This document shows, in pieces, positions 1-64,000 of a DNA stretch of 64,000 nt. Numbering within the stretch: position 1 is the first letter of the stretch; every line of letters begins with the position of its first letter. The DNA is from Faecalibacillus intestinalis (lineage in GTDB: Bacteria > Bacillota_I > Bacilli_A > Erysipelotrichales > Coprobacillaceae), in NCBI RefSeq assembly GCF_003024685.1, contig NZ_PYLQ01000008.1:1-64000 (forward strand), written 5' to 3'. The notes beneath the pieces are model-generated. The model made no database searches, was not told the origin of the DNA, and saw only the letters and a list, made by a program, of their open reading frames with translations. Made by a program: the position numbers and the translations under genes.

Positions 1-179
1 AAAAACCAAATGATCAAATACAAACAAGTATTAAAAAAGAAGATGACAATAAAACATCATCAACAAAAAATAACTCTCATATAAAAACTGGTGATGATAT
101 GTCAGTTGTACCATATATTTTACTTATGGCAACAGCTGGGGGTTATATTGCACTTCAAAGAAGAAATAAAGAAGATTAA
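1..179 (+). CDS. C-terminus of a cell-wall-anchored surface protein (5' end outside window)
   Basis: The frame starting at base 3 is open from the window edge to the TAA at 177-179 and gives 58 residues. It holds a lysine/asparagine/serine-rich stretch, then KTGDD, a hydrophobic segment (VVPYILLMATAGGYIAL) and a charged tail (QRRNKED). This is the layout of a sortase sorting signal, although the motif is a KTGD variant and not a canonical LPXTG. Only the anchor is visible, so the surface function cannot be told. A good terminator follows at 283-334. Confidence 0.7.
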   Translation, partial: KPNDQIQTSIKKEDDNKTSSTKNNSHIKTGDDMSVVPYILLMATAGGYIALQRRNKED

Positions 180-282
180 ATAATAAAAGCTATATAACAC
201 ATATAAATGTATGGCTATATAGTGATTTATGATTTAATAAAATGTGTTATAGACTTTTATAGTCAATTTGGAGTTAAAGATA

Positions 283-334
283 AAAGACATCGGATTTATT
301 GCTTTTAAGGTAATGATCGATGTCTTTTTTTTTT
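283..334 (+). terminator. Intrinsic terminator after the surface protein gene
   Basis: AAAGACATCG (283-292) pairs with CGATGTCTTT (318-327) and the T run continues to 334. The loop itself contains partly complementary bases. Confidence 0.8.
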
Positions 335-411
335 GAAAATAAGATTTTGCTTTTGTTGTATTGTTTATACTTTCTACAGGTGTTTTATTTTTTAATAAGT
401 TGTTTATAAAC

Positions 412-434
412 AAAAAAACAGTACTATGTACTGT
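412..434 (-). terminator. Terminator of rpmB
   Basis: ACAGTAC (418-424) and GTACTGT (428-434) form a tight hairpin. Read on the minus strand it is followed by a run of seven T, 10 bases downstream of the rpmB stop. Confidence 0.75.
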
Positions 435-443
435 CTTCATCTA

Positions 444-629
444 TTATCCAGCTTTTCTTAATGTTCTTAACTCTTTAGCAGAAATTCTAACTTTTGTAGG
501 TTTACCATCTACTAAAATAGTAGCTTTTTGTAAGTTAACATTCCATTTTCTTCTACTTGAGTTTAACGCATGAGAACGAGTGTTTCCTGATAATGGACCT
601 CTACCACTGATTTGGCATTTTCTTGACAT
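444..629 (-). CDS. rpmB: 50S ribosomal protein L28
   Basis: A 61-residue basic protein of the large ribosomal subunit. It begins [20 protein letters not shown], typical of L28, and ends in the usual [16 protein letters not shown] type tail. The start at 629 was chosen because an AGGAGGG site lies just upstream; the frame is open further but the extra N-terminus is not family-like. It is divergent from the asp23-like/fakA pair, an order widely conserved in Firmicutes. Confidence 0.97.
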
Positions 630-847
630 GTTCTTTCCCTCCTTTAGTAGTTGTTCTACGTACTGTGTTATATTAACATTATTTATAGTATAAAGCAAAC
701 ATTTTTTTACAAAAAAGCTGTTTTTATCAATATTTGTGATTATAAATACTTTATATGATGATAAAAATGAGTTAATTTGTATTTTTTTTTAATAATATGT
801 GATATGATGGCTTGCGGTTGGAAAGATACTAAAAGAGTGATTATAAT

Positions 848-876
848 TTGTAAATATTATATTTTTAAGGTATAAT
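848..876 (+). promoter_or_regulatory. Sigma-A type promoter for asp23-like/fakA
   Basis: TTGTAA (848-853), a 17-base spacer, and a perfect TATAAT (871-876). It lies about 40 bases ahead of the start at 916. Confidence 0.6.
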
Positions 877-915
877 AATGTTTGAACATGAAATCATTTT
901 AAGGAGGATAACTTG

Positions 916-1272
916 ATGATTGAAAAAAATACAAATTTAGGATCAGTAAATATTTCTTTAGATGTAGTTTCTACTGTAGCTGGTGGAGCTGCTACTGAAT
1001 GTTATGGTGTAGTAGGTATGGCTAGCCAAAAGAAATTAAAAGATGGATTTTATGAATTATTAAAGAAAGAAAATTATTCTAAAGGAATTATTGCGAGTGA
1101 TGGAGAAACTGGTTTAATTTTAGATTTATATATCATTTTAGGGTATGGAATTAAAATTAATGAAATTTTAGTTGAAGTTCAAAAGAAAGTGAAATACGTT
1201 GTTGAATCAACATTAGATGTCAAAGTTGAGGCAGTTAATGTTTATGTTCAAGGACTTCGTAATATCGATTAG
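916..1272 (+). CDS. Asp23/Gls24 family envelope stress protein (YloU-like)
   Basis: A 118-residue protein of the Asp23/Gls24 (DUF322) family, small cytoplasmic proteins linked to envelope homeostasis. The N-terminal GSVNISLDVVSTVAGGAATECYGVVGM and the C-terminal VNVYVQGLR are characteristic. The ATG at 916 was preferred over the TTG three bases earlier because AGGAGG sits at 902-907 with ideal spacing. It is 12 bases from fakA, and this pairing (yloU-yloV) is conserved, so the two are probably co-transcribed from the promoter at 848. Confidence 0.93.
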   Translation: MIEKNTNLGSVNISLDVVSTVAGGAATECYGVVGMASQKKLKDGFYELLKKENYSKGIIASDGETGLILDLYIILGYGIKINEILVEVQKKVKYVVESTLDVKVEAVNVYVQGLRNID

Positions 1273-1284
1273 TGGAGGAAAAAT

Positions 1285-2946
1285 ATGCAAATACTTACAG
1301 GAAAGCTATTTAAAGAGATGGTTTTATGTGGTGCGAATACTCTTCATAATAATCATCCTGAAATAGATGCTTTAAATGTATTCCCTGTACCTGATGGGGA
1401 TACTGGAACAAACATGTCTATGACTTTTAATGCTGGAGCAGCAGAAATCAAAGATATGGATAGTGACAATATTTATGATATTGCTAAAAAATTATCTAAA
1501 GGTTTATTAATGGGAGCACGTGGTAACTCAGGTGTTATCTTATCACAAATCTTTAGAGGATTTGCAATGGGCTTAGAAGGTCATGAAAGTGTTGATGCTG
1601 TTGCTTTTGCCAATGCTTGGAAAAGTGGGGCAGAAGTTGCTTATAAAGCTGTTATGAGACCTGTTGAAGGAACAATTTTAACTGTTATTAGAGAATCAAG
1701 TGAAAAGATCGTTGAATATACTCAACCAGGTATGGAAATTGAAGATGTTTTCTCTTATTTTGTTAAAGAAGCAGAAAATTCATTAGAAAGAACACCTGAA
1801 TTACTTCCAGTATTAAAAGAAGTTGGTGTTGTTGATAGTGGTGGAGCAGGTTTATTGTTGGTTTTAACTGGATTTATGGCTGCTTTATCAGGTGATCGTG
1901 TTGATTTTGTTGATATTAAATCAGAAGGTCAAGTCAATGCTGGAACTGAATTAGAATCTGGTGAAGAAGGATATGGATACTGTACAGAATTTATTGTTCG
2001 TCTTGAACCTTCATTAATTGATAAATTCTCAGAAAACCAATTAAAGAAAGAATTAGAAAGAATTCCAGGAAACAGTATCGTCGTTGTACAAGATGAAGAT
2101 ATCGTTAAAGTACACGTACATACATTAAAACCAGGTGAAGCTTTAAACTTAGCACAAAGATTTGGTGAATTTGTGAAGTTAAAAATTGAAAATATGCAAG
2201 AACAAGCAAATAACTTACAAAATGCTGCAGCAAATCAAGGAAGTATTGTAGGTGTTGATGATAGCAAACCTCAAAAACGTGAAGCTAAAGAAACAGCTAT
2301 TATTTCTGTTTGTGCTGGACAAGGTGTAGAAGATGCATTCTTAGAATTACATTGTGATTATGTTGTAAGTGGTGGACAAACAATGAATCCATCTACTGAA
2401 GATATGGTTGCAGCTGTTAAAGAAGTAAATGCTAAAAATGTTATTATCTTACCAAATAACTCTAATATTGTAATGACTGCTCAACAAACAGCTACAATCT
2501 TAGAAGGAGAAGTCAATGTTATTGTTATTTCAACAAAAACAATTCCTCAAGGATTATCAGCGTGTGTTATGTATAATCCAGAAGTTTCATTGGAAGATAA
2601 TATTGCTGAAATGGAAGATGCAGTATCTCATGTTAAAACTGGACAAGTAACATTTGCAATCAAAGATACAAACATCGATGGTGTTGAAATTAAAGCAAAT
2701 GACTACATGGCTTTAGTCGAAAAAGATATCGTTGCATGTAAACCAAATAAATTAGATGCGGTTAAAGTATGTTTAGATAAATTAGTAGATGAAGATTCTG
2801 AATTGATTACCTTACTTGTAGGTGAAGATGTTGTTGATGAAGAAGTTGAAGAAGTTGAAAGTTATATCGAAGATAACTTTGATGCAGAAGTAGATGTTAT
2901 TGAAGGTAAGCAACCGGTCTACTCATTTATCTTGGGTGTCGAATAA
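1285..2946 (+). CDS. fakA: Fatty acid kinase subunit FakA (DAK2 domain, DegV-like C-terminus)
   Basis: A 553-residue ATP-binding subunit that phosphorylates fatty acids presented by a FakB protein, feeding exogenous fatty acids into phospholipid synthesis. The N-terminal DAK2 kinase domain shows NVFPVPDGDTGTNM (about residues 29-42) and the ARGNSGVILSQ segment; a FakA middle domain and DegV-like C-terminal half follow. The length is normal for the family. The last codons (GVE-stop) lie inside a 15-bp sequence that recurs at 12019-12033, read here as the attachment site of an integrative element. The reading frame is intact despite the insertion. Confidence 0.95.
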   Translation: MQILTGKLFKEMVLCGANTLHNNHPEIDALNVFPVPDGDTGTNMSMTFNAGAAEIKDMDSDNIYDIAKKLSKGLLMGARGNSGVILSQIFRGFAMGLEGHESVDAVAFANAWKSGAEVAYKAVMRPVEGTILTVIRESSEKIVEYTQPGMEIEDVFSYFVKEAENSLERTPELLPVLKEVGVVDSGGAGLLLVLTGFMAALSGDRVDFVDIKSEGQVNAGTELESGEEGYGYCTEFIVRLEPSLIDKFSENQLKKELERIPGNSIVVVQDEDIVKVHVHTLKPGEALNLAQRFGEFVKLKIENMQEQANNLQNAAANQGSIVGVDDSKPQKREAKETAIISVCAGQGVEDAFLELHCDYVVSGGQTMNPSTEDMVAAVKEVNAKNVIILPNNSNIVMTAQQTATILEGEVNVIVISTKTIPQGLSACVMYNPEVSLEDNIAEMEDAVSHVKTGQVTFAIKDTNIDGVEIKANDYMALVEKDIVACKPNKLDAVKVCLDKLVDEDSELITLLVGEDVVDEEVEEVESYIEDNFDAEVDVIEGKQPVYSFILGVE

Positions 2947-2949
2947 AAT
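2935..2949. other. Putative attL: direct repeat at the 3' end of fakA
   Basis: The 15-mer ggtgtcgaataaaat covers the last three sense codons, the stop and three bases more of fakA. The identical 15-mer is at 12019-12033. A tyrosine integrase remnant starts only 87 bases away, as expected beside an attachment site. The core limits are inferred from the identity alone. Confidence 0.65.
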
Positions 2950-2962
2950 AATAATCCAAAAA

Positions 2963-2988
2963 GCGTTGATTATATCAACGTTTTTTTT
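2963..2988 (+). terminator. Terminator now serving fakA (inside the putative element)
   Basis: CGTTGAT (2964-2970) pairs with ATCAACG (2974-2980), followed by eight T. It lies just inside the putative attL. Confidence 0.85.
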
Positions 2989-3035
2989 GTTAACACCTAT
3001 AAAAATCGCTTATTCTCCGCTTAAAATAGTTTATT

Positions 3036-3236
3036 TTACTCATTTTCAAGGTTTATTTCTATAATTTGTGCTATTTTATGCTTCTGTGAACTAAGTACAT
3101 CTGCATAAATATTAGCAGTTGTCTGGATGTCATTATGCCCTAGATGTGCAGATACCATCTTTAAGTCAATACCACTGTTTAACAATAAGGTTGCATTTGC
3201 ATGTCTTAGGAAGTGAACAGTAATATATTCGTAATT
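3036..3236 (-). pseudogene. C-terminal fragment of a tyrosine recombinase/integrase
   Basis: About 66 residues remain. They contain HFLRHANATLLL, which holds the HxxR box, then GIDLKMVSAHLGH and TTANIYADVL with the catalytic tyrosine. This is the end of a phage/ICE-type integrase. Everything N-terminal to NYEYITVH is missing; the open frame continues to 3473 but its residues are not integrase-like and overlap another gene on the opposite strand. The stop lies 86 bases from the putative attL. Without the N-terminal and core-binding domains it cannot be functional. Confidence 0.85.
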
Positions 3237-3249
3237 TGTTATTGTAGAA

Positions 3250-3840
3250 ATGTTATTAGAACACGAACTAAATGAAAACTTATTGTATGAGATGATAAAT
3301 TCAAACATATCAGATTCTAATGCTTTCAAACTGTTAGAAACTTTAGGGAAAAGAGTCTCTTTGAAACACATTAGCATGGAGAAAGATGTTGTTATTAAAA
3401 AAGTGATGAAGGATAATCTGTCTAAAGAAAATATTGAATTTATTTGTGAATCTTTTGCTGAATTTAAGTACAAAAAAGAATTTGTAGAATTGTTGAATGA
3501 TTCAGGAAAACTAATGACCTTAAATTCAAATTGCTTAAATGATGAAGTTTTAGGCTATTTGTTGACAAGTAATTTCTCTACTGATGCAAAAGTTCAATGG
3601 ATAATTACGAAAATTCATAACAATTCTCCAGCTCCTGAATTGATTACATACATTACTCTTGTAGAAGAAATTAAAAATATTGCTACAGTTTGGGGAAACA
3701 AATATCCAGAAATAACTAACGAATTTGAGGAAGCAATTTGTGATGGATTAATAGAACACCATTTTGTAAAAGTAAGAAAAGGTGTTAAAAAACGAATTAT
3801 GTTAGACAATCATCATAAATCAACCTTTATTCTGGATTAG
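3250..3840 (+). pseudogene. Truncated gene of unknown function (C-terminal portion, about 196 aa)
   Basis: The frame is open from 3232 to the stop at 3840, with a first ATG at 3250 but no convincing ribosome binding site. The product is rich in Leu, Glu, Lys and Asn with predicted helices, and ends in a basic segment (HHFVKVRKGVKKRIML). It resembles the helical C-terminus of large P-loop NTPase proteins such as YobI, but this is weak recognition. It abuts the truncation point of the integrase fragment, which suggests a deletion junction. It could instead be a small intact gene. Confidence 0.4.
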
Positions 3841-3900
3841 GAAACTTCTTCGGATAGAAATTATAAGTTCCATTTAAGTTTCGTGTTATCAAATAAAGTA

Positions 3901-3945
3901 CAGACCCATAGGAGGAATAAAAACTTAGTTTGTGGGTCTGTTTTT
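3901..3945 (+). terminator. Terminator-like hairpin with a long loop
   Basis: CAGACCCA (3901-3908) pairs with TGGGTCTG (3933-3940), followed by TTTTT. The loop is 24 bases, so efficiency is uncertain. It follows the truncated gene ending at 3840. Confidence 0.6.
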
Positions 3946-3974
3946 AAAATAGTTCTACAAGTAAACAAAAAGAA

Positions 3975-4020
3975 GGTAAGCTTCAAATTATGTTCATATC
4001 AACATAATTTGGCGCTTACC
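3975..4020. repeat. Near-perfect 20-bp inverted repeat
   Basis: GGTAAGC-TTC-AAATTATGTT at 3975-3994 is repeated inverted at 4001-4020 with two or three mismatches and a 6-base spacer. It sits directly before the IS91-like fragment and may be a transposon-end or hairpin structure. Confidence 0.6.
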
Positions 4021-4184
4021 ATATAGTTATATTCAAATACAAAGACTATGAGGAATATTCTAAACAAAAAGAGATGACTTTTGATGCTTGCAAATTCATA
4101 AGAAGATTTGTGCAACACATACTGCCATCTGTTTCATCAAGATTCGACATTATAGCATTATGTCAAACATTAACTAAAAGATAA
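4020..4184 (+). pseudogene. Fragment of an IS91/IS801-type (Y2 HUH) transposase
   Basis: Fifty-four codons without a start encode FKYKDYEEYSKQKEMTFDAC followed by KFIRRFVQHILPSV. This matches the conserved block of IS91-family transposases (YKD...MT...EFIRRFLxHxLP). The frame ends at TAA (4182-4184) and no more of the protein is detectable on either side, so this is a small relic. Confidence 0.65.
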
Positions 4185-4626
4185 AGATTCTATTATATCG
4201 AAATATACTGAATTATACTCCACCACAATTTGATCAAATCAGCAATGATCAGAAGCGACCTAACTAATGTTACTGCCTAAAATGTAAAAAAAGCTATTAT
4301 AAAAATTATATACGTTTAAGTACAATGAAACTTAAATCGGATTTTCAAGGGAAATTACTTTCTAACCAATTACAAGTAGTAGAGAATTCTCTTTTTATTT
4401 ATTCTAAAATTTTGGTTAAGTTTATAACTTATTGTGATTTAAACATACGAAAGAATTGTTTTCCCCTTAAGAAATATGTAGTAAAATATAACGAACAATA
4501 TTTATAAGTTTGCAAAAATTTCCACAAAGAAGTAGTCATTTTAACCATTCAAAATGAAATGTATAAATTATAAAATAAAAATGTACAAACGGAGCGCTCA
4601 CAAAAAATAAAAAAAGGAGAGATAAT

Positions 4627-5862
4627 ATGAATAAGATATTAAATTTTGTAGAAACAAAATTAGCACCACCTTTAAATAAGATGGCATCACAACATCACTT
4701 ATCTGCTGTTAAAAATGGTATGATTGTTACTGTGCCTCTTACAATTATTGGAAGTATTTTCCTATTGATTCCCAATATTCCAATTGCGGCTATAAAGAAT
4801 TTTTTTGAACCCTATGCGAATATGATCACCACTGTGAACACAGTGACTATCGGTAGTGTTGGTTTAGTTGGAGCAGCTAGTGTGGCATATTATTTTGCAT
4901 TAGAATATACTGATATAAAGATTGATCCATTAATTACAGCTTTTGTATCTGTTGTGGCATTCTTACTTGCAACATTAACAGATGAATTTACAATTGATAC
5001 AGGTTTATTTGGAACAAGAGGTTTATTTACAGGAATTTTAGTTGCCTTATTAACAGGAACAATTACTCATTTTTTCCAAAAGAAAAACTTAGTTATACGA
5101 TTCCCTGATACTGTACCACCACTTGTATCTAAGTCATTTATGTCACTTATTCCTGCATTTGTTGTATTAACACTTGTGTGGATCATTCGTGTTGTGCTTG
5201 GAATTAATGTTAATCAAGTATTGATGGATTGTTTTTCACCATTCATATTTGCCTTAAATACATTACCAGGATTCTTAGTGTTTATGTTTATTCGTTCTAT
5301 GTTATGGAGCGTTGGTATTCATGGAGGTGCTGTTTTAGCAGTTGCTGACCCATTCTTCTTGACTATGTTTGGTGAAAATGTTGCAGCATTTGCGGCTGGA
5401 ACTTTACCACCATATATTACAGCAAGCGGATTTACAATGTTTGTTTTCCTCGGTGGGGGAGGAGCAACTTTACCACTTGTACTGATGATGATTCGCTCTA
5501 AAGAAAAAGGGTTTAGTACACTTGGAAAATTATGTTTACCAGCAAGTTTATTTGAAATTAATGAACCTGTTGTCTTTGGTGTTCCATTAGTCATGAATCC
5601 ATATATGATGATTCCTTATACATTATCAACTTTAACATTGTCAGCTGGAACATATTTATTGATGTTGTTTAATATTATTGGTAGACCAGTTGCAAATATA
5701 CCATGGACTATACCACCATTATTTTCTCATTATCTTGTGACTGGTGGAAATATTCCAGCAGTTATATGGGGTATTGCTGAATTATTTATTGCAGGAGCTA
5801 TTTACTATCCATTTTTTAAAGCTATGGAAAAACAACGTTTAGAAGGAAATGAAATTGAGTAA
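4627..5862 (+). CDS. PTS lactose/cellobiose-family EIIC permease
   Basis: A 411-residue integral membrane sugar permease of the phosphotransferase system, which imports and phosphorylates a beta-glucoside-type disaccharide with cognate EIIA/EIIB. Family marks are the N-terminal PLNKMASQHHLSAVKNGMI, the WSVGIHGG loop, FLGGGGATLPL and the FEINEPVVFG signature before a final helix ending YYPFFKAME. A GGAGAG site lies 6 bases before the ATG. It is followed after 15 bases by a GH4 6-phospho-glycosidase, so chitobiose or cellobiose-like substrates are likely. There is no EIIA or EIIB gene here. Confidence 0.93.
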   Translation: MNKILNFVETKLAPPLNKMASQHHLSAVKNGMIVTVPLTIIGSIFLLIPNIPIAAIKNFFEPYANMITTVNTVTIGSVGLVGAASVAYYFALEYTDIKIDPLITAFVSVVAFLLATLTDEFTIDTGLFGTRGLFTGILVALLTGTITHFFQKKNLVIRFPDTVPPLVSKSFMSLIPAFVVLTLVWIIRVVLGINVNQVLMDCFSPFIFALNTLPGFLVFMFIRSMLWSVGIHGGAVLAVADPFFLTMFGENVAAFAAGTLPPYITASGFTMFVFLGGGGATLPLVLMMIRSKEKGFSTLGKLCLPASLFEINEPVVFGVPLVMNPYMMIPYTLSTLTLSAGTYLLMLFNIIGRPVANIPWTIPPLFSHYLVTGGNIPAVIWGIAELFIAGAIYYPFFKAMEKQRLEGNEIE

Positions 5863-5877
5863 AAGGAGGACAAAAAA

Positions 5878-7155
5878 ATGAATAAAGAATTAAAAATTGC
5901 GATTGTAGGAGCTGGGAGCTCTTATACACCAGAATTAATTGAAGGATTGTCTGAACATAGAGAGACTTTACCAGTAAAAGAAATTGTTTTGTTAGATATT
6001 AATGAAGAAAGACTTTCTATTATGGAAGGCTTTGTAAAAAGATATATAAAGCATTTAAATTATGATGTGAAAGTATGGTCAACGACATCAAGAGAAGAGG
6101 CATTTACAGGGGCAGATTTTGTTTCTACACAAATTCGTGTCGGTGGTAATAAAGCAAGAATCTTTGATGAAAAAATTCCATTAAAATATGGATTGATTGG
6201 ACAAGAAACAACTGGAGTTGGTGGAATGTTTAATGCTTTCCGTGTTATTCCAGTCATGATTGAAATTGCTAAAGATGTTGAAAAATATTGTCCAAATGCA
6301 TGGATTATTAACTATTCAAATCCAACAGGATTGGTTACAGAAGCATTAAATAAAGTATGCAATGTCAAAATTGCAGGATTATGTGCAGGGGGAATGCGTC
6401 CAAGATGGTGGGCTGCAGAAGCGCTTAATGTTCCTGAAGAAAAGATTTATTATGACTATTTAGGATTAAATCACATGAATTTCTCTTATAATATGACAAT
6501 TGATGGAAGACCAGTTACAGATGAAGAATTTAGTAATATTATTAAAAAATGTACAACGGTTTCTCAAGATTGGATGGAAACTTTACATTTAATTCCTAGT
6601 CAATATACACAATATTATTTCCATACAAAGGAAAGAGTTCAACAATTAAAGGAACAAGATAAAACAAGAGGAGAATCAATTCTTGAATTAGAGAAACAAA
6701 TCTTTAGAGAATATGCTGATGAAACTAACGATCAAAAACCAAAAACACTTGCTAAACGTGGAGGTGGTGGTTATTCAAAAGTTGCCATTGGTGTTATGGA
6801 TGCAATCTATAATGATACAGGAAAATGGATGGTTATCAATGTTGCCAACAACGGAACAGTTCGTTTCTTAGATGATGATGCTGTAATTGAAACAGCTTGT
6901 TATGTCAGTAAAAATGGTATGAAGCCACTTACAATTGCCGATTATCCAAAAGCAATTGTAGGATTAGTAAGTGCTGTTAAGAATTATGAATCATTGGCAG
7001 TAGAAGCAGCAATCACTGGAGATAAGGATTTAGCATTACAAGCCCTTGTTGCACATCCATTAGTTAGGGACTATGATATTGCTAAACCATTATTAGAGGA
7101 GATGTTGGAAGCACATAAAGACTATCTTCCACAGTTTTATAAAAATGGAAAATAA
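5878..7155 (+). CDS. GH4 family 6-phospho-beta-glucosidase
   Basis: A 425-residue NAD- and divalent-metal-dependent enzyme that cleaves 6-phospho-beta-glucosides in the cytoplasm after PTS uptake. It begins with a dinucleotide fold (KIAIVGAGSSYTPELIEGL). It contains the GH4 segments RVGGNKAR, GQETTGVGGMFNAFR, NYSNPTGLVTEAL, the GLCAGG cysteine motif and GLNHMNF histidine motif that bind the metal. An AGGAGG site precedes the start. The order EIIC-GH4-SIS fits a single operon. Substrate choice (cellobiose, chitobiose or another beta-glucoside) cannot be settled from sequence. Confidence 0.93.
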   Translation: MNKELKIAIVGAGSSYTPELIEGLSEHRETLPVKEIVLLDINEERLSIMEGFVKRYIKHLNYDVKVWSTTSREEAFTGADFVSTQIRVGGNKARIFDEKIPLKYGLIGQETTGVGGMFNAFRVIPVMIEIAKDVEKYCPNAWIINYSNPTGLVTEALNKVCNVKIAGLCAGGMRPRWWAAEALNVPEEKIYYDYLGLNHMNFSYNMTIDGRPVTDEEFSNIIKKCTTVSQDWMETLHLIPSQYTQYYFHTKERVQQLKEQDKTRGESILELEKQIFREYADETNDQKPKTLAKRGGGGYSKVAIGVMDAIYNDTGKWMVINVANNGTVRFLDDDAVIETACYVSKNGMKPLTIADYPKAIVGLVSAVKNYESLAVEAAITGDKDLALQALVAHPLVRDYDIAKPLLEEMLEAHKDYLPQFYKNGK

Positions 7156-7156
7156 G

Positions 7157-8191
7157 ATGTGGGATTATATCAATGAACAAAAAGATGTTCTTACAAACAT
7201 TCTAGATTATCATAAGGAGATGTTTTCTCCTTATGATAAGGATGTTTTCGATATTGAAGAAATTATAATTACAGCGTCAGGATCTTCATTAAATGCAGCA
7301 ATGTTAGTGAAAGCAATGTGTGAAAAAGAAAGTGATAAAAGAATAATAATAGAAAATCCATTTCAATTACGTTATTATTCACCACTTTTAAAACAAGAAA
7401 AAAAAGCTATTCTCATTGTTTTGTCACAAACTGGAAAAAGTGTAGGAACATTAGAATGTCTCAAGATTGCAAAAACAAATCATATACCAACCATAGCAAT
7501 CACAGCGTATAACGATAGTCCTATCGCGAAAGAAGCAGATTATCATATTAACATGAGATGTGGTGATGAGCCTGTAGGACCAAAGACAAAAGGATTTAGT
7601 GCAACAGTTATGACTTTACATCTTTTTATCATGAAAATAATACATTCTCCTTTATATCAAGACGTTATCAAAGAATATAGAGAAAGTATAAATGAGCTCC
7701 CTCAAAATATTAAAGATGCGAAAGCCTGGTGTCAAGAACATGAAAATTGGTCAAAAGCAAAAGCAATGAGCATTGTTGGATTTGGAGTGAATTACCCAAC
7801 TGCAAGAGAAGGAAGCTTAAAGGTTTTGGAAACAATGCAAATATCAGTAATGAATTTTGATATGGAAGAGTTTATGCATGGTCCGCATAGAACAATTGTT
7901 AAAGATTCGTATTTGGCAGTTATTGATACAGATGGGTATGGAAAAACATTAATGAATAATCTGATAGAATTTTCTAAAACGAAAACAGATAATTATTTCA
8001 TTGTTTCAACACTTAAACCGCAAGATGAACATACAATTCATATTGGAAATTATCCATTAACATCATCCTGGTTAAATGCTGTCATACCTTTTCAAGTCAT
8101 GTGTACATATTTTCCTCAAGTTAATGGTGTGAATTCTTCGGATCCTGTTTATGGAGAATTTGCTACAACTGTTGGAACACGTATTGCATAG
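7157..8191 (+). CDS. Tandem SIS-domain sugar isomerase/deaminase-like protein (AgaS/FrlB/GlmS-C type)
   Basis: About 344 residues with two sugar-isomerase domains, as in the GlmS isomerase half. Visible motifs are TASGSSLNAA and LSQTGKSVGTLECLK in the first domain, and the GFGVNYPTAREGSLKVLE and MEEFMHGPHR segments in the second. The GlmS glutaminase domain is absent. ATG 7157 has a weak GGAA site; ATG 7145, overlapping the GH4 stop, is an alternative. Next to a GH4 glycosidase it probably isomerises or deaminates an amino-sugar or modified sugar phosphate. Confidence 0.85.
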   Translation: MWDYINEQKDVLTNILDYHKEMFSPYDKDVFDIEEIIITASGSSLNAAMLVKAMCEKESDKRIIIENPFQLRYYSPLLKQEKKAILIVLSQTGKSVGTLECLKIAKTNHIPTIAITAYNDSPIAKEADYHINMRCGDEPVGPKTKGFSATVMTLHLFIMKIIHSPLYQDVIKEYRESINELPQNIKDAKAWCQEHENWSKAKAMSIVGFGVNYPTAREGSLKVLETMQISVMNFDMEEFMHGPHRTIVKDSYLAVIDTDGYGKTLMNNLIEFSKTKTDNYFIVSTLKPQDEHTIHIGNYPLTSSWLNAVIPFQVMCTYFPQVNGVNSSDPVYGEFATTVGTRIA

Positions 8192-8192
8192 T

Positions 8193-8220
8193 GAAATCAG
8201 TTTAATTAGCTGATTTCTTT
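8193..8220 (+). terminator. Terminator of the GH4/PTS operon
   Basis: GAAATCAG (8193-8200) pairs with CTGATTTC (8210-8217), followed by T residues, directly after the stop at 8191. Confidence 0.8.
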
Positions 8221-8232
8221 TGCTTATATTAT

Positions 8233-8263
8233 TTTACAAAGAAATTAAGATCTATGTTATAAT
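8233..8263 (+). promoter_or_regulatory. Promoter of the PRD regulator gene
   Basis: TTTACA/TTACAA (8233-8239) and a perfect TATAAT (8258-8263), spacer 18-19 bases. It lies 29 bases before the ATG at 8292. Confidence 0.55.
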
Positions 8264-8291
8264 ATTTTTATGATTTTTAAGGAGGGATAGA

Positions 8292-10175
8292 ATGAATGGA
8301 ATTACCAAAAGACAACAGAGTATCTTAAAATTATTTGTTAATTCTAATGAACATTTAACAGGTTTAAAAATATCACAAATACTTCATGTGAGCTCTAAAA
8401 CAGTAAGAAATGAAATTAAGGTTTTAAATGATACAATGAAAGATTTTGCTGTAATTATATCTATTCCTTCAAGGGGATATCAATTAAAAATCTTAGAAAA
8501 TGATGAATTTGAAAAATGGATTTGTGCTTTTAATAATGAATGGAGTCAATTTGTTCCTGCCAATCCGTTAGAAAGAGTATACTATATTTTAGGATTAATG
8601 TTGGAAAAGCAAGATTTTATTAAAATTGATGATATTTCAGATATGCTTTATATTGATAGAACTTCTGTGAGCCGAAGTTTAAAGAATATTAGGGAATGTT
8701 TAGATAATTTTGGATTAGAAATGATTCAAAAAACAGGCAAGGGATTAATGATTGAAGGCAATGAATTTAGATATAGATTATGTATGGCTGAATATATTTA
8801 TCATAAGCCAGAAATGCTAGTGACTGAAATAGGGAAGAATGATGATTTTATACATGATTTAAAACAGATAATCTTTAATGATGGTATTACAATGCCACAA
8901 CGTGTTTTTTCGAATTTCGTCATTCATATGCAAGTGCAGTTAAATCGTATTCAAAGAGGAAAATATATATCTTTTGAAGATGAAGAAATTAAAAATATTA
9001 TTAATGAATATGAATTTTTGGTTGCTAAGGATGTTTCTATGGCAATTAAGAAACATTTTCAAATTGATTTATCAGTTAATGAACAATGCTACTTAGCTAT
9101 TCATATATTGGGTAAAAAAAGTAATTCTACAAGTGCAATAGAAAGTTGTGTGAATAATCAATTAAAGGAAGAAATTGCAGTTATCATTGATTATATTTTT
9201 AAACATCTTTTTAATATATTTAAAATTGATTTTAGAGGAGATGTTTATTTAAAGAAAGCATTAGGGTTACACATTTATCCGATGGAAAATCGTTTGAAGT
9301 TTAATACTTATTTACGTAATCCTTTATTAAATCATATTAAAGAAAAATATACATTTGCATATATTCTTGCGATGGAATCATGGAAAGTTATTGCCAATTA
9401 TACAGATTATATAAAAATTGAAGATGAGATAGGCTATATTGCTATTCATTTTCAATATGCCTTAGAAAGAAGAAAAAGACGTATATCTAAGAAAAAAGTA
9501 TTGCTTGTTAATGAGTATAGTGTGGCTTTAAGTGAGTTGTTAAATTTTTCTATTTTAAAGAAATATAAAGATTCTTTAATTATTGAAAAAACAATTGCAG
9601 CAGGTGAATTAAGTAATTATAAATTAGAAAATTATGATTATATTATTACGACTGTTCCAATTTACCAAGAACTTCCTATACCTGTGATTCGTATTGATCC
9701 TATTATTACGAATAAGAATTTTGAAACATTGAAGAAATACTTTAATCGTAGTCATTTTATTGATTTAAAAAATTATATCGAACATAATCATATTTATCTC
9801 AAAGATGCAACTTCAAAAATAGAATTCATCGATATAATGTATAAAGAAGAAAAAATAAAATATGATGATTTTTATCATACATCTCCTTTGTTAGGATTTG
9901 AAACAAATCAACAGATAGCTATTTATTATGTCCCTTTATATAATAAAAAAAGTTCAATGTCTGTATATTTATTAAAAAAACCAATTATATGGGATACAAA
10001 ATTAGTGAAAACTGTTTTTCTATTAAATTTAGGGTTAGAAAGTGAAAAATTGTTAGAGGGATTACAATTTTTTTTATCAAATGATAAAAATATTGAATAT
10101 TTGTCACAAGAAACCAATACGAAGAAATTGTATCAATATATTCTTAAAGAATATAACGAATCCATAACGAAATAA
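8292..10175 (+). CDS. PRD-domain transcriptional regulator (LicR/MtlR-type) with degenerate EIIB and EIIA modules
   Basis: A 627-residue regulator: N-terminal winged HTH domains (residues 1-150), two PRDs, an EIIB-like and an EIIA-like domain. PTS phosphorylation of PRD histidines normally tunes such activators. Candidate histidines are in FVIHMQVQLNR and YLAIHILGKK (PRD1), and LGLHIYPMENR and YIAIHFQYALE (PRD2). The EIIB-like segment (KKVLLVNEYSVALSELL) lacks the usual cysteine, and the EIIA-like segment has AIYYV where AIPH is expected. The last two modules therefore look non-phosphorylatable. The strong RBS is AAGGAGGG. It probably controls the upstream operon. Confidence 0.88.
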   Translation: MNGITKRQQSILKLFVNSNEHLTGLKISQILHVSSKTVRNEIKVLNDTMKDFAVIISIPSRGYQLKILENDEFEKWICAFNNEWSQFVPANPLERVYYILGLMLEKQDFIKIDDISDMLYIDRTSVSRSLKNIRECLDNFGLEMIQKTGKGLMIEGNEFRYRLCMAEYIYHKPEMLVTEIGKNDDFIHDLKQIIFNDGITMPQRVFSNFVIHMQVQLNRIQRGKYISFEDEEIKNIINEYEFLVAKDVSMAIKKHFQIDLSVNEQCYLAIHILGKKSNSTSAIESCVNNQLKEEIAVIIDYIFKHLFNIFKIDFRGDVYLKKALGLHIYPMENRLKFNTYLRNPLLNHIKEKYTFAYILAMESWKVIANYTDYIKIEDEIGYIAIHFQYALERRKRRISKKKVLLVNEYSVALSELLNFSILKKYKDSLIIEKTIAAGELSNYKLENYDYIITTVPIYQELPIPVIRIDPIITNKNFETLKKYFNRSHFIDLKNYIEHNHIYLKDATSKIEFIDIMYKEEKIKYDDFYHTSPLLGFETNQQIAIYYVPLYNKKSSMSVYLLKKPIIWDTKLVKTVFLLNLGLESEKLLEGLQFFLSNDKNIEYLSQETNTKKLYQYILKEYNESITK

Positions 10176-10602
10176 TTTTTTTATGCTTTTTGTATGTTTC
10201 ATAGACTATTTTAAACACTTTTTTATTTGGGCACTATTAAACAGGCGTTCAATGCAATGTCATTAAGTTAAGATGACAATTTTTTACCAGAACCAATACA
10301 AATGAGAAAGATATTTTCTTATATATTGAAGGGTGTTTTTTTCACCTTTATGAGAATTTTGACAATCATATAAAGGTAATATTAGGACAAGCCTAGTTGC
10401 GCATATGATAGCGGATAATATAGTGATACTCATGATTAGTCTTAACTTGAGCGTTAAAAGCGTCGCACGTAAAGAAATCATATAGGATAAAACAAAATGA
10501 AACCTATTTGTTATTAAACAAGTGAACTGTTTTGGGTATATAACAGTAACTGATATTATAATCATAACGACTAACATAAATTATATAAAAGGGAATGAAA
10601 AA
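10176..10602. other. 427-bp stretch without a recognised gene
   Basis: AT-rich with scattered GC-richer words near 10380-10470 (for example GCGTTAAAAGCGTCGCACG). A minus-strand open frame at 10284-10577 has no ribosome site and no family resemblance. The position between a PTS regulator and a Tn916/Tn1549-like sigma-like gene suggests relic transposon DNA, but no motif proves it. Confidence 0.4.
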
Positions 10603-10899
10603 ATGATTTATTATGAAATGATAAGAAGTAATATATACCTGTTAGATGAAATTGAATTGATTGATTATAATGATGCATTGTTAATGATGATTCAGCAAGA
10701 ATTTAAAGATTATTTATATTCTTGTATAACTTCATTAACTATTATTCAACAAAGAAGACTTTATGATTATTATTTTAATAATATGAAGAAAGTTGATATT
10801 GCAAAAAAAGAAGGTGTTAGTGAAGGCGCAATAAGAAAATCAATAGATCAATCACTATTTCAACTAAGAAGAAAAATAAATAGATATTTGTACATTTAA
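10603..10899 (+). CDS. Small sigma-70 region-4-like protein, conjugative-transposon type
   Basis: A 98-residue protein ending in an HTH: SLTIIQQRRLYDYYFNNMKKVDIAKKEGVSEGAIRKSIDQSLFQLRRKI. This is the region-4-like motif of the small sigma-like regulators of Tn916/Tn1549-type elements. ATG 10603 was chosen because of its AAAGGGA site; the frame is open further upstream. It lies 68 bases before the broken excisionase gene, the usual order in these elements. It supports the mobile origin of the segment. Confidence 0.78.
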   Translation: MIYYEMIRSNIYLLDEIELIDYNDALLMMIQQEFKDYLYSCITSLTIIQQRRLYDYYFNNMKKVDIAKKEGVSEGAIRKSIDQSLFQLRRKINRYLYI

Positions 10900-10967
10900 A
10901 ATAATTTTCATTATCTTCTATAATTAATAATGTAATCAAAATATTATATAGAAAAGGATGAACTAAA

Positions 10968-11173
10968 ATGGAAAAAATAATGATGTTATTACAATTAATG
11001 AATTTGTAAAAAAATCTGGATTAAAAGAAAATACTGTAAGGAAACTAGTTAAGGAGAATAAGGTGTATTATTTTAAATTAGGAAGACGTATTTATATCAA
11101 TTATCCAAAAACCATGGAACATTTGTATAATTCACCAATCAATGATATTTTATGGAATGAACCAGTATCCTAG
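10968..11173 (+). pseudogene. Frameshifted excisionase (Xis-like, MerR/HTH fold)
   Basis: From the ATG at 10968 the frame closes after 13 codons. One frame over, from about 10976 to the stop at 11171-11173, it reads NNDVITINEFVKKSGL, then ENTVRKLVKENKVYYFKLGRR, the pattern of Tn916-type excisionases. Adding one A to the poly-A at 10972-10977 restores MEKNNDV and an ORF of about 68 codons. An AAAGGATG site precedes the ATG. No integrase follows, although one normally would. Confidence 0.75.
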
Positions 11174-11176
11174 TTA

Positions 11177-11224
11177 AAAAGAGTATAGAGAATTGTAAAA
11201 ATAATTCTTCTATACTCTTTTCAT
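11177..11224 (+). terminator. Strong terminator after the excisionase pseudogene
   Basis: An 18-bp stem (11177-11194 with 11203-11221, one bulge), AAAAGAGTATAGA...TCTATACTCTTTT, ending in T residues. Confidence 0.85.
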
Positions 11225-11349
11225 GTTTTTAGGATATAAGAATATTTATATGAAAAGAAGGTTTGTATTATTATGATTTAGAGCAATTGACTTTTAGATT
11301 TAAAACAGTAGAATTAAAGAAATAGAAAACAAATGAAGGAGTTGATATT

Positions 11350-11541
11350 ATGCTAAAGAAGATTAATATTAGTAGTTTCTATTCATTGAATGATAATCAC
11401 TTACCTGATCATTTGCTAAGTAAAATAAAATTTACATATATAAATAAACAAATGAAAGAAGTAGAGGAAATTAAAGCGGGTACTAGAAAAAGCTATTCAT
11501 TTGATGAATTTGAACAAATGATGCAAAAAGAAGGATTATAA
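11350..11541 (+). CDS. Putative antitoxin of a type II toxin-antitoxin pair
   Basis: A 63-residue small acidic/basic protein just upstream of a RelE/ParE-like gene. Its C-terminus (KSYSFDEFEQMMQKEGL) resembles toxin-wrapping tails of small antitoxins. The N-terminus is not clearly a ribbon-helix-helix or Phd fold, so the DNA-binding class is undecided. The RBS is GAAGGAG. Identification depends mainly on gene order and spacing (3 bases to the toxin). Confidence 0.55.
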   Translation: MLKKINISSFYSLNDNHLPDHLLSKIKFTYINKQMKEVEEIKAGTRKSYSFDEFEQMMQKEGL

Positions 11542-11544
11542 CTA

Positions 11545-11784
11545 TTGTATAATGTAATTGTTGATGAAAGTGTGTTTCTATTTTTTAAGGAAAATAATTT
11601 AAAAGTGCTTAACTCTTTAAAAGAAATAAAAAAGATTATTGAAATATATCCTAGAAGGTATAAGAAATACAATGATATAGATATTATGAGTGTAGTCAAC
11701 TTAGATAAGATAAATGTTAGTATTTTATATATTATTGATGATAGTAATAAAACAGTCTATATAAAAGATGCTGCATTTACATAA
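11545..11784 (+). CDS. RelE/ParE-like toxin
   Basis: A 79-residue protein starting at TTG 11545, three bases after the antitoxin stop, with GAAGGA upstream. The pattern of a helical hairpin (KENNLKVLNSLKEIKKIIEIYP) followed by beta strands (INVSILYIIDDSNKTVYIKDAAF) suits the RelE/ParE fold. Characteristic catalytic residues are not obvious. Such pairs often stabilise mobile elements; this one lies 235 bases from the putative attR. Confidence 0.6.
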   Translation: MYNVIVDESVFLFFKENNLKVLNSLKEIKKIIEIYPRRYKKYNDIDIMSVVNLDKINVSILYIIDDSNKTVYIKDAAFT

Positions 11785-12048
11785 TCGTCAGTAACATTCA
11801 AATTTTAATATCTTTAATTAGAAAACGTTAATATACATATTTATTGAAAAAATTTTTTATAAAAAGGGTTTATTCATCGTTTAAAAAATAATAAATTGGT
11901 TATAAATATATGAATTAAAATAAAGATTTAAAAGTAATGATAACGTATTATACAGTTATTTCAATAAAAAAGAAGTATACTTATGATTAGTACAGGACTG
12001 ATAAAAGGTGACATAACTGGTGTCGAATAAAATTATTATAAAGAAAAA
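11785..12048. other. AT-rich right end of the putative element
   Basis: No gene seen. It contains the second 15-bp fakA-end repeat (12019-12033). Sequence left of the repeat does not resemble the fakA coding sequence; this is what an att junction predicts. Confidence 0.5.
12019..12033. other. Putative attR: second copy of the fakA 3'-end 15-mer
   Basis: Identical to 2935-2949 (ggtgtcgaataaaat). Downstream is a strong terminator about 17 bases away, placed as it would be after the original fakA stop codon. Confidence 0.65.
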
Positions 12049-12049
12049 A

Positions 12050-12080
12050 AGGTCCTTAGAGAAATCTAAGGGCTTTTTTT
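12050..12080. terminator. Bidirectional terminator (probably the ancestral fakA terminator)
   Basis: CCTTAGA (12054-12060) pairs with TCTAAGG (12065-12071), extended by flanking bases, with A run before and T run after. It can also end the PocR-type regulator transcript on the minus strand. Confidence 0.85.
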
Positions 12081-12894
12081 ACTGGTTTATATTGTTTTTA
12101 AATTCTAGAGGGGATCGACCATATCTTTTTTTAAATACTTTAGAAAAATAATTAGGATCTTCAAAACCACAAAAAAAGGCAATTTCTTTAACGTTTAACT
12201 CATCATTTATAAGAAGTTCTGTGGCTTTTTTTAAACGATAATCCAAAAGATATTGATGGATTGTTGTATTGTATTTTGATTTAAAATGATTAAGTAGAGT
12301 TCCACGACTACAGAAAAAATAAGAACATAATTCTTCAATTGTAATTTGTTTATTGTAGTTTGCAATGATATAGTGTTTAACTTCTTGGGCAAGATGATCA
12401 TGTTTTGCTTGGATACGGTTTGTAAGTGAAATGTATTTTGCACATACATCACAAATATTCGCAAAAGCATAAACTTGTTCCTCGTTTAAAATTGTAATTT
12501 CTGTGATATATTTTTTTAATATTTCTTTATCTTGAAAATATTCTTTAGATTTTTCAATGATTTCAGAATAATTTCTATATGTTCCTATAACGGCCTGTCC
12601 CATCATTAAATAACCAGTTAAACTTCCATAAGAATAAAGAGGCATAATTGCTTCATTTAAACCAAAGTGGCATTTATAAATATAAAGTTCACCCGTTTTT
12701 TTGACATGTTCCATAGCTTTATAATCACAATCAATACAATGTTGAAAAGCATTGTTGTTTTTTTCTAATTCATTACAAAATTTTGATTTCTTATGAGGAT
12801 AAGAAGCTAATAAATTTTGGTTCAAATCAAATATAGACATATTCAAACCTGATATTTTATATAAATCTTTTAATAATTTTTCTAATTCATTCAT
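12079..12894 (-). CDS. PocR-domain AraC-family transcriptional regulator
   Basis: A 271-residue regulator. The N-terminal PocR ligand-sensing domain (residues 1-150) carries conserved-looking cysteines (KFCNEL, HCIDCD, YKCHFGL). The C-terminal AraC domain has two HTHs (TIEELCSYFFCSRGTLLNHFK and VKEIAFFCGFEDPNYFSKVFKKRYGRSP). ATG 12894 has GGAGA upstream; the ATG at 12906 does not. It is divergent from lacZ across about 180 bases, so lacZ and its partner are its likely targets. The ligand is unknown. Confidence 0.9.
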   Translation of the reverse strand: MNELEKLLKDLYKISGLNMSIFDLNQNLLASYPHKKSKFCNELEKNNNAFQHCIDCDYKAMEHVKKTGELYIYKCHFGLNEAIMPLYSYGSLTGYLMMGQAVIGTYRNYSEIIEKSKEYFQDKEILKKYITEITILNEEQVYAFANICDVCAKYISLTNRIQAKHDHLAQEVKHYIIANYNKQITIEELCSYFFCSRGTLLNHFKSKYNTTIHQYLLDYRLKKATELLINDELNVKEIAFFCGFEDPNYFSKVFKKRYGRSPLEFKNNINQ

Positions 12895-13075
12895 AATATT
12901 CTCCATACTTTATATAATATAAGCTTATAATTATTATACTTCTTTCTTTTTATATCATAAATAGGTAGAAATATAATGAATAAAAAACATATTTATACTT
13001 TTTTACTCTATATTATACTTTGTTCCATTTCTATTTTTAAGGGTTAATTTATAATATAGTCAGGAGGAAAGAAAA

Positions 13076-16021
13076 ATGGAAATGAAAAATGAATGGGTCA
13101 AAGATCCAAAGATTTTTAATGTCAATCGTTTAAGAGCAACAGCATCGATTCATAGATATGCAAGTATTAAAGAATTAAAAGAAAAACAAAGCAGTTTCAA
13201 TTATTCATTAAATGGGAGCTGGAAGTTTCATTATGCAACAGGATTTAATCAATTAATACCGGAGTTTTCTAATAAAGATTATTGTGTAGATCACTGGGAT
13301 GAAATCAAAGTACCTGGTCATATTCAATTACAAGGATATGGAAAACCAATGTATGTCAATCAAATCTATCCTTGGTCAGGAACACAACAAATCATTCCTG
13401 GAGAACTCCCTGATAAAAATCCAATTGGAAGTTATGTCACTTATTTTGACAGCTCAGTAATCAAAGATAATGTCGATACTTATATTACTTTCCATGGTGT
13501 TGAATCAGCCATGGCTCTATGGGTCAATGGAACATTTGTTGGTTACAGTGAAGACACATTTACACCTTCAAGTTTTAATATTACAGATTTGATTGTTAAT
13601 GGAGAAAACAAAATTGCTGTTAACGTTTATCGTTTCAGCAGTGGAAGCTGGTTAGAAGATCAAGATTTCTGGCGTTTTTCAGGTATTTTCAGAGATGTTG
13701 AACTTCAAATGGTATCACACGTTCATTTAAAAGATATCAAGATTTTGACACATTTAAATGAAAATTATGATCATGCAACTGTTGAAGTAACGCCAATGAT
13801 TGTAAGAAAAGAGGCTAAATTTAAGGCAGTCTATACTTTAAAGTATAAAGATGAAATTATTGGACAAAAAGAAAGCAAAGATTGTTGCAGTCCAATCAAT
13901 TTTGAATTCGATGATCCTCATTTATGGTCAGCAGAAAAACCAAACCTTTACCAATTATATGTAGAAATCATGGATGAAAAGGGTTTAGTTGAATGTAGTC
14001 AATACAATGTGGGTGTCAGAGAATTTAAACTTATTGATGGTATCATGTGTATCAATGGCAAAAGAATTGTTTTTCATGGTGTCAACCGACATGAATTTTC
14101 TGCTAAGACGGGAAGAACGGTTTCTTATGAAGATACTAAAAAAGATATCTTGAATATGAAAGCTAATAATATCAATGCCTTACGTACATGTCATTATCCA
14201 AATCAAACATTTGTTTATGATTTATGCGATGAATATGGTCTTTATGTCATTGATGAAGTCAATCTTGAAACACATGGAACTTGGAGTGAACTTTTTGATA
14301 AAACACATATCATACCAGATGATAAATCTGAATGGCTAGATATTATTTTAGATCGTGCCAATTCCATGTATGAAAGAGATAAAAACCATCCTTCGATTAT
14401 TATTTGGTCATTAGGAAATGAATCTTATGGTGGTAAAAATCTTTATGAAATGTCTAAGTTTATGAAACAAAAAGATACTTCTCGTTTGATTCATTATGAA
14501 GGACTTTCACATGATCGTCGCTACAATGAAACAAGTGACATTGAAAGTCAAATGTATACTTTTGCAGTTGATGTTGAAAAATACTTAAAGGAACATCAAG
14601 ATAAACCATTTATTTTATGCGAATACGCCCATTCTATGGGAAACAGTAATGGAGCATTATTCAAATATATTGATTTAGAAAAGAAATATTCCTTGTATCA
14701 AGGTGGATTCATCTGGGATTACATCGATCAAGCATTATACCATGATGGAAAATTATGTTATGGTGGGGACTTTGGCGAAAGACCAAGTGACTATGATTTC
14801 TGTGGAAACGGTATTGTTTTTGCAGATCGTACAAATACTCCAAAGATGCAAGAAGTCAAATACTGTTATCAATATGTAGATTTTAGAATAGATGAAAATG
14901 ATATTCATATCAACAATAATTATCTGTTTACAGATTTAAATGAATATCAATTACAAATGGATCTGTTATGCAATGGTAATGTTGTTCAAACCAAAACAAT
15001 GACAGTAGATTGTAAACCATTATCATCAGTTGTTGTTGAAAATCCATTTAAAATAAATGATCAAGACCAAGAATATACTGTAACAGTTTATTTGAAAAAG
15101 AATCATGAAATATACGCTCAAGAACAATATATCTATGAAGTAAAAAATAAAACACATAACATTCATACAACAAAACACGTAGATATCGTTGAAGACTATT
15201 TGAATGTAGGCGTTGTAGGAAAAGATTTCAATGCGATTTTCTCAAAACAAAAAGGTTTGGTTTCTTATAGATATCATCAACAAGAATATATTAGAGTACC
15301 TGTCAGACCAAATTTCTTTAGAGCCGCTACAAATAATGATGTTGAAAATAAATATGGTTATCGCTATGGTAAATGGTTAACTGCCAGTCTATATGCAAAA
15401 TGTGAGTTTGTTGGTATTTCAAAAGGAGACTGTTCCTGCAAGATTGAATATGCTTATGATTTGCCAAATTTACAAGATGAAAAGGTTCATTTAGTTTATG
15501 AAGTCTATGGTGATGGTAAAATCATTGTAGATATGTCTTATCAACCGGTTGTTTTTGAAATTGAAATGCCTGTATTTGGACTTATCTTCCAATTATATAA
15601 AGATATGGAAGAAGTAAATTATTATGGATTTGGTCCAGAAGAAAACTATATTGATCGAAACAAAGGGGCACTTCTTGGAAAATATACTTATCAAGTAACA
15701 GACAATTTAACACCTTATTTATATCCACAAGAATGTGGTAACAGAACGCATGTCAGAGAATTATCAGTTGCAGGTGAAAATACAAAATTAACAGTCAAAG
15801 GTGAAGATTTTGAATTTACAGCTTTACACTATACACCTTATGAATTAGAAAATGCGCGTCACAAAGATGAACTTCCAAATGTTTATCAAACGGTTTTATG
15901 TATCAATGAAAAACAAATGGGTGTTGCTGGTGATGATACATGGGGTGCTAAGACACATGATGAATTCTTATTAGATAAAGAAAAACATCATTTACGTTTT
16001 AGTTTTAAAGGTAAGTTATAA
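13076..16021 (+). CDS. lacZ: GH2 beta-galactosidase (LacZ-type)
   Basis: A 981-residue cytoplasmic glycosidase hydrolysing beta-galactosides such as lactose. It has the classical five-domain LacZ layout: sugar-binding N-terminus, TIM barrel with GVNRHEFSAKTGR, RTCHYPN and the acid/base glutamate in IIWSLGNESYGG, then the nucleophile region FILCEYAHSMGNSNG. The C-terminal small-chain domain follows with YYGFGPEENYIDR and GNRTHVRELSV. Length is slightly under E. coli LacZ. RBS is AGGAGG. No signal peptide and no lactose permease is adjacent. It overlaps the next gene by one base. Confidence 0.96.
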   Translation: MEMKNEWVKDPKIFNVNRLRATASIHRYASIKELKEKQSSFNYSLNGSWKFHYATGFNQLIPEFSNKDYCVDHWDEIKVPGHIQLQGYGKPMYVNQIYPWSGTQQIIPGELPDKNPIGSYVTYFDSSVIKDNVDTYITFHGVESAMALWVNGTFVGYSEDTFTPSSFNITDLIVNGENKIAVNVYRFSSGSWLEDQDFWRFSGIFRDVELQMVSHVHLKDIKILTHLNENYDHATVEVTPMIVRKEAKFKAVYTLKYKDEIIGQKESKDCCSPINFEFDDPHLWSAEKPNLYQLYVEIMDEKGLVECSQYNVGVREFKLIDGIMCINGKRIVFHGVNRHEFSAKTGRTVSYEDTKKDILNMKANNINALRTCHYPNQTFVYDLCDEYGLYVIDEVNLETHGTWSELFDKTHIIPDDKSEWLDIILDRANSMYERDKNHPSIIIWSLGNESYGGKNLYEMSKFMKQKDTSRLIHYEGLSHDRRYNETSDIESQMYTFAVDVEKYLKEHQDKPFILCEYAHSMGNSNGALFKYIDLEKKYSLYQGGFIWDYIDQALYHDGKLCYGGDFGERPSDYDFCGNGIVFADRTNTPKMQEVKYCYQYVDFRIDENDIHINNNYLFTDLNEYQLQMDLLCNGNVVQTKTMTVDCKPLSSVVVENPFKINDQDQEYTVTVYLKKNHEIYAQEQYIYEVKNKTHNIHTTKHVDIVEDYLNVGVVGKDFNAIFSKQKGLVSYRYHQQEYIRVPVRPNFFRAATNNDVENKYGYRYGKWLTASLYAKCEFVGISKGDCSCKIEYAYDLPNLQDEKVHLVYEVYGDGKIIVDMSYQPVVFEIEMPVFGLIFQLYKDMEEVNYYGFGPEENYIDRNKGALLGKYTYQVTDNLTPYLYPQECGNRTHVRELSVAGENTKLTVKGEDFEFTALHYTPYELENARHKDELPNVYQTVLCINEKQMGVAGDDTWGAKTHDEFLLDKEKHHLRFSFKGKL

Positions 16022-16608
16022 TGAGATTTATATTTGTAAGACACGGAAAGGCACATTTTAATGAAATCAATCTGACACAGGGTTGGTGTGATTCTCCTTT
16101 GTCAAAAGTGGGAATCAGACAAGTTGAAAGTATTTCAAAGCAGCTAGAACAATACCAAATAGATAAGGCATACACATCTCCATTGGGTAGGGCAGTACAA
16201 ACGTCAAATATTATTCTAAGTAAAAAAGAAGTCGAACCGATTTATGAAGAACGTTTTAAAGAAGTTAATTTTGGAATACTTGAAGGAATATCCACAGAAC
16301 TTGTAAGAAAACTCAATATTGAATCACCAAACTGGTTAGAAGATTTGGATATGGATTACAGACCTTATGAAGGAGAAGACATTCATGATGTTATTTCAAA
16401 ACATCATGATGCACTTCAAGAAATCATAGAGGATTGTAATGAAAAGGATACCGTTTTAATCGTAGGGCACGGCTGTTTGTTATATGGATTTATCAAATCA
16501 TTATTACCTCAACAATCTTTTAAATTTCCTAATAATGCTTCAGCAATGATTGTTGATTATTCAAATGGAAATTTCAAACTCGAACAAATTTTAGACCCTA
16601 TTATATAA
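16021..16608 (+). CDS. Histidine phosphatase superfamily protein (phosphoglycerate mutase-like)
   Basis: A 195-residue branch-1 histidine phosphatase. The catalytic RHGKAHFNE motif lies at residues 7-15 (RHG with His8), PLGRAVQTS supplies the second arginine, EVNFGILEG the acid, and VLIVGHGCLLYGFI the second histidine. Translationally coupled to lacZ (TAATG), it probably removes phosphate from a sugar phosphate or acts as housekeeping phosphatase. Physiological substrate is unknown; true glycolytic mutase activity is unlikely from this context. Confidence 0.88.
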   Translation: MRFIFVRHGKAHFNEINLTQGWCDSPLSKVGIRQVESISKQLEQYQIDKAYTSPLGRAVQTSNIILSKKEVEPIYEERFKEVNFGILEGISTELVRKLNIESPNWLEDLDMDYRPYEGEDIHDVISKHHDALQEIIEDCNEKDTVLIVGHGCLLYGFIKSLLPQQSFKFPNNASAMIVDYSNGNFKLEQILDPII

Positions 16609-16609
16609 A

Positions 16610-16643
16610 AATAAACAGGTTTGCGATGGTAAACCTGTTTATT
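16610..16643. terminator. Bidirectional terminator between convergent genes
   Basis: A perfect 13-bp stem, AATAAACAGGTTT with AAACCTGTTTATT (16610-16622 and 16631-16643), serving the phosphatase gene and the convergent RpiR gene. Confidence 0.85.
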
Positions 16644-16645
16644 AT

Positions 16646-17425
16646 TTATAAAGTTTCAGAATATCTGATACTGATTAGATCAGAAATAAGCTGTAACGGA
16701 TAGGGATGACTTGCGTAGCCACCTTTACTGTTATAACGGATGTAGAAATCGATAAATGGATATTCTATTGACTGGTCAGAAGTAATCATGCATATCTTTG
16801 GTTTCTTTTTGTTACTTTTGAATGGCTTGGCTCTTGGAAAAATACGATCAAAATAGGTTCCTGATTCTGAAAAAATAATAATGAGATTATTTTCATCAGC
16901 GTCAGTAATATAGTCTGCCTGATCTTTGATATTAAAACAAGAAAAGATAAGTTTACCACTTGTTTGCAGATCGAACTGTAAATTGCAGGCAACACTTTCA
17001 GATTGCATATAGCCAAAAGCGGCTATTTTCTGATAAGAACTGATTTCTTGAACAAGTGTATTGATTTGTTTTTCAATATCATTTTCTAAGAAGTAATTTA
17101 AATTGGAAATAACATTTTTTACATATGATTGAAACATTGATGAGGATTCATGTTTTTCATAGTCAAACTTTCTTTTTAAGCGAGCAGACTCAACAGAAAA
17201 CTTTGCGATTTGATTTTTCAATGCATTGAAATCTTTAAGTCCAATATCACGACAAAAGCGCGAAATACTAGAATTTGACACATAGCAAGCCTGAGCTAGA
17301 TCTGTGAGAGAATATTCTTCTAAATCGCGCATATTTTCTATCATATATTTAGCTATTTTATAGTTATTTGAACCTTTTGGTTCATCATTAAGTGTTGATA
17401 AAAGTATAATTATTAGGTTAAACAT
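16646..17425 (-). CDS. RpiR/MurR family transcriptional regulator
   Basis: A 259-residue regulator: N-terminal HTH_6 (SLTDLAQACYVSNSSISRFCRDIGLKDFNALK) and C-terminal SIS domain that senses a phosphosugar (AAFGYMQSESVACNLQFDLQ, LIIIFSESGTYFDRI). The start has AAGGAGA upstream. It reads in the same direction as the RDD and NagB-like genes, and three copies of TTTCCA-N5-TGGAAA lie nearby; a regulator of this class is a natural reader of such palindromes. The target assignment is inference. Confidence 0.88.
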   Translation of the reverse strand: MFNLIIILLSTLNDEPKGSNNYKIAKYMIENMRDLEEYSLTDLAQACYVSNSSISRFCRDIGLKDFNALKNQIAKFSVESARLKRKFDYEKHESSSMFQSYVKNVISNLNYFLENDIEKQINTLVQEISSYQKIAAFGYMQSESVACNLQFDLQTSGKLIFSCFNIKDQADYITDADENNLIIIFSESGTYFDRIFPRAKPFKSNKKKPKICMITSDQSIEYPFIDFYIRYNSKGGYASHPYPLQLISDLISIRYSETL

Positions 17426-17471
17426 GAAGAATCTCCTTTATGTATATTTTGCATAATTATACCATAGTTAA

Positions 17472-18059
17472 TTATTGTTTAACAACAATAGTTTTAGCTA
17501 CTTTATCATGAAAAGATTGTGTATTTGCTTGGAAATAAGCATAGATAATTGAACCGATAGTTAAAGCATAGGCAATATATTTTAAAGGATCAACAATCAT
17601 TGTAAGTTTAAATAATGGAAGTAGCTTTCTTATATAGGTTGGGATGATAATCATCCCACCTTCAAGTAAGGATGCTCCAAGAAGTTCTCTTAACATCATA
17701 TCTTTTAAATTGATTGATTCATTATTTTCTTTAATGATTTTGATCTTACATATTTTTTTACCAAGTGTTTGTCCTTTAAAAAGATATGTTGGAATAAATA
17801 CATAGTAAATAATACCAATCAAAACACCATAAAGACCTAAAGCAAGACCTATAGAAAAATCATAGTGTGTTAAATCAAACATATAAGGTTTTAAGTAGTC
17901 ATTTCCTCTTAAATAGAAGGTAATAGGGATAACAGCCAGCATGTTAGTAAGATACCAATCGATGATCATAGCTACAAATCTTCTAACACGTGTTTCGATA
18001 ATATCCATATTATTTCTGTTTTTATTGCTTTTTTTATTTTTTGTTTTATTTTTTCTCAT
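17472..18059 (-). CDS. RDD family membrane protein
   Basis: A 195-residue protein with a lysine/asparagine-rich cytoplasmic N-terminus, then RRFVAMIIDWYL (the R..D of the RDD motif), and three or more membrane helices. The segment FKGQTLGKKICKIKI is the conserved RDD loop. The family is of unclear transport or stress role. RBS is TGGAGGA. A TTTCCA-N5-TGGAAA palindrome lies 78-94 bases upstream of its start, so it may be in the same regulon as the NagB-like/PTS pair. Confidence 0.85.
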   Translation of the reverse strand: MRKNKTKNKKSNKNRNNMDIIETRVRRFVAMIIDWYLTNMLAVIPITFYLRGNDYLKPYMFDLTHYDFSIGLALGLYGVLIGIIYYVFIPTYLFKGQTLGKKICKIKIIKENNESINLKDMMLRELLGASLLEGGMIIIPTYIRKLLPLFKLTMIVDPLKYIAYALTIGSIIYAYFQANTQSFHDKVAKTIVVKQ

Positions 18060-18136
18060 AAGTAGTCCTCCAGGATAGAAAAATTATAACAAATGAACGC
18101 TTTATTTACTTTTTCTTTTCCAAAAGGTAGAAATTA

Positions 18137-18153
18137 TTTCCAAACATTGGAAA
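18137..18153. promoter_or_regulatory. Operator-like palindrome TTTCCA-N5-TGGAAA (site 1)
   Basis: A perfect 6+6 inverted repeat with a 5-base spacer, between the NagB-like gene's stop and the RDD gene's start. The same pattern occurs at 19025-19041 and 19045-19061. Confidence 0.6.
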
Positions 18154-18178
18154 TAAAAAAAGAAAGCCGAAGCTTTCT
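18154..18178 (-). terminator. Terminator of the NagB-like gene
   Basis: On the minus strand AGAAAGC-TTCG-GCTTTCT is followed by a T run (complement of the A run at 18154-18160), 10 bases after the stop. Confidence 0.85.
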
Positions 18179-18187
18179 ATAAAGATT

Positions 18188-18907
18188 TTATAATCTTTTA
18201 TAATCATCCATATTTAATAAAGATGCAGCATCTTTATCACAGATAACAGTGAAGTTAGGATGTAATTTTAAAACAGTTGCTGGTAGTTCATCTGAAATAG
18301 GTGAATCTAACACTTGTTTTAAAATTTGAGCTTTTTCTTTACCAGTAACAATCATTACAAGATGTTTCACTCTCATTAGACTTTTTGGTCCCATTGATAA
18401 AGTGATTGGTAGATGATCTCTTGCTGGATATGTTGGATTAGCTGCATTTTTTGTTTTACGATCCATTGGATAAGTATAACTATCCATAGGTGTACATCTT
18501 GGACAGTTGCTGCAGAAATGTCCATCCCAACCTAGTCCAATCAACATAACATCAATACCACCAGCATCTCTGATTTCTTGATCATAAGTTTCCCAATTTT
18601 CCATAGTTGTTGTATGGATTCTTTCATCAGGGATATTTGCATCTTTAAAGAATAGTTCTTGCATTTCTTCCCAGTTTGGGCCATATGGTTTATCTTGATA
18701 AGGTGCTTCATCAAAAAGATAGTATTGAATGTCTTTGAATTTTTCTTGGTCTTTAACATAAGGAACCATCATCTTATAAAGATTGATTGGAGAACGCCCA
18801 GCAGTTAAAGAGATATTAACTCTTTTATCTTGCATCATTGCTCCAAGTAAAATGTGCATTGCACTTTCGCTCATTTTTTGTTCATTTTCTTCAATGATTA
18901 ATTTCAT
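18188..18907 (-). CDS. NagB-like glucosamine-6-phosphate isomerase/6-phosphogluconolactonase family protein
   Basis: A 239-residue member of the NagB/RpiA-like superfamily, which deaminates, isomerises or hydrolyses sugar 6-phosphates. Visible motifs are SLTAGRSPINLYKMM (phosphate loop), YYLFDEAPY and GLGWDGHFCSNCPRC. The DGH pair of the NagB active site is present, but where NagB has FNEP this protein has SNCP, so the lid glutamate is replaced by cysteine. It is divergent from a PTS permease across 240 bases containing two operator-like palindromes. The exact reaction is unknown. Confidence 0.8.
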   Translation of the reverse strand: MKLIIEENEQKMSESAMHILLGAMMQDKRVNISLTAGRSPINLYKMMVPYVKDQEKFKDIQYYLFDEAPYQDKPYGPNWEEMQELFFKDANIPDERIHTTTMENWETYDQEIRDAGGIDVMLIGLGWDGHFCSNCPRCTPMDSYTYPMDRKTKNAANPTYPARDHLPITLSMGPKSLMRVKHLVMIVTGKEKAQILKQVLDSPISDELPATVLKLHPNFTVICDKDAASLLNMDDYKRL

Positions 18908-19024
18908 AAATATATCCTCCTATTTTATAAGAAGATATAACTCACACACAATTTCATTATAAAAAATAAAAAGGGAGTGTCAACATAAAAAAATAAATGC
19001 CAATAAAAAAAATAAAACAATTTA

Positions 19025-19061
19025 TTTCCACGATTTGGAAAAGATTTCAAGCAATTGGAAA
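19025..19061. promoter_or_regulatory. Tandem operators TTTCCA-N5-TGGAAA (sites 2 and 3)
   Basis: Site 2 (19025-19041) is perfect; site 3 (19045-19061) is TTTCAA-N5-TGGAAA. They are 20 bases apart, about two helical turns, on the same DNA face, between the divergent NagB-like and PTS genes. A further half-site GTGGAAATC follows at 19075. Confidence 0.65.
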
Positions 19062-19091
19062 GATATTTTTTGTTGTGGAAATCAAAAGAAT

Positions 19092-19105
19092 TTTAAGCGG
19101 TTACA
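19092..19105. promoter_or_regulatory. cre-like site upstream of the second PTS permease
   Basis: The complement reads TGTAACCGCTTAAA, one mismatch from the catabolite-response consensus TGWAANCGNTNWCA. A TATAAT box lies at 19110-19115, so CcpA binding would overlap the promoter. Confidence 0.4.
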
Positions 19106-19147
19106 GTTATATAATTTCACTGTAGCAAGAGAAGGGAGGGAACTTTC

Positions 19148-20518
19148 ATGAATTTCATGGAAAAATTTAATGAACTTGCAAATCGTACACTTGTACCAAT
19201 TGCTAACAAATTAGGGAATCAAAGACATTTGGCTGCTATTCGTGATGGAATGGTAGTAGCAATTCCGTTATCTATTTTAGGAGGGGTATGTTTAATTATT
19301 TCCACACCACCTTTTAAACCAGAAACGTTGCCAAATTGGGGATTTGTTTCTGATATGTTAAATGGTTGGTATAATTGGGCGCAAGCTAACAAAGCAATGT
19401 TGCAATTACCTTATAATATGACAATGGCATTAATGGGGTTATTTATTGCATTTGCAATTGCTTATCATTTAGCAGATGAATACGAAATGCCAAAATTAAA
19501 TTCAGCAATCGTATCAACTGCCGTATTTTTAATTGTCTCTGCACCAACAACTTCAGCAGTAGCATCAAATCTTATTGTTGATGGAAAAAGTGCCACAGAC
19601 TTATTATCTTTAGCTGGTAATTACATACCAACGACCTATTTGGATGCCAAAGGTATCTTTACAGCAATCTTGGTTGCTATAGGTTGTGTGGAAATTATGC
19701 ATTTTATGTTTAAAAAAGACATTCGTATTAAAATGCCTGAAGGTGTTCCACCAGCAATCAGTTCATCTTTTGATGCAATTTTACCATTATTTATTTGTGT
19801 AATCATTTTTTATGGTCTTTCTTTAGTTGTACAAAACTTTAGCGGACAACTTTTACCAAGTATGATCATGACAGTTTTAGCACCTGCAATTTCAGGACTT
19901 GATTCATTAGTTGGTATTTGTTTAATTACCATGATTGCTCAAGTATTCTGGTTCTTTGGATTACATGGAGCAAGTATTACTCAACCAATCCGTTTACCAT
20001 TTATGCAAATGTATTTGATTGCTAATCTTTCAGCATTCTCTGCTGGACAACCAATCGTACATTACTTTACTCAACCATTTTGGTCATATGTTATTACACT
20101 TGGTGGTGGTGGAGCTACAATGGGACTTTGTATCTTGTTGTTGAAATCTAAATCAGCAGAATTAAAGACATTAGGAAAATTATCAATTGGACCTGCAATC
20201 TTTAATATCAATGAACCGATTATCTTTGGCTTACCAATGGTTTTAAATCCATTAATGATGATTCCATTTATCTTTGTACCAGTAATCAATTCAATTATTG
20301 CTTATGGTTTAATGGCCTTCCATATTGTAGGAAAAGGAATTATTGAAACACCATGGACAACACCAGCGCCACTTGGAGCCGCACTTGGATGTATGGATTT
20401 CAAAGCAGCAATCATGGTTATTGGTTTAATTATTTTAGACATGGTTTTATACTATCCATTCTTTAAATTATTAGAAAAACAAAAATTAGAAGAAGAAAAT
20501 TCAGTACAAACAAATTAA
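19148..20518 (+). CDS. PTS lactose/cellobiose-family EIIC permease
   Basis: A 456-residue membrane permease with the same family marks as the gene at 4627: N-terminal PIANKLGNQRHLAAIRDGMV, FWFFGLHGASI, TLGGGGATMGL and FNINEPIIFGLPMVLNP, ending YYPFFKLLEKQ. The family average is near 430. A GGGAGGG site is 7 bases upstream. Paired divergently with a NagB-like enzyme and near an RpiR regulator, it probably imports an amino-sugar- or beta-linked disaccharide. No EIIA or EIIB is adjacent. Confidence 0.93.
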   Translation: MNFMEKFNELANRTLVPIANKLGNQRHLAAIRDGMVVAIPLSILGGVCLIISTPPFKPETLPNWGFVSDMLNGWYNWAQANKAMLQLPYNMTMALMGLFIAFAIAYHLADEYEMPKLNSAIVSTAVFLIVSAPTTSAVASNLIVDGKSATDLLSLAGNYIPTTYLDAKGIFTAILVAIGCVEIMHFMFKKDIRIKMPEGVPPAISSSFDAILPLFICVIIFYGLSLVVQNFSGQLLPSMIMTVLAPAISGLDSLVGICLITMIAQVFWFFGLHGASITQPIRLPFMQMYLIANLSAFSAGQPIVHYFTQPFWSYVITLGGGGATMGLCILLLKSKSAELKTLGKLSIGPAIFNINEPIIFGLPMVLNPLMMIPFIFVPVINSIIAYGLMAFHIVGKGIIETPWTTPAPLGAALGCMDFKAAIMVIGLIILDMVLYYPFFKLLEKQKLEEENSVQTN

Positions 20519-20572
20519 AAAAAGAAGATTAACTCACACATCAATCTTTTAAAAATTGAATAACTTAAGTAT

Positions 20573-20608
20573 GCTCTAATGAGACCCCAAAATCATTAGA
20601 GCTTTTTT
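20573..20608 (+). terminator. Terminator of the PTS permease gene
   Basis: GCTCTAATGA (20573-20582) pairs perfectly with TCATTAGAGC (20593-20602), then six T. Confidence 0.9.
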
Positions 20609-20665
20609 ATAAAACTTAAAGTTCGACAGTTGTTTCTCTCAGTTTATGAAGAAGGGAGGGATAAT

Positions 20666-21109
20666 ATGTCAACTAAAGTTAGGGTAAACCTGAGAGAAAT
20701 GTATCCTAAATATTATAATCAAGATTGCTTTGTTGAAGTTGATCAGGATGTTTATGAGACAATGAATAAATATGATCATATTGATGCAGCATATAAAAGA
20801 AAAGTAGATTATCATAAGGGATATTTTTCGTTAGATCGAAGTCCATTTTTAGAATTAGAAAAAGAAGGCTTTGATGTTAACGAAAACTTATTGTTGAAAG
20901 AATTGATAAGTTTTATTAAGTTAACAATTAAAGATTTACCAGTCAAAGAAAAAGAACGTATTTTAAAAAAATATGTTCAATGTAAGACCCTAGAATCAAT
21001 TGCTATTGAAGAAAACTGTAGTATGCCTGCGGTTTACTATTCTATTAAAATAATACTGGAAAAAATTAAAGAAGTTCTAATTAAAAACGGTTATGACATT
21101 AATGATTAA
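20666..21109 (+). CDS. Sigma-70 region-4-like protein of Tn1549/Tn916-type elements
   Basis: A 147-residue protein whose N-terminus (VRVNLREMYPKYYNQDCFVEV, RKVDYHKGYFSLDRSP) is typical of sigma-like regulators of conjugative transposons. The C-terminal HTH reads PVKEKERILKKYVQCKTLESIAIEENCSMPAVYYSIKIILEKI. ATG 20666 has GGGAGGGA upstream; the longer frame back to 20630 lacks this. No neighbouring transfer or integrase genes remain, so it is probably a survivor of a second lost element. Its last codons recur at 21505-21530. Confidence 0.8.
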   Translation: MSTKVRVNLREMYPKYYNQDCFVEVDQDVYETMNKYDHIDAAYKRKVDYHKGYFSLDRSPFLELEKEGFDVNENLLLKELISFIKLTIKDLPVKEKERILKKYVQCKTLESIAIEENCSMPAVYYSIKIILEKIKEVLIKNGYDIND

Positions 21110-21164
21110 TTTAAATATCGTAACTTAAAAATGTTTTATAAATCTCATTATTTTAAGGAGATTT
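21081..21164 (+). repeat. Direct repeat copy 1 (end of the sigma-like gene)
   Basis: About 84 bases spanning the final codons (KNGYDIND-stop) and downstream DNA. The second copy at 21505-21590 is about 80-85% identical by eye and would encode KNSYNIND-stop. Confidence 0.75.
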
Positions 21165-21201
21165 AAGACTGTTGACAAATATGAAGTTGACAGTCTTTTT
21201 T
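21165..21201 (+). terminator. Terminator after the sigma-like gene
   Basis: AAGACTGT (21165-21172) pairs with ACAGTCTT (21190-21197), then T residues; the loop is 17 bases. Confidence 0.65.
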
Positions 21202-21244
21202 AAATTATTTTATTAATAAAAACAAGCTCTTAACGCTTCACATC

Positions 21245-21265
21245 ATTTGTGCACATTGCACAAAT
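21245..21265. promoter_or_regulatory. Perfect palindrome ATTTGTGCA-N3-TGCACAAAT
   Basis: Nine-base arms with a 3-base centre. It is not followed by T residues, so it is more like a protein binding site than a terminator. No adjacent gene is evident, and its owner is unknown. Confidence 0.5.
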
Positions 21266-21457
21266 ACTAATGATTAATTTAGAATGCTTGTCTCTACTCA
21301 ATTTGTTATATTTCATTATAATGAAATTGTAATAAAAATTAACATGTAAAAGAATGAGATAACCCATATATATTTATATCTCATATATTTACATTTTAAG
21401 TAATAGTTTCCCAAGATATTAATTTTTTTATTACACGAATTCCCTATAAAAATAAAG

Positions 21458-21486
21458 AAGATCATTCCCCTTAAATGATCTTTTTT
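21458..21486 (+). terminator. Orphan terminator
   Basis: AAGATCATT (21458-21466) pairs with AATGATCTT (21474-21482), then T residues. Confidence 0.75.
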
Positions 21487-21504
21487 ATTTGTTTATAATT
21501 GTTA

Positions 21505-21590
21505 TTAAAAATAGTTATAACATTAATGATTAATTCAAAGATCATAACTTAAAAATGCTTTATTGAATCTCCTTATATTTAAGGAGATTT
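21505..21590 (+). repeat. Direct repeat copy 2
   Basis: Second copy of 21081-21164, 424 bases downstream. It begins inside what would be the last codons of a second sigma-like gene, whose body is missing. It ends in a perfect terminator. Confidence 0.75.
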
Positions 21591-21594
21591 TTTT
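21566..21594 (+). terminator. Terminator in repeat copy 2
   Basis: AATCTCCTT (21566-21574) pairs perfectly with AAGGAGATT (21581-21589), then T residues. Confidence 0.85.
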
Positions 21595-21637
21595 AACATA
21601 TTTATGCGAGTTGAACACTAAATAGTATTGGAATTAT

Positions 21638-22054
21638 ATGAAAGGAGTATGCAATGATAAAAAAATCAGTAGAGGTGAAATATATGTAGCCGACTTAAAT
21701 CCGTATCAAGGTTTTGAACAAGGTGGGATAAGACCTGTAGTTATTTTACAAAATGATGCAGGAAATTATTTTAGTAGCACTACTATAGTTGCATCACTGA
21801 CATCTCACGTAGCAAAAAAAGGAAATTTACCAACACATGTCTTTATTAACAGCCGAGAAGATCTTGAACATGATTCTATAATAATGTGCGAGCAAATAAG
21901 AACGATTGATAAATCAAGATTAATTAGATGTTTAGATCGGTTAGACGAGTATGAGATGGAGGAAGTTGAAGAGGCTTTGAGCGTAAGTTTAGGATGCTTT
22001 GATGACTCATTAAGTATAAATGTGTTGACAATCCAATTTATTTTGAGAATATAA
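21638..22054 (+). CDS. MazF/PemK-family endoribonuclease toxin (start possibly frameshifted)
   Basis: The body is a complete MazF: SRGEIYVADLNPYQGFEQGG, RPVVILQNDAGN, TIVASLTSH, HDSIIMCEQIRTIDKSRL. MazF toxins cleave mRNA at short sequences. The best ribosome site (AAAGGAG, 21641-21647) serves the ATG at 21654, which leads into a short frame that closes after 11 codons. One extra A in the seven-A run at 21659-21665 would join it to the MazF frame as MIKKISRGE. Otherwise translation must begin at 21638 with a weak site. No antitoxin gene is adjacent. Confidence 0.8.
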   Translation: MKGVCNDKKISRGEIYVADLNPYQGFEQGGIRPVVILQNDAGNYFSSTTIVASLTSHVAKKGNLPTHVFINSREDLEHDSIIMCEQIRTIDKSRLIRCLDRLDEYEMEEVEEALSVSLGCFDDSLSINVLTIQFILRI

Positions 22055-22113
22055 GATTCTTTTTCTTGCGCGTTGAAAATAGGACATGTCATTGACATTG
22101 GATAAGATTTTTT

Positions 22114-22227
22114 TTAATAATTATTTTTACCTTTACGTGGTCCATTGGATATACGTCCGTCATTTATCCATGTAAAAAAGTTGGGTATCTCTTCTTTCCA
22201 ATGTTCAAATGTCTTTATAACATTATT
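22114..22227 (-). pseudogene. C-terminal scrap of an ISL3-family transposase
   Basis: About 37 codons read NNVIKTFEHWKEEIPNFFTW, then INDGRISNGPRKGKNNY-stop. This resembles the end of the DDE domain of ISL3-family transposases (TF..W...I..S.......SNGPIEG.N..IK). It is truncated upstream, and the expected EG.N..IK continuation is degraded. Confidence 0.55.
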
Positions 22228-22276
22228 ATTTGTTAGTGTTAAATGATTATAATTTAAGAATAATTCAATTTAAAAA

Positions 22277-22536
22277 GGAGCTGTTACGAAATTAAATAAT
22301 TAATTTCATACAGTCTTTTCTTTTGTAAAATAAAAATAGGAATTTTAAATATCTATATAATAAAATTATACTACTATAAGAAGCAATTGTTTCTAATTAC
22401 AATAATTCCTCAAACATAACGTTTGAGGAATTAATTGGTAAGAAATAAATATTACTGATAAGATATCAATATCCTATTTTTTAGTTAGATTTTATAAAAA
22501 ACGGATGTTACGATTTTAAATTATTTCGTAACATTC
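22277..22536. mobile_element. MITE-like 260-bp segment with inverted ends
   Basis: TGTTACGAAAT at 22282-22292 recurs inverted at 22523-22533, each preceded outward by GGA/GGAA. Another TGTTACGA lies just inside the right end. The interior has no gene but a central hairpin. The ends resemble those of ISL3-type elements, a scrap of which lies next to it. No target duplication is evident. Confidence 0.5.
22404..22432. repeat. Perfect 12-bp hairpin
   Basis: AATTCCTCAAAC (22404-22415) and GTTTGAGGAATT (22421-22432) with a 5-base loop. There is no T run, so it may be a structural feature of the MITE-like segment. Confidence 0.6.
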
Positions 22537-22643
22537 CCCACGATAATTTATAGCGTACCGGATAATTTAATATACCTGAAAAATCCATTGCCTATTTTTG
22601 TTTATTATAAGTATTAATAAAGGTGTTTAAGGAGATGAGTTGG

Positions 22644-23130
22644 ATGAAAGAAATAGAAGTAAAAGATTTAATCAAATATATTAATCCTTTTAAAACCAGC
22701 TATTGCTAGTGATGGAAAAGAAACCAATGGGCTTACAATTGGTTGGGCTGGATTTGGTGTTTTATGGAGAAAGCCAATGGCTACAGTTTATGTACATAAA
22801 ACACGTTATTCAAAACATATTTTCGATCATGCTAAATATTATTCGATTTGTTTTATGGATCAAGAACATAAAAATCAATTAGGTTATTTTGGACGTGTTT
22901 CTGGTAGAGATGAAAATAAAATGGAAAAGTGTGGAATGACTGTTAATAATCAAGATGTTGCTCCTTATTTTGAAGAGAGTTCAGTCGTTATTTTATGTAA
23001 GGTTATGGGTAAAAGTGATTTTGATCAAAAGAGTGTTGATGAAAATGTTTATGAATGGTACCAAGAAGAAGGGGTTCATAGTCAATATTATGGAGAAATT
23101 GTAAAAGTATTGGTTAAAGACTATAAGTAA
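22644..23130 (+). pseudogene. Frameshifted flavin reductase-like (FMN-binding split-barrel) gene
   Basis: The ATG at 22644 with AAGGAG upstream encodes MKEIEVKDLIKYINPFK and then closes. The next frame carries KPAIASDGKETNGLTIGWAG, GVLWRKPMATVYVHKTRYS, YYSICFMD and LGYFGRVSGRDENK, typical of flavin reductase domain proteins. Removing one A near 22691-22694 would fuse them. The remaining piece from 22777 lacks the N-terminal FMN-binding strand and is probably inactive. Confidence 0.75.
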
Positions 23131-23150
23131 AACTTATAGTCTTTATTAAT
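23116..23150 (+). terminator. Terminator overlapping the flavin reductase pseudogene end
   Basis: AAAGACTATAAG (23116-23127) pairs perfectly with CTTATAGTCTTT (23133-23144). The stop codon lies in the loop. Confidence 0.85.
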
Positions 23151-23214
23151 AAATAAGGACTATGATTATCTTGTGAAAATGTTATCATATTACTGTAAAA
23201 TAGGAGGAAGAATC

Positions 23215-24159
23215 ATGGGTAAATTATTATTAACTGGTGTTGATGGTAACTTAGGTCAATTAACTGCTGATGTTTTATTAACACTAGAACCAGTAGAAAA
23301 CTTAATTTTTTGTGGATATAGTGAAGAATCACTAAAGAAATATGCTGAAAAAGGAATTGAAACACATGTCACAAACTTTAATAATCCTGATGGATTAGCT
23401 GAAGCTTTTAAAGGAGCAGATGCTCTAGCATTGATTTCTATGCCATTTGTTGGTGCTAAAAGACAAAATGCGCATAAAAATGCAGTAGATGCTGCTAAAG
23501 CTGCAGGTGTTAAACAAATTATTTATACATCTTTAGTCAATGCGGATGATGAAACAAATCCATCAGTAGAAAAGAAAGATCATATTTATACTGAAAAATA
23601 TATTCAAGAAGTTGGTTTAGATTATCAATTTATGAGAAATTCTCAATATGCTGAAGCAATGGTCACAAACTACTTTACTTATGCACATATGAATGCACCA
23701 CTTACAAATTCACAAGGTGATGGTTTAATGGCTTACATTTCACGTAAAGACTGTGCGAAAGCATTAGCTTATGCTTTACATAGATCAAATGAATTCCATC
23801 AAAAAGTATGGAACATTAATGGTTTAGAATTAATGACAATTTCAACATTCTGTGCTATTGGAGATGTCAGTACAGGAAATCATGTTCCATTTGTGAATGT
23901 GACTGATGAAGAAAACTATCAAATTTGGGATGCTATGGGTGTTCCTAGAACAACAGATGGTGTATTCCAAAAAGATTCAGAAGCACCATTTTCATCAGAT
24001 GGAATGGTTACATTTGCTCAAGCAATCAGAGAAGGTAAAATGGATATTCATACAAAAGACTTTACAATACTTACAGGAGATACACCTATTTCAGTAAGAT
24101 ATATGTTTGATCATCAAGAAGAATTCCAAATTGGTGAAAGACATTCTCAAGATAAATAA
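23215..24159 (+). CDS. NmrA-family NAD(P)-binding oxidoreductase (QorB-like)
   Basis: A 314-residue Rossmann protein: LLTGVDGNLGQLTADVLL at the N-terminus is the dinucleotide-binding site. VKQIIYTSLVNADD and YTEKYIQEVGLDYQFMRNSQYAE follow the NmrA/quinone reductase (QorB) pattern. It probably reduces quinones or azo dyes with NAD(P)H. ATG 23215 follows AGGAGGA; the earlier ATG at 23173 lacks a site. It stands alone between terminators. Confidence 0.87.
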   Translation: MGKLLLTGVDGNLGQLTADVLLTLEPVENLIFCGYSEESLKKYAEKGIETHVTNFNNPDGLAEAFKGADALALISMPFVGAKRQNAHKNAVDAAKAAGVKQIIYTSLVNADDETNPSVEKKDHIYTEKYIQEVGLDYQFMRNSQYAEAMVTNYFTYAHMNAPLTNSQGDGLMAYISRKDCAKALAYALHRSNEFHQKVWNINGLELMTISTFCAIGDVSTGNHVPFVNVTDEENYQIWDAMGVPRTTDGVFQKDSEAPFSSDGMVTFAQAIREGKMDIHTKDFTILTGDTPISVRYMFDHQEEFQIGERHSQDK

Positions 24160-24620
24160 GATATCTAATAAAAGTGAATCGATGAAGGATTCACTTTTAT
24201 TATGTTCAAAAAATAAATTTCTATATATAAATAATGGATGTTTTATTTTAATGTCATAATTTAGAAAAACGGGGCAATATAGCATAAATGAAAGTGTTCC
24301 TTCATTTATAGAAAGGGTTAGATTGTTGTTAGAAAATGACTTGAAAGTTCAAATAGGAAACTTTTATTAATTAATGAAAGACAAGCAGGAAAAATATTAT
24401 GAGAGATGAAAGAAAGAAGTGGATACGCTAAATTATAGAGGATATCAATTTTATAAAGAAAACCCATCTTTGATGATATGGAAAGTCATAGAAAAATATT
24501 TCAAGATTGTCATTTGTAATTAAATAAATATATTGAAAATCCATTTTATCTACTTTTAATAGACATTTTTTGTGTTTTATGTCATAATACCAAAGCTACT
24601 TAAAAGAAAGGAATGACGAT
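24160..24620. other. 461-bp stretch with no gene called
   Basis: After a terminator (24170-24201) there are short open frames broken by stops, for example one reading ERQAGKIL then EMKERSGYAKL around 24380-24430. They suggest an eroded gene, but no family is recognised. The leader of the ABC-F gene ends the stretch, with GAAAGGAATG near 24606. Confidence 0.5.
24170..24201 (+). terminator. Terminator of the NmrA-family gene
   Basis: AAAAGTGAATC (24170-24180) pairs with GATTCACTTTT (24188-24198). Confidence 0.85.
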
Positions 24621-26222
24621 ATGATATCAACACAAAATGTCTCATTAAGATATGGAGATAGAGCATTATTTGAAAATGTTTCTGTTAAATTTACAGAAGG
24701 TAACTGTTATGGAATTATTGGTGCCAATGGTGCTGGTAAATCTACATTTTTAAAAATCTTAGCAGGAGAAATTGAACCTAATAAAGGGGAAGTTATTATT
24801 GAACCTCATAAAAGATTATCTGTTTTAAAACAAGACCACTTTGCTTATGATAAAAATAAAGTTGTTGAAACTGTTATTATGGGTAATAAAAGACTTTATG
24901 AAATCATGCAAGAAAAAGAAAGATTATACGCAAAAGAAGATTTTAATGATGAAGATGGTATTTTACTTGGTGAATTAGAAGGTGAATTTGCGGATATGGA
25001 TGGTTGGAATGCTGAAGCTGATGCTGAAACAATGCTTAATGGTTTAGGAATTACTTCTGAGTTTCATGATATGTATATGAAAGATTTAGATGGAAATCAA
25101 AAAGTAAAAGTTTTATTAGCGCAAGCCTTATTTGGTGATCCGGATATTTTATTATTAGACGAACCAACAAACCACTTGGATTTAAAAAGTATTAATTGGT
25201 TAGAAAACTTCTTGTTAAATTTCAAAAATACTGTTATTGTTGTTTCTCATGACCGCCATTTTTTAAATAAAGTTTGTACACATATTGCTGATATTGACTA
25301 TAGCCGTATTCAATTATACGTTGGAAACTATGATTTCTGGTATGAATATAGTCAAATGCAAATTCAACAAGCGAAAGATCAAAATAAAAAAGCTGAAGCA
25401 AAGAAAAAAGAATTGGAAGAATTTATTGCACGATTCAGTGCCAATGCTTCAAAAGCCAAACAAGCAACTTCTAGAAAGAAATTATTAGATAACTTAGAAA
25501 TGGTCGATATTAAACCATCTCTTAGAAGATATCCATTTATTGGTTTTAAACCAGGAAGAGAAGTAGGAAATATCGTTTTAAATGTTGAAGGTCTTACTAA
25601 AGTAGTTGATGGAGAAAAACTTATTAATAATGTTTCATTCTCTATTCAACCAAATGAAAAAGTTGCTTTTGTAGGAGATGATAAAGCAACAGAAGCGTTC
25701 TTTAAAATTATTATGGGTGAAGATGAAGATTATGAAGGAGAATTTAAATGGGGTGTGACAACAAGCCAATCTTATTTTCCTAAAGATAACTCAAAATATT
25801 TTAATGACTGTGAATTATCACTTGTTGATTGGTTAAGACAATTTACAGATGGAACGGTTTATGAACAAGATTTAAGAGGATGGTTAGGAAGAGTGTTATT
25901 CTCTGGAGAAGAAGCTTTAAAGAAAGCAAATGTTTTATCTGGAGGAGAAAAGGTAAGATGTATGCTGGCTAAAATGATGATGGAAGATGCAAATGTTCTT
26001 GTTTTTGATGAACCAACAAACCATTTGGATCTTGAATCAATTCAAGCTTTAAACCAAGGTCTTATTCAATTTAAAGAAAATATTTTATTTACATGTCATG
26101 ACCATCAATTTGTACAAACAATTGCTAATAGAATTATTGAATTTAATAAAGATGGTATGATTGATCGTTTATCAACATACGATGAATATTTAGAATATAA
26201 AGAAGAATTAGAAACAAAATAA
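24621..26222 (+). CDS. ABC-F family ATPase (YkpA/YbiT type)
   Basis: A 533-residue soluble twin-ATPase that acts on the ribosome, not as a transporter. Domain 1 has Walker A GANGAGKST, Walker B ILLLDEPTNHLD and a His switch (VVSHDRHF); a lysine-rich linker (residues about 245-300) follows. Domain 2 has LSGGEKVRCMLA and VLVFDEPTNHLD. Its Walker A position reads GDDKATEAFF and lacks the GK[ST] core. Domain 1's signature is also altered (LDGNQKVK). These look like subgroup traits of YkpA-like proteins, but I could not compare. RBS is GAAAGGAATG. Confidence 0.93.
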   Translation: MISTQNVSLRYGDRALFENVSVKFTEGNCYGIIGANGAGKSTFLKILAGEIEPNKGEVIIEPHKRLSVLKQDHFAYDKNKVVETVIMGNKRLYEIMQEKERLYAKEDFNDEDGILLGELEGEFADMDGWNAEADAETMLNGLGITSEFHDMYMKDLDGNQKVKVLLAQALFGDPDILLLDEPTNHLDLKSINWLENFLLNFKNTVIVVSHDRHFLNKVCTHIADIDYSRIQLYVGNYDFWYEYSQMQIQQAKDQNKKAEAKKKELEEFIARFSANASKAKQATSRKKLLDNLEMVDIKPSLRRYPFIGFKPGREVGNIVLNVEGLTKVVDGEKLINNVSFSIQPNEKVAFVGDDKATEAFFKIIMGEDEDYEGEFKWGVTTSQSYFPKDNSKYFNDCELSLVDWLRQFTDGTVYEQDLRGWLGRVLFSGEEALKKANVLSGGEKVRCMLAKMMMEDANVLVFDEPTNHLDLESIQALNQGLIQFKENILFTCHDHQFVQTIANRIIEFNKDGMIDRLSTYDEYLEYKEELETK

Positions 26223-26245
26223 AGGATCCAAGAAGGATCCTTTAT
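26221..26245 (+). terminator. Terminator of the ABC-F gene
   Basis: AAAGGATCC (26221-26229) pairs with GGATCCTTT (26235-26243), directly at the stop codon. Confidence 0.85.
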
Positions 26246-26377
26246 TCGTTTACGATATATAATGTTTTATAAGGGAAGGAAATTTGAAAAAAATTTTTTC
26301 TAAGAAAGATGTTTAAATATTATTTATCTTTCTTGCTATTATCATAATAAACAATTGTGAACTGAATATTTCTTATT

Positions 26378-26413
26378 AAACAAAAAAAGCCTTTTTTAAA
26401 GACTTTTTTGTTT
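26378..26413 (+). terminator. Second, A/T-rich terminator-like hairpin
   Basis: AAACAAAAAAAG (26378-26389) pairs with CTTTTTTGTTT (26403-26413). The transcript it ends is unclear; it may back up the ABC-F terminator. Confidence 0.55.
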
Positions 26414-26561
26414 AAATAATAATTGGGAAAGGAATATGAATTTATTATTTAACGAAAGATGATTGATCTTTCATGGTTATAATATAGATGAAAACTATAA
26501 TAGAACAATCGTTCGATCATGTGTTTTTATGTGATGTCGTAAAATTAAATGATAAAGAAGA

Positions 26562-26589
26562 TTGAAAAAAATTATCATTTTGGTAAAAT
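26562..26589 (+). promoter_or_regulatory. Promoter of the dap operon
   Basis: TTGAAA (26562-26567), a 16-base spacer and TAAAAT (26584-26589), 27 bases before the GTG start. Confidence 0.45.
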
Positions 26590-26615
26590 TGTTTTAAACA
26601 ATGTGAGGTGATAAA

Positions 26616-27446
26616 GTGGAATTACATTTTACAAAAATGGAAGGTATTGGAAATGACTATATTTATGTTGATGGAATCAATCAAGAGGTACCGATGGATG
26701 CAGAATTTATTAGCCGTATTTCAAATCGCCATTTTGGTATTGGTGGAGATGGAATGATCGTTATTTTAAAGTCTGATCAATATGATTTTAAAATGCGTAT
26801 GTTCAATCTAGATGGTAGTGAAGGAATGATGTGTGGAAATGGAATTCGTTGTTTTGCTAAATTTTGTTATGACCATCATTTAACAGATAAAAAGGTTTTA
26901 AATATTGAAACAAAGGCAGGTTTACGTATTGTAGAACTTATTTTTGATGGAGATGAAGTTGTTGGCGCAAAAGTAGATATGCAAGAACCAATTTTAAATT
27001 GTAAAGACATTCCTGTTATTTTTGATCAAGAAAAAATGATTAATGAAAAAGTGATGATTGGAGATCAAGAATATGCTTTAACAGCTGTTTCTATGGGGAA
27101 TCCCCATGTCATTACATATGTTGATTCATTAGATTTTGATATTGAAACAATAGGAAAACAATTTGAACATCATCAAATATTTCCAGAATCAGTCAATACT
27201 GAATTTGTTGAAGTAATCAATGATCATTATTTAAAAATGCGTGTATGGGAAAGAGGCAGCGGTGAAACAATGGCTTGTGGAACAGGTGCTTGTGCCGTTA
27301 TGTATGCAAGTTATTTGAATGGTTATTGTAAAGAAAAAGCAACAGTTGAGCTTCTTGGAGGAAAGTTAGAAATTGAACTTCAAGAGGGACATATTTTTAT
27401 GACAGGTCCAGCAACAACTGTGTTTGAAGGAAAAATAAAAATATAA
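26616..27446 (+). CDS. dapF: Diaminopimelate epimerase
   Basis: A 276-residue cofactor-independent racemase converting LL- to meso-diaminopimelate for peptidoglycan and lysine. Both catalytic cysteines are visible: [13 protein letters not shown] (about residue 73) and [13 protein letters not shown] (about residue 223). The N-terminus [15 protein letters not shown] is classical. It starts at GTG with GAGGTG upstream. First gene of a four-gene cluster with dapH, a deacetylase and an aminotransferase. Confidence 0.96.
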
Positions 27447-27457
27447 GGAGGAAATTT

Positions 27458-28162
27458 ATGTTACAAACAGCAGAAGAAATTATTAAGTATATTGGTGATG
27501 CAAAGAAACAAACACCAATTAAAATGTATTTAAAAGGTGAAAATTTACCTGATACAGATGCATTCCATTTATTTGGAGATAGTCATTTTAAAATTGCTAT
27601 TGGAGATTTAGATGCTATTAATGCTTATGTTGAAGAAAATAAAGATTTAATCAAAGATTCATTTATTGAACAAGATCGTCGTAATAGTGCGATTCCAATG
27701 TTAGATATGAGAAATATCAACGCTCGTATTGAACCAGGATGCTTCATTCGTGAAAATGTTTCTATTGGAGATAATGCCGTTATCATGATGGGTGCTGTTA
27801 TCAATATTGGTGCTAAAATTGGTGAAGGATCAATGATCGATATGGGTGCTGTTTTAGGAGGACGTGCTGAAGTTGGAAAACATTGTCACGTTGGAGCTGG
27901 AGCAGTGTTAGCTGGTGTTATTGAACCACCTAGTGCTTCACCTGTTATTCTAGAGGATGATGTTTTAATTGGTGCAAATGCGGTTGTTATCGAAGGTGTT
28001 CATATTGGTAAAGGTGCAGTTGTAGGTGCAGGAAGTATCGTTACTCAAGATGTACCTGCTGGTGCGGTTGTTGTTGGAAATCCAGCAAGAATCATCAAGG
28101 AACAAAAAGATGAAAAAACTGAAGGTAAAACACAATTAATGGATGATTTACGTAAAATCTAG
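27458..28162 (+). CDS. dapH: Tetrahydrodipicolinate N-acetyltransferase
   Basis: A 234-residue left-handed beta-helix acetyltransferase that commits tetrahydrodipicolinate to the acetylated DAP branch. Hexapeptide repeats run from about residue 90 to 200 ([41 protein letters not shown] and similar). The [11 protein letters not shown] and IEPPSASPV segments are DapH-specific. AGGAGG precedes the start, 11 bases after dapF. Confidence 0.95.
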
Positions 28163-28171
28163 GATACGATT

Positions 28172-29302
28172 ATGGAACAATTATTAGATCAAATAAGGAC
28201 ATGGCGTCGTCATTTACACGCCATTCCTGAAATCGGTTTTCAAGAATATAAAACATCAAAGTATCTTTATGAAGAATTAAAAAAAATGGGGTATCAGCCT
28301 TTAAAAATAACAGAGACGGGAATCGCTGTTTATCTTGATTTTCATAAAGAAAAAACACTTGCTTTTAGAAGCGATATCGATGCTTTAGAAATTGAAGAAC
28401 AAACAGGTGTATCATTTAAAAGTACACATCAAGGAAAAATGCATGCCTGTGGTCATGATGGACATATGACAGCACTTCTTGGACTTGCTTATAAGCTAAA
28501 AGATGTTCAAGATCTACCACATAATGTTTTGCTTATTTTTCAACCAGGAGAAGAAGTGGTCAATGGGGCACCATCAATTATTAATACAGGTATTTTTGAA
28601 AAATATCATGTTAAAGGAATTTATGGTTTACATATGTTCCCAGATGTTGATGAAGGAAAAATTGCTTGTCGTAAAGGTCCTTTAATGGCTGAAAGTGGTG
28701 AATTGGATGTAACGGTTCATGGTAAAAGTGCACATGCAGGTAAGTATCATGAAGGAATTGATTCGATTGTGATTGCGAGTTTTTTGATTAGTAATTATCA
28801 AAGTATCATTTCACGAATGATTTCGCCAATGCAACCTTGTGTTTTAAATATAGGTGAAATACATGGGGGAACGGTCAGAAATATTGTGGCTAGTCAAACA
28901 AGTTTCCATGGAACACTTAGAACTTATAGTGAAGAAGTCTTTTCACGTATTGTAGAAGCAATGAAAGGGTTTAATCAAGGAATGGAACAAGCATATCATT
29001 GTCAAATTGATTTTGCCTGTCAACCTTTTAACCCACCTGTTTTAAATGATGCACATTTATATGAAGAACTTAAAAAGAATGTTGGCGCAAACTTCGAAGA
29101 ACTTGAAGAGCCTGTGATGTTAGCAGAAGACTTTGCTCATTATCAAAAAGTGATTCCTGGTGTTTTCTTTTATGTGGGGACAAGATGTAAAGAATATACT
29201 TCAGGTTTACATACACCAACTTTCAATTTTCATGAAGAAGTTTTAGTACAAGCTGTTGAACTTTATGAAAAACTTGCAAGAAATGTACAATTGGGGGACT
29301 AA
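28172..29302 (+). CDS. N-acetyldiaminopimelate deacetylase (M20 amidohydrolase)
   Basis: A 376-residue zinc/manganese peptidase-fold enzyme that removes the acetyl group from N-acetyl-LL-diaminopimelate (YkuR type). Metal ligands are visible in HACGHDGHM, PGEEVVNGAP and GLHMFPD, plus LAEDFAHYQ and a C-terminal GLHTPTFNFHEE. The context between dapH and the aminotransferase supports this substrate over other M20 amides. Ten bases separate it from dapH. RBS is weak (AGGATACG). Confidence 0.9.
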   Translation: MEQLLDQIRTWRRHLHAIPEIGFQEYKTSKYLYEELKKMGYQPLKITETGIAVYLDFHKEKTLAFRSDIDALEIEEQTGVSFKSTHQGKMHACGHDGHMTALLGLAYKLKDVQDLPHNVLLIFQPGEEVVNGAPSIINTGIFEKYHVKGIYGLHMFPDVDEGKIACRKGPLMAESGELDVTVHGKSAHAGKYHEGIDSIVIASFLISNYQSIISRMISPMQPCVLNIGEIHGGTVRNIVASQTSFHGTLRTYSEEVFSRIVEAMKGFNQGMEQAYHCQIDFACQPFNPPVLNDAHLYEELKKNVGANFEELEEPVMLAEDFAHYQKVIPGVFFYVGTRCKEYTSGLHTPTFNFHEEVLVQAVELYEKLARNVQLGD

Positions 29303-29304
29303 AA

Positions 29305-30489
29305 ATGAATTATTATGATAGATCATTGGATGCTTTAATGCATGCCTATGGAAGATATAATGTCACATTTGATCATGGAGATGGCATTCATTTATATGAT
29401 GTAAATCAAAAAGAATATATTGATTTCTTTTCAGGAATTGGTGTTAATTCTTTTGGCTATAATTATCCAGCTTATGTAGAAGCCATGGAAAAACAATTAC
29501 ATAGATTAATGCATATTTCTAACTACTTTAATACGGTTGAAACAATTGAAGCAGCTGAATGTGTTAAAAAAGCTACAAAATTAGATAAAGTATTCTTTAC
29601 AAATTCAGGAGCTGAATCAACAGAAGGTGCTTTAAAACTTGCACGTAAATATTATTATCAAAAACATGGAAAAGCGGATAGTGAAATTATTTCTTTAAAT
29701 CATTCTTTCCATGGAAGAACAACAGGATCTGTTAAACTTACAGGAAATGCACATTATCAAGAAGCGTTTGGACCTTTAATTGAAGGTGTAAAATATGCAA
29801 ATATCAATGATTTAGAAAGCGTAAAAGCATTAATAAGTGAAAAAACAGCAGCAATCATCGTTGAACCTGTTCAAGGTGAAGGTGGCGTTTACGTTTGTAC
29901 AAAAGAATTCTTAACAGGTTTAAGAATTCTTTGTGATGAAAAAGATATTGCTTTGATTTTAGATGAAGTTCAATGTGGTATGGGTCGTACAGGAACAATT
30001 ATGACTTATTTCCAATACGATATCTTACCTGATATTTTATGTTTAGCTAAAGGAATTGGGGCAGGTTTTCCAATGGGAGCCTTTGTCGCAAATAAAAAGT
30101 TTGCTGCAGCGATGGAACCTGGAGATCATGGTTCTACTTATGGTGGAAATCCAATGGCTGGACAAGCATGTCGAACAGTCTTTAAAATCTTAGAAGAAAC
30201 AAAAATGCTTGATCATGTTCAAGATATCAGTGAATATTTAATTGAAAAATTAGATGATTTAAAAGATAAATATTCTTGTATTAAAGAAAGACGTGGTTTA
30301 GGATTGATGATTGGTTTAGAATTTGATCGACCAGTTAAAGATATTGTTCAAACTTGTTTAGATAATGGACTTATTGTTGTCATGGCAGGAGCGAATGTTA
30401 TAAGAATGTTACCACCATTTATTACAACTGAAAAAGATGTTGATCAAGCAATTGCTATTTTAGATCAAGCAATTGAAAAAAATATTTAA
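29305..30489 (+). CDS. Class III aminotransferase, probable N-acetyl-LL-diaminopimelate aminotransferase (ArgD-like)
   Basis: A 394-residue PLP enzyme of the acetylornithine aminotransferase family. Motifs include FTNSGAESTEGALKLARKYY, SFHGRTTGSVKLTG, ILDEVQCGMGRTG and the Schiff-base lysine in CLAKGIGAGFPMGA. Family members use N-acetylornithine or N-acetyl-amino-ketopimelate; the dap neighbours point to the latter. Two bases separate it from the deacetylase, with GGGGG upstream. With dapH, deacetylase and dapF it completes the acetylase branch. Confidence 0.9.
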   Translation: MNYYDRSLDALMHAYGRYNVTFDHGDGIHLYDVNQKEYIDFFSGIGVNSFGYNYPAYVEAMEKQLHRLMHISNYFNTVETIEAAECVKKATKLDKVFFTNSGAESTEGALKLARKYYYQKHGKADSEIISLNHSFHGRTTGSVKLTGNAHYQEAFGPLIEGVKYANINDLESVKALISEKTAAIIVEPVQGEGGVYVCTKEFLTGLRILCDEKDIALILDEVQCGMGRTGTIMTYFQYDILPDILCLAKGIGAGFPMGAFVANKKFAAAMEPGDHGSTYGGNPMAGQACRTVFKILEETKMLDHVQDISEYLIEKLDDLKDKYSCIKERRGLGLMIGLEFDRPVKDIVQTCLDNGLIVVMAGANVIRMLPPFITTEKDVDQAIAILDQAIEKNI

Positions 30490-30555
30490 AAATTTTAAAA
30501 AATTAAAAGAAAAATAGGATGTTTTTGACATATATAATGATGAGGTGATAAATAT

Positions 30556-32616
30556 ATGTTGAAATATCCTATTTTTTTACAAGATAATGAAAACAGTTGC
30601 GGGGCATACTGTATTAAAATGCTCTTAAGCTTTTATAAAAGAGATGATGAAATTAAAAATATTAAAAAGTGTTGTCGTCTTACAAAAGAAGGCGTTACGG
30701 TTTATGGATTGATACAAGTTTTAAAGAAATATCATCTAGAAGCAAAAGCGTATCAATGTGAGTTTAAACATTTATTTGAAGAGGTCAATTGCCCAGTAAT
30801 CATTCATTTAAAACAAGATGATCTCTATCATTATGTTGTTTTGTATAAAATCAAAGATGAATATTTTTTAGTGGGAGATCCAGCCAAAGGACTCATAAAA
30901 ATGTCTTATGAAAGTTTTTCAAAGCAGTTTACAGGAATTATTATCATGATTGATCATGTAGGAATGCCACTTACTAAAAGAAATAACTATACTTTTCAAA
31001 ATTTTCTAAAAGATCATTTTAAACAGCATTATCAAACAATCATTAAGATGATGATTAAAACCATTATTATTTCAATGCTTACAATGATTTTTTCTTATTA
31101 TTATCAATTGATGATTGATTCTTTTTCAAAGTATCCAATCTATCAAATTGTTTTCATTTCTCTTGGCTTTACAGTGCTCTATGCCTTTAAACTTTTATTA
31201 GATTATTTAAGAAGACAACAAATTTTAGAATTAAGCAGAGAACTTAATCAAGAATATGCTTTAAAAACCATGCAAAATCTTATTTATCAAGATTATGATT
31301 ACATGGATGGTTTAGAAAAAGGAACATTGTTATCAAGATCACAAAATTTATTTGAATTAAGTCAATATTTTATAGAATTTTATCATGTGATCTTTATTGA
31401 TAGTATTTTAATGCTTTTCATTTTGATTTTTATTTTATCGATTCAATTCTTTTTGTTTTTGATTGTTTTATTGATGATGGTTATTATTTTTTTAGTATTT
31501 TATTTTTATAGTAAAAAGTTACATATTGAAAATAAAAAAATATTAGAACAAAAAGAACATTTAAATGATGGTTTGTTAGAATTTCAAGAAAACTATTTTC
31601 AAACAATTCAGTTTAAAGTTAAAAAAATGATGAAAAATAAACTAGGATATCTCTATGATACTTACTTTATGAATGTCTATCATCATGATGAAATGACCAA
31701 TATTCATCAAGTTCAATTAGAAGCCTTGATTCAAATCATGATTATGGCTGTCTTATTATTGGCAATCATCATTTATAAAAAGCAACAAATGACCCTTGGA
31801 ACAGTGATGCTTGTTTATTTATTACTTTCTTATATGATCAATCCTTTAATGAAAATATCAGTCTTTATTGCGATGCATGATGAATTACAAATTATTTTTG
31901 AAAGATATAAAGAAATGTTACCTGAAAAAAGAGAGAGGAAAAAGAAAATCAAAAAGATAAAAAGCATTGAATTAAAACATGTAAGTTTTAGTTATGGTTA
32001 TACACGACCTCTTTTTGATCATTTTCAACTGAAAATAGAACGTTCATTATTTATTCAAGGTAAAACAGGAAGTGGTAAATCAACACTTTTAAAACTGATC
32101 ATGAATCAATTACAACCAACAAAAGGAGAAATTGTTATTAATGGAATCAATCTACAAGAACTTGATTTAAATAGTTATTATAGTCATATTAAATATTTAA
32201 ATAAAACTCCCGTTTTTTATAAAGAATCATTAAGAACGAATATAATTTTTGATCGTTTGTTTTTAGAGGATAAAATGATAGAATTATTGCATTATTTTAT
32301 GTTGGATGATTTAGTAAATGGTTTAGATTTAAAGCTTGATGAACAGGGTGGCTTTTTATCATCGGGACAAGGACAGCTCGTGATGATTATTCGTGCACTA
32401 TTAAGTGAACCCGATGTTTTGATTTTAGATGAAGCATTTAGTAATATAGATCAAGAAAGATTACAATTATTGATCAATTATCTAAGTTTTCAAAAGATCA
32501 TCGTGATTATTGTTTCTCATCAAATAAATATGATGAACTGCCAGTTTGACTGTGTTATAATTGATTCAGGAAAAATAGTGGGTGAGGAAGATTATGGAAA
32601 TAGATTTAGCACTTAA
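30556..32616 (+). CDS. C39-peptidase ABC transporter (PCAT-type, bacteriocin/peptide export)
   Basis: A 686-residue exporter that would cleave a double-glycine leader and pump out the mature peptide. The N-terminal C39 peptidase has Q9, C15 (QDNENSCGAYC), H92 (YHYVVLY) and D108 (VGDPAKG). Six membrane helices span about residues 165-430. The ATPase has QGKTGSGKSTLL, SSGQGQLVMIIRALL and LILDEAFSNID. All catalytic groups appear intact. No precursor peptide with a GG leader was seen nearby. Its end overlaps ybeY by 23 bases. Confidence 0.92.
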   Translation: MLKYPIFLQDNENSCGAYCIKMLLSFYKRDDEIKNIKKCCRLTKEGVTVYGLIQVLKKYHLEAKAYQCEFKHLFEEVNCPVIIHLKQDDLYHYVVLYKIKDEYFLVGDPAKGLIKMSYESFSKQFTGIIIMIDHVGMPLTKRNNYTFQNFLKDHFKQHYQTIIKMMIKTIIISMLTMIFSYYYQLMIDSFSKYPIYQIVFISLGFTVLYAFKLLLDYLRRQQILELSRELNQEYALKTMQNLIYQDYDYMDGLEKGTLLSRSQNLFELSQYFIEFYHVIFIDSILMLFILIFILSIQFFLFLIVLLMMVIIFLVFYFYSKKLHIENKKILEQKEHLNDGLLEFQENYFQTIQFKVKKMMKNKLGYLYDTYFMNVYHHDEMTNIHQVQLEALIQIMIMAVLLLAIIIYKKQQMTLGTVMLVYLLLSYMINPLMKISVFIAMHDELQIIFERYKEMLPEKRERKKKIKKIKSIELKHVSFSYGYTRPLFDHFQLKIERSLFIQGKTGSGKSTLLKLIMNQLQPTKGEIVINGINLQELDLNSYYSHIKYLNKTPVFYKESLRTNIIFDRLFLEDKMIELLHYFMLDDLVNGLDLKLDEQGGFLSSGQGQLVMIIRALLSEPDVLILDEAFSNIDQERLQLLINYLSFQKIIVIIVSHQINMMNCQFDCVIIDSGKIVGEEDYGNRFST

Positions 32617-33055
32617 TAATGAAGTAGAAGATTTTAAAGAAGATTATGAAAGTATTTATTTAGAAATTATTCAAGAAGCATGTAAACAATTAGGTATTCA
32701 TGATGATTTAGAATTATCAGTTATTTTTGTAGATGATCAGCGTATTCATGAAATCAATAAGGAATATCGTAAAATTGATCGTAGTACAGATGTTATTAGT
32801 TTTGCTTTAGAAGATAGTGAACAATATTATATTGAAGGTATGCCAAGAGAAATAGGAGATATTTTTATTTCAATTGATCATGCTAAAATGCAAGCAGAAG
32901 AATATGGTCATTCATTTTATCGAGAAATGTGTTTTTTATTTACACATGGTTTATTACATTTGCTTGGATTTGATCATATGAATGAAGAGGATGAAAAAGT
33001 GATGTTTTCAAGACAAAAAGAAATATTGAATGCTTTAAATATTGAAAGGAAATAA
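32594..33055 (+). CDS. ybeY: Endoribonuclease YbeY (rRNA maturation)
   Basis: A 153-residue metal-dependent RNase of 16S rRNA maturation and ribosome quality control. The zinc motif HGLLHLLGFDH lies near residue 117. STDVISFAL and GDIFIS are conserved. ATG 32594 was chosen with GAGGAAG upstream; a GTG at 32582 is possible. It overlaps the ABC transporter gene, so translation is coupled to it. Confidence 0.95.
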   Translation: MEIDLALNNEVEDFKEDYESIYLEIIQEACKQLGIHDDLELSVIFVDDQRIHEINKEYRKIDRSTDVISFALEDSEQYYIEGMPREIGDIFISIDHAKMQAEEYGHSFYREMCFLFTHGLLHLLGFDHMNEEDEKVMFSRQKEILNALNIERK

Positions 33056-33056
33056 T

Positions 33057-33452
33057 ATGGACCAAAATAAATTAATCGATTTAGCTTGGAAAGCAAGAGA
33101 AAATGCGTATGTTCCTTATAGTCATTTTAAAGTAGGAGCTTGTATTGCTTTAAAAGATGGAACATTTGTTCAAGGATGTAATATTGAAAATGCTGCTTAT
33201 GGGTCAACAATGTGTGCAGAAAGAAATGCTGTCTTTGGCGCTTATTGTAAAGGTTATCGCAAAGAAGATATTATTGGACTAGCAATTGTTGCTGATTGTA
33301 GTCCGATTGCTTCTCCATGTGGGGCATGTCGCCAAGTATTATCAGAACTTGTTGATTTAGAGATGCCCATCTTTCTAGCAAATAAAGAAAAAGTAGAAAA
33401 ACATACAATTGGTGAATTATTACCAATGGTATTTATAGGAGAGAGTTTATGA
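33057..33452 (+). CDS. cdd: Cytidine deaminase
   Basis: A 131-residue tetrameric zinc enzyme of pyrimidine salvage. The zinc motifs are TMCAERNAV and SPCGACRQVL, and PYSHFKVGA is the nucleoside-binding segment. ATG 33057 follows GAAAGGA; the earlier GTG-like extension is not needed. It lies directly after ybeY and its stop overlaps the era start, the common ybeY-cdd-era order. Confidence 0.96.
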   Translation: MDQNKLIDLAWKARENAYVPYSHFKVGACIALKDGTFVQGCNIENAAYGSTMCAERNAVFGAYCKGYRKEDIIGLAIVADCSPIASPCGACRQVLSELVDLEMPIFLANKEKVEKHTIGELLPMVFIGESL

Positions 33453-34345
33453 GTTTTAAATCAGGATTTGTCAGTATTGTAGGACGTCCAAATGTTGGAA
33501 AGTCTACCTTATTAAATCAAATATTAAAAACAAAGCTTGCAATCATGTCAGATGTTGCTCAAACAACACGTAATACAATTCAAGGTATTTATACAGATGA
33601 TGAAGCACAAATCATTTTTATGGATACACCAGGAATCCATAAACCTCAAGATGGTTTAGGAAACTTTATGAATACGACGGCTTTAAATAGTATTTATGGA
33701 GTGGATATGGTTTTATTTATTGCACCAGCAAATGAAACGATTGGTAGAGGAGACCGTTTTATTATTGAAAGATTAAAAGAAGCGGATGGACCGGTTTTCC
33801 TTTTACTTAATAAATGTGATCTTGTTTCTAAAGATGAAGTTATTAAAAAATTAACAGAATGGAAAGAACTTTTTGATTTTAAAGAAATCATTCCTATTTC
33901 AGCTTTAGAAGATCAAAATGTGGATACATTGATTTCTACAATTAAAACATATTTAAATGAAGGAATGATGTATTATCCAAAAGATCAAATGACAGATCAT
34001 CCAGAAAGATTTGTGATGGCTGAATTTATTAGAGAAAAGATTCTTTATTTTACAAGAGAAGAAGTTCCTCATAGTGTTGCAATCGTTGTTGAAAGAATGG
34101 CAGAATTAGAGGATGGCAGTGTAGAAGTTATTGCGACAATTGTTGTCGATCGTAAATCTCAAAAGGGTATTTTGATTGGTAAACAAGGAAGTATGATCAA
34201 AAAAATTCGTCAAAATGCACAAAGAGAAATGAAACGTTTTTTACAAACAACAGTGCATTTGGAATTATTTGTTAAAGTTGAAAATAATTGGCGTAATAAA
34301 CAAAAATATTTAAAAGAATTTGGTTATAACGAAGATGACTATTAA
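33449..34345 (+). CDS. era: GTPase Era
   Basis: A 298-residue GTPase for 30S assembly. G1 GRPNVGKST, G3 DTPGIHKP, G4 NKCD, and a C-terminal KH domain (GKQGSMIKKIRQNAQREMKRFL) are visible. ATG 33449 overlaps the cdd stop by four bases (ATGA). RBS AGGAGAG. Confidence 0.97.
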   Translation: MSFKSGFVSIVGRPNVGKSTLLNQILKTKLAIMSDVAQTTRNTIQGIYTDDEAQIIFMDTPGIHKPQDGLGNFMNTTALNSIYGVDMVLFIAPANETIGRGDRFIIERLKEADGPVFLLLNKCDLVSKDEVIKKLTEWKELFDFKEIIPISALEDQNVDTLISTIKTYLNEGMMYYPKDQMTDHPERFVMAEFIREKILYFTREEVPHSVAIVVERMAELEDGSVEVIATIVVDRKSQKGILIGKQGSMIKKIRQNAQREMKRFLQTTVHLELFVKVENNWRNKQKYLKEFGYNEDDY

Positions 34346-35084
34346 AAAAGAAGAAGTTGTTTCTTTAGGTATTGTTTTAAAGACGCATCCTTATAAAGAA
34401 AGTGATTCTTTAGTCACTGTGTATTTTAAAGATTATGGAAAAATGACTTTGATTGCTCGGGGTGTAAAAAAATTAAAAAGTAAAAATGCTTCGGCTTGTC
34501 AAAGTCTTACACTTTCAGAGTTTACTTTTATACCTAGAAATGGTTTATCAACGATGATTAAAGCAAGTTCGGTTGATTTTTATCGCTATATTAAAGAAAA
34601 TCTTGAATTAGAAGCGTATGCAAGTTATTTTATGGAATTTGTTTTAAAGAATGAAGAGGATAATCAACCGGATTTAGAAATCTTTGATACTTTAAAAAAA
34701 TCATTAGATGCTCTAAATCATGGTTATCCCTATCCATTGGTTTATCTATTATATAATGCATTTATTTTAAAAAGATGCGGGATGGCTTTACAAGTTGATG
34801 GCTGTGTAAGATGTTTAAGACAAGATCATATAGCAGGAATCAGTTTAGAAGATGGGGGCTTTGTCTGTCATGATTGTTTATCACTTCATGATAAACAATT
34901 AGATAAGGTAACATTAAAGGCTTTTCGTCATATTAATAAATTAACGATTGATTCTATTGATCAACTTAAAGTACCGGATGAATCTATTGATTTATTAATG
35001 GAAATTATGGATTATTATGTTGATGAGATGACGGGGATTTTATTTAAAACAAAGAAAATGATTCAAAGTCTTTCAAAAATATGA
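34335..35084 (+). CDS. recO: DNA repair protein RecO
   Basis: A 249-residue recombination mediator. The N-terminal OB fold shows GIVLKTHPYKESDSLVTVYF, and the zinc-binding CVRC...CHDC cysteines are at about residues 154-180. ATG 34335 overlaps era by 11 bases. Confidence 0.94.
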   Translation: MTIKKEEVVSLGIVLKTHPYKESDSLVTVYFKDYGKMTLIARGVKKLKSKNASACQSLTLSEFTFIPRNGLSTMIKASSVDFYRYIKENLELEAYASYFMEFVLKNEEDNQPDLEIFDTLKKSLDALNHGYPYPLVYLLYNAFILKRCGMALQVDGCVRCLRQDHIAGISLEDGGFVCHDCLSLHDKQLDKVTLKAFRHINKLTIDSIDQLKVPDESIDLLMEIMDYYVDEMTGILFKTKKMIQSLSKI

Positions 35085-35162
35085 CAAAAGTAGACACTTT
35101 TGTCTTTTTTTATAAACATATTTTGACTATAATAGAAACAAAAGTAAGGGGAGGATTTATAG

Positions 35163-36995
35163 ATGGGACAATTTTTACCGATAAATAGAAAAGAAATGGA
35201 AGAAAGAGGATGGCAAGAGGTAGATTTTGTCTATATTTGTGGTGATGCTTATGTAGATCACCCTTCATTTGGAGCAGCTATTATTTGTCGTACATTAGAG
35301 GCAAATGGTTTTAAGGTTGCTTTTTTATCGCAACCAGATTGGCATAAGGTAGAAGAATTTAGGCAATTTGGGAAACCTCGTTTAGGTTTTTTAATTTCTT
35401 CAGGAAATATTGATTCAATGGTCAATCACTATACTGTTTCTAAAAAAAGAAGACATAAAGATTCTTATACATCAGGTGGCGAAGGTTTTAAAAGACCTGA
35501 TAGAGCAGTGATTGTTTATAGTCAAATGGCAAGACAAGCATTTCCTGATGCTAATATTTTAATTGGAGGAATTGAAGCTTCTCTTAGACGTTTAGCTCAT
35601 TATGATTATTGGAGTGATAAGGTTAGAAAATCGATTATTATTGATGCCAATGCAGATTTATTAATGTTTGGAATGGGAGAAAACAGTATTATTGAAGTTG
35701 CAGAAGCATTAGATAGTGGGTTAGATATTAAATATTTAACGTATTTAGATGGAACAGTTTATAAAACAAAAAATATCGATGATTTAAATGAAGCTGATTA
35801 TATAATGCTTCCTAGTTACGAAGAAATTACAACATCTAAAAGAAAATACGCTGAATCTTTCCAAAAACAATATTTAAATACCGATCATTATAATGCTAAA
35901 ATCTTAGTTGAACCTTATCAAGGATGGTATGTGGTTCAAAATAAACCGAATAGACCACTTACCCAAAGAGAATTCGATAGAGCTTATGGTTATGATTACA
36001 ATCGTGATTATCATCCAAGTTATCAACACGTTCCAGCTATTGATGAAGTTAAATTCTCACTTATTTCAAATAGAGGGTGTTTTGGATCATGTAATTTCTG
36101 TGCTTTAGCGTTCCATCAAGGAAGAATTATTCAAGCAAGAAGTCATGAATCAATTATTGCTGAAGCAAATAAAATGGTTTGGGATCCTGATTTTAAAGGA
36201 TACATTCATGATGTTGGTGGCCCAACAGCTAACTTTAGAGATACTGCTTGTGATAAACAAAAAACCAAAGGGGCTTGTCCTACAAAACAATGCTTATGGC
36301 CAGAACCTTGTAAAAATTTAAAAGTTGATCATGAAGATTATTTATCATTACTTACAAAATTAAGACAGCTTCCAAACGTTAAAAAAGTTTTCGTACGTTC
36401 AGGAATTCGTTACGATTATCTCATGTATGATAAAAATGATCATTTCTTTGAAGAGCTTGTTCAACATCATATTTCAGGACAATTAAAAGTTGCCCCTGAA
36501 CATATCAGTAATCATGCTTTAGATAAGATGGGCAAACCAAGACGTGGGCTTTACGAAAAATTTGTTGATAAATATTATCGTATTAATGAAAAATATAATA
36601 AAAAACAATTCTTAGTGCCTTATTTAATGTCCTCTCATCCAGGATGCCGTTTAGAAGATGCTATCGAACTGGCGGAATATTTAAGAGATATTCATCATCA
36701 ACCAGAACAAGTACAAGATTTTTATCCAACACCAGGAACACTTTCAACAACGATGTATTATACAGGGTTGGATCCTCGTGATATGACACCTGTTTATGTG
36801 CCAAAAGATCCTAAAGAAAAAGCGATGCAAAGAGCCTTGATTCAATATAAGAATCCTAAAAACTATGACCTTGTATATGAAGCCTTGATCAAAGCTAATC
36901 GAAAAGATTTGATTGGATTTGGTAAAAAATGCCTGATTAAACCACGTACAAAAAGGCAAAACTATAACAGATCTTATACAAGGGGGCATAAATGA
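35163..36995 (+). CDS. YgiQ family radical SAM protein
   Basis: A 610-residue radical SAM enzyme of unknown substrate. The cluster motif CFGSCNFC (CxxxCxxC) is at about residue 304. The N-terminal UPF0313 domain ([20 protein letters not shown]) and [16 protein letters not shown] are diagnostic of the family. Extra cysteines ([15 protein letters not shown]) may bind another cluster. AGGGGAGG is upstream. Its stop overlaps the next gene by 4 bases. Confidence 0.94.
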
Positions 36996-37906
36996 TGAAA
37001 CTTACAGAAACGTATACCTCCTTAACACAAACACATATTAAATTTGATATTTATCAACCAAATGTGATATTAAGATATAAGGGAATCATTCAACTTCATC
37101 ATGGATTATGTGAACATTCAGACCGTTATCAAAAATTTGCGGAATATTTAAGTCATGAAGGTTTTATTGTAGTCGTGCCTGATTTTCCTGGGCATGGTAC
37201 ATCACTTTATCATTTTGAACAAGGCTATTTTGGAAGCGGAAATGCGCTTGATACTTTGATTGAAGATATGCAACGTTTAAGACATATTATCGCTAAAAGA
37301 TATGAAGACCTTCCTTATTTTATGATTGGTGTTGATTTTGGTTCGCTCGTATTACTTAAATATGCCATGACGTATGGAAATTATATTAATGGAATGATTA
37401 TGCTTGGAACATGTATGAAAAATAATTTTTATTATCGTATGAAAACGATTGTTGATTTAAATATTTTACTACATGGACAAATGAACCGTTCAAGAGTAAT
37501 AAAAAAAGCAGTTGATTTATTTTTACAAAAAAATTTAAATGGTTGTTATAAAATGAGTAATCAAAAAGAAGTACAGCTTTATCAAGAAGATCCTTTAAGT
37601 GATTTTGTTTATACAAATCAAGCCTATCATGATATATTGGAATACATAAAATATGTAAGTGATGAAGATCATCTAAAACATATACCTGATTATTTACCTG
37701 TTTATTTATTATCAGGTGGTTTTGATAATCTTACTAAAAATGGAAAAGATACTATAAAACTTTATCAAATATTAAAAGGAAATGGTCTAAAAGATCTCCA
37801 ATATAAGATTTATGATAATAAAAGACAAGATATTTTACATGATAATAATTATCGAGATGTCTATCATGATATTATGCATTGGTTAGACGAAAAAACCTAT
37901 ATATAG
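36992..37906 (+). CDS. Alpha/beta hydrolase fold protein lacking its catalytic residues
   Basis: A 304-residue relative of monoacylglycerol lipase/serine aminopeptidase S33. Fold marks are [20 protein letters not shown] and [10 protein letters not shown]. At the nucleophile elbow, where GxSxG is expected, it reads GVDFG (Asp at 115). At the C-terminal histidine site, where family members have RHEIL, it reads RQDIL (Gln at 279). The fold is otherwise complete, so it is probably a non-catalytic protein or has changed chemistry. Coupled to the YgiQ gene; GGGGG is upstream. Confidence 0.85.
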
Positions 37907-37950
37907 TACCCTTATAGTTGGTTGACAAATATCCACTATAAGGGTATTTT
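37907..37950 (+). terminator. Terminator of the YgiQ/hydrolase operon
   Basis: TACCCTTATAGT (37907-37918) pairs perfectly with ACTATAAGGGTA (37935-37946), then T residues. Confidence 0.9.
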
Positions 37951-37973
37951 ATTTGTACGCGAAAAGAAGATAG

Positions 37974-38000
37974 AAGACTTGGAAAGCCAAGTCTTTATTC
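37974..38000 (+). terminator. Second hairpin ahead of glyQS
   Basis: AAGACTTGG (37974-37982) pairs with CCAAGTCTT (37987-37995) with a four-base loop. It is only 28 bases from glyQS and has few T, so it may be a leader structure. Confidence 0.6.
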
Positions 38001-38027
38001 ATTTATATCGTAAAAAAGGAGAAAATT

Positions 38028-39401
38028 ATGGCAACTAAAGATATGGATAAATTAGTAAATCATGCAAAATCAACTGGTTTTGTATATCAAGGTTCAGAAA
38101 TCTATGATGGACTAGCAAATACTTGGGATTATGGACCATTAGGGGTTGAAATGAAAAACAATATTAAACGTTTATGGTGGAAAAGATTCATTCAAGAATC
38201 TCCTTATAACGTTGGTTTAGATTCAGCTATTTTCATGAATCCAAAGGTATGGGAAGCTTCAGGACATGTTGGTGGTTTCTCTGATCCGTTAATTGACTGT
38301 AAAGAATGTAAAACAAGACATCGTGCAGATAAATTAATTGAAGCATATGATCCTTCTGTACATAGTGAAGGTTGGTCTAATGAACAAACAATGTCTTATA
38401 TTAAAGAACATAATATTGTTTGTCCTAACTGTGGAAAAAGTAATTTCACTGATGTTAGACAATTTAAATTAATGTTTGAAACACATATGGGTGTTGTTGA
38501 AGATGATAAATCTGTTGTTTATTTACGTCCAGAAACTGCACAAGGAATCTTTGTAAACTTTAAAAATATTCAAAGAACTTCTCGTAAAAAAGTACCATTT
38601 GGTATTGGTCAAATTGGTAAATCATTCAGAAATGAAATTACACCAGGTAACTTTATTTTTAGAACAAGAGAATTTGAACAAATGGAATTAGAATTCTTTT
38701 GTAAACCAGATACTGATTTAGAATGGTTTGATTATTGGAAAGCTTATTGTAAAAAATTCTTATTAGACTTAGGATTAAAAGAAGAAAATTTAAAATTCAG
38801 AGATCATGAAAAAGAAGAATTATCTTTCTATTCTAAGGCTACATGTGATGTTGAATATAAATTCCCATTTGGATGGGGTGAATTATGGGGTATTGCAGAC
38901 CGTACAGATTATGACTTATCTCGTCATATGGAACATTCTAAAAAATCTTTAGAATATTTAGATCCTCAAACAAATGAAAAATATATTCCATATGTTATTG
39001 AACCATCTGTAGGGGCAGACCGTTTATTCTTATCTATTTTCTGTGATAGTTATCAAGAAGAAACATTAGAAAATGGAGATACAAGAACAGTGATGAAATT
39101 ACATCCTGCCATTGCTCCATATAAAGTAGCAGTTTTACCACTTACTAAAAAACAAAGTGAAAAAGCTGAAGAAGTTTATGCAACACTTGCTAAACATTTC
39201 TCTGTTGAATTTGATGTTGCAGGTCAAATTGGTAAAAGATATCGTCGTCAAGATGCTATTGGAACACCATATTGTGTGACTGTTGATTTTGATACAATGG
39301 AAGACAATGCTGTTACTGTTCGTGATAGAGATACCATGGAACAAGTACGTTTACCAATTGATCAATTAGTAGGTTATATTCAAGATAAAATTACATTCTA
39401 A
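38028..39401 (+). CDS. glyQS: Glycyl-tRNA synthetase (dimeric class II)
   Basis: A 457-residue enzyme charging tRNA-Gly. The class II motifs [47 protein letters not shown] and [12 protein letters not shown] (as IEPSVGADR) are visible, and the C-terminal anticodon-binding domain follows. An AAGGAG site precedes the ATG. No T-box fits in the short leader. Next come dnaG and rpoD. Confidence 0.97.
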
Positions 39402-39415
39402 TAAAGGAGATTATT

Positions 39416-41167
39416 ATGCCAAGACTTTCAAATGAAAAAATCAATGAAATAAGACAAAGCGTTGATATCGTTGATGTTATTGGCAATTATCTTCCTTTAG
39501 AAAGAAGAGGACGTAATTATTTAGCAAGGTGCCCATTTCACAATGATGATCATCCATCAATGTCTGTTTCACCTGAAAAGCAGATCTATAGATGTTTTGT
39601 ATGTTCACACGGTGGAAATGTGTTTACTTTCTTACAAGATTACTTAAAAATTTCCTTTATGGAAGCTGTCAAAATGGTGGCTCAAATGGGAAATGTTGAT
39701 TTAGGTGATTTTACATTTTATGAAGAAAAACCACATGTAAATCAAGAATTAGAACCATACTATTTAATGCATGAAGAAGCTAATCGTATTTATAAACATT
39801 ATTTAACGACGAAGCTTGCTTTAGAAGCAAATAGTTATTTAAGTCAAAGACATTTATCTAAAGATATTATTGACTATTTTGAAATTGGTTATGCACCGGA
39901 ACAAAATATTTTATTAAAAGCTTTTGAAAAATCTGGTTTTTCAAGAATGCAAGCTTATGAATCAGGACTTGTTATAGAATCTGAAGTGGGATATGATCGC
40001 TATTCCAATCGTATTATGTTTCCTTTACATAATAGTGAAGGACGTGTTGTTGGCTTTAGTGGTCGTATCTATCAAAAAAATCAAAAAGAATCCAAGTATA
40101 TGAACTCTCCTGAATCTAAAATTTTTATTAAAGGAGAGACCTTATACAATTACCATCGTATAAAAAATGATGTTAGAAATGAAGGTAAAGTTATTATTCT
40201 AGAAGGTTTTATGGATGTAATAGCATTATATAAAGCGGGTATTAAAAATACTGTCGCAATTATGGGAACAGCTTTAACTTCACAACATTTAAAAATGTTA
40301 AAACGATTATCAAATGATATTGTTTTATGTCTTGATGGTGATCAAGCTGGAAAAAATGCGATGATAAAATGTGTGGATGCTTTAAATAATGAAGGATTTC
40401 ATACATCAATCGTGGTTATTCCTGATGCAATGGATCCAGATGAATTTCTAGAAGCTAAAGGAAAAGATGAATTAATAGCACTCTTTAAAAATCCAATAAG
40501 TGCTGTTGATTTTAAATTAAATTATTATTATGAACGTATCAATGTTGATAATTATGAAGATCGAAAAAATTATTTAGAATCCATGGTTAAAGTCATCATG
40601 CAATTGGATGATATTGTTGATCAAGATTATTATATTGGTCAACTTGAAAAAAAATCAGGATTTTCTAAAGAAACAATTCATCATTTAATGAGTCAACAAA
40701 CTCTTGTAAAAAAACCAATACCTTTTAGACCAGTGACTTATGATCATGTTTCAAGATTGATTGATAAGTATCAAAAGGCTGAAAGAGATTTGTTATATTA
40801 TATGATGCAGGATAAAAAGTATGCGATGGAATATGAAGCAAAAGCAGGCTATATGTATGATAAAGTTAATCGCTTAATTGCTTCCTATATTATTGATTAT
40901 TATCGTCAGTACGTCATTTTAGAAGTTGCTGATTTGATTAATATGATTGATGATCAAGATATTGTTAAAAGAATTTTAGAAATATCATCTTTACATTTAC
41001 CTCAATTAGAATCAAATCAAGCAATTGATGATTATATCAAAATAATACAAGAAAAACTTAAAATTGAACGAATTAAACAACTTGAACAGGAGCTATCACA
41101 AACATATGATCCTCGTCAACAAGCAAAAATTCTTCAAGAAATTATAGAATCAAAAGATAAGGAGTAA
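39416..41167 (+). CDS. dnaG: DNA primase
   Basis: A 583-residue primase. CHC2 zinc finger (CPFHNDDHPSMSVSP...YRCFVC) at residues 39-66, TOPRIM domain (EGFMDVIALYKAGI, CLDGDQAGK) at about 255-330, and a helicase-binding C-terminus. It is followed after 3 bases by rpoD, the classical macromolecular synthesis order. Confidence 0.97.
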   Translation: MPRLSNEKINEIRQSVDIVDVIGNYLPLERRGRNYLARCPFHNDDHPSMSVSPEKQIYRCFVCSHGGNVFTFLQDYLKISFMEAVKMVAQMGNVDLGDFTFYEEKPHVNQELEPYYLMHEEANRIYKHYLTTKLALEANSYLSQRHLSKDIIDYFEIGYAPEQNILLKAFEKSGFSRMQAYESGLVIESEVGYDRYSNRIMFPLHNSEGRVVGFSGRIYQKNQKESKYMNSPESKIFIKGETLYNYHRIKNDVRNEGKVIILEGFMDVIALYKAGIKNTVAIMGTALTSQHLKMLKRLSNDIVLCLDGDQAGKNAMIKCVDALNNEGFHTSIVVIPDAMDPDEFLEAKGKDELIALFKNPISAVDFKLNYYYERINVDNYEDRKNYLESMVKVIMQLDDIVDQDYYIGQLEKKSGFSKETIHHLMSQQTLVKKPIPFRPVTYDHVSRLIDKYQKAERDLLYYMMQDKKYAMEYEAKAGYMYDKVNRLIASYIIDYYRQYVILEVADLINMIDDQDIVKRILEISSLHLPQLESNQAIDDYIKIIQEKLKIERIKQLEQELSQTYDPRQQAKILQEIIESKDKE

Positions 41168-41170
41168 ACT

Positions 41171-42412
41171 ATGGCAAAGAAAAAAGTACAAGCAGTTTCA
41201 TTTGATGATTTAAAAAAATTAGTTGTAAATGAAGCAAAAAACAATAACAATGTATTAACCCAAGAACAAATTGATGAATATTTAATGAATTATGATTTAA
41301 GTGATGAACTCGCAGAAGAATTACTTGAATATATTCAACAAAATCAAATTACCATTTCTGATGATGATTTAGATTCATTAGATGTAGATGATGATATGTT
41401 ACTTGCAGGCGTTCCTACAATGGATGATGATTTAGACCTTGATATAGATGATGCAGACGATACTCCTGATTTAGATTTTGATGGTGATTTCGATATGATG
41501 ACAGGGGATACATTACATATGTATCAAGAACATGATGATGATAAAGAAAGCGAAAGCACTCAACTTGGAAGTAATGTTAAAATTAATGATCCTGTAAAAA
41601 TGTATCTTAAAGAAATTGGGCGAGTTGAATTATTAAATCATGATCAAGAAATTGAATTAGCTAAAAGAATTCTTGAAGGAGATGAACAAGCTAAAAAAGA
41701 ACTTGCTGCAGCAAACTTAAGATTAGTTGTTTCCATCGCTAAAAGATATGTTGGACGTGGAATGTTATTCTTAGATTTAATCCAAGAAGGAAACATGGGG
41801 TTAATTAAAGCAGTAGAAAAATTTGATTATACAAAAGGATTTAAATTCTCTACTTATGCGACTTGGTGGATTAGACAAGCAATTACACGTGCAATTGCCG
41901 ATCAAGCCCGTACAATTCGTATTCCAGTACACATGGTAGAAACAATCAATAAATTAACACGTATTCAAAGACAATTAATTCAAGAATTAGGTAGAGAACC
42001 ATCTGCTGAAGAAATTGCTGAAAAAATGGATGGTATGACACCAGAAAAAGTACGTGAAATTCAAAAAATCTCTTTAGAACCCGTTTCATTAGAAACACCA
42101 ATTGGTGAAGAAAATGATTCTCATTTAGGTGATTTTATTGAAGATGAAGGCGCTATGTCACCAAATGATTATGCAGCAAATGAATTATTAAAAGATGAAT
42201 TAAATGATGTTTTATTAGAACTTACTGATCGTGAAGAAAAAGTTTTAAGACTTCGTTTTGGATTAGATGATGGTAGAACAAGAACTCTTGAAGAAGTAGG
42301 TCGTGAATTTAACGTTACACGTGAACGTATTCGTCAAATTGAAGCAAAAGCATTAAGAAAATTAAAACATCCATCTCGTTCTAAAAGATTAAAGGATTTC
42401 TTAGATCGTTAA
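41171..42412 (+). CDS. rpoD: Primary sigma factor RpoD/SigA
   Basis: A 413-residue sigma-70. Region 1.1, then a strongly acidic linker (residues about 60-130, rich in Asp), region 2 ([39 protein letters not shown]), region 3 and region 4 ([23 protein letters not shown]). Its stop and the next ATG share a base (TAATG), so trmK is coupled to it. Confidence 0.98.
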
Positions 42413-43101
42413 TGAAACTATCAAAAAGATTAGAATTACTTGCTTATTTGGTAGAAAAACATAAAAAAGGAAATATCTTGGCAGATATTGGAACAGATCA
42501 TGCTTATTTGCCATGTTATTTAGTTGAAAAAAATATTATAGATAAAGCTTATGCCTGTGATGTCGCAAAAGGTCCTTTTGCGGCGTCACTTTCTACTATT
42601 AAGCAATATCATTTTGAAGAAAATGTAGAAGCATTATTAGGAGATGGATTAGATCCTATTCTTGATAAAGAAGTTGATATGGTAACGATTGCTGGAATGG
42701 GATCATTTCTAATTGTAGAAATATTAGAAAAAAATAAAGCGTATTTAAACAAAGTTAAACAATTCTATTTACAACCTAACGCTAATACGGATCATCTAAG
42801 AAAATATTTATTTAAAAATCATTTTAAAATTGTTGATGAAAAGATGATTAAAGATGGTCATCATATTTATGAAATGATGGTTGTAGAAAATACAAATCAA
42901 GATATTCAATATAATCAAGAAGATATGATGTTTGGTCCAGTTTTAAGAAAAAATAAAGATGAATTATTTATTCGTTATTGGCAAAAACAATATCAAACAT
43001 ATTTAAAGATTATGAAAGATTTGCCATCAAATCATCCGAGATATTTAGAATTAGAAAAACAAAAACAATTAATTGAAGGTGAACTTAATGAAAGCTTATG
43101 A
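42412..43101 (+). CDS. trmK: tRNA (adenine-22-N1)-methyltransferase
   Basis: A 229-residue SAM-dependent methyltransferase modifying A22 in tRNA. ADIGTDHAYLPCYLV is the SAM motif, and TIAGMGSFLIVEIL and LQPNANTDHLRKYL are typical. It follows rpoD in most Firmicutes and overlaps the Nif3-like gene by 14 bases. Confidence 0.92.
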   Translation: MKLSKRLELLAYLVEKHKKGNILADIGTDHAYLPCYLVEKNIIDKAYACDVAKGPFAASLSTIKQYHFEENVEALLGDGLDPILDKEVDMVTIAGMGSFLIVEILEKNKAYLNKVKQFYLQPNANTDHLRKYLFKNHFKIVDEKMIKDGHHIYEMMVVENTNQDIQYNQEDMMFGPVLRKNKDELFIRYWQKQYQTYLKIMKDLPSNHPRYLELEKQKQLIEGELNESL

Positions 43102-43846
43102 AATTATGAATCATTTGGAGAAATATTTTCCTTTAAATCTTCAAATGGATTTTGATTGCTGTGGTCTACAAATTGGAAGTAGAGAAAAGGAAGTTAAAAA
43201 AGTTTATATTGCTTTAAACGCTGATAATGAAACATTACAAGCCTGTATTGAAAATAATTGTCAAATGTTAATTACACATCATCCTTTTTTATTAGAAAAG
43301 ATTAAAAATTTAGATACTTCTTTACATCAAGGAAAATTTATTTCAACAGCCATGAAACATGATATTGTTGTTTATAGTTTACACACATGTTTAGATCGAG
43401 GACAAAATGGTATTTCAATGAATGATTGGTTGATTCAAAAGTTAGGTGTTCATGATGTTACTTGTTATGATCATTATGAAGTTGGAAAGAAAGCTATTTT
43501 AAATGAAGCTATAAATGGAAAAGATTTCATTGAAAAAGTAAAAGACATTTTTCATATAGAACATTTAAAATATAGTAAAAATACAAATAAAATGATACAT
43601 ACAATTGCTATTTGCGGGGGAAGTGCAGCAGACGACTTAGAAATTCTTGCTGATCAAGTAGATTGTTATATTACAGGTGATACTAAATATCGTCATGCTA
43701 AATATGCGATAGATCATGATTGTTTATTAATAGATCCAGGGCATCATTTAGAAGTGATCATTGAAGAAAAATTACCAGAATTATTAGAAACTTTACCTCT
43801 AGAAATTGCAGTACATCATAGTAAAGATTATTTTGAATACCAATAA
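43088..43846 (+). CDS. Nif3-like dinuclear metal centre protein (YqfO type)
   Basis: A 252-residue NIF3/GTP cyclohydrolase 1 type 2 family protein; function unclear. Metal-binding residues are visible in LITHHPFLL, HTCLDRG, and GHHLEVIIEE. The ATG at 43088 is within trmK. A terminator follows at 43852. Confidence 0.92.
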   Translation: MKAYEIMNHLEKYFPLNLQMDFDCCGLQIGSREKEVKKVYIALNADNETLQACIENNCQMLITHHPFLLEKIKNLDTSLHQGKFISTAMKHDIVVYSLHTCLDRGQNGISMNDWLIQKLGVHDVTCYDHYEVGKKAILNEAINGKDFIEKVKDIFHIEHLKYSKNTNKMIHTIAICGGSAADDLEILADQVDCYITGDTKYRHAKYAIDHDCLLIDPGHHLEVIIEEKLPELLETLPLEIAVHHSKDYFEYQ

Positions 43847-43851
43847 TATTT

Positions 43852-43885
43852 AAACCTTTTAGAGCTTACTTTAAAAGGTTTTTTT
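43852..43885 (+). terminator. Terminator of the glyQS-to-Nif3 gene run
   Basis: AAACCTTTT (43852-43860) pairs with AAAAGGTTT (43873-43881), then T residues. Confidence 0.8.
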
Positions 43886-43928
43886 AATAGAAAAATATTT
43901 TCTTATTTTTGATAAATCATATAAATAG

Positions 43929-43945
43929 ATGTAACAAATTTACAT
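43929..43945. promoter_or_regulatory. Palindrome ATGTAA-N5-TTACAT upstream of pyk
   Basis: A perfect 6+6 inverted repeat about 50 bases upstream of the pyk -35 box. A degenerate half copy (CTTACAT) lies at 43973-43979. It could be a regulator site; owner unknown. Confidence 0.35.
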
Positions 43946-43991
43946 TAAAGTAAATATTTTCAAGTGGATGTGCTTACATTACTTTTGACCA

Positions 43992-44020
43992 TTGTTAAAG
44001 TAAAAAAATAGGTTTATACT
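43992..44020 (+). promoter_or_regulatory. Promoter of pyk
   Basis: TTGTTA (43992-43997), a 17-base spacer and TATACT (44015-44020), 33 bases before the start. Confidence 0.55.
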
Positions 44021-44053
44021 TAAAATTGTAGAGAGTAAAGGAAGGCAAAAGTT

Positions 44054-45484
44054 ATGAAGAAAAACGAGATTATGTCAAAAACAAAAATTGTATGTACTGT
44101 AGGACCAGCATCTGAAAGCAAAGAAATGCTTACAAAATTAGTAAAAGCTGGAATGAATGTCATGAGATTAAATTTCTCACATGGAACACATGAAGAACAT
44201 GCAGAAAAAATTACTACATTATTAGAAATTAATAAAGAATTATCTACAAATGTTGCTATTTTATTAGATACAAAAGGACCTGAAATTCGTACAGGTGATT
44301 TTGTTGGTGGTAAAACTACTTTTAAAAAAGGGCAAACTTCTATTATTTGTGTAGAAGATATCGAAGGTACAAGTGAAAGATTTACAATCACTTATAAAGA
44401 TTTATATAAAGATGTTAAACCTGGTGGTTATATCTTAGTAAACGATGGTCAAGTAGAATTATTAGTTGATCATATTGAAGGAACTGATATTGTTTGTGTT
44501 GCAGCAAATGATGGAGAAGTAAAAAATAAACGTGGAATCAATGTTCCAGGTATTAAATTAGGATTTGATTATTTATCACCTAAAGATATTTCAGATTTAA
44601 CATTTGGAGCAGGCCAACCTTTTGATTATGTAGCTGCTTCATTCTGTCGAAGAGCACAAGATATTATTGATATCAAAAAATTATTAATTGAAAATGGTAG
44701 AAATGATATTCAAATTTTAGCTAAGATTGAAAATCAAGAAGGTGTTGAAAATGTTGATGAAATTCTTGATATTGCTGATGGTATCATGGTTGCTCGTGGA
44801 GATTTAGGAGTTGAAGTTCCTGCAGAAGATGTACCACTTATCCAAAAATCAATTATTAAAAAATGTAAACAACGTGGTAAAATTGTTATTACAGCAACTC
44901 AAATGTTAGAAAGTATGCAACAAAATCCAAGACCAACACGTGCGGAAGTATCTGACGTGGCTAATGCGATTTATGATGGTACAGATGCAATTATGTTATC
45001 TGGTGAATCTGCAAGTGGATTATATCCTCAAGAAGCAGTCATGATGATGTCTAAAATTGCTTTAAAAACAGAAGGAACTTTGGATTATCAAAGCTTACAA
45101 AGACAAGCTATTCGTACAGCACCAGATGATACAAGTGAAGCTATTTGTATGTCAGTTGCTGAAATTGCTTATAAATTTAATGTAGCAGCGATTATAGCCT
45201 TTACAGAATCAGGATTTACTGCTCGTAAAATGGCGCGTTATCGTACAAAATCTCGTATTATAGCAGCAACTCCATCTATAAAAACAGTAAAAGCATTAGC
45301 TTTAAACTGGGGTGTTAAAGCTGTTCCTTGTAAACCATTAAATTCACGTATTTCAATGATTGATTATGCAAGTATTATTGCTAGAGAAAATGGTGTAAAA
45401 CCTGGTCAAAAAATCTTAGTTACTGGTGGAACACCAGGAGTTAAAGGTGCAACAAGCTATTTAGAACTTGTTGAAGTTAAATAA
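44054..45484 (+). CDS. pyk: Pyruvate kinase
   Basis: A 476-residue glycolytic enzyme making pyruvate and ATP from phosphoenolpyruvate. TKIVCTVGPAS at the N-terminus, LDTKGPEIRTG, ILAKIENQEGVENVDEIL with the active-site lysine, and ITATQMLESM. It lacks the extra C-terminal PEP-utiliser-like domain found in many Bacilli. AAGGAAGG is upstream. Confidence 0.97.
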   Translation: MKKNEIMSKTKIVCTVGPASESKEMLTKLVKAGMNVMRLNFSHGTHEEHAEKITTLLEINKELSTNVAILLDTKGPEIRTGDFVGGKTTFKKGQTSIICVEDIEGTSERFTITYKDLYKDVKPGGYILVNDGQVELLVDHIEGTDIVCVAANDGEVKNKRGINVPGIKLGFDYLSPKDISDLTFGAGQPFDYVAASFCRRAQDIIDIKKLLIENGRNDIQILAKIENQEGVENVDEILDIADGIMVARGDLGVEVPAEDVPLIQKSIIKKCKQRGKIVITATQMLESMQQNPRPTRAEVSDVANAIYDGTDAIMLSGESASGLYPQEAVMMMSKIALKTEGTLDYQSLQRQAIRTAPDDTSEAICMSVAEIAYKFNVAAIIAFTESGFTARKMARYRTKSRIIAATPSIKTVKALALNWGVKAVPCKPLNSRISMIDYASIIARENGVKPGQKILVTGGTPGVKGATSYLELVEVK

Positions 45485-45494
45485 TATTCGAAAT

Positions 45495-45519
45495 ACACTC
45501 TTAGGAGTGTTTTTCTTTT
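45495..45519 (+). terminator. Terminator of pyk
   Basis: ACACTC-TTAG-GAGTGT (45495-45510), then a T-rich tail. Confidence 0.8.
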
Positions 45520-45592
45520 CTAATTCATAAAGATGAAATAAATGGGTTATACTATATAATAGCAAAACAATGAAAAGAAGGAGAGATTTTAT

Positions 45593-46567
45593 ATGTGTAC
45601 AGCAGCAACTTATCAAACAAAAGATTTTTATATGGGTAGAACTTTGGATTATGAATTTTCCTATGGTGAAAAAATAGCTATTATGCCGAGAAACTATCCT
45701 TTACAATATAGACATGGATTAAAAAATATTGAACATTATGCCATGATTGGTATGGCTCATGTAGTTGAAGATTATCCATTATACTATGATGCTGTTAATG
45801 AAAAAGGTTTAGGAATGGCAGGATTAAATTTTGTCGGAAATGCTTGTTATCAAGAGGTTAAAGAAGGAGCAGTCAACGTTGCTCAATATGAATTCATTCC
45901 TTGGATATTAAGTCAATGTGCTTCATTAAATGAAGCTAAAAAACTTATTCAAACAATGAATTTAGTGAATACTCCTTATAATGAACAATTACCTGTAGCT
46001 TCATTACATTGGATTATTGCAGATCAAAGTGGTTCAATAACAGTTGAATCAGTAAAAGAAGGATTAAATATTTATGAAAATCCTGTAGGAGTTCTTGCAA
46101 ATAATCCTTCATTTGATAAACAATTATTCAACTTAAATAATTACATGTCGCTTTCTCCAAAACAACCGCAAAATCTTTTTTCTAAAGAATTAGATTTACA
46201 AACATATTCAAGAGGTATGGGAGCACTTGGTTTACCTGGTGATTTATCTTCAATGTCACGTTTTGTACGTGTTGCATTTACTAAAATGAACGGACAATCA
46301 AGGGATAATGAAAGAGATAGTGTTAATCAATTTTTTCATATTTTAGGTTCAGTTGAACAACAAAGAGGATGTTGTGAAGTAGCAGATGGTAAATATGAAA
46401 TTACAATTTATACTTCATGTTGGAATAGTCAAAAAGGAATCTATTATTACACAACTTATAATAGAAGACAAATTACAGCAGTTAATATGCATAAAGTAAA
46501 TTTAGATGCACAACAACTTACAACTTATCCAATGTTAGATGACGAAGAATTTTATGAACAAAATTAG
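45593..46567 (+). CDS. bsh: Conjugated bile salt hydrolase (choloylglycine hydrolase, Ntn type)
   Basis: A 324-residue N-terminal nucleophile hydrolase that deconjugates glycine- or taurine-linked bile acids. Cys2 becomes the N-terminal nucleophile once Met1 is removed. GRTLDYE gives Arg16 and Asp19, AGLNF gives Asn79, LANNP gives Asn170/171, and GLPGDLSSMSRFVR the late arginine. The last motif favours bile salt hydrolase over penicillin V acylase. No signal peptide. It has its own RBS (AAGGAG) and terminator. Confidence 0.9.
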   Translation: MCTAATYQTKDFYMGRTLDYEFSYGEKIAIMPRNYPLQYRHGLKNIEHYAMIGMAHVVEDYPLYYDAVNEKGLGMAGLNFVGNACYQEVKEGAVNVAQYEFIPWILSQCASLNEAKKLIQTMNLVNTPYNEQLPVASLHWIIADQSGSITVESVKEGLNIYENPVGVLANNPSFDKQLFNLNNYMSLSPKQPQNLFSKELDLQTYSRGMGALGLPGDLSSMSRFVRVAFTKMNGQSRDNERDSVNQFFHILGSVEQQRGCCEVADGKYEITIYTSCWNSQKGIYYYTTYNRRQITAVNMHKVNLDAQQLTTYPMLDDEEFYEQN

Positions 46568-46574
46568 TATTTTT

Positions 46575-46600
46575 AAGATAGCGAAAGCTATCTTTTTTTT
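46575..46600 (+). terminator. Terminator of bsh
   Basis: AAGATAGC-GAAA-GCTATCTT (46575-46594), then T residues. Confidence 0.9.
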
Positions 46601-46608
46601 ATATTTAA

Positions 46609-46626
46609 ATGTGATTAAAATCACAT
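46609..46626. promoter_or_regulatory. Crp/Fnr-type operator upstream of rnfCDGEAB
   Basis: ATGTGATTAAAATCACAT is a perfect palindrome that contains the TGTGA-N6-TCACA core read by Crp/Fnr family regulators. It lies between the bsh terminator and the rnf cre site. Confidence 0.6.
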
Positions 46627-46650
46627 AATTTTCATATATTTCAAAGAAAA

Positions 46651-46670
46651 CAAGTTAATTTTTTAACTTG
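46651..46670. repeat. Perfect inverted repeat CAAGTTAA-N4-TTAACTTG
   Basis: Eight-base arms with a four-base centre, directly adjacent to the cre site. No T run follows. Possibly another regulator site. Confidence 0.45.
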
Positions 46671-46686
46671 TTGTAAACGCTTTCAA
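46671..46686. promoter_or_regulatory. Catabolite-response element (cre) upstream of rnfC
   Basis: TTGTAAACGCTTTCAA matches the cre consensus WTGNAANCGNWNNCW throughout. It overlaps a possible -35 box (TTGTAA), so CcpA would repress rnf during sugar excess. Confidence 0.65.
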
Positions 46687-46731
46687 TTTGAAAATAATAG
46701 GACTAAAATAGGGTTAAAGGGGATGGAAGTT

Positions 46732-48039
46732 ATGAGTTTAAAATCATTTATTGGAGGTATACATCCAAAAGATCAAAAACAATATACAAAGGATTTACCT
46801 ATTATTAAAATAAAAGCAAGTGATGAAGTTGTATTTCCTTTAAAACAACATATTGGTGCACCTTGTCAACCAATTGTAAAAATAAAAGATAATGTAAAAG
46901 TAGGACAAATAATAGCTACTTCAGATCAATTTGTATCAAGTCCTATTATTTCTTCAGTTTCAGGTGTAGTAAAAAAAATAGAAGAAAGAATGGATGTCAG
47001 TGGGAAAATGCAAGAATCAATTGTTATTGCTAATGATGGATTATATCAAAAAGTTGAAAATAATAATAATAAACAAGAATTAACTTATGAAGAAAAAATT
47101 GAAAGAATTAAGGCAGCAGGTATAGTTGGTCTAGGAGGAGCAGGGTTTCCTACACATGTAAAATTATCTGTTAAAGATTCAAATCAAGTTCAATATTATA
47201 TTGTTAATGGTGCGGAATGTGAACCCTATCTTACAAGTGATTATCGCTTGATGCTTGAAAAAACAGATGAACTAATAGCAGGAATTCATGTTCTATTAGA
47301 AATGTTTCCAAAAGCTCTTTGTTATATTGCCATTGAAGATAATAAAAAAGAGGCTATTCATTTATTAAAAGAAAAGTGTAAATATGAAAAAAGAATTGCT
47401 GTGAAAGAACTAAAAACAAAATATCCTCAAGGTGGAGAAAGAATGCTTGTTAAGGTTTTAACAGGAAAGACATTAAATTCTAAAATGCTTCCTTTAGATG
47501 TAGGATGTATTGTTGATAATGTAGCAACAGTGATTGCTATTAATCAAGCGGTTCGTTATAATCAACCTTTAATTTCTAAAGTAATGACGATTTCGGGTGA
47601 TGGAATAACACCTAGCAATATTGAAGTTCCTATAGGAACGAGTTTTAAATGGATCGTTGAACAATTAGGAGGTTTCAAATCTGAAGTTCAAAAACTTATT
47701 TGTGGAGGTCCAATGATGGGAAGTGCCCTTATTCATTTAGATATACCTGTAACTAAGACATCAAGTTCTTTACTTGCACTTGTACAAGATGAAGTATCCC
47801 TTTTTGAACCTTCTGCATGTATTCGTTGTGGTCGATGTAAAGACGTGTGTCCGAGTTTATTAGTTCCTCAAAAACTTTATCAAATAGCAACAAAAAATGA
47901 TACAGAGGCCTTTATTTTAAATGGTGGAATGGAATGCATAGAATGTGGTTGTTGTAGCTATACATGTCCAGCAAAAAGAAATATGACACAGGCATTTAAG
48001 AAGATGAAATATTTAGTCTCTATTAATAAAAGAAAGTAG
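46732..48039 (+). CDS. rnfC: Rnf complex subunit RnfC
   Basis: A 435-residue soluble subunit that accepts electrons at the NADH side of the ion-pumping ferredoxin:NAD oxidoreductase. GIVGLGGAGFPTHVKL and VNGAECEPYLTSDYRLM belong to the FMN/NADH-binding fold. Two 4Fe-4S motifs follow, CIRCGRCKDVCP and CIECGCCSYTCP. ATG 46732 is preferred because the GGGG motif lies at proper distance. First gene of the operon. Confidence 0.95.
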   Translation: MSLKSFIGGIHPKDQKQYTKDLPIIKIKASDEVVFPLKQHIGAPCQPIVKIKDNVKVGQIIATSDQFVSSPIISSVSGVVKKIEERMDVSGKMQESIVIANDGLYQKVENNNNKQELTYEEKIERIKAAGIVGLGGAGFPTHVKLSVKDSNQVQYYIVNGAECEPYLTSDYRLMLEKTDELIAGIHVLLEMFPKALCYIAIEDNKKEAIHLLKEKCKYEKRIAVKELKTKYPQGGERMLVKVLTGKTLNSKMLPLDVGCIVDNVATVIAINQAVRYNQPLISKVMTISGDGITPSNIEVPIGTSFKWIVEQLGGFKSEVQKLICGGPMMGSALIHLDIPVTKTSSSLLALVQDEVSLFEPSACIRCGRCKDVCPSLLVPQKLYQIATKNDTEAFILNGGMECIECGCCSYTCPAKRNMTQAFKKMKYLVSINKRK

Positions 48040-48048
48040 GTGTTATTC

Positions 48049-48966
48049 ATGAATCAATTACTACATGTTTCTGCTTCACCGCATATTAAAGATCGTGTTA
48101 CAACATCTTCTATTATGCTAGATGTCATTATTGCTTTAATACCAGCTACTTTATTTGGAATTATTCAATTTAAAATAAATGCTTTATTGATTATTGTAAC
48201 AACGATAACAACATGTGTTTTAGCAGAATATTTATATGAACGTTTTATGAAAAAAACAATTACCATCAAAGATCTATCAGCAGTTGTCACAGGACTTATT
48301 CTTGCTTTAAATTTACCATCAACAGTTCCTTTATGGCTTCCTGTTATTGGTGGTCTCTTTGCTATTATTGTTGTTAAACAATTTTATGGAGGCTTAGGAC
48401 AAAATTTTATGAATCCAGCTTTAGCAGCAAGATGTTTTTTATTGATTTCCTTTACTGGAAGAATGACAAATTTTGCATTTGACGGGATGACTTCATCAAC
48501 GCCACTTGCAATTTTAAAAAATGGAGAAAGCTTTGATTTAATAAGGATGTTTATTGGAAATACTGCTGGAACAATAGGGGAAACTTCTACGGTTGCTTTG
48601 CTTATAGGAGTTGTTTATTTACTTATTAAAGGAGTTATTAAATTAACAATTCCAATGACTTATATCATAACTTTTTCTATTTTTACATTATTATTTTCAC
48701 CTTGTTCTTTTGATTTTTACTATTTAGCTTGTGAGCTTTGTGGAGGAGGACTTATTTTAGGGGCATTCTTTATGGCTGCTGATTATGTAACAAGTCCGAT
48801 GGATCAAAAAGGACAAATAATTTATGGAGTTTTATTAGGTGTTTTAACGGGATTATTTCGTTTTTTTGGAACTAGTACAGAAGGTGTTTCTTATGCAATT
48901 ATTATTTCTAATTTACTTGTTCCGTTAATTGATAAATTCACTTTAAAAGGCGGTGTTTATCAATGA
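48049..48966 (+). CDS. rnfD: Rnf complex subunit RnfD
   Basis: A 305-residue membrane subunit with about nine helices; a covalently bound FMN is expected at the threonine in the SSTPLAIL segment (about residue 155). ATG 48049 was preferred to GTG 48040. It is followed by rnfG with a four-base overlap (ATGA). Confidence 0.94.
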   Translation: MNQLLHVSASPHIKDRVTTSSIMLDVIIALIPATLFGIIQFKINALLIIVTTITTCVLAEYLYERFMKKTITIKDLSAVVTGLILALNLPSTVPLWLPVIGGLFAIIVVKQFYGGLGQNFMNPALAARCFLLISFTGRMTNFAFDGMTSSTPLAILKNGESFDLIRMFIGNTAGTIGETSTVALLIGVVYLLIKGVIKLTIPMTYIITFSIFTLLFSPCSFDFYYLACELCGGGLILGAFFMAADYVTSPMDQKGQIIYGVLLGVLTGLFRFFGTSTEGVSYAIIISNLLVPLIDKFTLKGGVYQ

Positions 48967-49565
48967 AGAAAATAATAAAAGATATTCTTATTTTATGTAT
49001 TATTACGGTCATATGTGGTGGTGTTTTAGGTTATGTTTACCAAATTACTCTAAGCCCTATTGAAAAACAAGCTCAACAAAGTCAACAAGATGCTTATTTA
49101 GAAGTCATGAAAGAAGCAACATCATTTAAAGAAATTAATTCAAAAGAAATCAATAAATTAGCTAAACAATTAAAAAATAATTATGGTAAAAATGGGATAA
49201 CAATTGAAAAAGCTTTAAAATCTTTTAAACAAAAAGAGAGTATAGGCTATATTATTCAAGTTGTTGATCATGATGGTTTTGGTGGAGATATTGAAATCAT
49301 TGTTGGTATCAACCTTCAAAAAGAAATTACAGGAGTTGAAATTTTATCAATTGATGAAACAGTAGGACTTGGAATGAATGCTAAAAATGAAAAGTTTAGA
49401 AATCAGTATGTAGGGAAAAAAGTAGATCATTTCCAAGTCGTTAAAAATGGTAAACAAAATGAAGATGAAGTAGATTCTTTATCAGGAGCAACCATTACTT
49501 CTAAAGCAATGACAAATGGAATCAATGGAGCCTTAGATTTTTATGATTTATTGAAAGGAAGATGA
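48963..49565 (+). CDS. rnfG: Rnf complex subunit RnfG
   Basis: A 200-residue protein with an N-terminal membrane anchor (ILILCIITVICGGVLGYVY) and an extracytoplasmic FMN-binding domain. The flavinylation motif SGATITSKAM is at about residue 175; ApbE attaches FMN to its threonine. The apbE gene lies at the end of this operon on the other strand. Confidence 0.94.
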   Translation: MKKIIKDILILCIITVICGGVLGYVYQITLSPIEKQAQQSQQDAYLEVMKEATSFKEINSKEINKLAKQLKNNYGKNGITIEKALKSFKQKESIGYIIQVVDHDGFGGDIEIIVGINLQKEITGVEILSIDETVGLGMNAKNEKFRNQYVGKKVDHFQVVKNGKQNEDEVDSLSGATITSKAMTNGINGALDFYDLLKGR

Positions 49566-49569
49566 AAAT

Positions 49570-50268
49570 ATGAAGAAGTATTTAAAACCTTTATATAATG
49601 GAATCATTAAAGAAAATCCTACCTTTGTATTAATGCTTGGTATGTGCCCAACTCTTGCGGTTACAACCTCAGCTACTAATGGTATGGGAATGGGACTTAC
49701 AACTATGACTGTTTTAATTATGTCTAATTTTGTTATTTCATTACTTAGAAAAATAATTCCTAGTCGTATGAGAATACCTGCTTATATAGTGATTGTAGCA
49801 TCACTTGTAACAGTTGTTCAATTACTACTTCAAGCATATATTCCTTCATTATATGATACATTAGGTATTTATATTCCTTTAATTGTTGTTAATTGCATTA
49901 TTTTAGGAAGAGCAGAAGCTTTTGCTTCTAAAAATAATCCGCTTCTTTCTATAATGGATGGATTAGGAATGGGGTTAGGTTTTACTCTCGCATTAACCTC
50001 AATAGGTTTAGTAAGAGAAATTTTAGGTTCTGGAACAGCATTTTCAATGACTTTACCTATTTCCTTTGAACCAATTACTATTTTTGTAATGGCACCAGGA
50101 GCATTCTTTATCTTAGCTTTATTAACAGCTATTCAAAATAAATTAAAGCTACCTAGTGCAACAAATGTACAAAATTCATCTTTAAAATGTGGAGGGGATT
50201 GTTTACATTGTCATGGTAGTCAATGCCAAATTAATAAATCCTTGTTAAAGGAGGATCATAAAAAATGA
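49570..50268 (+). CDS. rnfE: Rnf complex subunit RnfE
   Basis: A 232-residue membrane subunit with the RnfA/RnfE fold (GMCPTLAVTTSATNGMGMGL, VNCIILGRAEAFASKNNPLLS with a membrane cysteine). The C-terminus carries a cysteine/histidine-rich tail, CGGDCLHCHGSQC. This tail could bind a metal or cluster. It overlaps rnfA by four bases. Confidence 0.94.
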   Translation: MKKYLKPLYNGIIKENPTFVLMLGMCPTLAVTTSATNGMGMGLTTMTVLIMSNFVISLLRKIIPSRMRIPAYIVIVASLVTVVQLLLQAYIPSLYDTLGIYIPLIVVNCIILGRAEAFASKNNPLLSIMDGLGMGLGFTLALTSIGLVREILGSGTAFSMTLPISFEPITIFVMAPGAFFILALLTAIQNKLKLPSATNVQNSSLKCGGDCLHCHGSQCQINKSLLKEDHKK

Positions 50269-50837
50269 AAACACTTATACTAACACTCATTAGTGTATCT
50301 TTAGTTAATAATGTTGTTTTATCACAATTTTTAGGATTATGTCCATTTTTAGGCGTTTCTAAACAAACAAAAACAGCTCTTTCGATGGGTGGTGCAGTTA
50401 TTTTTGTTATTACGATTGCTTCTGCAGTTACTCACGTTTTATATCGTTTACTTGTTTTATTACATGTAGAATACTTAGAAACAGTAACTTTTATTCTTAT
50501 TATTGCTGCTTTAGTACAACTTGTTGAATTGTTTTTAAAAAAATACTCAACAGCTTTATATAATGCATTAGGTGTTTACTTACCATTGATTACAACGAAT
50601 TGTGCAGTTTTAGGTGTTGCTTTAACAAATGTACAAAATCATTATAATTTTATTACAAGCGTTGTTGCTGGATTTGGAACAGCTTTAGGATTTACAATTT
50701 CTATTACAATATTAGCTGGTATAAGAGAAAGAATTGCTGATAATGATATTCCTCATGTACTTCAAGGTTCACCTATTGTTTTAATTACTGCCGGTCTTAT
50801 GGCAATTGCCTTTATTGGCTTTTCAGGATTAATTTAG
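50265..50837 (+). CDS. rnfA: Rnf complex subunit RnfA
   Basis: A 190-residue membrane subunit, paralogue of RnfE, with six helices. VNNVVLSQFLGLCPFLGVS and TTNCAVLGVAL hold the two cysteines that ligate the membrane 2Fe-2S cluster between RnfA and RnfE. Confidence 0.95.
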   Translation: MKTLILTLISVSLVNNVVLSQFLGLCPFLGVSKQTKTALSMGGAVIFVITIASAVTHVLYRLLVLLHVEYLETVTFILIIAALVQLVELFLKKYSTALYNALGVYLPLITTNCAVLGVALTNVQNHYNFITSVVAGFGTALGFTISITILAGIRERIADNDIPHVLQGSPIVLITAGLMAIAFIGFSGLI

Positions 50838-50848
50838 GAGGAATGCAT

Positions 50849-51625
50849 ATGATTATTTCAATTCTTGTTGTAGGAATAATAGGTTTACTGATTGGAATTT
50901 TACTTTCGCTAGCAAGTATAAAATTTGAAGTGAAAGTAGATGAAAATGAAGAAAAAATAAGGGCAGTTCTTCCAGGTAATAATTGTGGGGCTTGTGGCTA
51001 TCCAGGATGTGATGGACTTGCTTGTGCCATTGCTAAAAAAGAAGCACCCATCAATCAATGTCCTGTTGGGGGCGAAGAAGTTGCTAAAAAAATAGGTGAA
51101 ATCATGCATCTAGAAGTAGAAAACCATGTACATTTAGTAGCTTATGTAAAATGTAAAGGGACTTGTGATCAAATTCAAACACAATATCAATATGATGGTA
51201 TTCATGATTGTTTAAGTGCCGCCATTGTTCCTGGTAGTGGTGATAAAAAGTGTCGTTTTAGTTGTATTGGGTATGGAAGTTGTGTTAAAGCTTGTGCTTT
51301 TGATGCTATTCATATTATTGATGGTATTGCTCAAGTAGATCAGGATAAATGTAAATCATGTCAAAAATGTATGGATGTTTGCCCACAACATCTTATTGAA
51401 ATGGTACCTTATGAAGCAAATAGTCATGTTAGATGCAATAGTCATGATAAAGGAGCTATTGTTAATAAAAATTGTAAAGCAGGATGTCTTGGATGCATGC
51501 TATGTACAAAGGTATGTCCAACTCAAGCAATTACAGTAGATGATTTTTTAGCACATATCGATTATACAAAATGTATTCATTGTGGAAAATGTAAAGAAAA
51601 ATGTCCTAGAAAGATTATTGAATAA
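50849..51625 (+). CDS. rnfB: Rnf complex subunit RnfB
   Basis: A 258-residue ferredoxin-like subunit with an N-terminal membrane helix. It is the entry point for reduced ferredoxin. CGACGYPGCDG starts a cluster-binding domain, followed by several CxxCxxCxxxCP motifs (CKSCQKCMDVCP, CLGCMLCTKVCP, CIHCGKCKEKCP). ATG 50849 was preferred over 50843 because the AGGAGG site lies directly before 50843. Confidence 0.94.
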   Translation: MIISILVVGIIGLLIGILLSLASIKFEVKVDENEEKIRAVLPGNNCGACGYPGCDGLACAIAKKEAPINQCPVGGEEVAKKIGEIMHLEVENHVHLVAYVKCKGTCDQIQTQYQYDGIHDCLSAAIVPGSGDKKCRFSCIGYGSCVKACAFDAIHIIDGIAQVDQDKCKSCQKCMDVCPQHLIEMVPYEANSHVRCNSHDKGAIVNKNCKAGCLGCMLCTKVCPTQAITVDDFLAHIDYTKCIHCGKCKEKCPRKIIE

Positions 51626-51646
51626 AAACTCCCAAAAGGAGTTTTT
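51624..51646. terminator. Bidirectional terminator between rnfB and apbE
   Basis: AAAAACTCC (51624-51632) pairs with GGAGTTTTT (51638-51646). It serves both convergent transcripts. Confidence 0.85.
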
Positions 51647-52616
51647 AATTTGAAAGATATTTTTTAAAATTTTTACTATAGCTTATTTGATTATGATCAT
51701 CAATAAAACATCCTGAAACGTTTTTTATTGAATTGAGTAATGCTAATCCTTTTTCTTTACCTAAAGCAAAACAAACCGTACTTAAAGCATCTCCTTGTAA
51801 AGAACTTTTAGATACAATAGTAACAGAAGATAAATCATTATCATAACAATATCCAGTTGAGGGATTTAAAATATGATGATATTTTTTTGAATTAATTTCA
51901 ATATATCTTTGATACGTACCACTTGTTACAATCGATAAATTATTAATATTTAAACTAAGTATTGAATGATTTGTATTTTGAGGATCAGTAATGCCTATAG
52001 AAAATGGATTATTATTTTTTTGACCAACACATAAAATATTACCACCTAAATTAATTAAAGCACTGTTAACCTTATTTTTTAATAGATAACTTTTAATTTG
52101 ATCAGCGATATATCCTTTAGCTATCGCACCTAAATCTATCATTGTTTGTTCATTTAAAAAGCGTATTTTTTGATTATCTAATATAATATTTTGATAAGAT
52201 ATATCATTTAAATGAGTTTTAATTTGCTGATCATCAGGAAGTTTATTTTCTTTAAAGTTCCATAATGAAGAAACAGAACCAATGGTTATATCAAAAGCAC
52301 CTTGAGAAAGTTGACTATAATAAAGACCTTCTTTAATGACTTTAAAAAGTTCTTTAGAAAGAGGTTGTTCATCTAATTTGTGATGAGCATGATTGATTTT
52401 ATAGAGTTCACTTTCTTTATTATTCGCTGAAAAGACAAGTTCATACTTCTTGCATAAATTGAAACAGTTATTTAAAATATTTTTAGAGGATGAATCATAC
52501 AAAGTAATTTGTACAATTGTATCTAAACAAAATTCTTTATGAGATAGCGGTGTTGTTTTTTGACAACCACATAATAAAAATGAAAAAATAATGATAGAAA
52601 TAAGTATTTTTTTCAT
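51645..52616 (-). CDS. apbE: FAD:protein FMN transferase (ApbE), lipoprotein
   Basis: A 323-residue enzyme that moves FMN from FAD to threonine on target proteins, here probably RnfG and RnfD. It starts with a lipoprotein signal (KKILISIIIFSFLLCGC), so it acts outside the membrane. DLGAIAKGYIADQI, LINLGGNILCVG and HHILNPSTGYCYDNDL hold the active-site residues. ATG 52616 was preferred as AGGTGG lies upstream of it. Divergent from the NusG-II gene. Confidence 0.94.
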   Translation of the reverse strand: MKKILISIIIFSFLLCGCQKTTPLSHKEFCLDTIVQITLYDSSSKNILNNCFNLCKKYELVFSANNKESELYKINHAHHKLDEQPLSKELFKVIKEGLYYSQLSQGAFDITIGSVSSLWNFKENKLPDDQQIKTHLNDISYQNIILDNQKIRFLNEQTMIDLGAIAKGYIADQIKSYLLKNKVNSALINLGGNILCVGQKNNNPFSIGITDPQNTNHSILSLNINNLSIVTSGTYQRYIEINSKKYHHILNPSTGYCYDNDLSSVTIVSKSSLQGDALSTVCFALGKEKGLALLNSIKNVSGCFIDDHNQISYSKNFKKYLSN

Positions 52617-52655
52617 ATAGACCACCTTTATCTTATTATATCATGGAGTGAAAAA

Positions 52656-53015
52656 ATGAAAAATAAAACATTAAGAAATGATTTGATTGTTATTGTTATT
52701 TTATTTTTAATCATTGAAGGATTGTTTTTCTTTAAATCAAGAAAACAAGGTCAATTAATAGAAATAACAAAAGATAATCAAATATATGGTTATTATTCTT
52801 TAAATGAAGATCAAATCATAAAAATAGATCAAGAAAATACAATTCAAATAAAAAATCAAAAAGTAAAAATGATACAAGCTACTTGTCCAGATCATTTATG
52901 TATTAAACAAGGAACAATTGATAAAAAAGGATCAACAATTGTTTGTTTACCACATCATTTAATAATAGAAATAAAAGAAGGAAAAGAGGAAGTACAAGAT
53001 GGAAAAGTCTATTAG
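52656..53015 (+). CDS. NusG domain II protein (EetA-like)
   Basis: A 119-residue protein with one N-terminal membrane helix (DLIVIVILFLIIEGLFFF) and an extracytoplasmic NusG-II domain with a Cys pair (CPDHLC) and CLPHH. Such proteins accompany Gx transporter genes and resemble EetA of Gram-positive flavin-based electron transfer. The stop overlaps the next gene by 17 bases. Role inferred from neighbours. Confidence 0.75.
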   Translation: MKNKTLRNDLIVIVILFLIIEGLFFFKSRKQGQLIEITKDNQIYGYYSLNEDQIIKIDQENTIQIKNQKVKMIQATCPDHLCIKQGTIDKKGSTIVCLPHHLIIEIKEGKEEVQDGKVY

Positions 53016-53508
53016 AAAATTATGCTATCTTTCTTTGTTTTGTGCAATTGCAATTGTTTTAAGTTATATTGAAACACTATTTCCTTTTTATCTAGGAATT
53101 CCAGGAGCTAAGATAGGTCTTGCTAATGTTGTTACCCTTACGTTGCTTTTATGTTTTGGTTTTAAAGAAGCTTTAATTGTTTTATTACTTAGAATTATGA
53201 TTGTAGCTATGGCTTTTACAAATCTTTATACGTTTCTTTATAGTTTAGCAGGTGGTATTTTATCATTATTCATAATGTTTATATTTAATAAAATAAAACT
53301 ATTTTCACATCTTATTATTTCAATTATGGGTGGTGTATTTCATAATATTGGACAACTACTCGTTGCTATGTGTTTCTTTAATTCTTCTGTATTTATTTAT
53401 TATTTACCCTATTTAATGTTATTTGGTATTTTATCAGGGGTAGGTATCGGAATGATAGGTGAACTAATCTACTTAAAAATAGGTCAAAGAATTACCAAAA
53501 TGGGGTGA
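52999..53508 (+). CDS. Gx transporter family/heptaprenyl diphosphate synthase component I-like membrane protein (EetB-like)
   Basis: A 169-residue protein with about five membrane helices. FPFYLGIPGAKIGLANVVTL is the family signature and MGGVFHNIGQLLVA a second. Similar to EetB of extracellular electron transfer loci and to ECF S-component-like proteins. In many genomes a polyprenyl synthetase follows; here there is debris instead. Confidence 0.8.
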   Translation: MEKSIRKLCYLSLFCAIAIVLSYIETLFPFYLGIPGAKIGLANVVTLTLLLCFGFKEALIVLLLRIMIVAMAFTNLYTFLYSLAGGILSLFIMFIFNKIKLFSHLIISIMGGVFHNIGQLLVAMCFFNSSVFIYYLPYLMLFGILSGVGIGMIGELIYLKIGQRITKMG

Positions 53509-53513
53509 AAATC

Positions 53514-53600
53514 ATGTCAATTATTCAAAAATTAGAAACAATACATTTATTAACTTCCCAAAAGTAAGTAGCAAACTTTATACTTGATAAGAAGGTGATA
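53514..53600 (+). pseudogene. N-terminal remnant of an RpiR-family regulator gene
   Basis: ATG 53514 encodes MSIIQKLETIHLLTSQK, a stop, then in the same frame VANFILDKK. This matches the beginning of RpiR proteins (LTxSEKKVANFIL). A single substitution (AAA to TAA) explains the stop. The frame then runs into the GGDEF remnant; the rest of the regulator is gone. RBS GGGGTG. Confidence 0.6.
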
Positions 53601-54261
53601 CAAGACAAAAAGAAAGTATTCAATCTTTTAGAATATATTATTTATTGGTCTTTATTTTATTAGTTATAGGAGCAATATTGATTCAAAGTTTCTTTGCTAA
53701 ACAGATAACTTTTCTTATTCAAAAAGAAATACAAGCTTTTGAACAAATCAAACGTACACAAGACTATTCAATTAGATTAGAAATCAATCAAAAAGATGAA
53801 TTTAGTAAACTTGCTATAAGTATTAATGAATTATTAGATTACATAGAAAAAGAAAAAAATCGAGATCAAGAAAAACAAAAAATATTGCAAGCTCAAGCAG
53901 AAAAAGATGGACAAATTACTTTAGGGTTTTTAGATATTGATCATTTTAAAGATTTTAATACTTATTTTGGACATCAAGTTGGAGATAAGGTACTTCAATT
54001 TGTATCGGCTGTTTTAAAAGAACAACTTAAAGGTAAAATAGGGCGTGTTGGTGGAGATGAATTTATTTTTTGTTTTGTTGGTAAAAAGAGATGAATAGAC
54101 TTCTTCAATTATTAAAAAGTGGTTTTTATGATAATAATAGTCAACAAACTATCTCAGTATCTTGCAGTATATGTATTGCTATTATGAAAGGTAAGGATGC
54201 AGATTATACAGAATTAATTCGTTTAGGAGATAAGTCTATGTATGAAGCAAAGGATGTATGA
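53595..54261 (+). pseudogene. Broken diguanylate cyclase (HAMP-GGDEF) gene
   Basis: The first frame carries a membrane helix (LVIGAILIQSFFAKQI), a HAMP-like linker and part of a GGDEF domain. After AQAEKDG about 30 residues of the usual domain are missing before FLDIDHFKDFNTYFGHQVG. RVGGDEFIFCF is intact, but the frame closes at 54094 and continues one frame over (MNRLLQLLK...GDKSMYEAKDV) to 54261. The original start and sensor are missing. It would not make c-di-GMP. Confidence 0.75.
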
Positions 54262-54292
54262 AGAAAATCTTTCATTATTAATGAATTGGATT

Positions 54293-54321
54293 AAAAGCGA
54301 ACTTAAATTTCGCTTTTTTTT
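54293..54321 (+). terminator. Terminator after the diguanylate cyclase remnant
   Basis: AAAAGCGAA (54293-54301) pairs with TTCGCTTTT (54309-54317), then T residues. Confidence 0.9.
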
Positions 54322-54421
54322 GTTATTTTAAATAAAAACCGAAATCTTATACCATAGTTTATAACCGTTCTTTTAATATATTAAAGTAATATATAAAATA
54401 AAAAAACGAGGAAGTTAAAAG

Positions 54422-54811
54422 ATGAATAAAGATTTTTTATGGGGTGGAACAAGTGCTGCTAATCAATATGAAGGAGGTTATGATGTAAGAAAAAATCATG
54501 AACAAGCTATTCATAAAATTACAAAATATATGCAAGAACAAGGCGCTATTATTGATAAGTGTTGTCGAAGTAAAGATGATTTTTTAAAGGAAGGAGATAT
54601 ACTTGTTCAAAATTGCACCTCAAACAATGCAAAGATTAAAAGAACACTATATTGAACTTTTACCACAAAATATTCAAGAAAAGAAAATGAAAGAATGGGT
54701 CAAACATTATAAAAATAATATATTAGTTTATTGTAATGGTTGTGAAAAAGGACTTAAAATAGGTGGTATAGAACGATTCATTTAGTAGAATTATTAGCAG
54801 AAAATTTATAA
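54422..54811 (+). pseudogene. Fused debris: start of a GH1 6-phospho-beta-glucosidase joined to a cysteine-rich Fe-S protein end
   Basis: ATG 54422 encodes MNKDFLWGGTSAANQYEGGYD, the start of a GH1 enzyme, then abruptly HEQAIHKITKYM. After that the sequence is like CCG-domain Fe-S proteins: IIDKCCRSKDDFLKEGDILV, NCPQTMQRLKEHY, VYCNGCEKGLKIGG, IHLVELLAENL. Two frameshifts (near 54617 and 54772) break the second part. A deletion fused two genes and decay continued. An intact GH1 gene lies at 57083. Confidence 0.65.
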
Positions 54812-54863
54812 AAATAAAAAAATGTGTTAAAATAATATCATCATATGATATAGAGGAGTAGTT

Positions 54864-55664
54864 ATGGATACAAATTCAGTATTATCAATATTATTAAGAT
54901 ATGTTAATGGTCAATATAAAAAAGATACAAATTATGATATAGCACTAGCTCTTTTAACACATTATAGTGAGATTCCTAAAAAAACAATTAATGAAATATC
55001 AGATTTATGCTATGTTTCACCAGCATCAATTTCACGTTTTGTTAAACTTATTGGATTTCATTCTTTTCAAGAATTTAAAAACGCCTGTTTGAATACATTG
55101 GATATTTCAAAAACTGATTATTCTCCTAAAGTGATAAAAGCAAATAAAAATGATGTTAAGGAAATTCTTCAGCATTATACAAATCGTGTAATAAATAATA
55201 TTCAATTTTCTTATGATCATCTTGATTTTGAACAATTAGATCGTATTTGTTCTTATATACACGATAGTGATGACGTTTTAATTCTTGGATTAGAGTTTTC
55301 AACTTTACTAGCTCAACATGTACAAAATCGTTTTGCTTTAATGAATAAGTATATTTCTGTAGCTATTTCTAATGAAGAACAGTTAGAAAGTGCACATGAT
55401 TTAAAAGAAGGTAGTACTGTTATTATTTTAAGTGTTGAAGGTGGCTATTTTTATCGTCATAATGAAGTTATACAAATTCTTCTTGAAAAGAAAGTTAAAC
55501 TTGTTGTTTTAACAATGAATGAACATCAAAAAATGATAAATGAATTTATTGATCGAGAAGTTATTTTATGCAGTCAAGATAATACAAATACTGAATCTCG
55601 CATATCATTACTTTATACACTAGAAATAATCATCATGTATTATTGTATTTATTTTACTTATTAA
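54864..55664 (+). CDS. RpiR/MurR family transcriptional regulator
   Basis: A 266-residue regulator with an N-terminal HTH_6 (INEISDLCYVSPASISRFVKLIGFHSFQEFK) and SIS domain (VLILGLEFSTLLAQHVQNRF, STVIILSVEGGYFYRH). GAGGAG lies upstream. It is followed by a terminator and then by the PTS-GH1-GH3 operon in the same direction, which it probably controls in response to a sugar phosphate. Confidence 0.88.
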   Translation: MDTNSVLSILLRYVNGQYKKDTNYDIALALLTHYSEIPKKTINEISDLCYVSPASISRFVKLIGFHSFQEFKNACLNTLDISKTDYSPKVIKANKNDVKEILQHYTNRVINNIQFSYDHLDFEQLDRICSYIHDSDDVLILGLEFSTLLAQHVQNRFALMNKYISVAISNEEQLESAHDLKEGSTVIILSVEGGYFYRHNEVIQILLEKKVKLVVLTMNEHQKMINEFIDREVILCSQDNTNTESRISLLYTLEIIIMYYCIYFTY

Positions 55665-55682
55665 TAAAATTTTCAGATTATG

Positions 55683-55721
55683 AAAACCAGTGTTTATTTT
55701 TGAAAATAGCACTGGTTTTTT
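55683..55721 (+). terminator. Terminator of the RpiR gene
   Basis: AAAACCAGTG (55683-55692) pairs with CACTGGTTTT (55710-55719), then T. Confidence 0.9.
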
Positions 55722-55800
55722 GATGACTTATTTTTTTCTTTTTCTTGTTATACTCAATGTAGACAAAGGCCAATGTCAGATACATAAAGGAGAATAGGAA

Positions 55801-57090
55801 ATGGAAAAATTAATATCTATTATAGAAAAAACACTTGTTCCAGTTGCTAATAAATTATCACAAAACAAATATTTAAATGCAATTAGTGGTGGATGTATGT
55901 CTACTCTTGGAATAATCATGTTAGGTGCAGTTTTTACAATTTTAACGAATATTTCATGGCAACCTTATACAGATTTACTTGCTAAAACAGGGTTAGGTCA
56001 GTTATTTACAGGAGTTCAAAATGTTACTACAAATTTATTAGCTGTTTATATGGCTTTTGCAGTAGGATATCGTGGAGCAACTGTATTTGGAAATAAAAAA
56101 TATACTTTAACATCAGGTTTTTTATCTTTATTTGCTTATATGTTACTTATTCCATTAGATAGTACAACTTTAGCAGATAGTGGAATTAGTTTCTTTAATA
56201 CAGCTTATTTAGGAACAAAAGGAGTTTTCGTAGCATTACTTGCAGGACTAGTGGTTTCTAGATTATTAGCTTTAATTACTGAAAAAAATATTGTTATTAA
56301 ATTACCTGATTCTGTACCAGAAATGGTCAGTGAATCTTTATCATCTTTATTAGCAGGAGTTATCATTACCATTGTATTTTTAGTATTAAGAGCGTTATTT
56401 GCAATGACAGCTTATGGAAATGCAACTGATTGCATTTATACAATTATTCAAACACCGCTTCAATCATTAACAGGGAATTTACCTGCATTTATCATTATTA
56501 TTTTAATTGCACAATTATTATGGTTCTTTGGAATTCATGGATCAATGACAGTATTACCTATTTTATTTCCAATTTGGCTTAGTTATATTGGAGATAACAC
56601 AGCAGCCATGGCTGCAGGGAAAGCAATTCCTCATGTATTAAATATTGGATTATGGGATTTAGCTAATTTAGGTGGTTCAGGTGCTACAATTGGTCTTGTT
56701 ATTTTAATGTTCTTTAAAGCTAAAAGTGAACAATATAAATCATTTGGAAAACTAACATTACCATGTGGAATCTTTAGTGTTAATGAACCTGTTATTTTTG
56801 GATTACCAGTTATTTTAAATCCAATTATGCTTATTCCTTTTATTCTTTGTCCAATTGTTTTGGTTTGTTTAGGATATGCATTAATTCAATTTGGAATTGT
56901 GACCGCTCCAATTGGAATTTTAGGATTGGGTTCAATGCCACCACTTATTTCAGGAATTATGCAAGGTAGTTTATCTTGGGGTATTTTCCAATTAGTTGCT
57001 GTTGTTATTTCGATTATTATTTATTATCCATTCTTTAAAACACTTGATAATCAAGCATTAATGAATGAAAAAGGAGATCAACATGCATAA
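55801..57090 (+). CDS. PTS lactose/cellobiose-family EIIC permease
   Basis: A 429-residue membrane permease, third of its type in the window. Marks include PVANKLSQNKYLNAISGGCM, LWFFGIHGSMTV, LGGSGATIGLVIL and FSVNEPVIFGLPVILNP, ending YYPFFKTLDNQ. The stop overlaps the GH1 start by 8 bases. The GH1 and GH3 partners suggest a beta-glucoside. No EIIA or EIIB is nearby. Confidence 0.93.
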   Translation: MEKLISIIEKTLVPVANKLSQNKYLNAISGGCMSTLGIIMLGAVFTILTNISWQPYTDLLAKTGLGQLFTGVQNVTTNLLAVYMAFAVGYRGATVFGNKKYTLTSGFLSLFAYMLLIPLDSTTLADSGISFFNTAYLGTKGVFVALLAGLVVSRLLALITEKNIVIKLPDSVPEMVSESLSSLLAGVIITIVFLVLRALFAMTAYGNATDCIYTIIQTPLQSLTGNLPAFIIIILIAQLLWFFGIHGSMTVLPILFPIWLSYIGDNTAAMAAGKAIPHVLNIGLWDLANLGGSGATIGLVILMFFKAKSEQYKSFGKLTLPCGIFSVNEPVIFGLPVILNPIMLIPFILCPIVLVCLGYALIQFGIVTAPIGILGLGSMPPLISGIMQGSLSWGIFQLVAVVISIIIYYPFFKTLDNQALMNEKGDQHA

Positions 57091-58450
57091 ATTTTTATGG
57101 GGTGCTTCAACCAGTGGCTTTCAAGTAGAAGGAGGCTACAATTTAGGTGGTAAGGGACTTTCAACAACAGATGTACGTCATGTTAAAGAAGGTATTGCTG
57201 ATACAAAAGTAGCAAGTGATCATTATCATCATTTTAAAGAAGATATTCTTTTGATGAAAGAATTGGGATTAAAAGCATATCGTTTCTCTTTTTGTTGGGC
57301 AAGAATTATGCCAGATGGACATCATGTCAATCAAGAGGGTCTTGAATTTTATGATCAAATTATTCAATTATGTTTAGAAAATGATATTGAACCGATTCCA
57401 ACACTTTATCATTTTGAAATGCCTCAAGCATTAGTTGACGAATTTGGTGGTTGGAAAAGTAGAAAATGTATCGATGCTTTTGTTGAATATGCTAAAATCT
57501 GCTTTCAAAAATGGCAAGGTACGATCAAGCATTGGGTGACAATCAATGAACAATTGATTGCTATGGCAGCAAGTGATCTAAATGGAAATCATGAAAATGA
57601 TAAAGTATTACAAACAAAAAATATGTATCAAATGTCATATCATGCTTCATTAGCAGAAAAGAAAGTAATGAAATTACTTAAAGAAATTGATGTAAATGCA
57701 AAAATTGGTGTCGTAAATGCTGTTCAAAATGTTTATCCATATAGTTCATCTCCTGAAGATGTTTTAGCAGCAATGGATGCTGAGGAATTAATGATGTATA
57801 TGCTTTTAGATATGTCTGTTAAAGGAAGTTATTCATTTAGAGTAAAAAGTATTTTAAAGAATATGGATTGTTATCCAGTTCAAGAAAAAGGGGATGATGA
57901 AATTCTCAAATCTTCTAAACCAGATTTTATAGGAATAAACTATTATTCATCTATTTGTGTAAAAGAAAACAAAGAACATCGTATTAATTATCAATTACCG
58001 CCATTTTTTAGAAGTTCTATGTTTGAAGTTTGTCCTAATGAACATTTAAAGAAAACAAAATGGATGTCTAATGGAATAGATCCATTAGGAATTAGAAGTA
58101 TTATCTATAAAATTTATAATCGTTATGCTTTACCTATTATTATTACTGAAAATGGTATGGCTTATAGTGATGTATTAGAAAATAATAGAGTTCATGATAC
58201 TTATCGTATTGAATATCTTTCAGCCCATATTAAAGAAGTATTACGTGCAAAAGAAGAAGGATATCCTGTTTTTGGATATTGTCCATGGTCGTTTATTGAT
58301 GTTGTTAGTTCACACCAAGGTTTTTCAAAAAGATATGGTCTAGTTTATGTCAATCGCACAGATCAAGATATTATGGATTGTAAACGTTATAAGAAAGATT
58401 CTTTTTATTGGTATAAAGAAATTATTGAAAGAAATGGAGAAAATATATGA
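57083..58450 (+). CDS. GH1 family 6-phospho-beta-glucosidase
   Basis: A 455-residue cytoplasmic enzyme that cleaves phosphorylated beta-glucosides delivered by the PTS. FLWGASTSGFQVEGGYN is the GH1 start; the acid/base glutamate is in HWVTINEQ and the nucleophile in IIITENGMAYS. NEQ replaces the usual NEP. Start 57083 was chosen for its AAAGGAG site. ATGA overlap with the GH3 gene. Confidence 0.93.
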   Translation: MHKFLWGASTSGFQVEGGYNLGGKGLSTTDVRHVKEGIADTKVASDHYHHFKEDILLMKELGLKAYRFSFCWARIMPDGHHVNQEGLEFYDQIIQLCLENDIEPIPTLYHFEMPQALVDEFGGWKSRKCIDAFVEYAKICFQKWQGTIKHWVTINEQLIAMAASDLNGNHENDKVLQTKNMYQMSYHASLAEKKVMKLLKEIDVNAKIGVVNAVQNVYPYSSSPEDVLAAMDAEELMMYMLLDMSVKGSYSFRVKSILKNMDCYPVQEKGDDEILKSSKPDFIGINYYSSICVKENKEHRINYQLPPFFRSSMFEVCPNEHLKKTKWMSNGIDPLGIRSIIYKIYNRYALPIIITENGMAYSDVLENNRVHDTYRIEYLSAHIKEVLRAKEEGYPVFGYCPWSFIDVVSSHQGFSKRYGLVYVNRTDQDIMDCKRYKKDSFYWYKEIIERNGENI

Positions 58451-60135
58451 TAGATTTATCAACAAATCCATTTAATTTAAATGATGAACAAATTCAAAAA
58501 GTTACTAAGATATGTAATGATATGACATTAGATGAAAAAATAGGACAAATCTTTTGTCCTATAGGTAATGTTCAAGATGAAAAAGAAATAGACGAATTCA
58601 TTCAAAAATATAAACCAGGAGCAATGATGTATCGCCCACTTCCTTCAAAAGAGATAAAAAGAATTCATCATAGACTTCAAAGCCAAAGTAAAATACCATT
58701 ATTATTGGCTGCTAATTTAGAAAGTGGGGGAAATGGCATTTGCCTTGATGGTACATATTTTGCTAGACAAATGTCTGTTGCTGCTACTAATCAAGAAAAA
58801 TTTGCTTATGATTTAGGAATGATTGCAGGTAAAGAGGCACACGCAGTAGGATGTAACTGGTCATTTGCTCCTATTGTTGATATTGATTATAATTTTTTGA
58901 ATCCTATTACAAATATTAGAACTTATGGTTCAAATCAAGAAACAATTATTAAATTTGCTGATTGTCAAATTGAAGCACTTAAAGAAAACCATATTTTACC
59001 TTGTATTAAACACTTCCCAGGAGATGGCGTGGATATGAGAGATCAGCATCTATTAAGTAGTGTAAATGATTTAACCGTTAATAAGTGGAATAATAGTTAT
59101 GGAAAAATATATCAACATTTTATTAATAATGGAATAGGTTCAATCATGGTTGGGCATATCTTATTACCTCATTATATTAAAGAAATAAATCCTGAATGCA
59201 ATGAAGAAGACTATATGCCAGCAAGTTTATCAAAAGAGATTTTAACAGTGTTATTAAGAAACAAATTAGGATTTAATGGATTAGTTGTAACAGATGCTAC
59301 AGCAATGATTGGGTTTAATGTAGCTATGTCTAGATCAAAAGCATTACCTCTATGTATTGAAAGAGGTTGTGATATGATTTTATTTAATAAAAATATCGAT
59401 GAAGACTACATGTTTATAAAAAATGGTTTAAAAGAAGGACTTTTATCTCAAAAAAGATTAGATGAAGCTGTTTTAAGAATTATTGGTACAAAGATGGCAA
59501 ATGGCTTGTTTGATCATAGTGAGGTAGAAGAATCTGAAAAGATTGTAGGTTGTATCGAACATCAAAGCTTAGCAAAAGAATGCGCTAAACAAGCTATTAC
59601 TTTAGTTAAAGAACAAAAAGGTGTTTTACCATTAACAAGTGATAAATACAAAAAAATTAGAATATATAATCTAACTGATCAAGATAATGGTGGTTTTAAA
59701 GAAGAAGGAACACAACTATCACTAACCAATTTATTACAAAAAGAGGGATTCAATGTTTATGAATTTGATACAAAACGTTTAGATTTTCAAGAGGTATTTG
59801 AAGGTGGTATAAAAGATATCAAAGAAAAATGTGATCTAGTCATTTATGTAGCTAATTATGATACAGCGAGTAATCAAACGACAAGAAGAGTAGAATGGAT
59901 AAAATTAATGGCAGCAAATGCGCCATGGTTTATGCAAGATGTGCCAACTATTTTTGTCTCTCTTGCTAATCCATATCATCTTTTTGATGTACCAATGATA
60001 AAAACTTATATTAATTGTTATACAAACAATGATCAAACATTACAAGTTTTAGTGGATAAGCTTCTTGGAAAAGAAAAATTTGTTGGAAAAAGTCCAGTTG
60101 ATGTCTATTGTGGAAGGTGGGATACAAAAAGATGA
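58447..60135 (+). CDS. GH3 family glycosidase or phosphorylase, NagZ-like
   Basis: A 562-residue protein without signal peptide, so cytoplasmic. The N-terminal TIM barrel has KHFPGDGVDMRDQHLL, with the Asp-x-His dyad loop of NagZ-type enzymes, and the nucleophile in VVTDATAMIGF. A C-terminal GH3 sandwich domain follows (residues about 370-555). Some GH3 enzymes with this dyad use phosphate, giving sugar 1-phosphate. The next gene, beta-phosphoglucomutase, makes that plausible here. Substrate unknown. Confidence 0.85.
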   Translation: MIDLSTNPFNLNDEQIQKVTKICNDMTLDEKIGQIFCPIGNVQDEKEIDEFIQKYKPGAMMYRPLPSKEIKRIHHRLQSQSKIPLLLAANLESGGNGICLDGTYFARQMSVAATNQEKFAYDLGMIAGKEAHAVGCNWSFAPIVDIDYNFLNPITNIRTYGSNQETIIKFADCQIEALKENHILPCIKHFPGDGVDMRDQHLLSSVNDLTVNKWNNSYGKIYQHFINNGIGSIMVGHILLPHYIKEINPECNEEDYMPASLSKEILTVLLRNKLGFNGLVVTDATAMIGFNVAMSRSKALPLCIERGCDMILFNKNIDEDYMFIKNGLKEGLLSQKRLDEAVLRIIGTKMANGLFDHSEVEESEKIVGCIEHQSLAKECAKQAITLVKEQKGVLPLTSDKYKKIRIYNLTDQDNGGFKEEGTQLSLTNLLQKEGFNVYEFDTKRLDFQEVFEGGIKDIKEKCDLVIYVANYDTASNQTTRRVEWIKLMAANAPWFMQDVPTIFVSLANPYHLFDVPMIKTYINCYTNNDQTLQVLVDKLLGKEKFVGKSPVDVYCGRWDTKR

Positions 60136-60764
60136 AAGCCATTATTTTTGATTTAGATGGTGTTATTTGTTCAACAGATCATTATCATTATTTAGCTTGG
60201 AAATCTTTAGCAGATGATTTAAATATTCCTTTTGATGAAAAAGATAATGAACGTTTAAGAGGTGTTTCTAGAATGGAAAGTTTAGATATTATTTTAGAAA
60301 AATCAAAAGAAAACTATTCATTAAAAGAAAAAGAACAATTTGCTGATAGAAAAAATAAGCTTTATCAACAATATTTATTAAAAATGTCTACAAAAGATTT
60401 ATCTAAAGAAGTCAAAGAAACACTAGAACAATTAAGAAAAAAAGGATTAAAACTTGCTATTGGATCTTCAAGTAAAAATACAATGCTTATTTTAAAACAA
60501 CTAGGTTTAGATACTTTCTTTGATGCAATTAGCGATGGAAATTCTATTCAGTATTCAAAACCACATCCAGAGGTTTTCATGAAAGCTGCAGACTTGCTTA
60601 ATATTCCTTATAAAGAATGTTTAGTTGTAGAAGATGCAATTTCAGGATGTTTTGCTGCTAAAAGCGCTTCTATGAATGTAGCAGCTTTATCAAGTGCTTA
60701 TCATTGCACTTTTGCAGATTATCATTTAAATTGTTTTAAAGAATTGTTAGATATTAAGTATTAA
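60132..60764 (+). CDS. pgmB: Beta-phosphoglucomutase (HAD family)
   Basis: A 210-residue HAD phosphatase-fold mutase converting beta-glucose 1-phosphate to glucose 6-phosphate. IIFDLDGVICSTDHYHYLAWK gives the nucleophile Asp and cap start, RGVSRMESL the cap loop, IGSSSKN motif II, and VVEDAISG motif IV. ATG 60132 overlaps the GH3 stop. Such genes normally sit beside a phosphorylase, which bears on the function of the GH3 protein. Confidence 0.93.
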   Translation: MKAIIFDLDGVICSTDHYHYLAWKSLADDLNIPFDEKDNERLRGVSRMESLDIILEKSKENYSLKEKEQFADRKNKLYQQYLLKMSTKDLSKEVKETLEQLRKKGLKLAIGSSSKNTMLILKQLGLDTFFDAISDGNSIQYSKPHPEVFMKAADLLNIPYKECLVVEDAISGCFAAKSASMNVAALSSAYHCTFADYHLNCFKELLDIKY

Positions 60765-60796
60765 GAGTATGTTTTAAGGACATATTCTTTTTTTGT
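60763..60796 (+). terminator. Terminator of the GH1/GH3 operon
   Basis: AAGAGTATGT (60763-60772) pairs with ACATATTCTT (60780-60789), one G-T pair, then T residues. It overlaps the following operator by a few bases. Confidence 0.8.
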
Positions 60797-60809
60797 GATA
60801 TATATCACG
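60794..60809. promoter_or_regulatory. Crp/Fnr-type operator upstream of the broken oxidoreductase
   Basis: TGTGA-TATATA-TCACG: a perfect 14-base palindrome GTGATATATATCAC, 58 bases ahead of the start. It is like the site at 46609 upstream of rnf. The nearby gene 63728-64000 encodes a Crp/Fnr regulator. Confidence 0.55.
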
Positions 60810-60866
60810 GTTTTGTTATTTTTTATTATTTTTCTATTTGTTTGAATAATATGTGGAGGGATATCA

Positions 60867-62856
60867 ATGAACCAATATAAAAACTTATTTGAATCAATAG
60901 AAATTAATGGATTAACATTAGAAAATAGATTAGTCATGACACCTATGGGAACTAATTTTGGTGAACAAAATGGAGAAATGAGTTTTCTACATATGGATTA
61001 TTATGAAAGAAGAGTTCAAGGAGGTTATGAGCTTATGATTGTTGAAAATGCTTGTGTGAAATATCCAGAGGGAAGTAATGGAACTACACAACTTAGAATA
61101 GATGCTGATAATTATATACCAAGACTTTATAAATTATGTGAGACAATTCATCAATATGGAGCTAAAATTGCTATCCAATTAAATCATGCAGGAGCAAGTG
61201 CCTTGGAAAGTCGTATTGGTATGCAACCTGTTTCTGCAAGTAATTTACCAAATAAAGAATGCGGTGCTATTCCAAGAAAATTATCAGTTGAGGAAATTTA
61301 TAGTATCGCTGATGATTATGCAACCTCAGCTAAAAGAGCTCAAACAATAGGTTTTGATGCCATTGAAATACATGCAGGACATTCATATCTAATTTCACAA
61401 TTTTTATCACCACTTACGAATGATAGAACGGATGAATTTGGTGGAAATATAGAAAATCGTGCACGTTTTGCTAAAATATTGTAGAAAAAGTAAGAAAAGT
61501 AGTCGGTCCACGTTTTCCTGTTATTATAAGAATTTCTGCAGATGAATTTTTAGATGGTGGTAATATATTAGAAGATAGCATTGAATGACTTAAATACTTT
61601 GTAAAAGAAGTTGATATGATTGATGTTTCTGCAGGATTAAGTGATTCAATTCATAAACCAATAGATGCTTCATATTATCCTGATGGATGGCGTCGTTATA
61701 TGGCACGTGCTATTAAAGAAGTTTTTCCTGATAAAATAGTCATGACATCAGGAGATATTCGCAATCCTCAAAGTGCTTGTGAAATTCTTGAAAACCAAGA
61801 TACTGATTTAATTGGAATGGGTCGTCAAACAATTGCAAATCCAAGTTGGTCTCATAAAGTCAAAACAGGAAAAATAGATGAAATTCGTCAATGTATTTCT
61901 TGTAATATTGGATGTGCAGGACATCGTATTGGATTAAATAGAACAATCCGTTGTACAGTTAATCCAGATGTTTTCTATGATGATTTTTATAAAAAACAAA
62001 AAGTAAATAAGAAAACGAATGTAGTAGTTATTGGTGGGGGAACAGCAGGACTTGAAGCAGCTTGTACAGCAAGTGAAGTAGGATGTACAACATTTTTAAT
62101 AGAAAAAGAAAAAACTTTAGGTGGCTTAGCTAGACAAATTAGTCAAATACCTGAAAAAACAAGAATAGCTCATTTTCCTAAGTATTTAGAAAAAAGAGCA
62201 GAAAAGTTACACGATTTATTTTAAAAGGAGTAGAAGCAAACGTTGATTTTGTTGATAATTTTAAATCTGATATTGTTGTTGCAACTGGTTCAAAATCAAT
62301 CCTTCCACCAATTAGTGGATTAAAGGAAAATATTGATTTAGATAATCATAAGGTAAGTAGTATTGATAAATTTATGAATCATCTAGATCTTTATCTAGAT
62401 GATACAACCAATAAAGAGATTGTTATTGTTGGTGGAGGAGCAGTAGGATTAGATGTTGCTGAATATTTTGCTAATAGAGGGGCATCACCTACTATTATTG
62501 AAATGATGAATCAAATTGGAAGAGATCTTGATCCTGTTACAAAATCACAAACAAAAGAAATGATGGAAAAACATCATGTAAAACAAATGACACAAACAAA
62601 ATTAAAAGAATTACATGAAAGCTATTTTATTGTAGAAAAAGAAAATCAAGAAATAAAAGTTCCATTTGATTATGGCTTTGTATGTTTAGGAATGAAAGCT
62701 TATAATCCACTTTATTTACAACTTAAAGATTATTATCAAGATAAAAATGGTGATGTTTTAGAAATTGGAGACTGTAAAAGAGCTAGACGTATTATTGAAG
62801 GAACACAAGAGGGAAGAAATATTATTCATTTATTAAAACAAAAAGAATTATTGTAG
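60867..62856 (+). pseudogene. Broken NADH:flavin oxidoreductase/old yellow enzyme family gene (BaiCD/2,4-dienoyl-CoA reductase type)
   Basis: The reconstructed protein of about 660 residues has an FMN TIM barrel (LVMTPMGTNFGEQNG, HAGHSYLISQFLSP, NDRTDEFGG), a cluster motif (CISCNIGC) and a C-terminal FAD/NAD half (VVVIGGGTAGLEAAC, IVIVGGGAVGLDVAEYFA). It is interrupted by a one-base deletion near 61480, an in-frame TGA at 61586-61588, and a second one-base deletion near 62219. AGGGA site precedes the ATG. It would have reduced an enoate-like substrate with NADH. Confidence 0.88.
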
Positions 62857-62870
62857 AGGGGAAAATAAAA

Positions 62871-63720
62871 ATGGCAGAAATTACTGAAAGAGTGACTGGA
62901 ATACAGAATTAATAGGACTTATTGCTAATCCTATTAGACATTCTAAAAGTCCAACAATGCATAATGAAGCATTTGCTAAGTTAGGATTAGATTATTGTTA
63001 TATGTGTTATGAAGTTAATCATGAAAATTTAGAGAAAACTGTAGAAGGTTTAAAGGCAATGAAAGTAAGAGGATGGAATGTCTCTATGCCTAATAAAACA
63101 ACAATTGTAAAGTATTTAGATCACTTAACACCTGTTGCTAAGATGGGCCAAGCAGTTAATACTGTTATTAATGATGATGGTGTTTTAACTGGTACTACGA
63201 CTGATGGCGTTGGTTTTATAAAAGTGTTAAAAGAAAGCAATCTTGATCCTATTGGTAAAAAAATAACGATTGTTGGGGCTGGTGGAGCAGTTACAGCTAT
63301 TGAAATACAAGCGGCTTTAGATGGTGTCGCAGAGATTTCTATTTTTAATAGAAAAGATGAATTTTATAATCAAGCTTTATTTAATTGTAAAAATATTAAT
63401 GAAAATACTCAATCAAAAGCTAAAGTTTTTGATTGAGCAGATCATGAAGCATTAAGAAAAGAAATGAATGAATCTTACTTATTTGTTAATGCAACAGGAG
63501 TAGGAATGAAACTTATTTAAGAAAAGATTTTTATGTAGCAGATACTGTTTATGCTCCTAAAGAAACTGAATTATTAAGAGTTGCTAGAAAATTTGGGGTT
63601 AAAAAAGCTATTAATGGCGAAGGTATGATGCTTTATCAAGGAGCAGAATCTTTTAAATTATGGACTGGAAAAGAAATGACGGTTGAACATATCAAAGATA
63701 TTTTAAATTTAGAGTTTTAA
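62871..63720 (+). pseudogene. Broken shikimate/quinate dehydrogenase (AroE family)
   Basis: MAEITERVTG starts after GAGGGG; a one-base deletion near 62902 shifts the frame. The body has LIGLIANPIRHSKSPTMHNEAFA, NVSMPNKTTIVKYLD and the NAD site GAGGAVTAIEIQAA. An in-frame TGA follows at 63434-63436 and a further one-base deletion near 63515. The end ETELLRVARKFG...GEGMMLYQGAESFKLWTG is complete. With three lesions the gene is dead. It is 14 bases from the oxidoreductase, so the two were an operon. Confidence 0.88.
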
Positions 63721-63749
63721 AAAAGTATCACGAAAAAGCGATACTTTTT
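63720..63749. terminator. Bidirectional terminator between the dehydrogenase and Crp/Fnr genes
   Basis: AAAAAGTATC (63720-63729) pairs with GATACTTTTT (63740-63749). Confidence 0.8.
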
Positions 63750-64000
63750 AAACGGTTAAATAAATTTAAATTTTTAATGACTAAATGTTTTTGATGATAG
63801 TAAATAAAATCTTGATCAATAAGTTGATTTAAAATTCTAGAAGTTGTTTCTCTTTTTGCACCAATTAATTGAGAAAGAAAAACAACTGAAAAATCAAAAG
63901 GAATTTCAATGTCATCTTGATAAGGAATACCAAGTTTATGAGCTAAATAACAAAGATATATAGTTAAACGCGCTTGACTATTTTGATAAGAATTAAATTT
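63728..64000 (-). CDS. Crp/Fnr family transcriptional regulator, C-terminal part (5' end outside window)
   Basis: Reading the minus strand from 64000 gives 90 residues up to TGA at 63728-63730. RLTIYLCYLAHKLGIPYQDD is the start of the DNA-binding domain and FLSQLIGAKRETTSRILNQL the recognition helix region of HTH_Crp, followed by the wing. The sensor domain is outside the window, so whether it senses oxygen, heme or a small molecule cannot be told. Convergent with the broken operon, it is a candidate reader of the TGTGA-N6-TCAC sites at 46609 and 60794. Confidence 0.88.
   Translation of the reverse strand, partial: KFNSYQNSQARLTIYLCYLAHKLGIPYQDDIEIPFDFSVVFLSQLIGAKRETTSRILNQLIDQDFIYYHQKHLVIKNLNLFNRLKSIAFS

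Follow-up and report, generated by a model that had tools for sequence, protein, structure and literature searches.

The window analyzed here, the whole 64,000-nt stretch of DNA, contains an intact cluster on the plus strand in which a regulator and a PTS permease precede a GH1 enzyme, a GH3 protein and a beta-phosphoglucomutase (beta-PGM):

54864..55664, + strand, RpiR/MurR-type regulator (HTH_6 + SIS)
55801..57090, + strand, PTS EIIC permease, lactose/cellobiose family
57065..58450, + strand, GH1 enzyme of the 6-phospho-beta-glycosidase type; shares 4 bp, at its stop codon, with the GH3 start
58447..60135, + strand, GH3 protein of 562 aa, predicted BglP-type retaining beta-glucoside phosphorylase; dyad D199/H201 with Q200 between, nucleophile D283
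60132..60764, + strand, beta-phosphoglucomutase (beta-glucose 1-phosphate to glucose 6-phosphate); its ATG start and the GH3 stop codon share a 4-bp overlap

The GH1/GH3 and GH3/mutase junctions are both 4-bp ATGA overlaps, which typically point to translational coupling. The second junction bears out the overlap between GH3 and mutase genes described in the sequence-only reading, and takes the ATG at 60132 as the mutase start (the TTG start at 60108 in a mechanical ORF list gives an overlap of 28 bp). The RpiR/MurR-type protein probably regulates the cluster. The PTS EIIC gene has neither IIA nor IIB next to it; lac-type IIA genes are found elsewhere in the same genome. The GH1 enzyme has as its best solved relative 8b80, a putative 6-phospho-beta-galactobiosidase, and the C-terminal loop, SSHQGFSKRYG, lines up with that of 6-phospho-beta-glycosidases. 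Several genes around the cluster look damaged. Upstream, a diguanylate cyclase ORF (53645-54094) ends soon after its GGDEF motif and is probably truncated. Downstream, an old-yellow-enzyme/BaiCD-like flavoenzyme frame (60867-62856) is split into three fragments, each in a different frame, that match BaiCD 1-195, 286-434 and 501-638 of 642; it is a pseudogene or contains sequencing errors. A shikimate/quinate dehydrogenase-like ORF (62957-63436) spans only model positions 27-185 of 290 and looks broken at both ends.

The GH3 ORF itself is intact and matches Pfam Glyco_hydro_3 (PF00933; 5.4e-58). The protein begins MIDLSTNPFNLNDEQ... and has no visible signal peptide, in keeping with the cytoplasmic location proposed earlier. 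Its top match among all solved structures is 5vqd/5vqe, entered as 'beta-glucoside phosphorylase BglX' (that is, BglP; AUG44408.1), at E=4.3e-152 over residues 4-561; next come B. subtilis YbbD/NagZ entries, at 9e-43 to about 1e-42. Homology to BglP runs the full length, with 44.6% identity (246/551 aligned residues), the same RDQH loop and the same nucleophile position; at 45% identity to a solved structure, the fold is already settled. BglP, which came out of a metagenomic library, is a retaining beta-glucoside phosphorylase and one of only two characterized GH3 phosphorylases (PMC8950772).

In an alignment of 82 family members including BglP, 98 positions are conserved in at least 95% of members. 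The GH3 protein retains 97 of these, with L346I the sole departure, and BglP itself matches 93. D199 and H201, the His/Asp dyad found in place of a Glu/Asp acid-base, are invariant (82/82, BglP included), Q200 is kept in 80/82, and the catalytic nucleophile D283 of the GH3 N-terminal domain aligns in 81/82. The active-site loop, KHFPGDGVDMRDQHL, contains D199, Q200 and H201. The sequence-only reading had called this loop (DMRDQH) NagZ-type: the Asp-x-His is indeed present, as D199-Q200-H201, but the surrounding residues read FPGDG.D..D-Q-H, as in BglP. NagZ, YbbD and LpqI share the GH3 fold and the Asp-x-His dyad, whereas NagZ proteins, including YbbD and the genome's own NagZ-like protein, read FPGHGD....D-S-H. 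Both NagZ comparators differ from the GH3 protein at R63, N90, N156, D193, D196, Q200, N207 and R296. Structure matches and family positions thus group the protein with BglP rather than with NagZ. In a tree limited to BglP family members, BglP and a Pygmaiobacter sequence (L082) share a branch of their own, apart from the window enzyme. A Gln-to-Ser change in BglP reportedly swaps glucose for GlcNAc specificity; that Gln may correspond to Q200. Other GH3 matches in the genome were rejected as equivalents, one being a secreted NagZ-like protein with D-S-H (L002) and another only 26% identical (L003); the genome has only one BglP-like GH3.

The gene that follows encodes a genuine beta-phosphoglucomutase. 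Its product scores 227.9 bits against the TIGR01990 beta-PGM model (cut-off 189.4), and its best solved relatives are beta-PGM entries, led by 3nas (E=2e-42), with which its catalytic Asp pair, Lys and Glu-Asp line up. It keeps the catalytic residues D7, D9, T15, H19, R47, K143, E167 and D168, which we take to correspond to D8, D10, T16, H20, R49, K145, E169 and D170 of the L. lactis enzyme; Lys45 of the latter is replaced by Arg43. In genome-wide checks made family by family, it was the only product above the TIGR01990 cut-off. In known modules, a GH65 maltose, trehalose or kojibiose phosphorylase is joined to a beta-PGM that turns beta-glucose 1-phosphate into glucose 6-phosphate. A family search of this genome found no GH65 protein, the usual source of beta-glucose 1-phosphate, and we discarded a GH65 enzyme as the source here.

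Pairing with beta-PGM recurs across bacteria. The 80 best-matching BglP-like loci from a bacterial genome scan are mostly from Bacillota, phylogenetically clumped and not independent; among them, 53 have a beta-PGM gene in the examined flanks, on the same strand in all 53 cases, upstream or downstream of GH3 (32 within 300 bp, 44 within 3 kb). For loci with full 8-kb flanks, the count is 34 of 49. Linked loci span Lachnospiraceae, Oscillospiraceae, Bacillaceae, Acholeplasmatales, a Vibrio and a Propionibacteriaceae genome. GH65 was rejected as a general explanation of the linkage, as GH65-like neighbors (named by eye) occur at only 4 loci. The GH3 tree calls for nine or more changes in linkage along well-supported branches; the pairing has therefore been made or lost repeatedly. 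Where a BglP-like locus has no neighboring beta-PGM, 22 of 26 genomes have one elsewhere. The same holds for the clade closest to the window GH3 (Enterococcus, Listeria and Lactiplantibacillus; 98% support), where such a beta-PGM does not adjoin the gene and is found only elsewhere in the genome, a point against the reading proposed below. A control set of 14 genomes had 18 of 24 BglP-size GH3s (560-610 aa) within 8.5 kb of a beta-PGM, 13 of them adjacent, against 3/79 and 0/79 for other GH3s; these genomes were chosen for the linked pair, a choice that inflates the first figure and not the second.

Among 392 sampled genomes of the phylum, 77 have a beta-PGM above the cut-off, the base rate against which the 22 of 26 above is read, and 4 have a BglP-like GH3; in three of these four (G000, G166 and G297), all beta-PGM-positive, a D-Q-H GH3 lies beside the beta-PGM, and the fourth (G126) has a D-H-H GH3 with a different HAD neighbor and no beta-PGM above the cut-off. 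Neither gene was found in 15 other sampled genomes of the window's family, so GH3 and beta-PGM were probably gained together.

In the family members at L031, L050 and L014, D-H-H replaces D-Q-H, perhaps reflecting a different sugar specificity, and L031 additionally lacks the conserved S475-N476 pair. At L014 (143-2829), L015 (593-3135), L073, L094 (13355-16086), L155 and L158, the GH3 gene lies beside one for an uncharacterized HAD protein of 270-300 aa, which takes the place of a beta-PGM. Some of these HAD-linked GH3s form a sister group of BglP-like proteins; others are more distant and carry a D-A-H loop. A search for a solved relative of the HAD protein found none. Among 20 further genomes that encode it, GH3 adjoins in 9, and in other genomes it sits among apparent uronate-catabolism genes (by eye). 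Its role may be that of a mutase or phosphatase acting on a different sugar 1-phosphate.

We observed directly how the genes are ordered, which family the protein belongs to, how its residues are conserved, and that the gene pair is conserved elsewhere and unique in this genome; the activity of the GH3 protein itself is predicted. The sequence-only reading held that the protein may be a beta-glucoside phosphorylase; its membership of the BglP family, the recurrent beta-PGM linkage, the presence of a single beta-PGM and the absence of GH65 from the family search raise this to very probably. We predict with considerable confidence that the protein is a BglP-type retaining beta-glucoside phosphorylase, located in the cytoplasm and coupled with beta-PGM. 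Its chemistry is modeled on published work on BglP and Nag3. Asp283 would form a covalent glucosyl-enzyme, and His201, paired with Asp199, would stand in for the usual carboxylate acid/base, so that phosphate rather than water could attack, yielding beta-glucose 1-phosphate and an aglycone or shortened sugar; the His/Asp dyad admits anionic phosphate to the active site (PMC8950772). The translationally coupled beta-PGM would then convert beta-glucose 1-phosphate to glucose 6-phosphate, so that glucose would join glycolysis without glucokinase or ATP.

The Asp-x-His that first pointed to phosphorolysis contributes little to this conclusion. Some GH3 enzymes with the dyad are phosphorylases, as the sequence-only reading had it, but the argument is weak by itself because the dyad-bearing LpqI, RmNag3 and a Herbaspirillum enzyme hydrolyze, with a phosphate effect that is nil or small: LpqI had no phosphorylase activity under Nag3 conditions, and phosphate had little effect on RmNag3 (PMC6572805, PMC6987092). 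We therefore rejected the motif by itself as proof and base the conclusion on BglP membership and gene context. The same enzymes lend some weight to the best-placed alternative, which makes the GH3 protein a normal retaining beta-glucosidase that hydrolyzes with a His/Asp dyad while the mutase serves another pathway. We consider this improbable, as those hydrolases are NagZ-type N-acetylglucosaminidases whereas the window protein groups with BglP, and as the GH3/beta-PGM pair is conserved and coupled in a genome where no GH65 was found to supply beta-glucose 1-phosphate.

The window transporter counts against the phosphorylase prediction: it is a PTS permease, a type that imports sugars in 6-phosphorylated form, and the known substrates of BglP are unphosphorylated glucosides. 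Most beta-PGM-linked loci contain sugar ABC transporter genes and alpha-L-rhamnosidases, some with a rhamnulokinase-like gene (the ABC and kinase labels come from sequence clusters and visual inspection; Pfam confirmed GH78 and MFS_2). This suggests that rhamnosyl-beta-glucosides or other plant glycosides, imported unphosphorylated, are the substrates at linked loci. For the window, we infer substrate and division of labor with GH1 together, the most economical reading being that the PTS permease and GH1 6-phospho-beta-glucosidase probably process the phosphorylated glucosyl unit, while GH3 and mutase would process an unphosphorylated beta-glucosyl unit. The ATP saving is limited to glucosyl units that are unphosphorylated inside the cell, a restriction that the sequence-only reading did not weigh for a gene pair next to a PTS permease.

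Alternatively, the GH3 protein might phosphorolyze PTS-delivered 6-phospho-beta-glucosides to beta-glucose 1,6-bisphosphate, which is both reaction intermediate and activator of beta-phosphoglucomutase, and so prime its partner. The EIIC permease of the operon is compatible with this, as are L034 (6529-10185) and L037 (Lactobacillus), where a BglP-like GH3 is flanked by PTS EIIBC and a probable EIIA gene and no other glycosidase was seen in the operons; these two loci are the sharpest case for asking whether BglP-like enzymes accept 6-phosphorylated glucosides. The idea nevertheless seems to us very unlikely: the PTS-linked members keep BglP's conserved positions, with one departure in 98 each for the window protein, L034 and L037, sugar ABC transporters and alpha-rhamnosidases, indicative of unphosphorylated substrates, accompany most beta-PGM-linked members, and the adjacent GH1 already resembles a 6-phospho enzyme. 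Least credible of all is a role in peptidoglycan recycling as a NagZ-type beta-N-acetylglucosaminidase or phosphorylase, for although Asp-x-His is present and the best NCBIfam match is beta-N-acetylhexosaminidase PRK05337, that match reaches only 102.7 bits against a cut-off of 207, Q200, D193, D196 and R63 are unlike NagZ, a secreted NagZ-like GH3 (L002, GHGDTATDSH) is already encoded in the genome, and the neighbors are glucoside rather than amino-sugar genes.

The predicted BglP-type phosphorylase and its mutase differ from each of the systems they resemble. BglP came from activity screening, whereas the window GH3 lies in an operon with PTS EIIC, GH1 and beta-PGM. Nag3 of Cellulomonas fimi is a retaining GH3 beta-N-acetylglucosaminide phosphorylase with a His/Asp dyad that releases beta-sugar 1-phosphates (PMC8950772); it prefers GlcNAc-anhydro-MurNAc, whereas the window protein groups with BglP in an alignment of BglP-like and NagZ proteins. 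GH65 modules, for which PMC8950772 cites 1998 work in L. sanfranciscensis, use alpha-glucosides with inversion, whereas the window GH3 would use beta-glucosides with retention, in a genome where no GH65 was found. The BglP enzyme type and its chemistry are already known, but its pairing with beta-PGM appears to have been little noted: a literature search, largely without subscription papers, turned up no paper that connects a GH3 phosphorylase with beta-phosphoglucomutase.

Many genes with the FPGDG..(R)DQH loop, likely annotated 'beta-glucosidase' or 'beta-N-acetylhexosaminidase', are predicted to encode phosphorylases. Only two GH3 phosphorylases are listed as characterized (PMC8950772), and BglP was drawn from a metagenomic screen. 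The recurrent pairing supplies a physiological role for the BglP-type enzyme, which is likely the ATP-sparing use of plant-type beta-glucosides by fermenting, often gut-associated bacteria.
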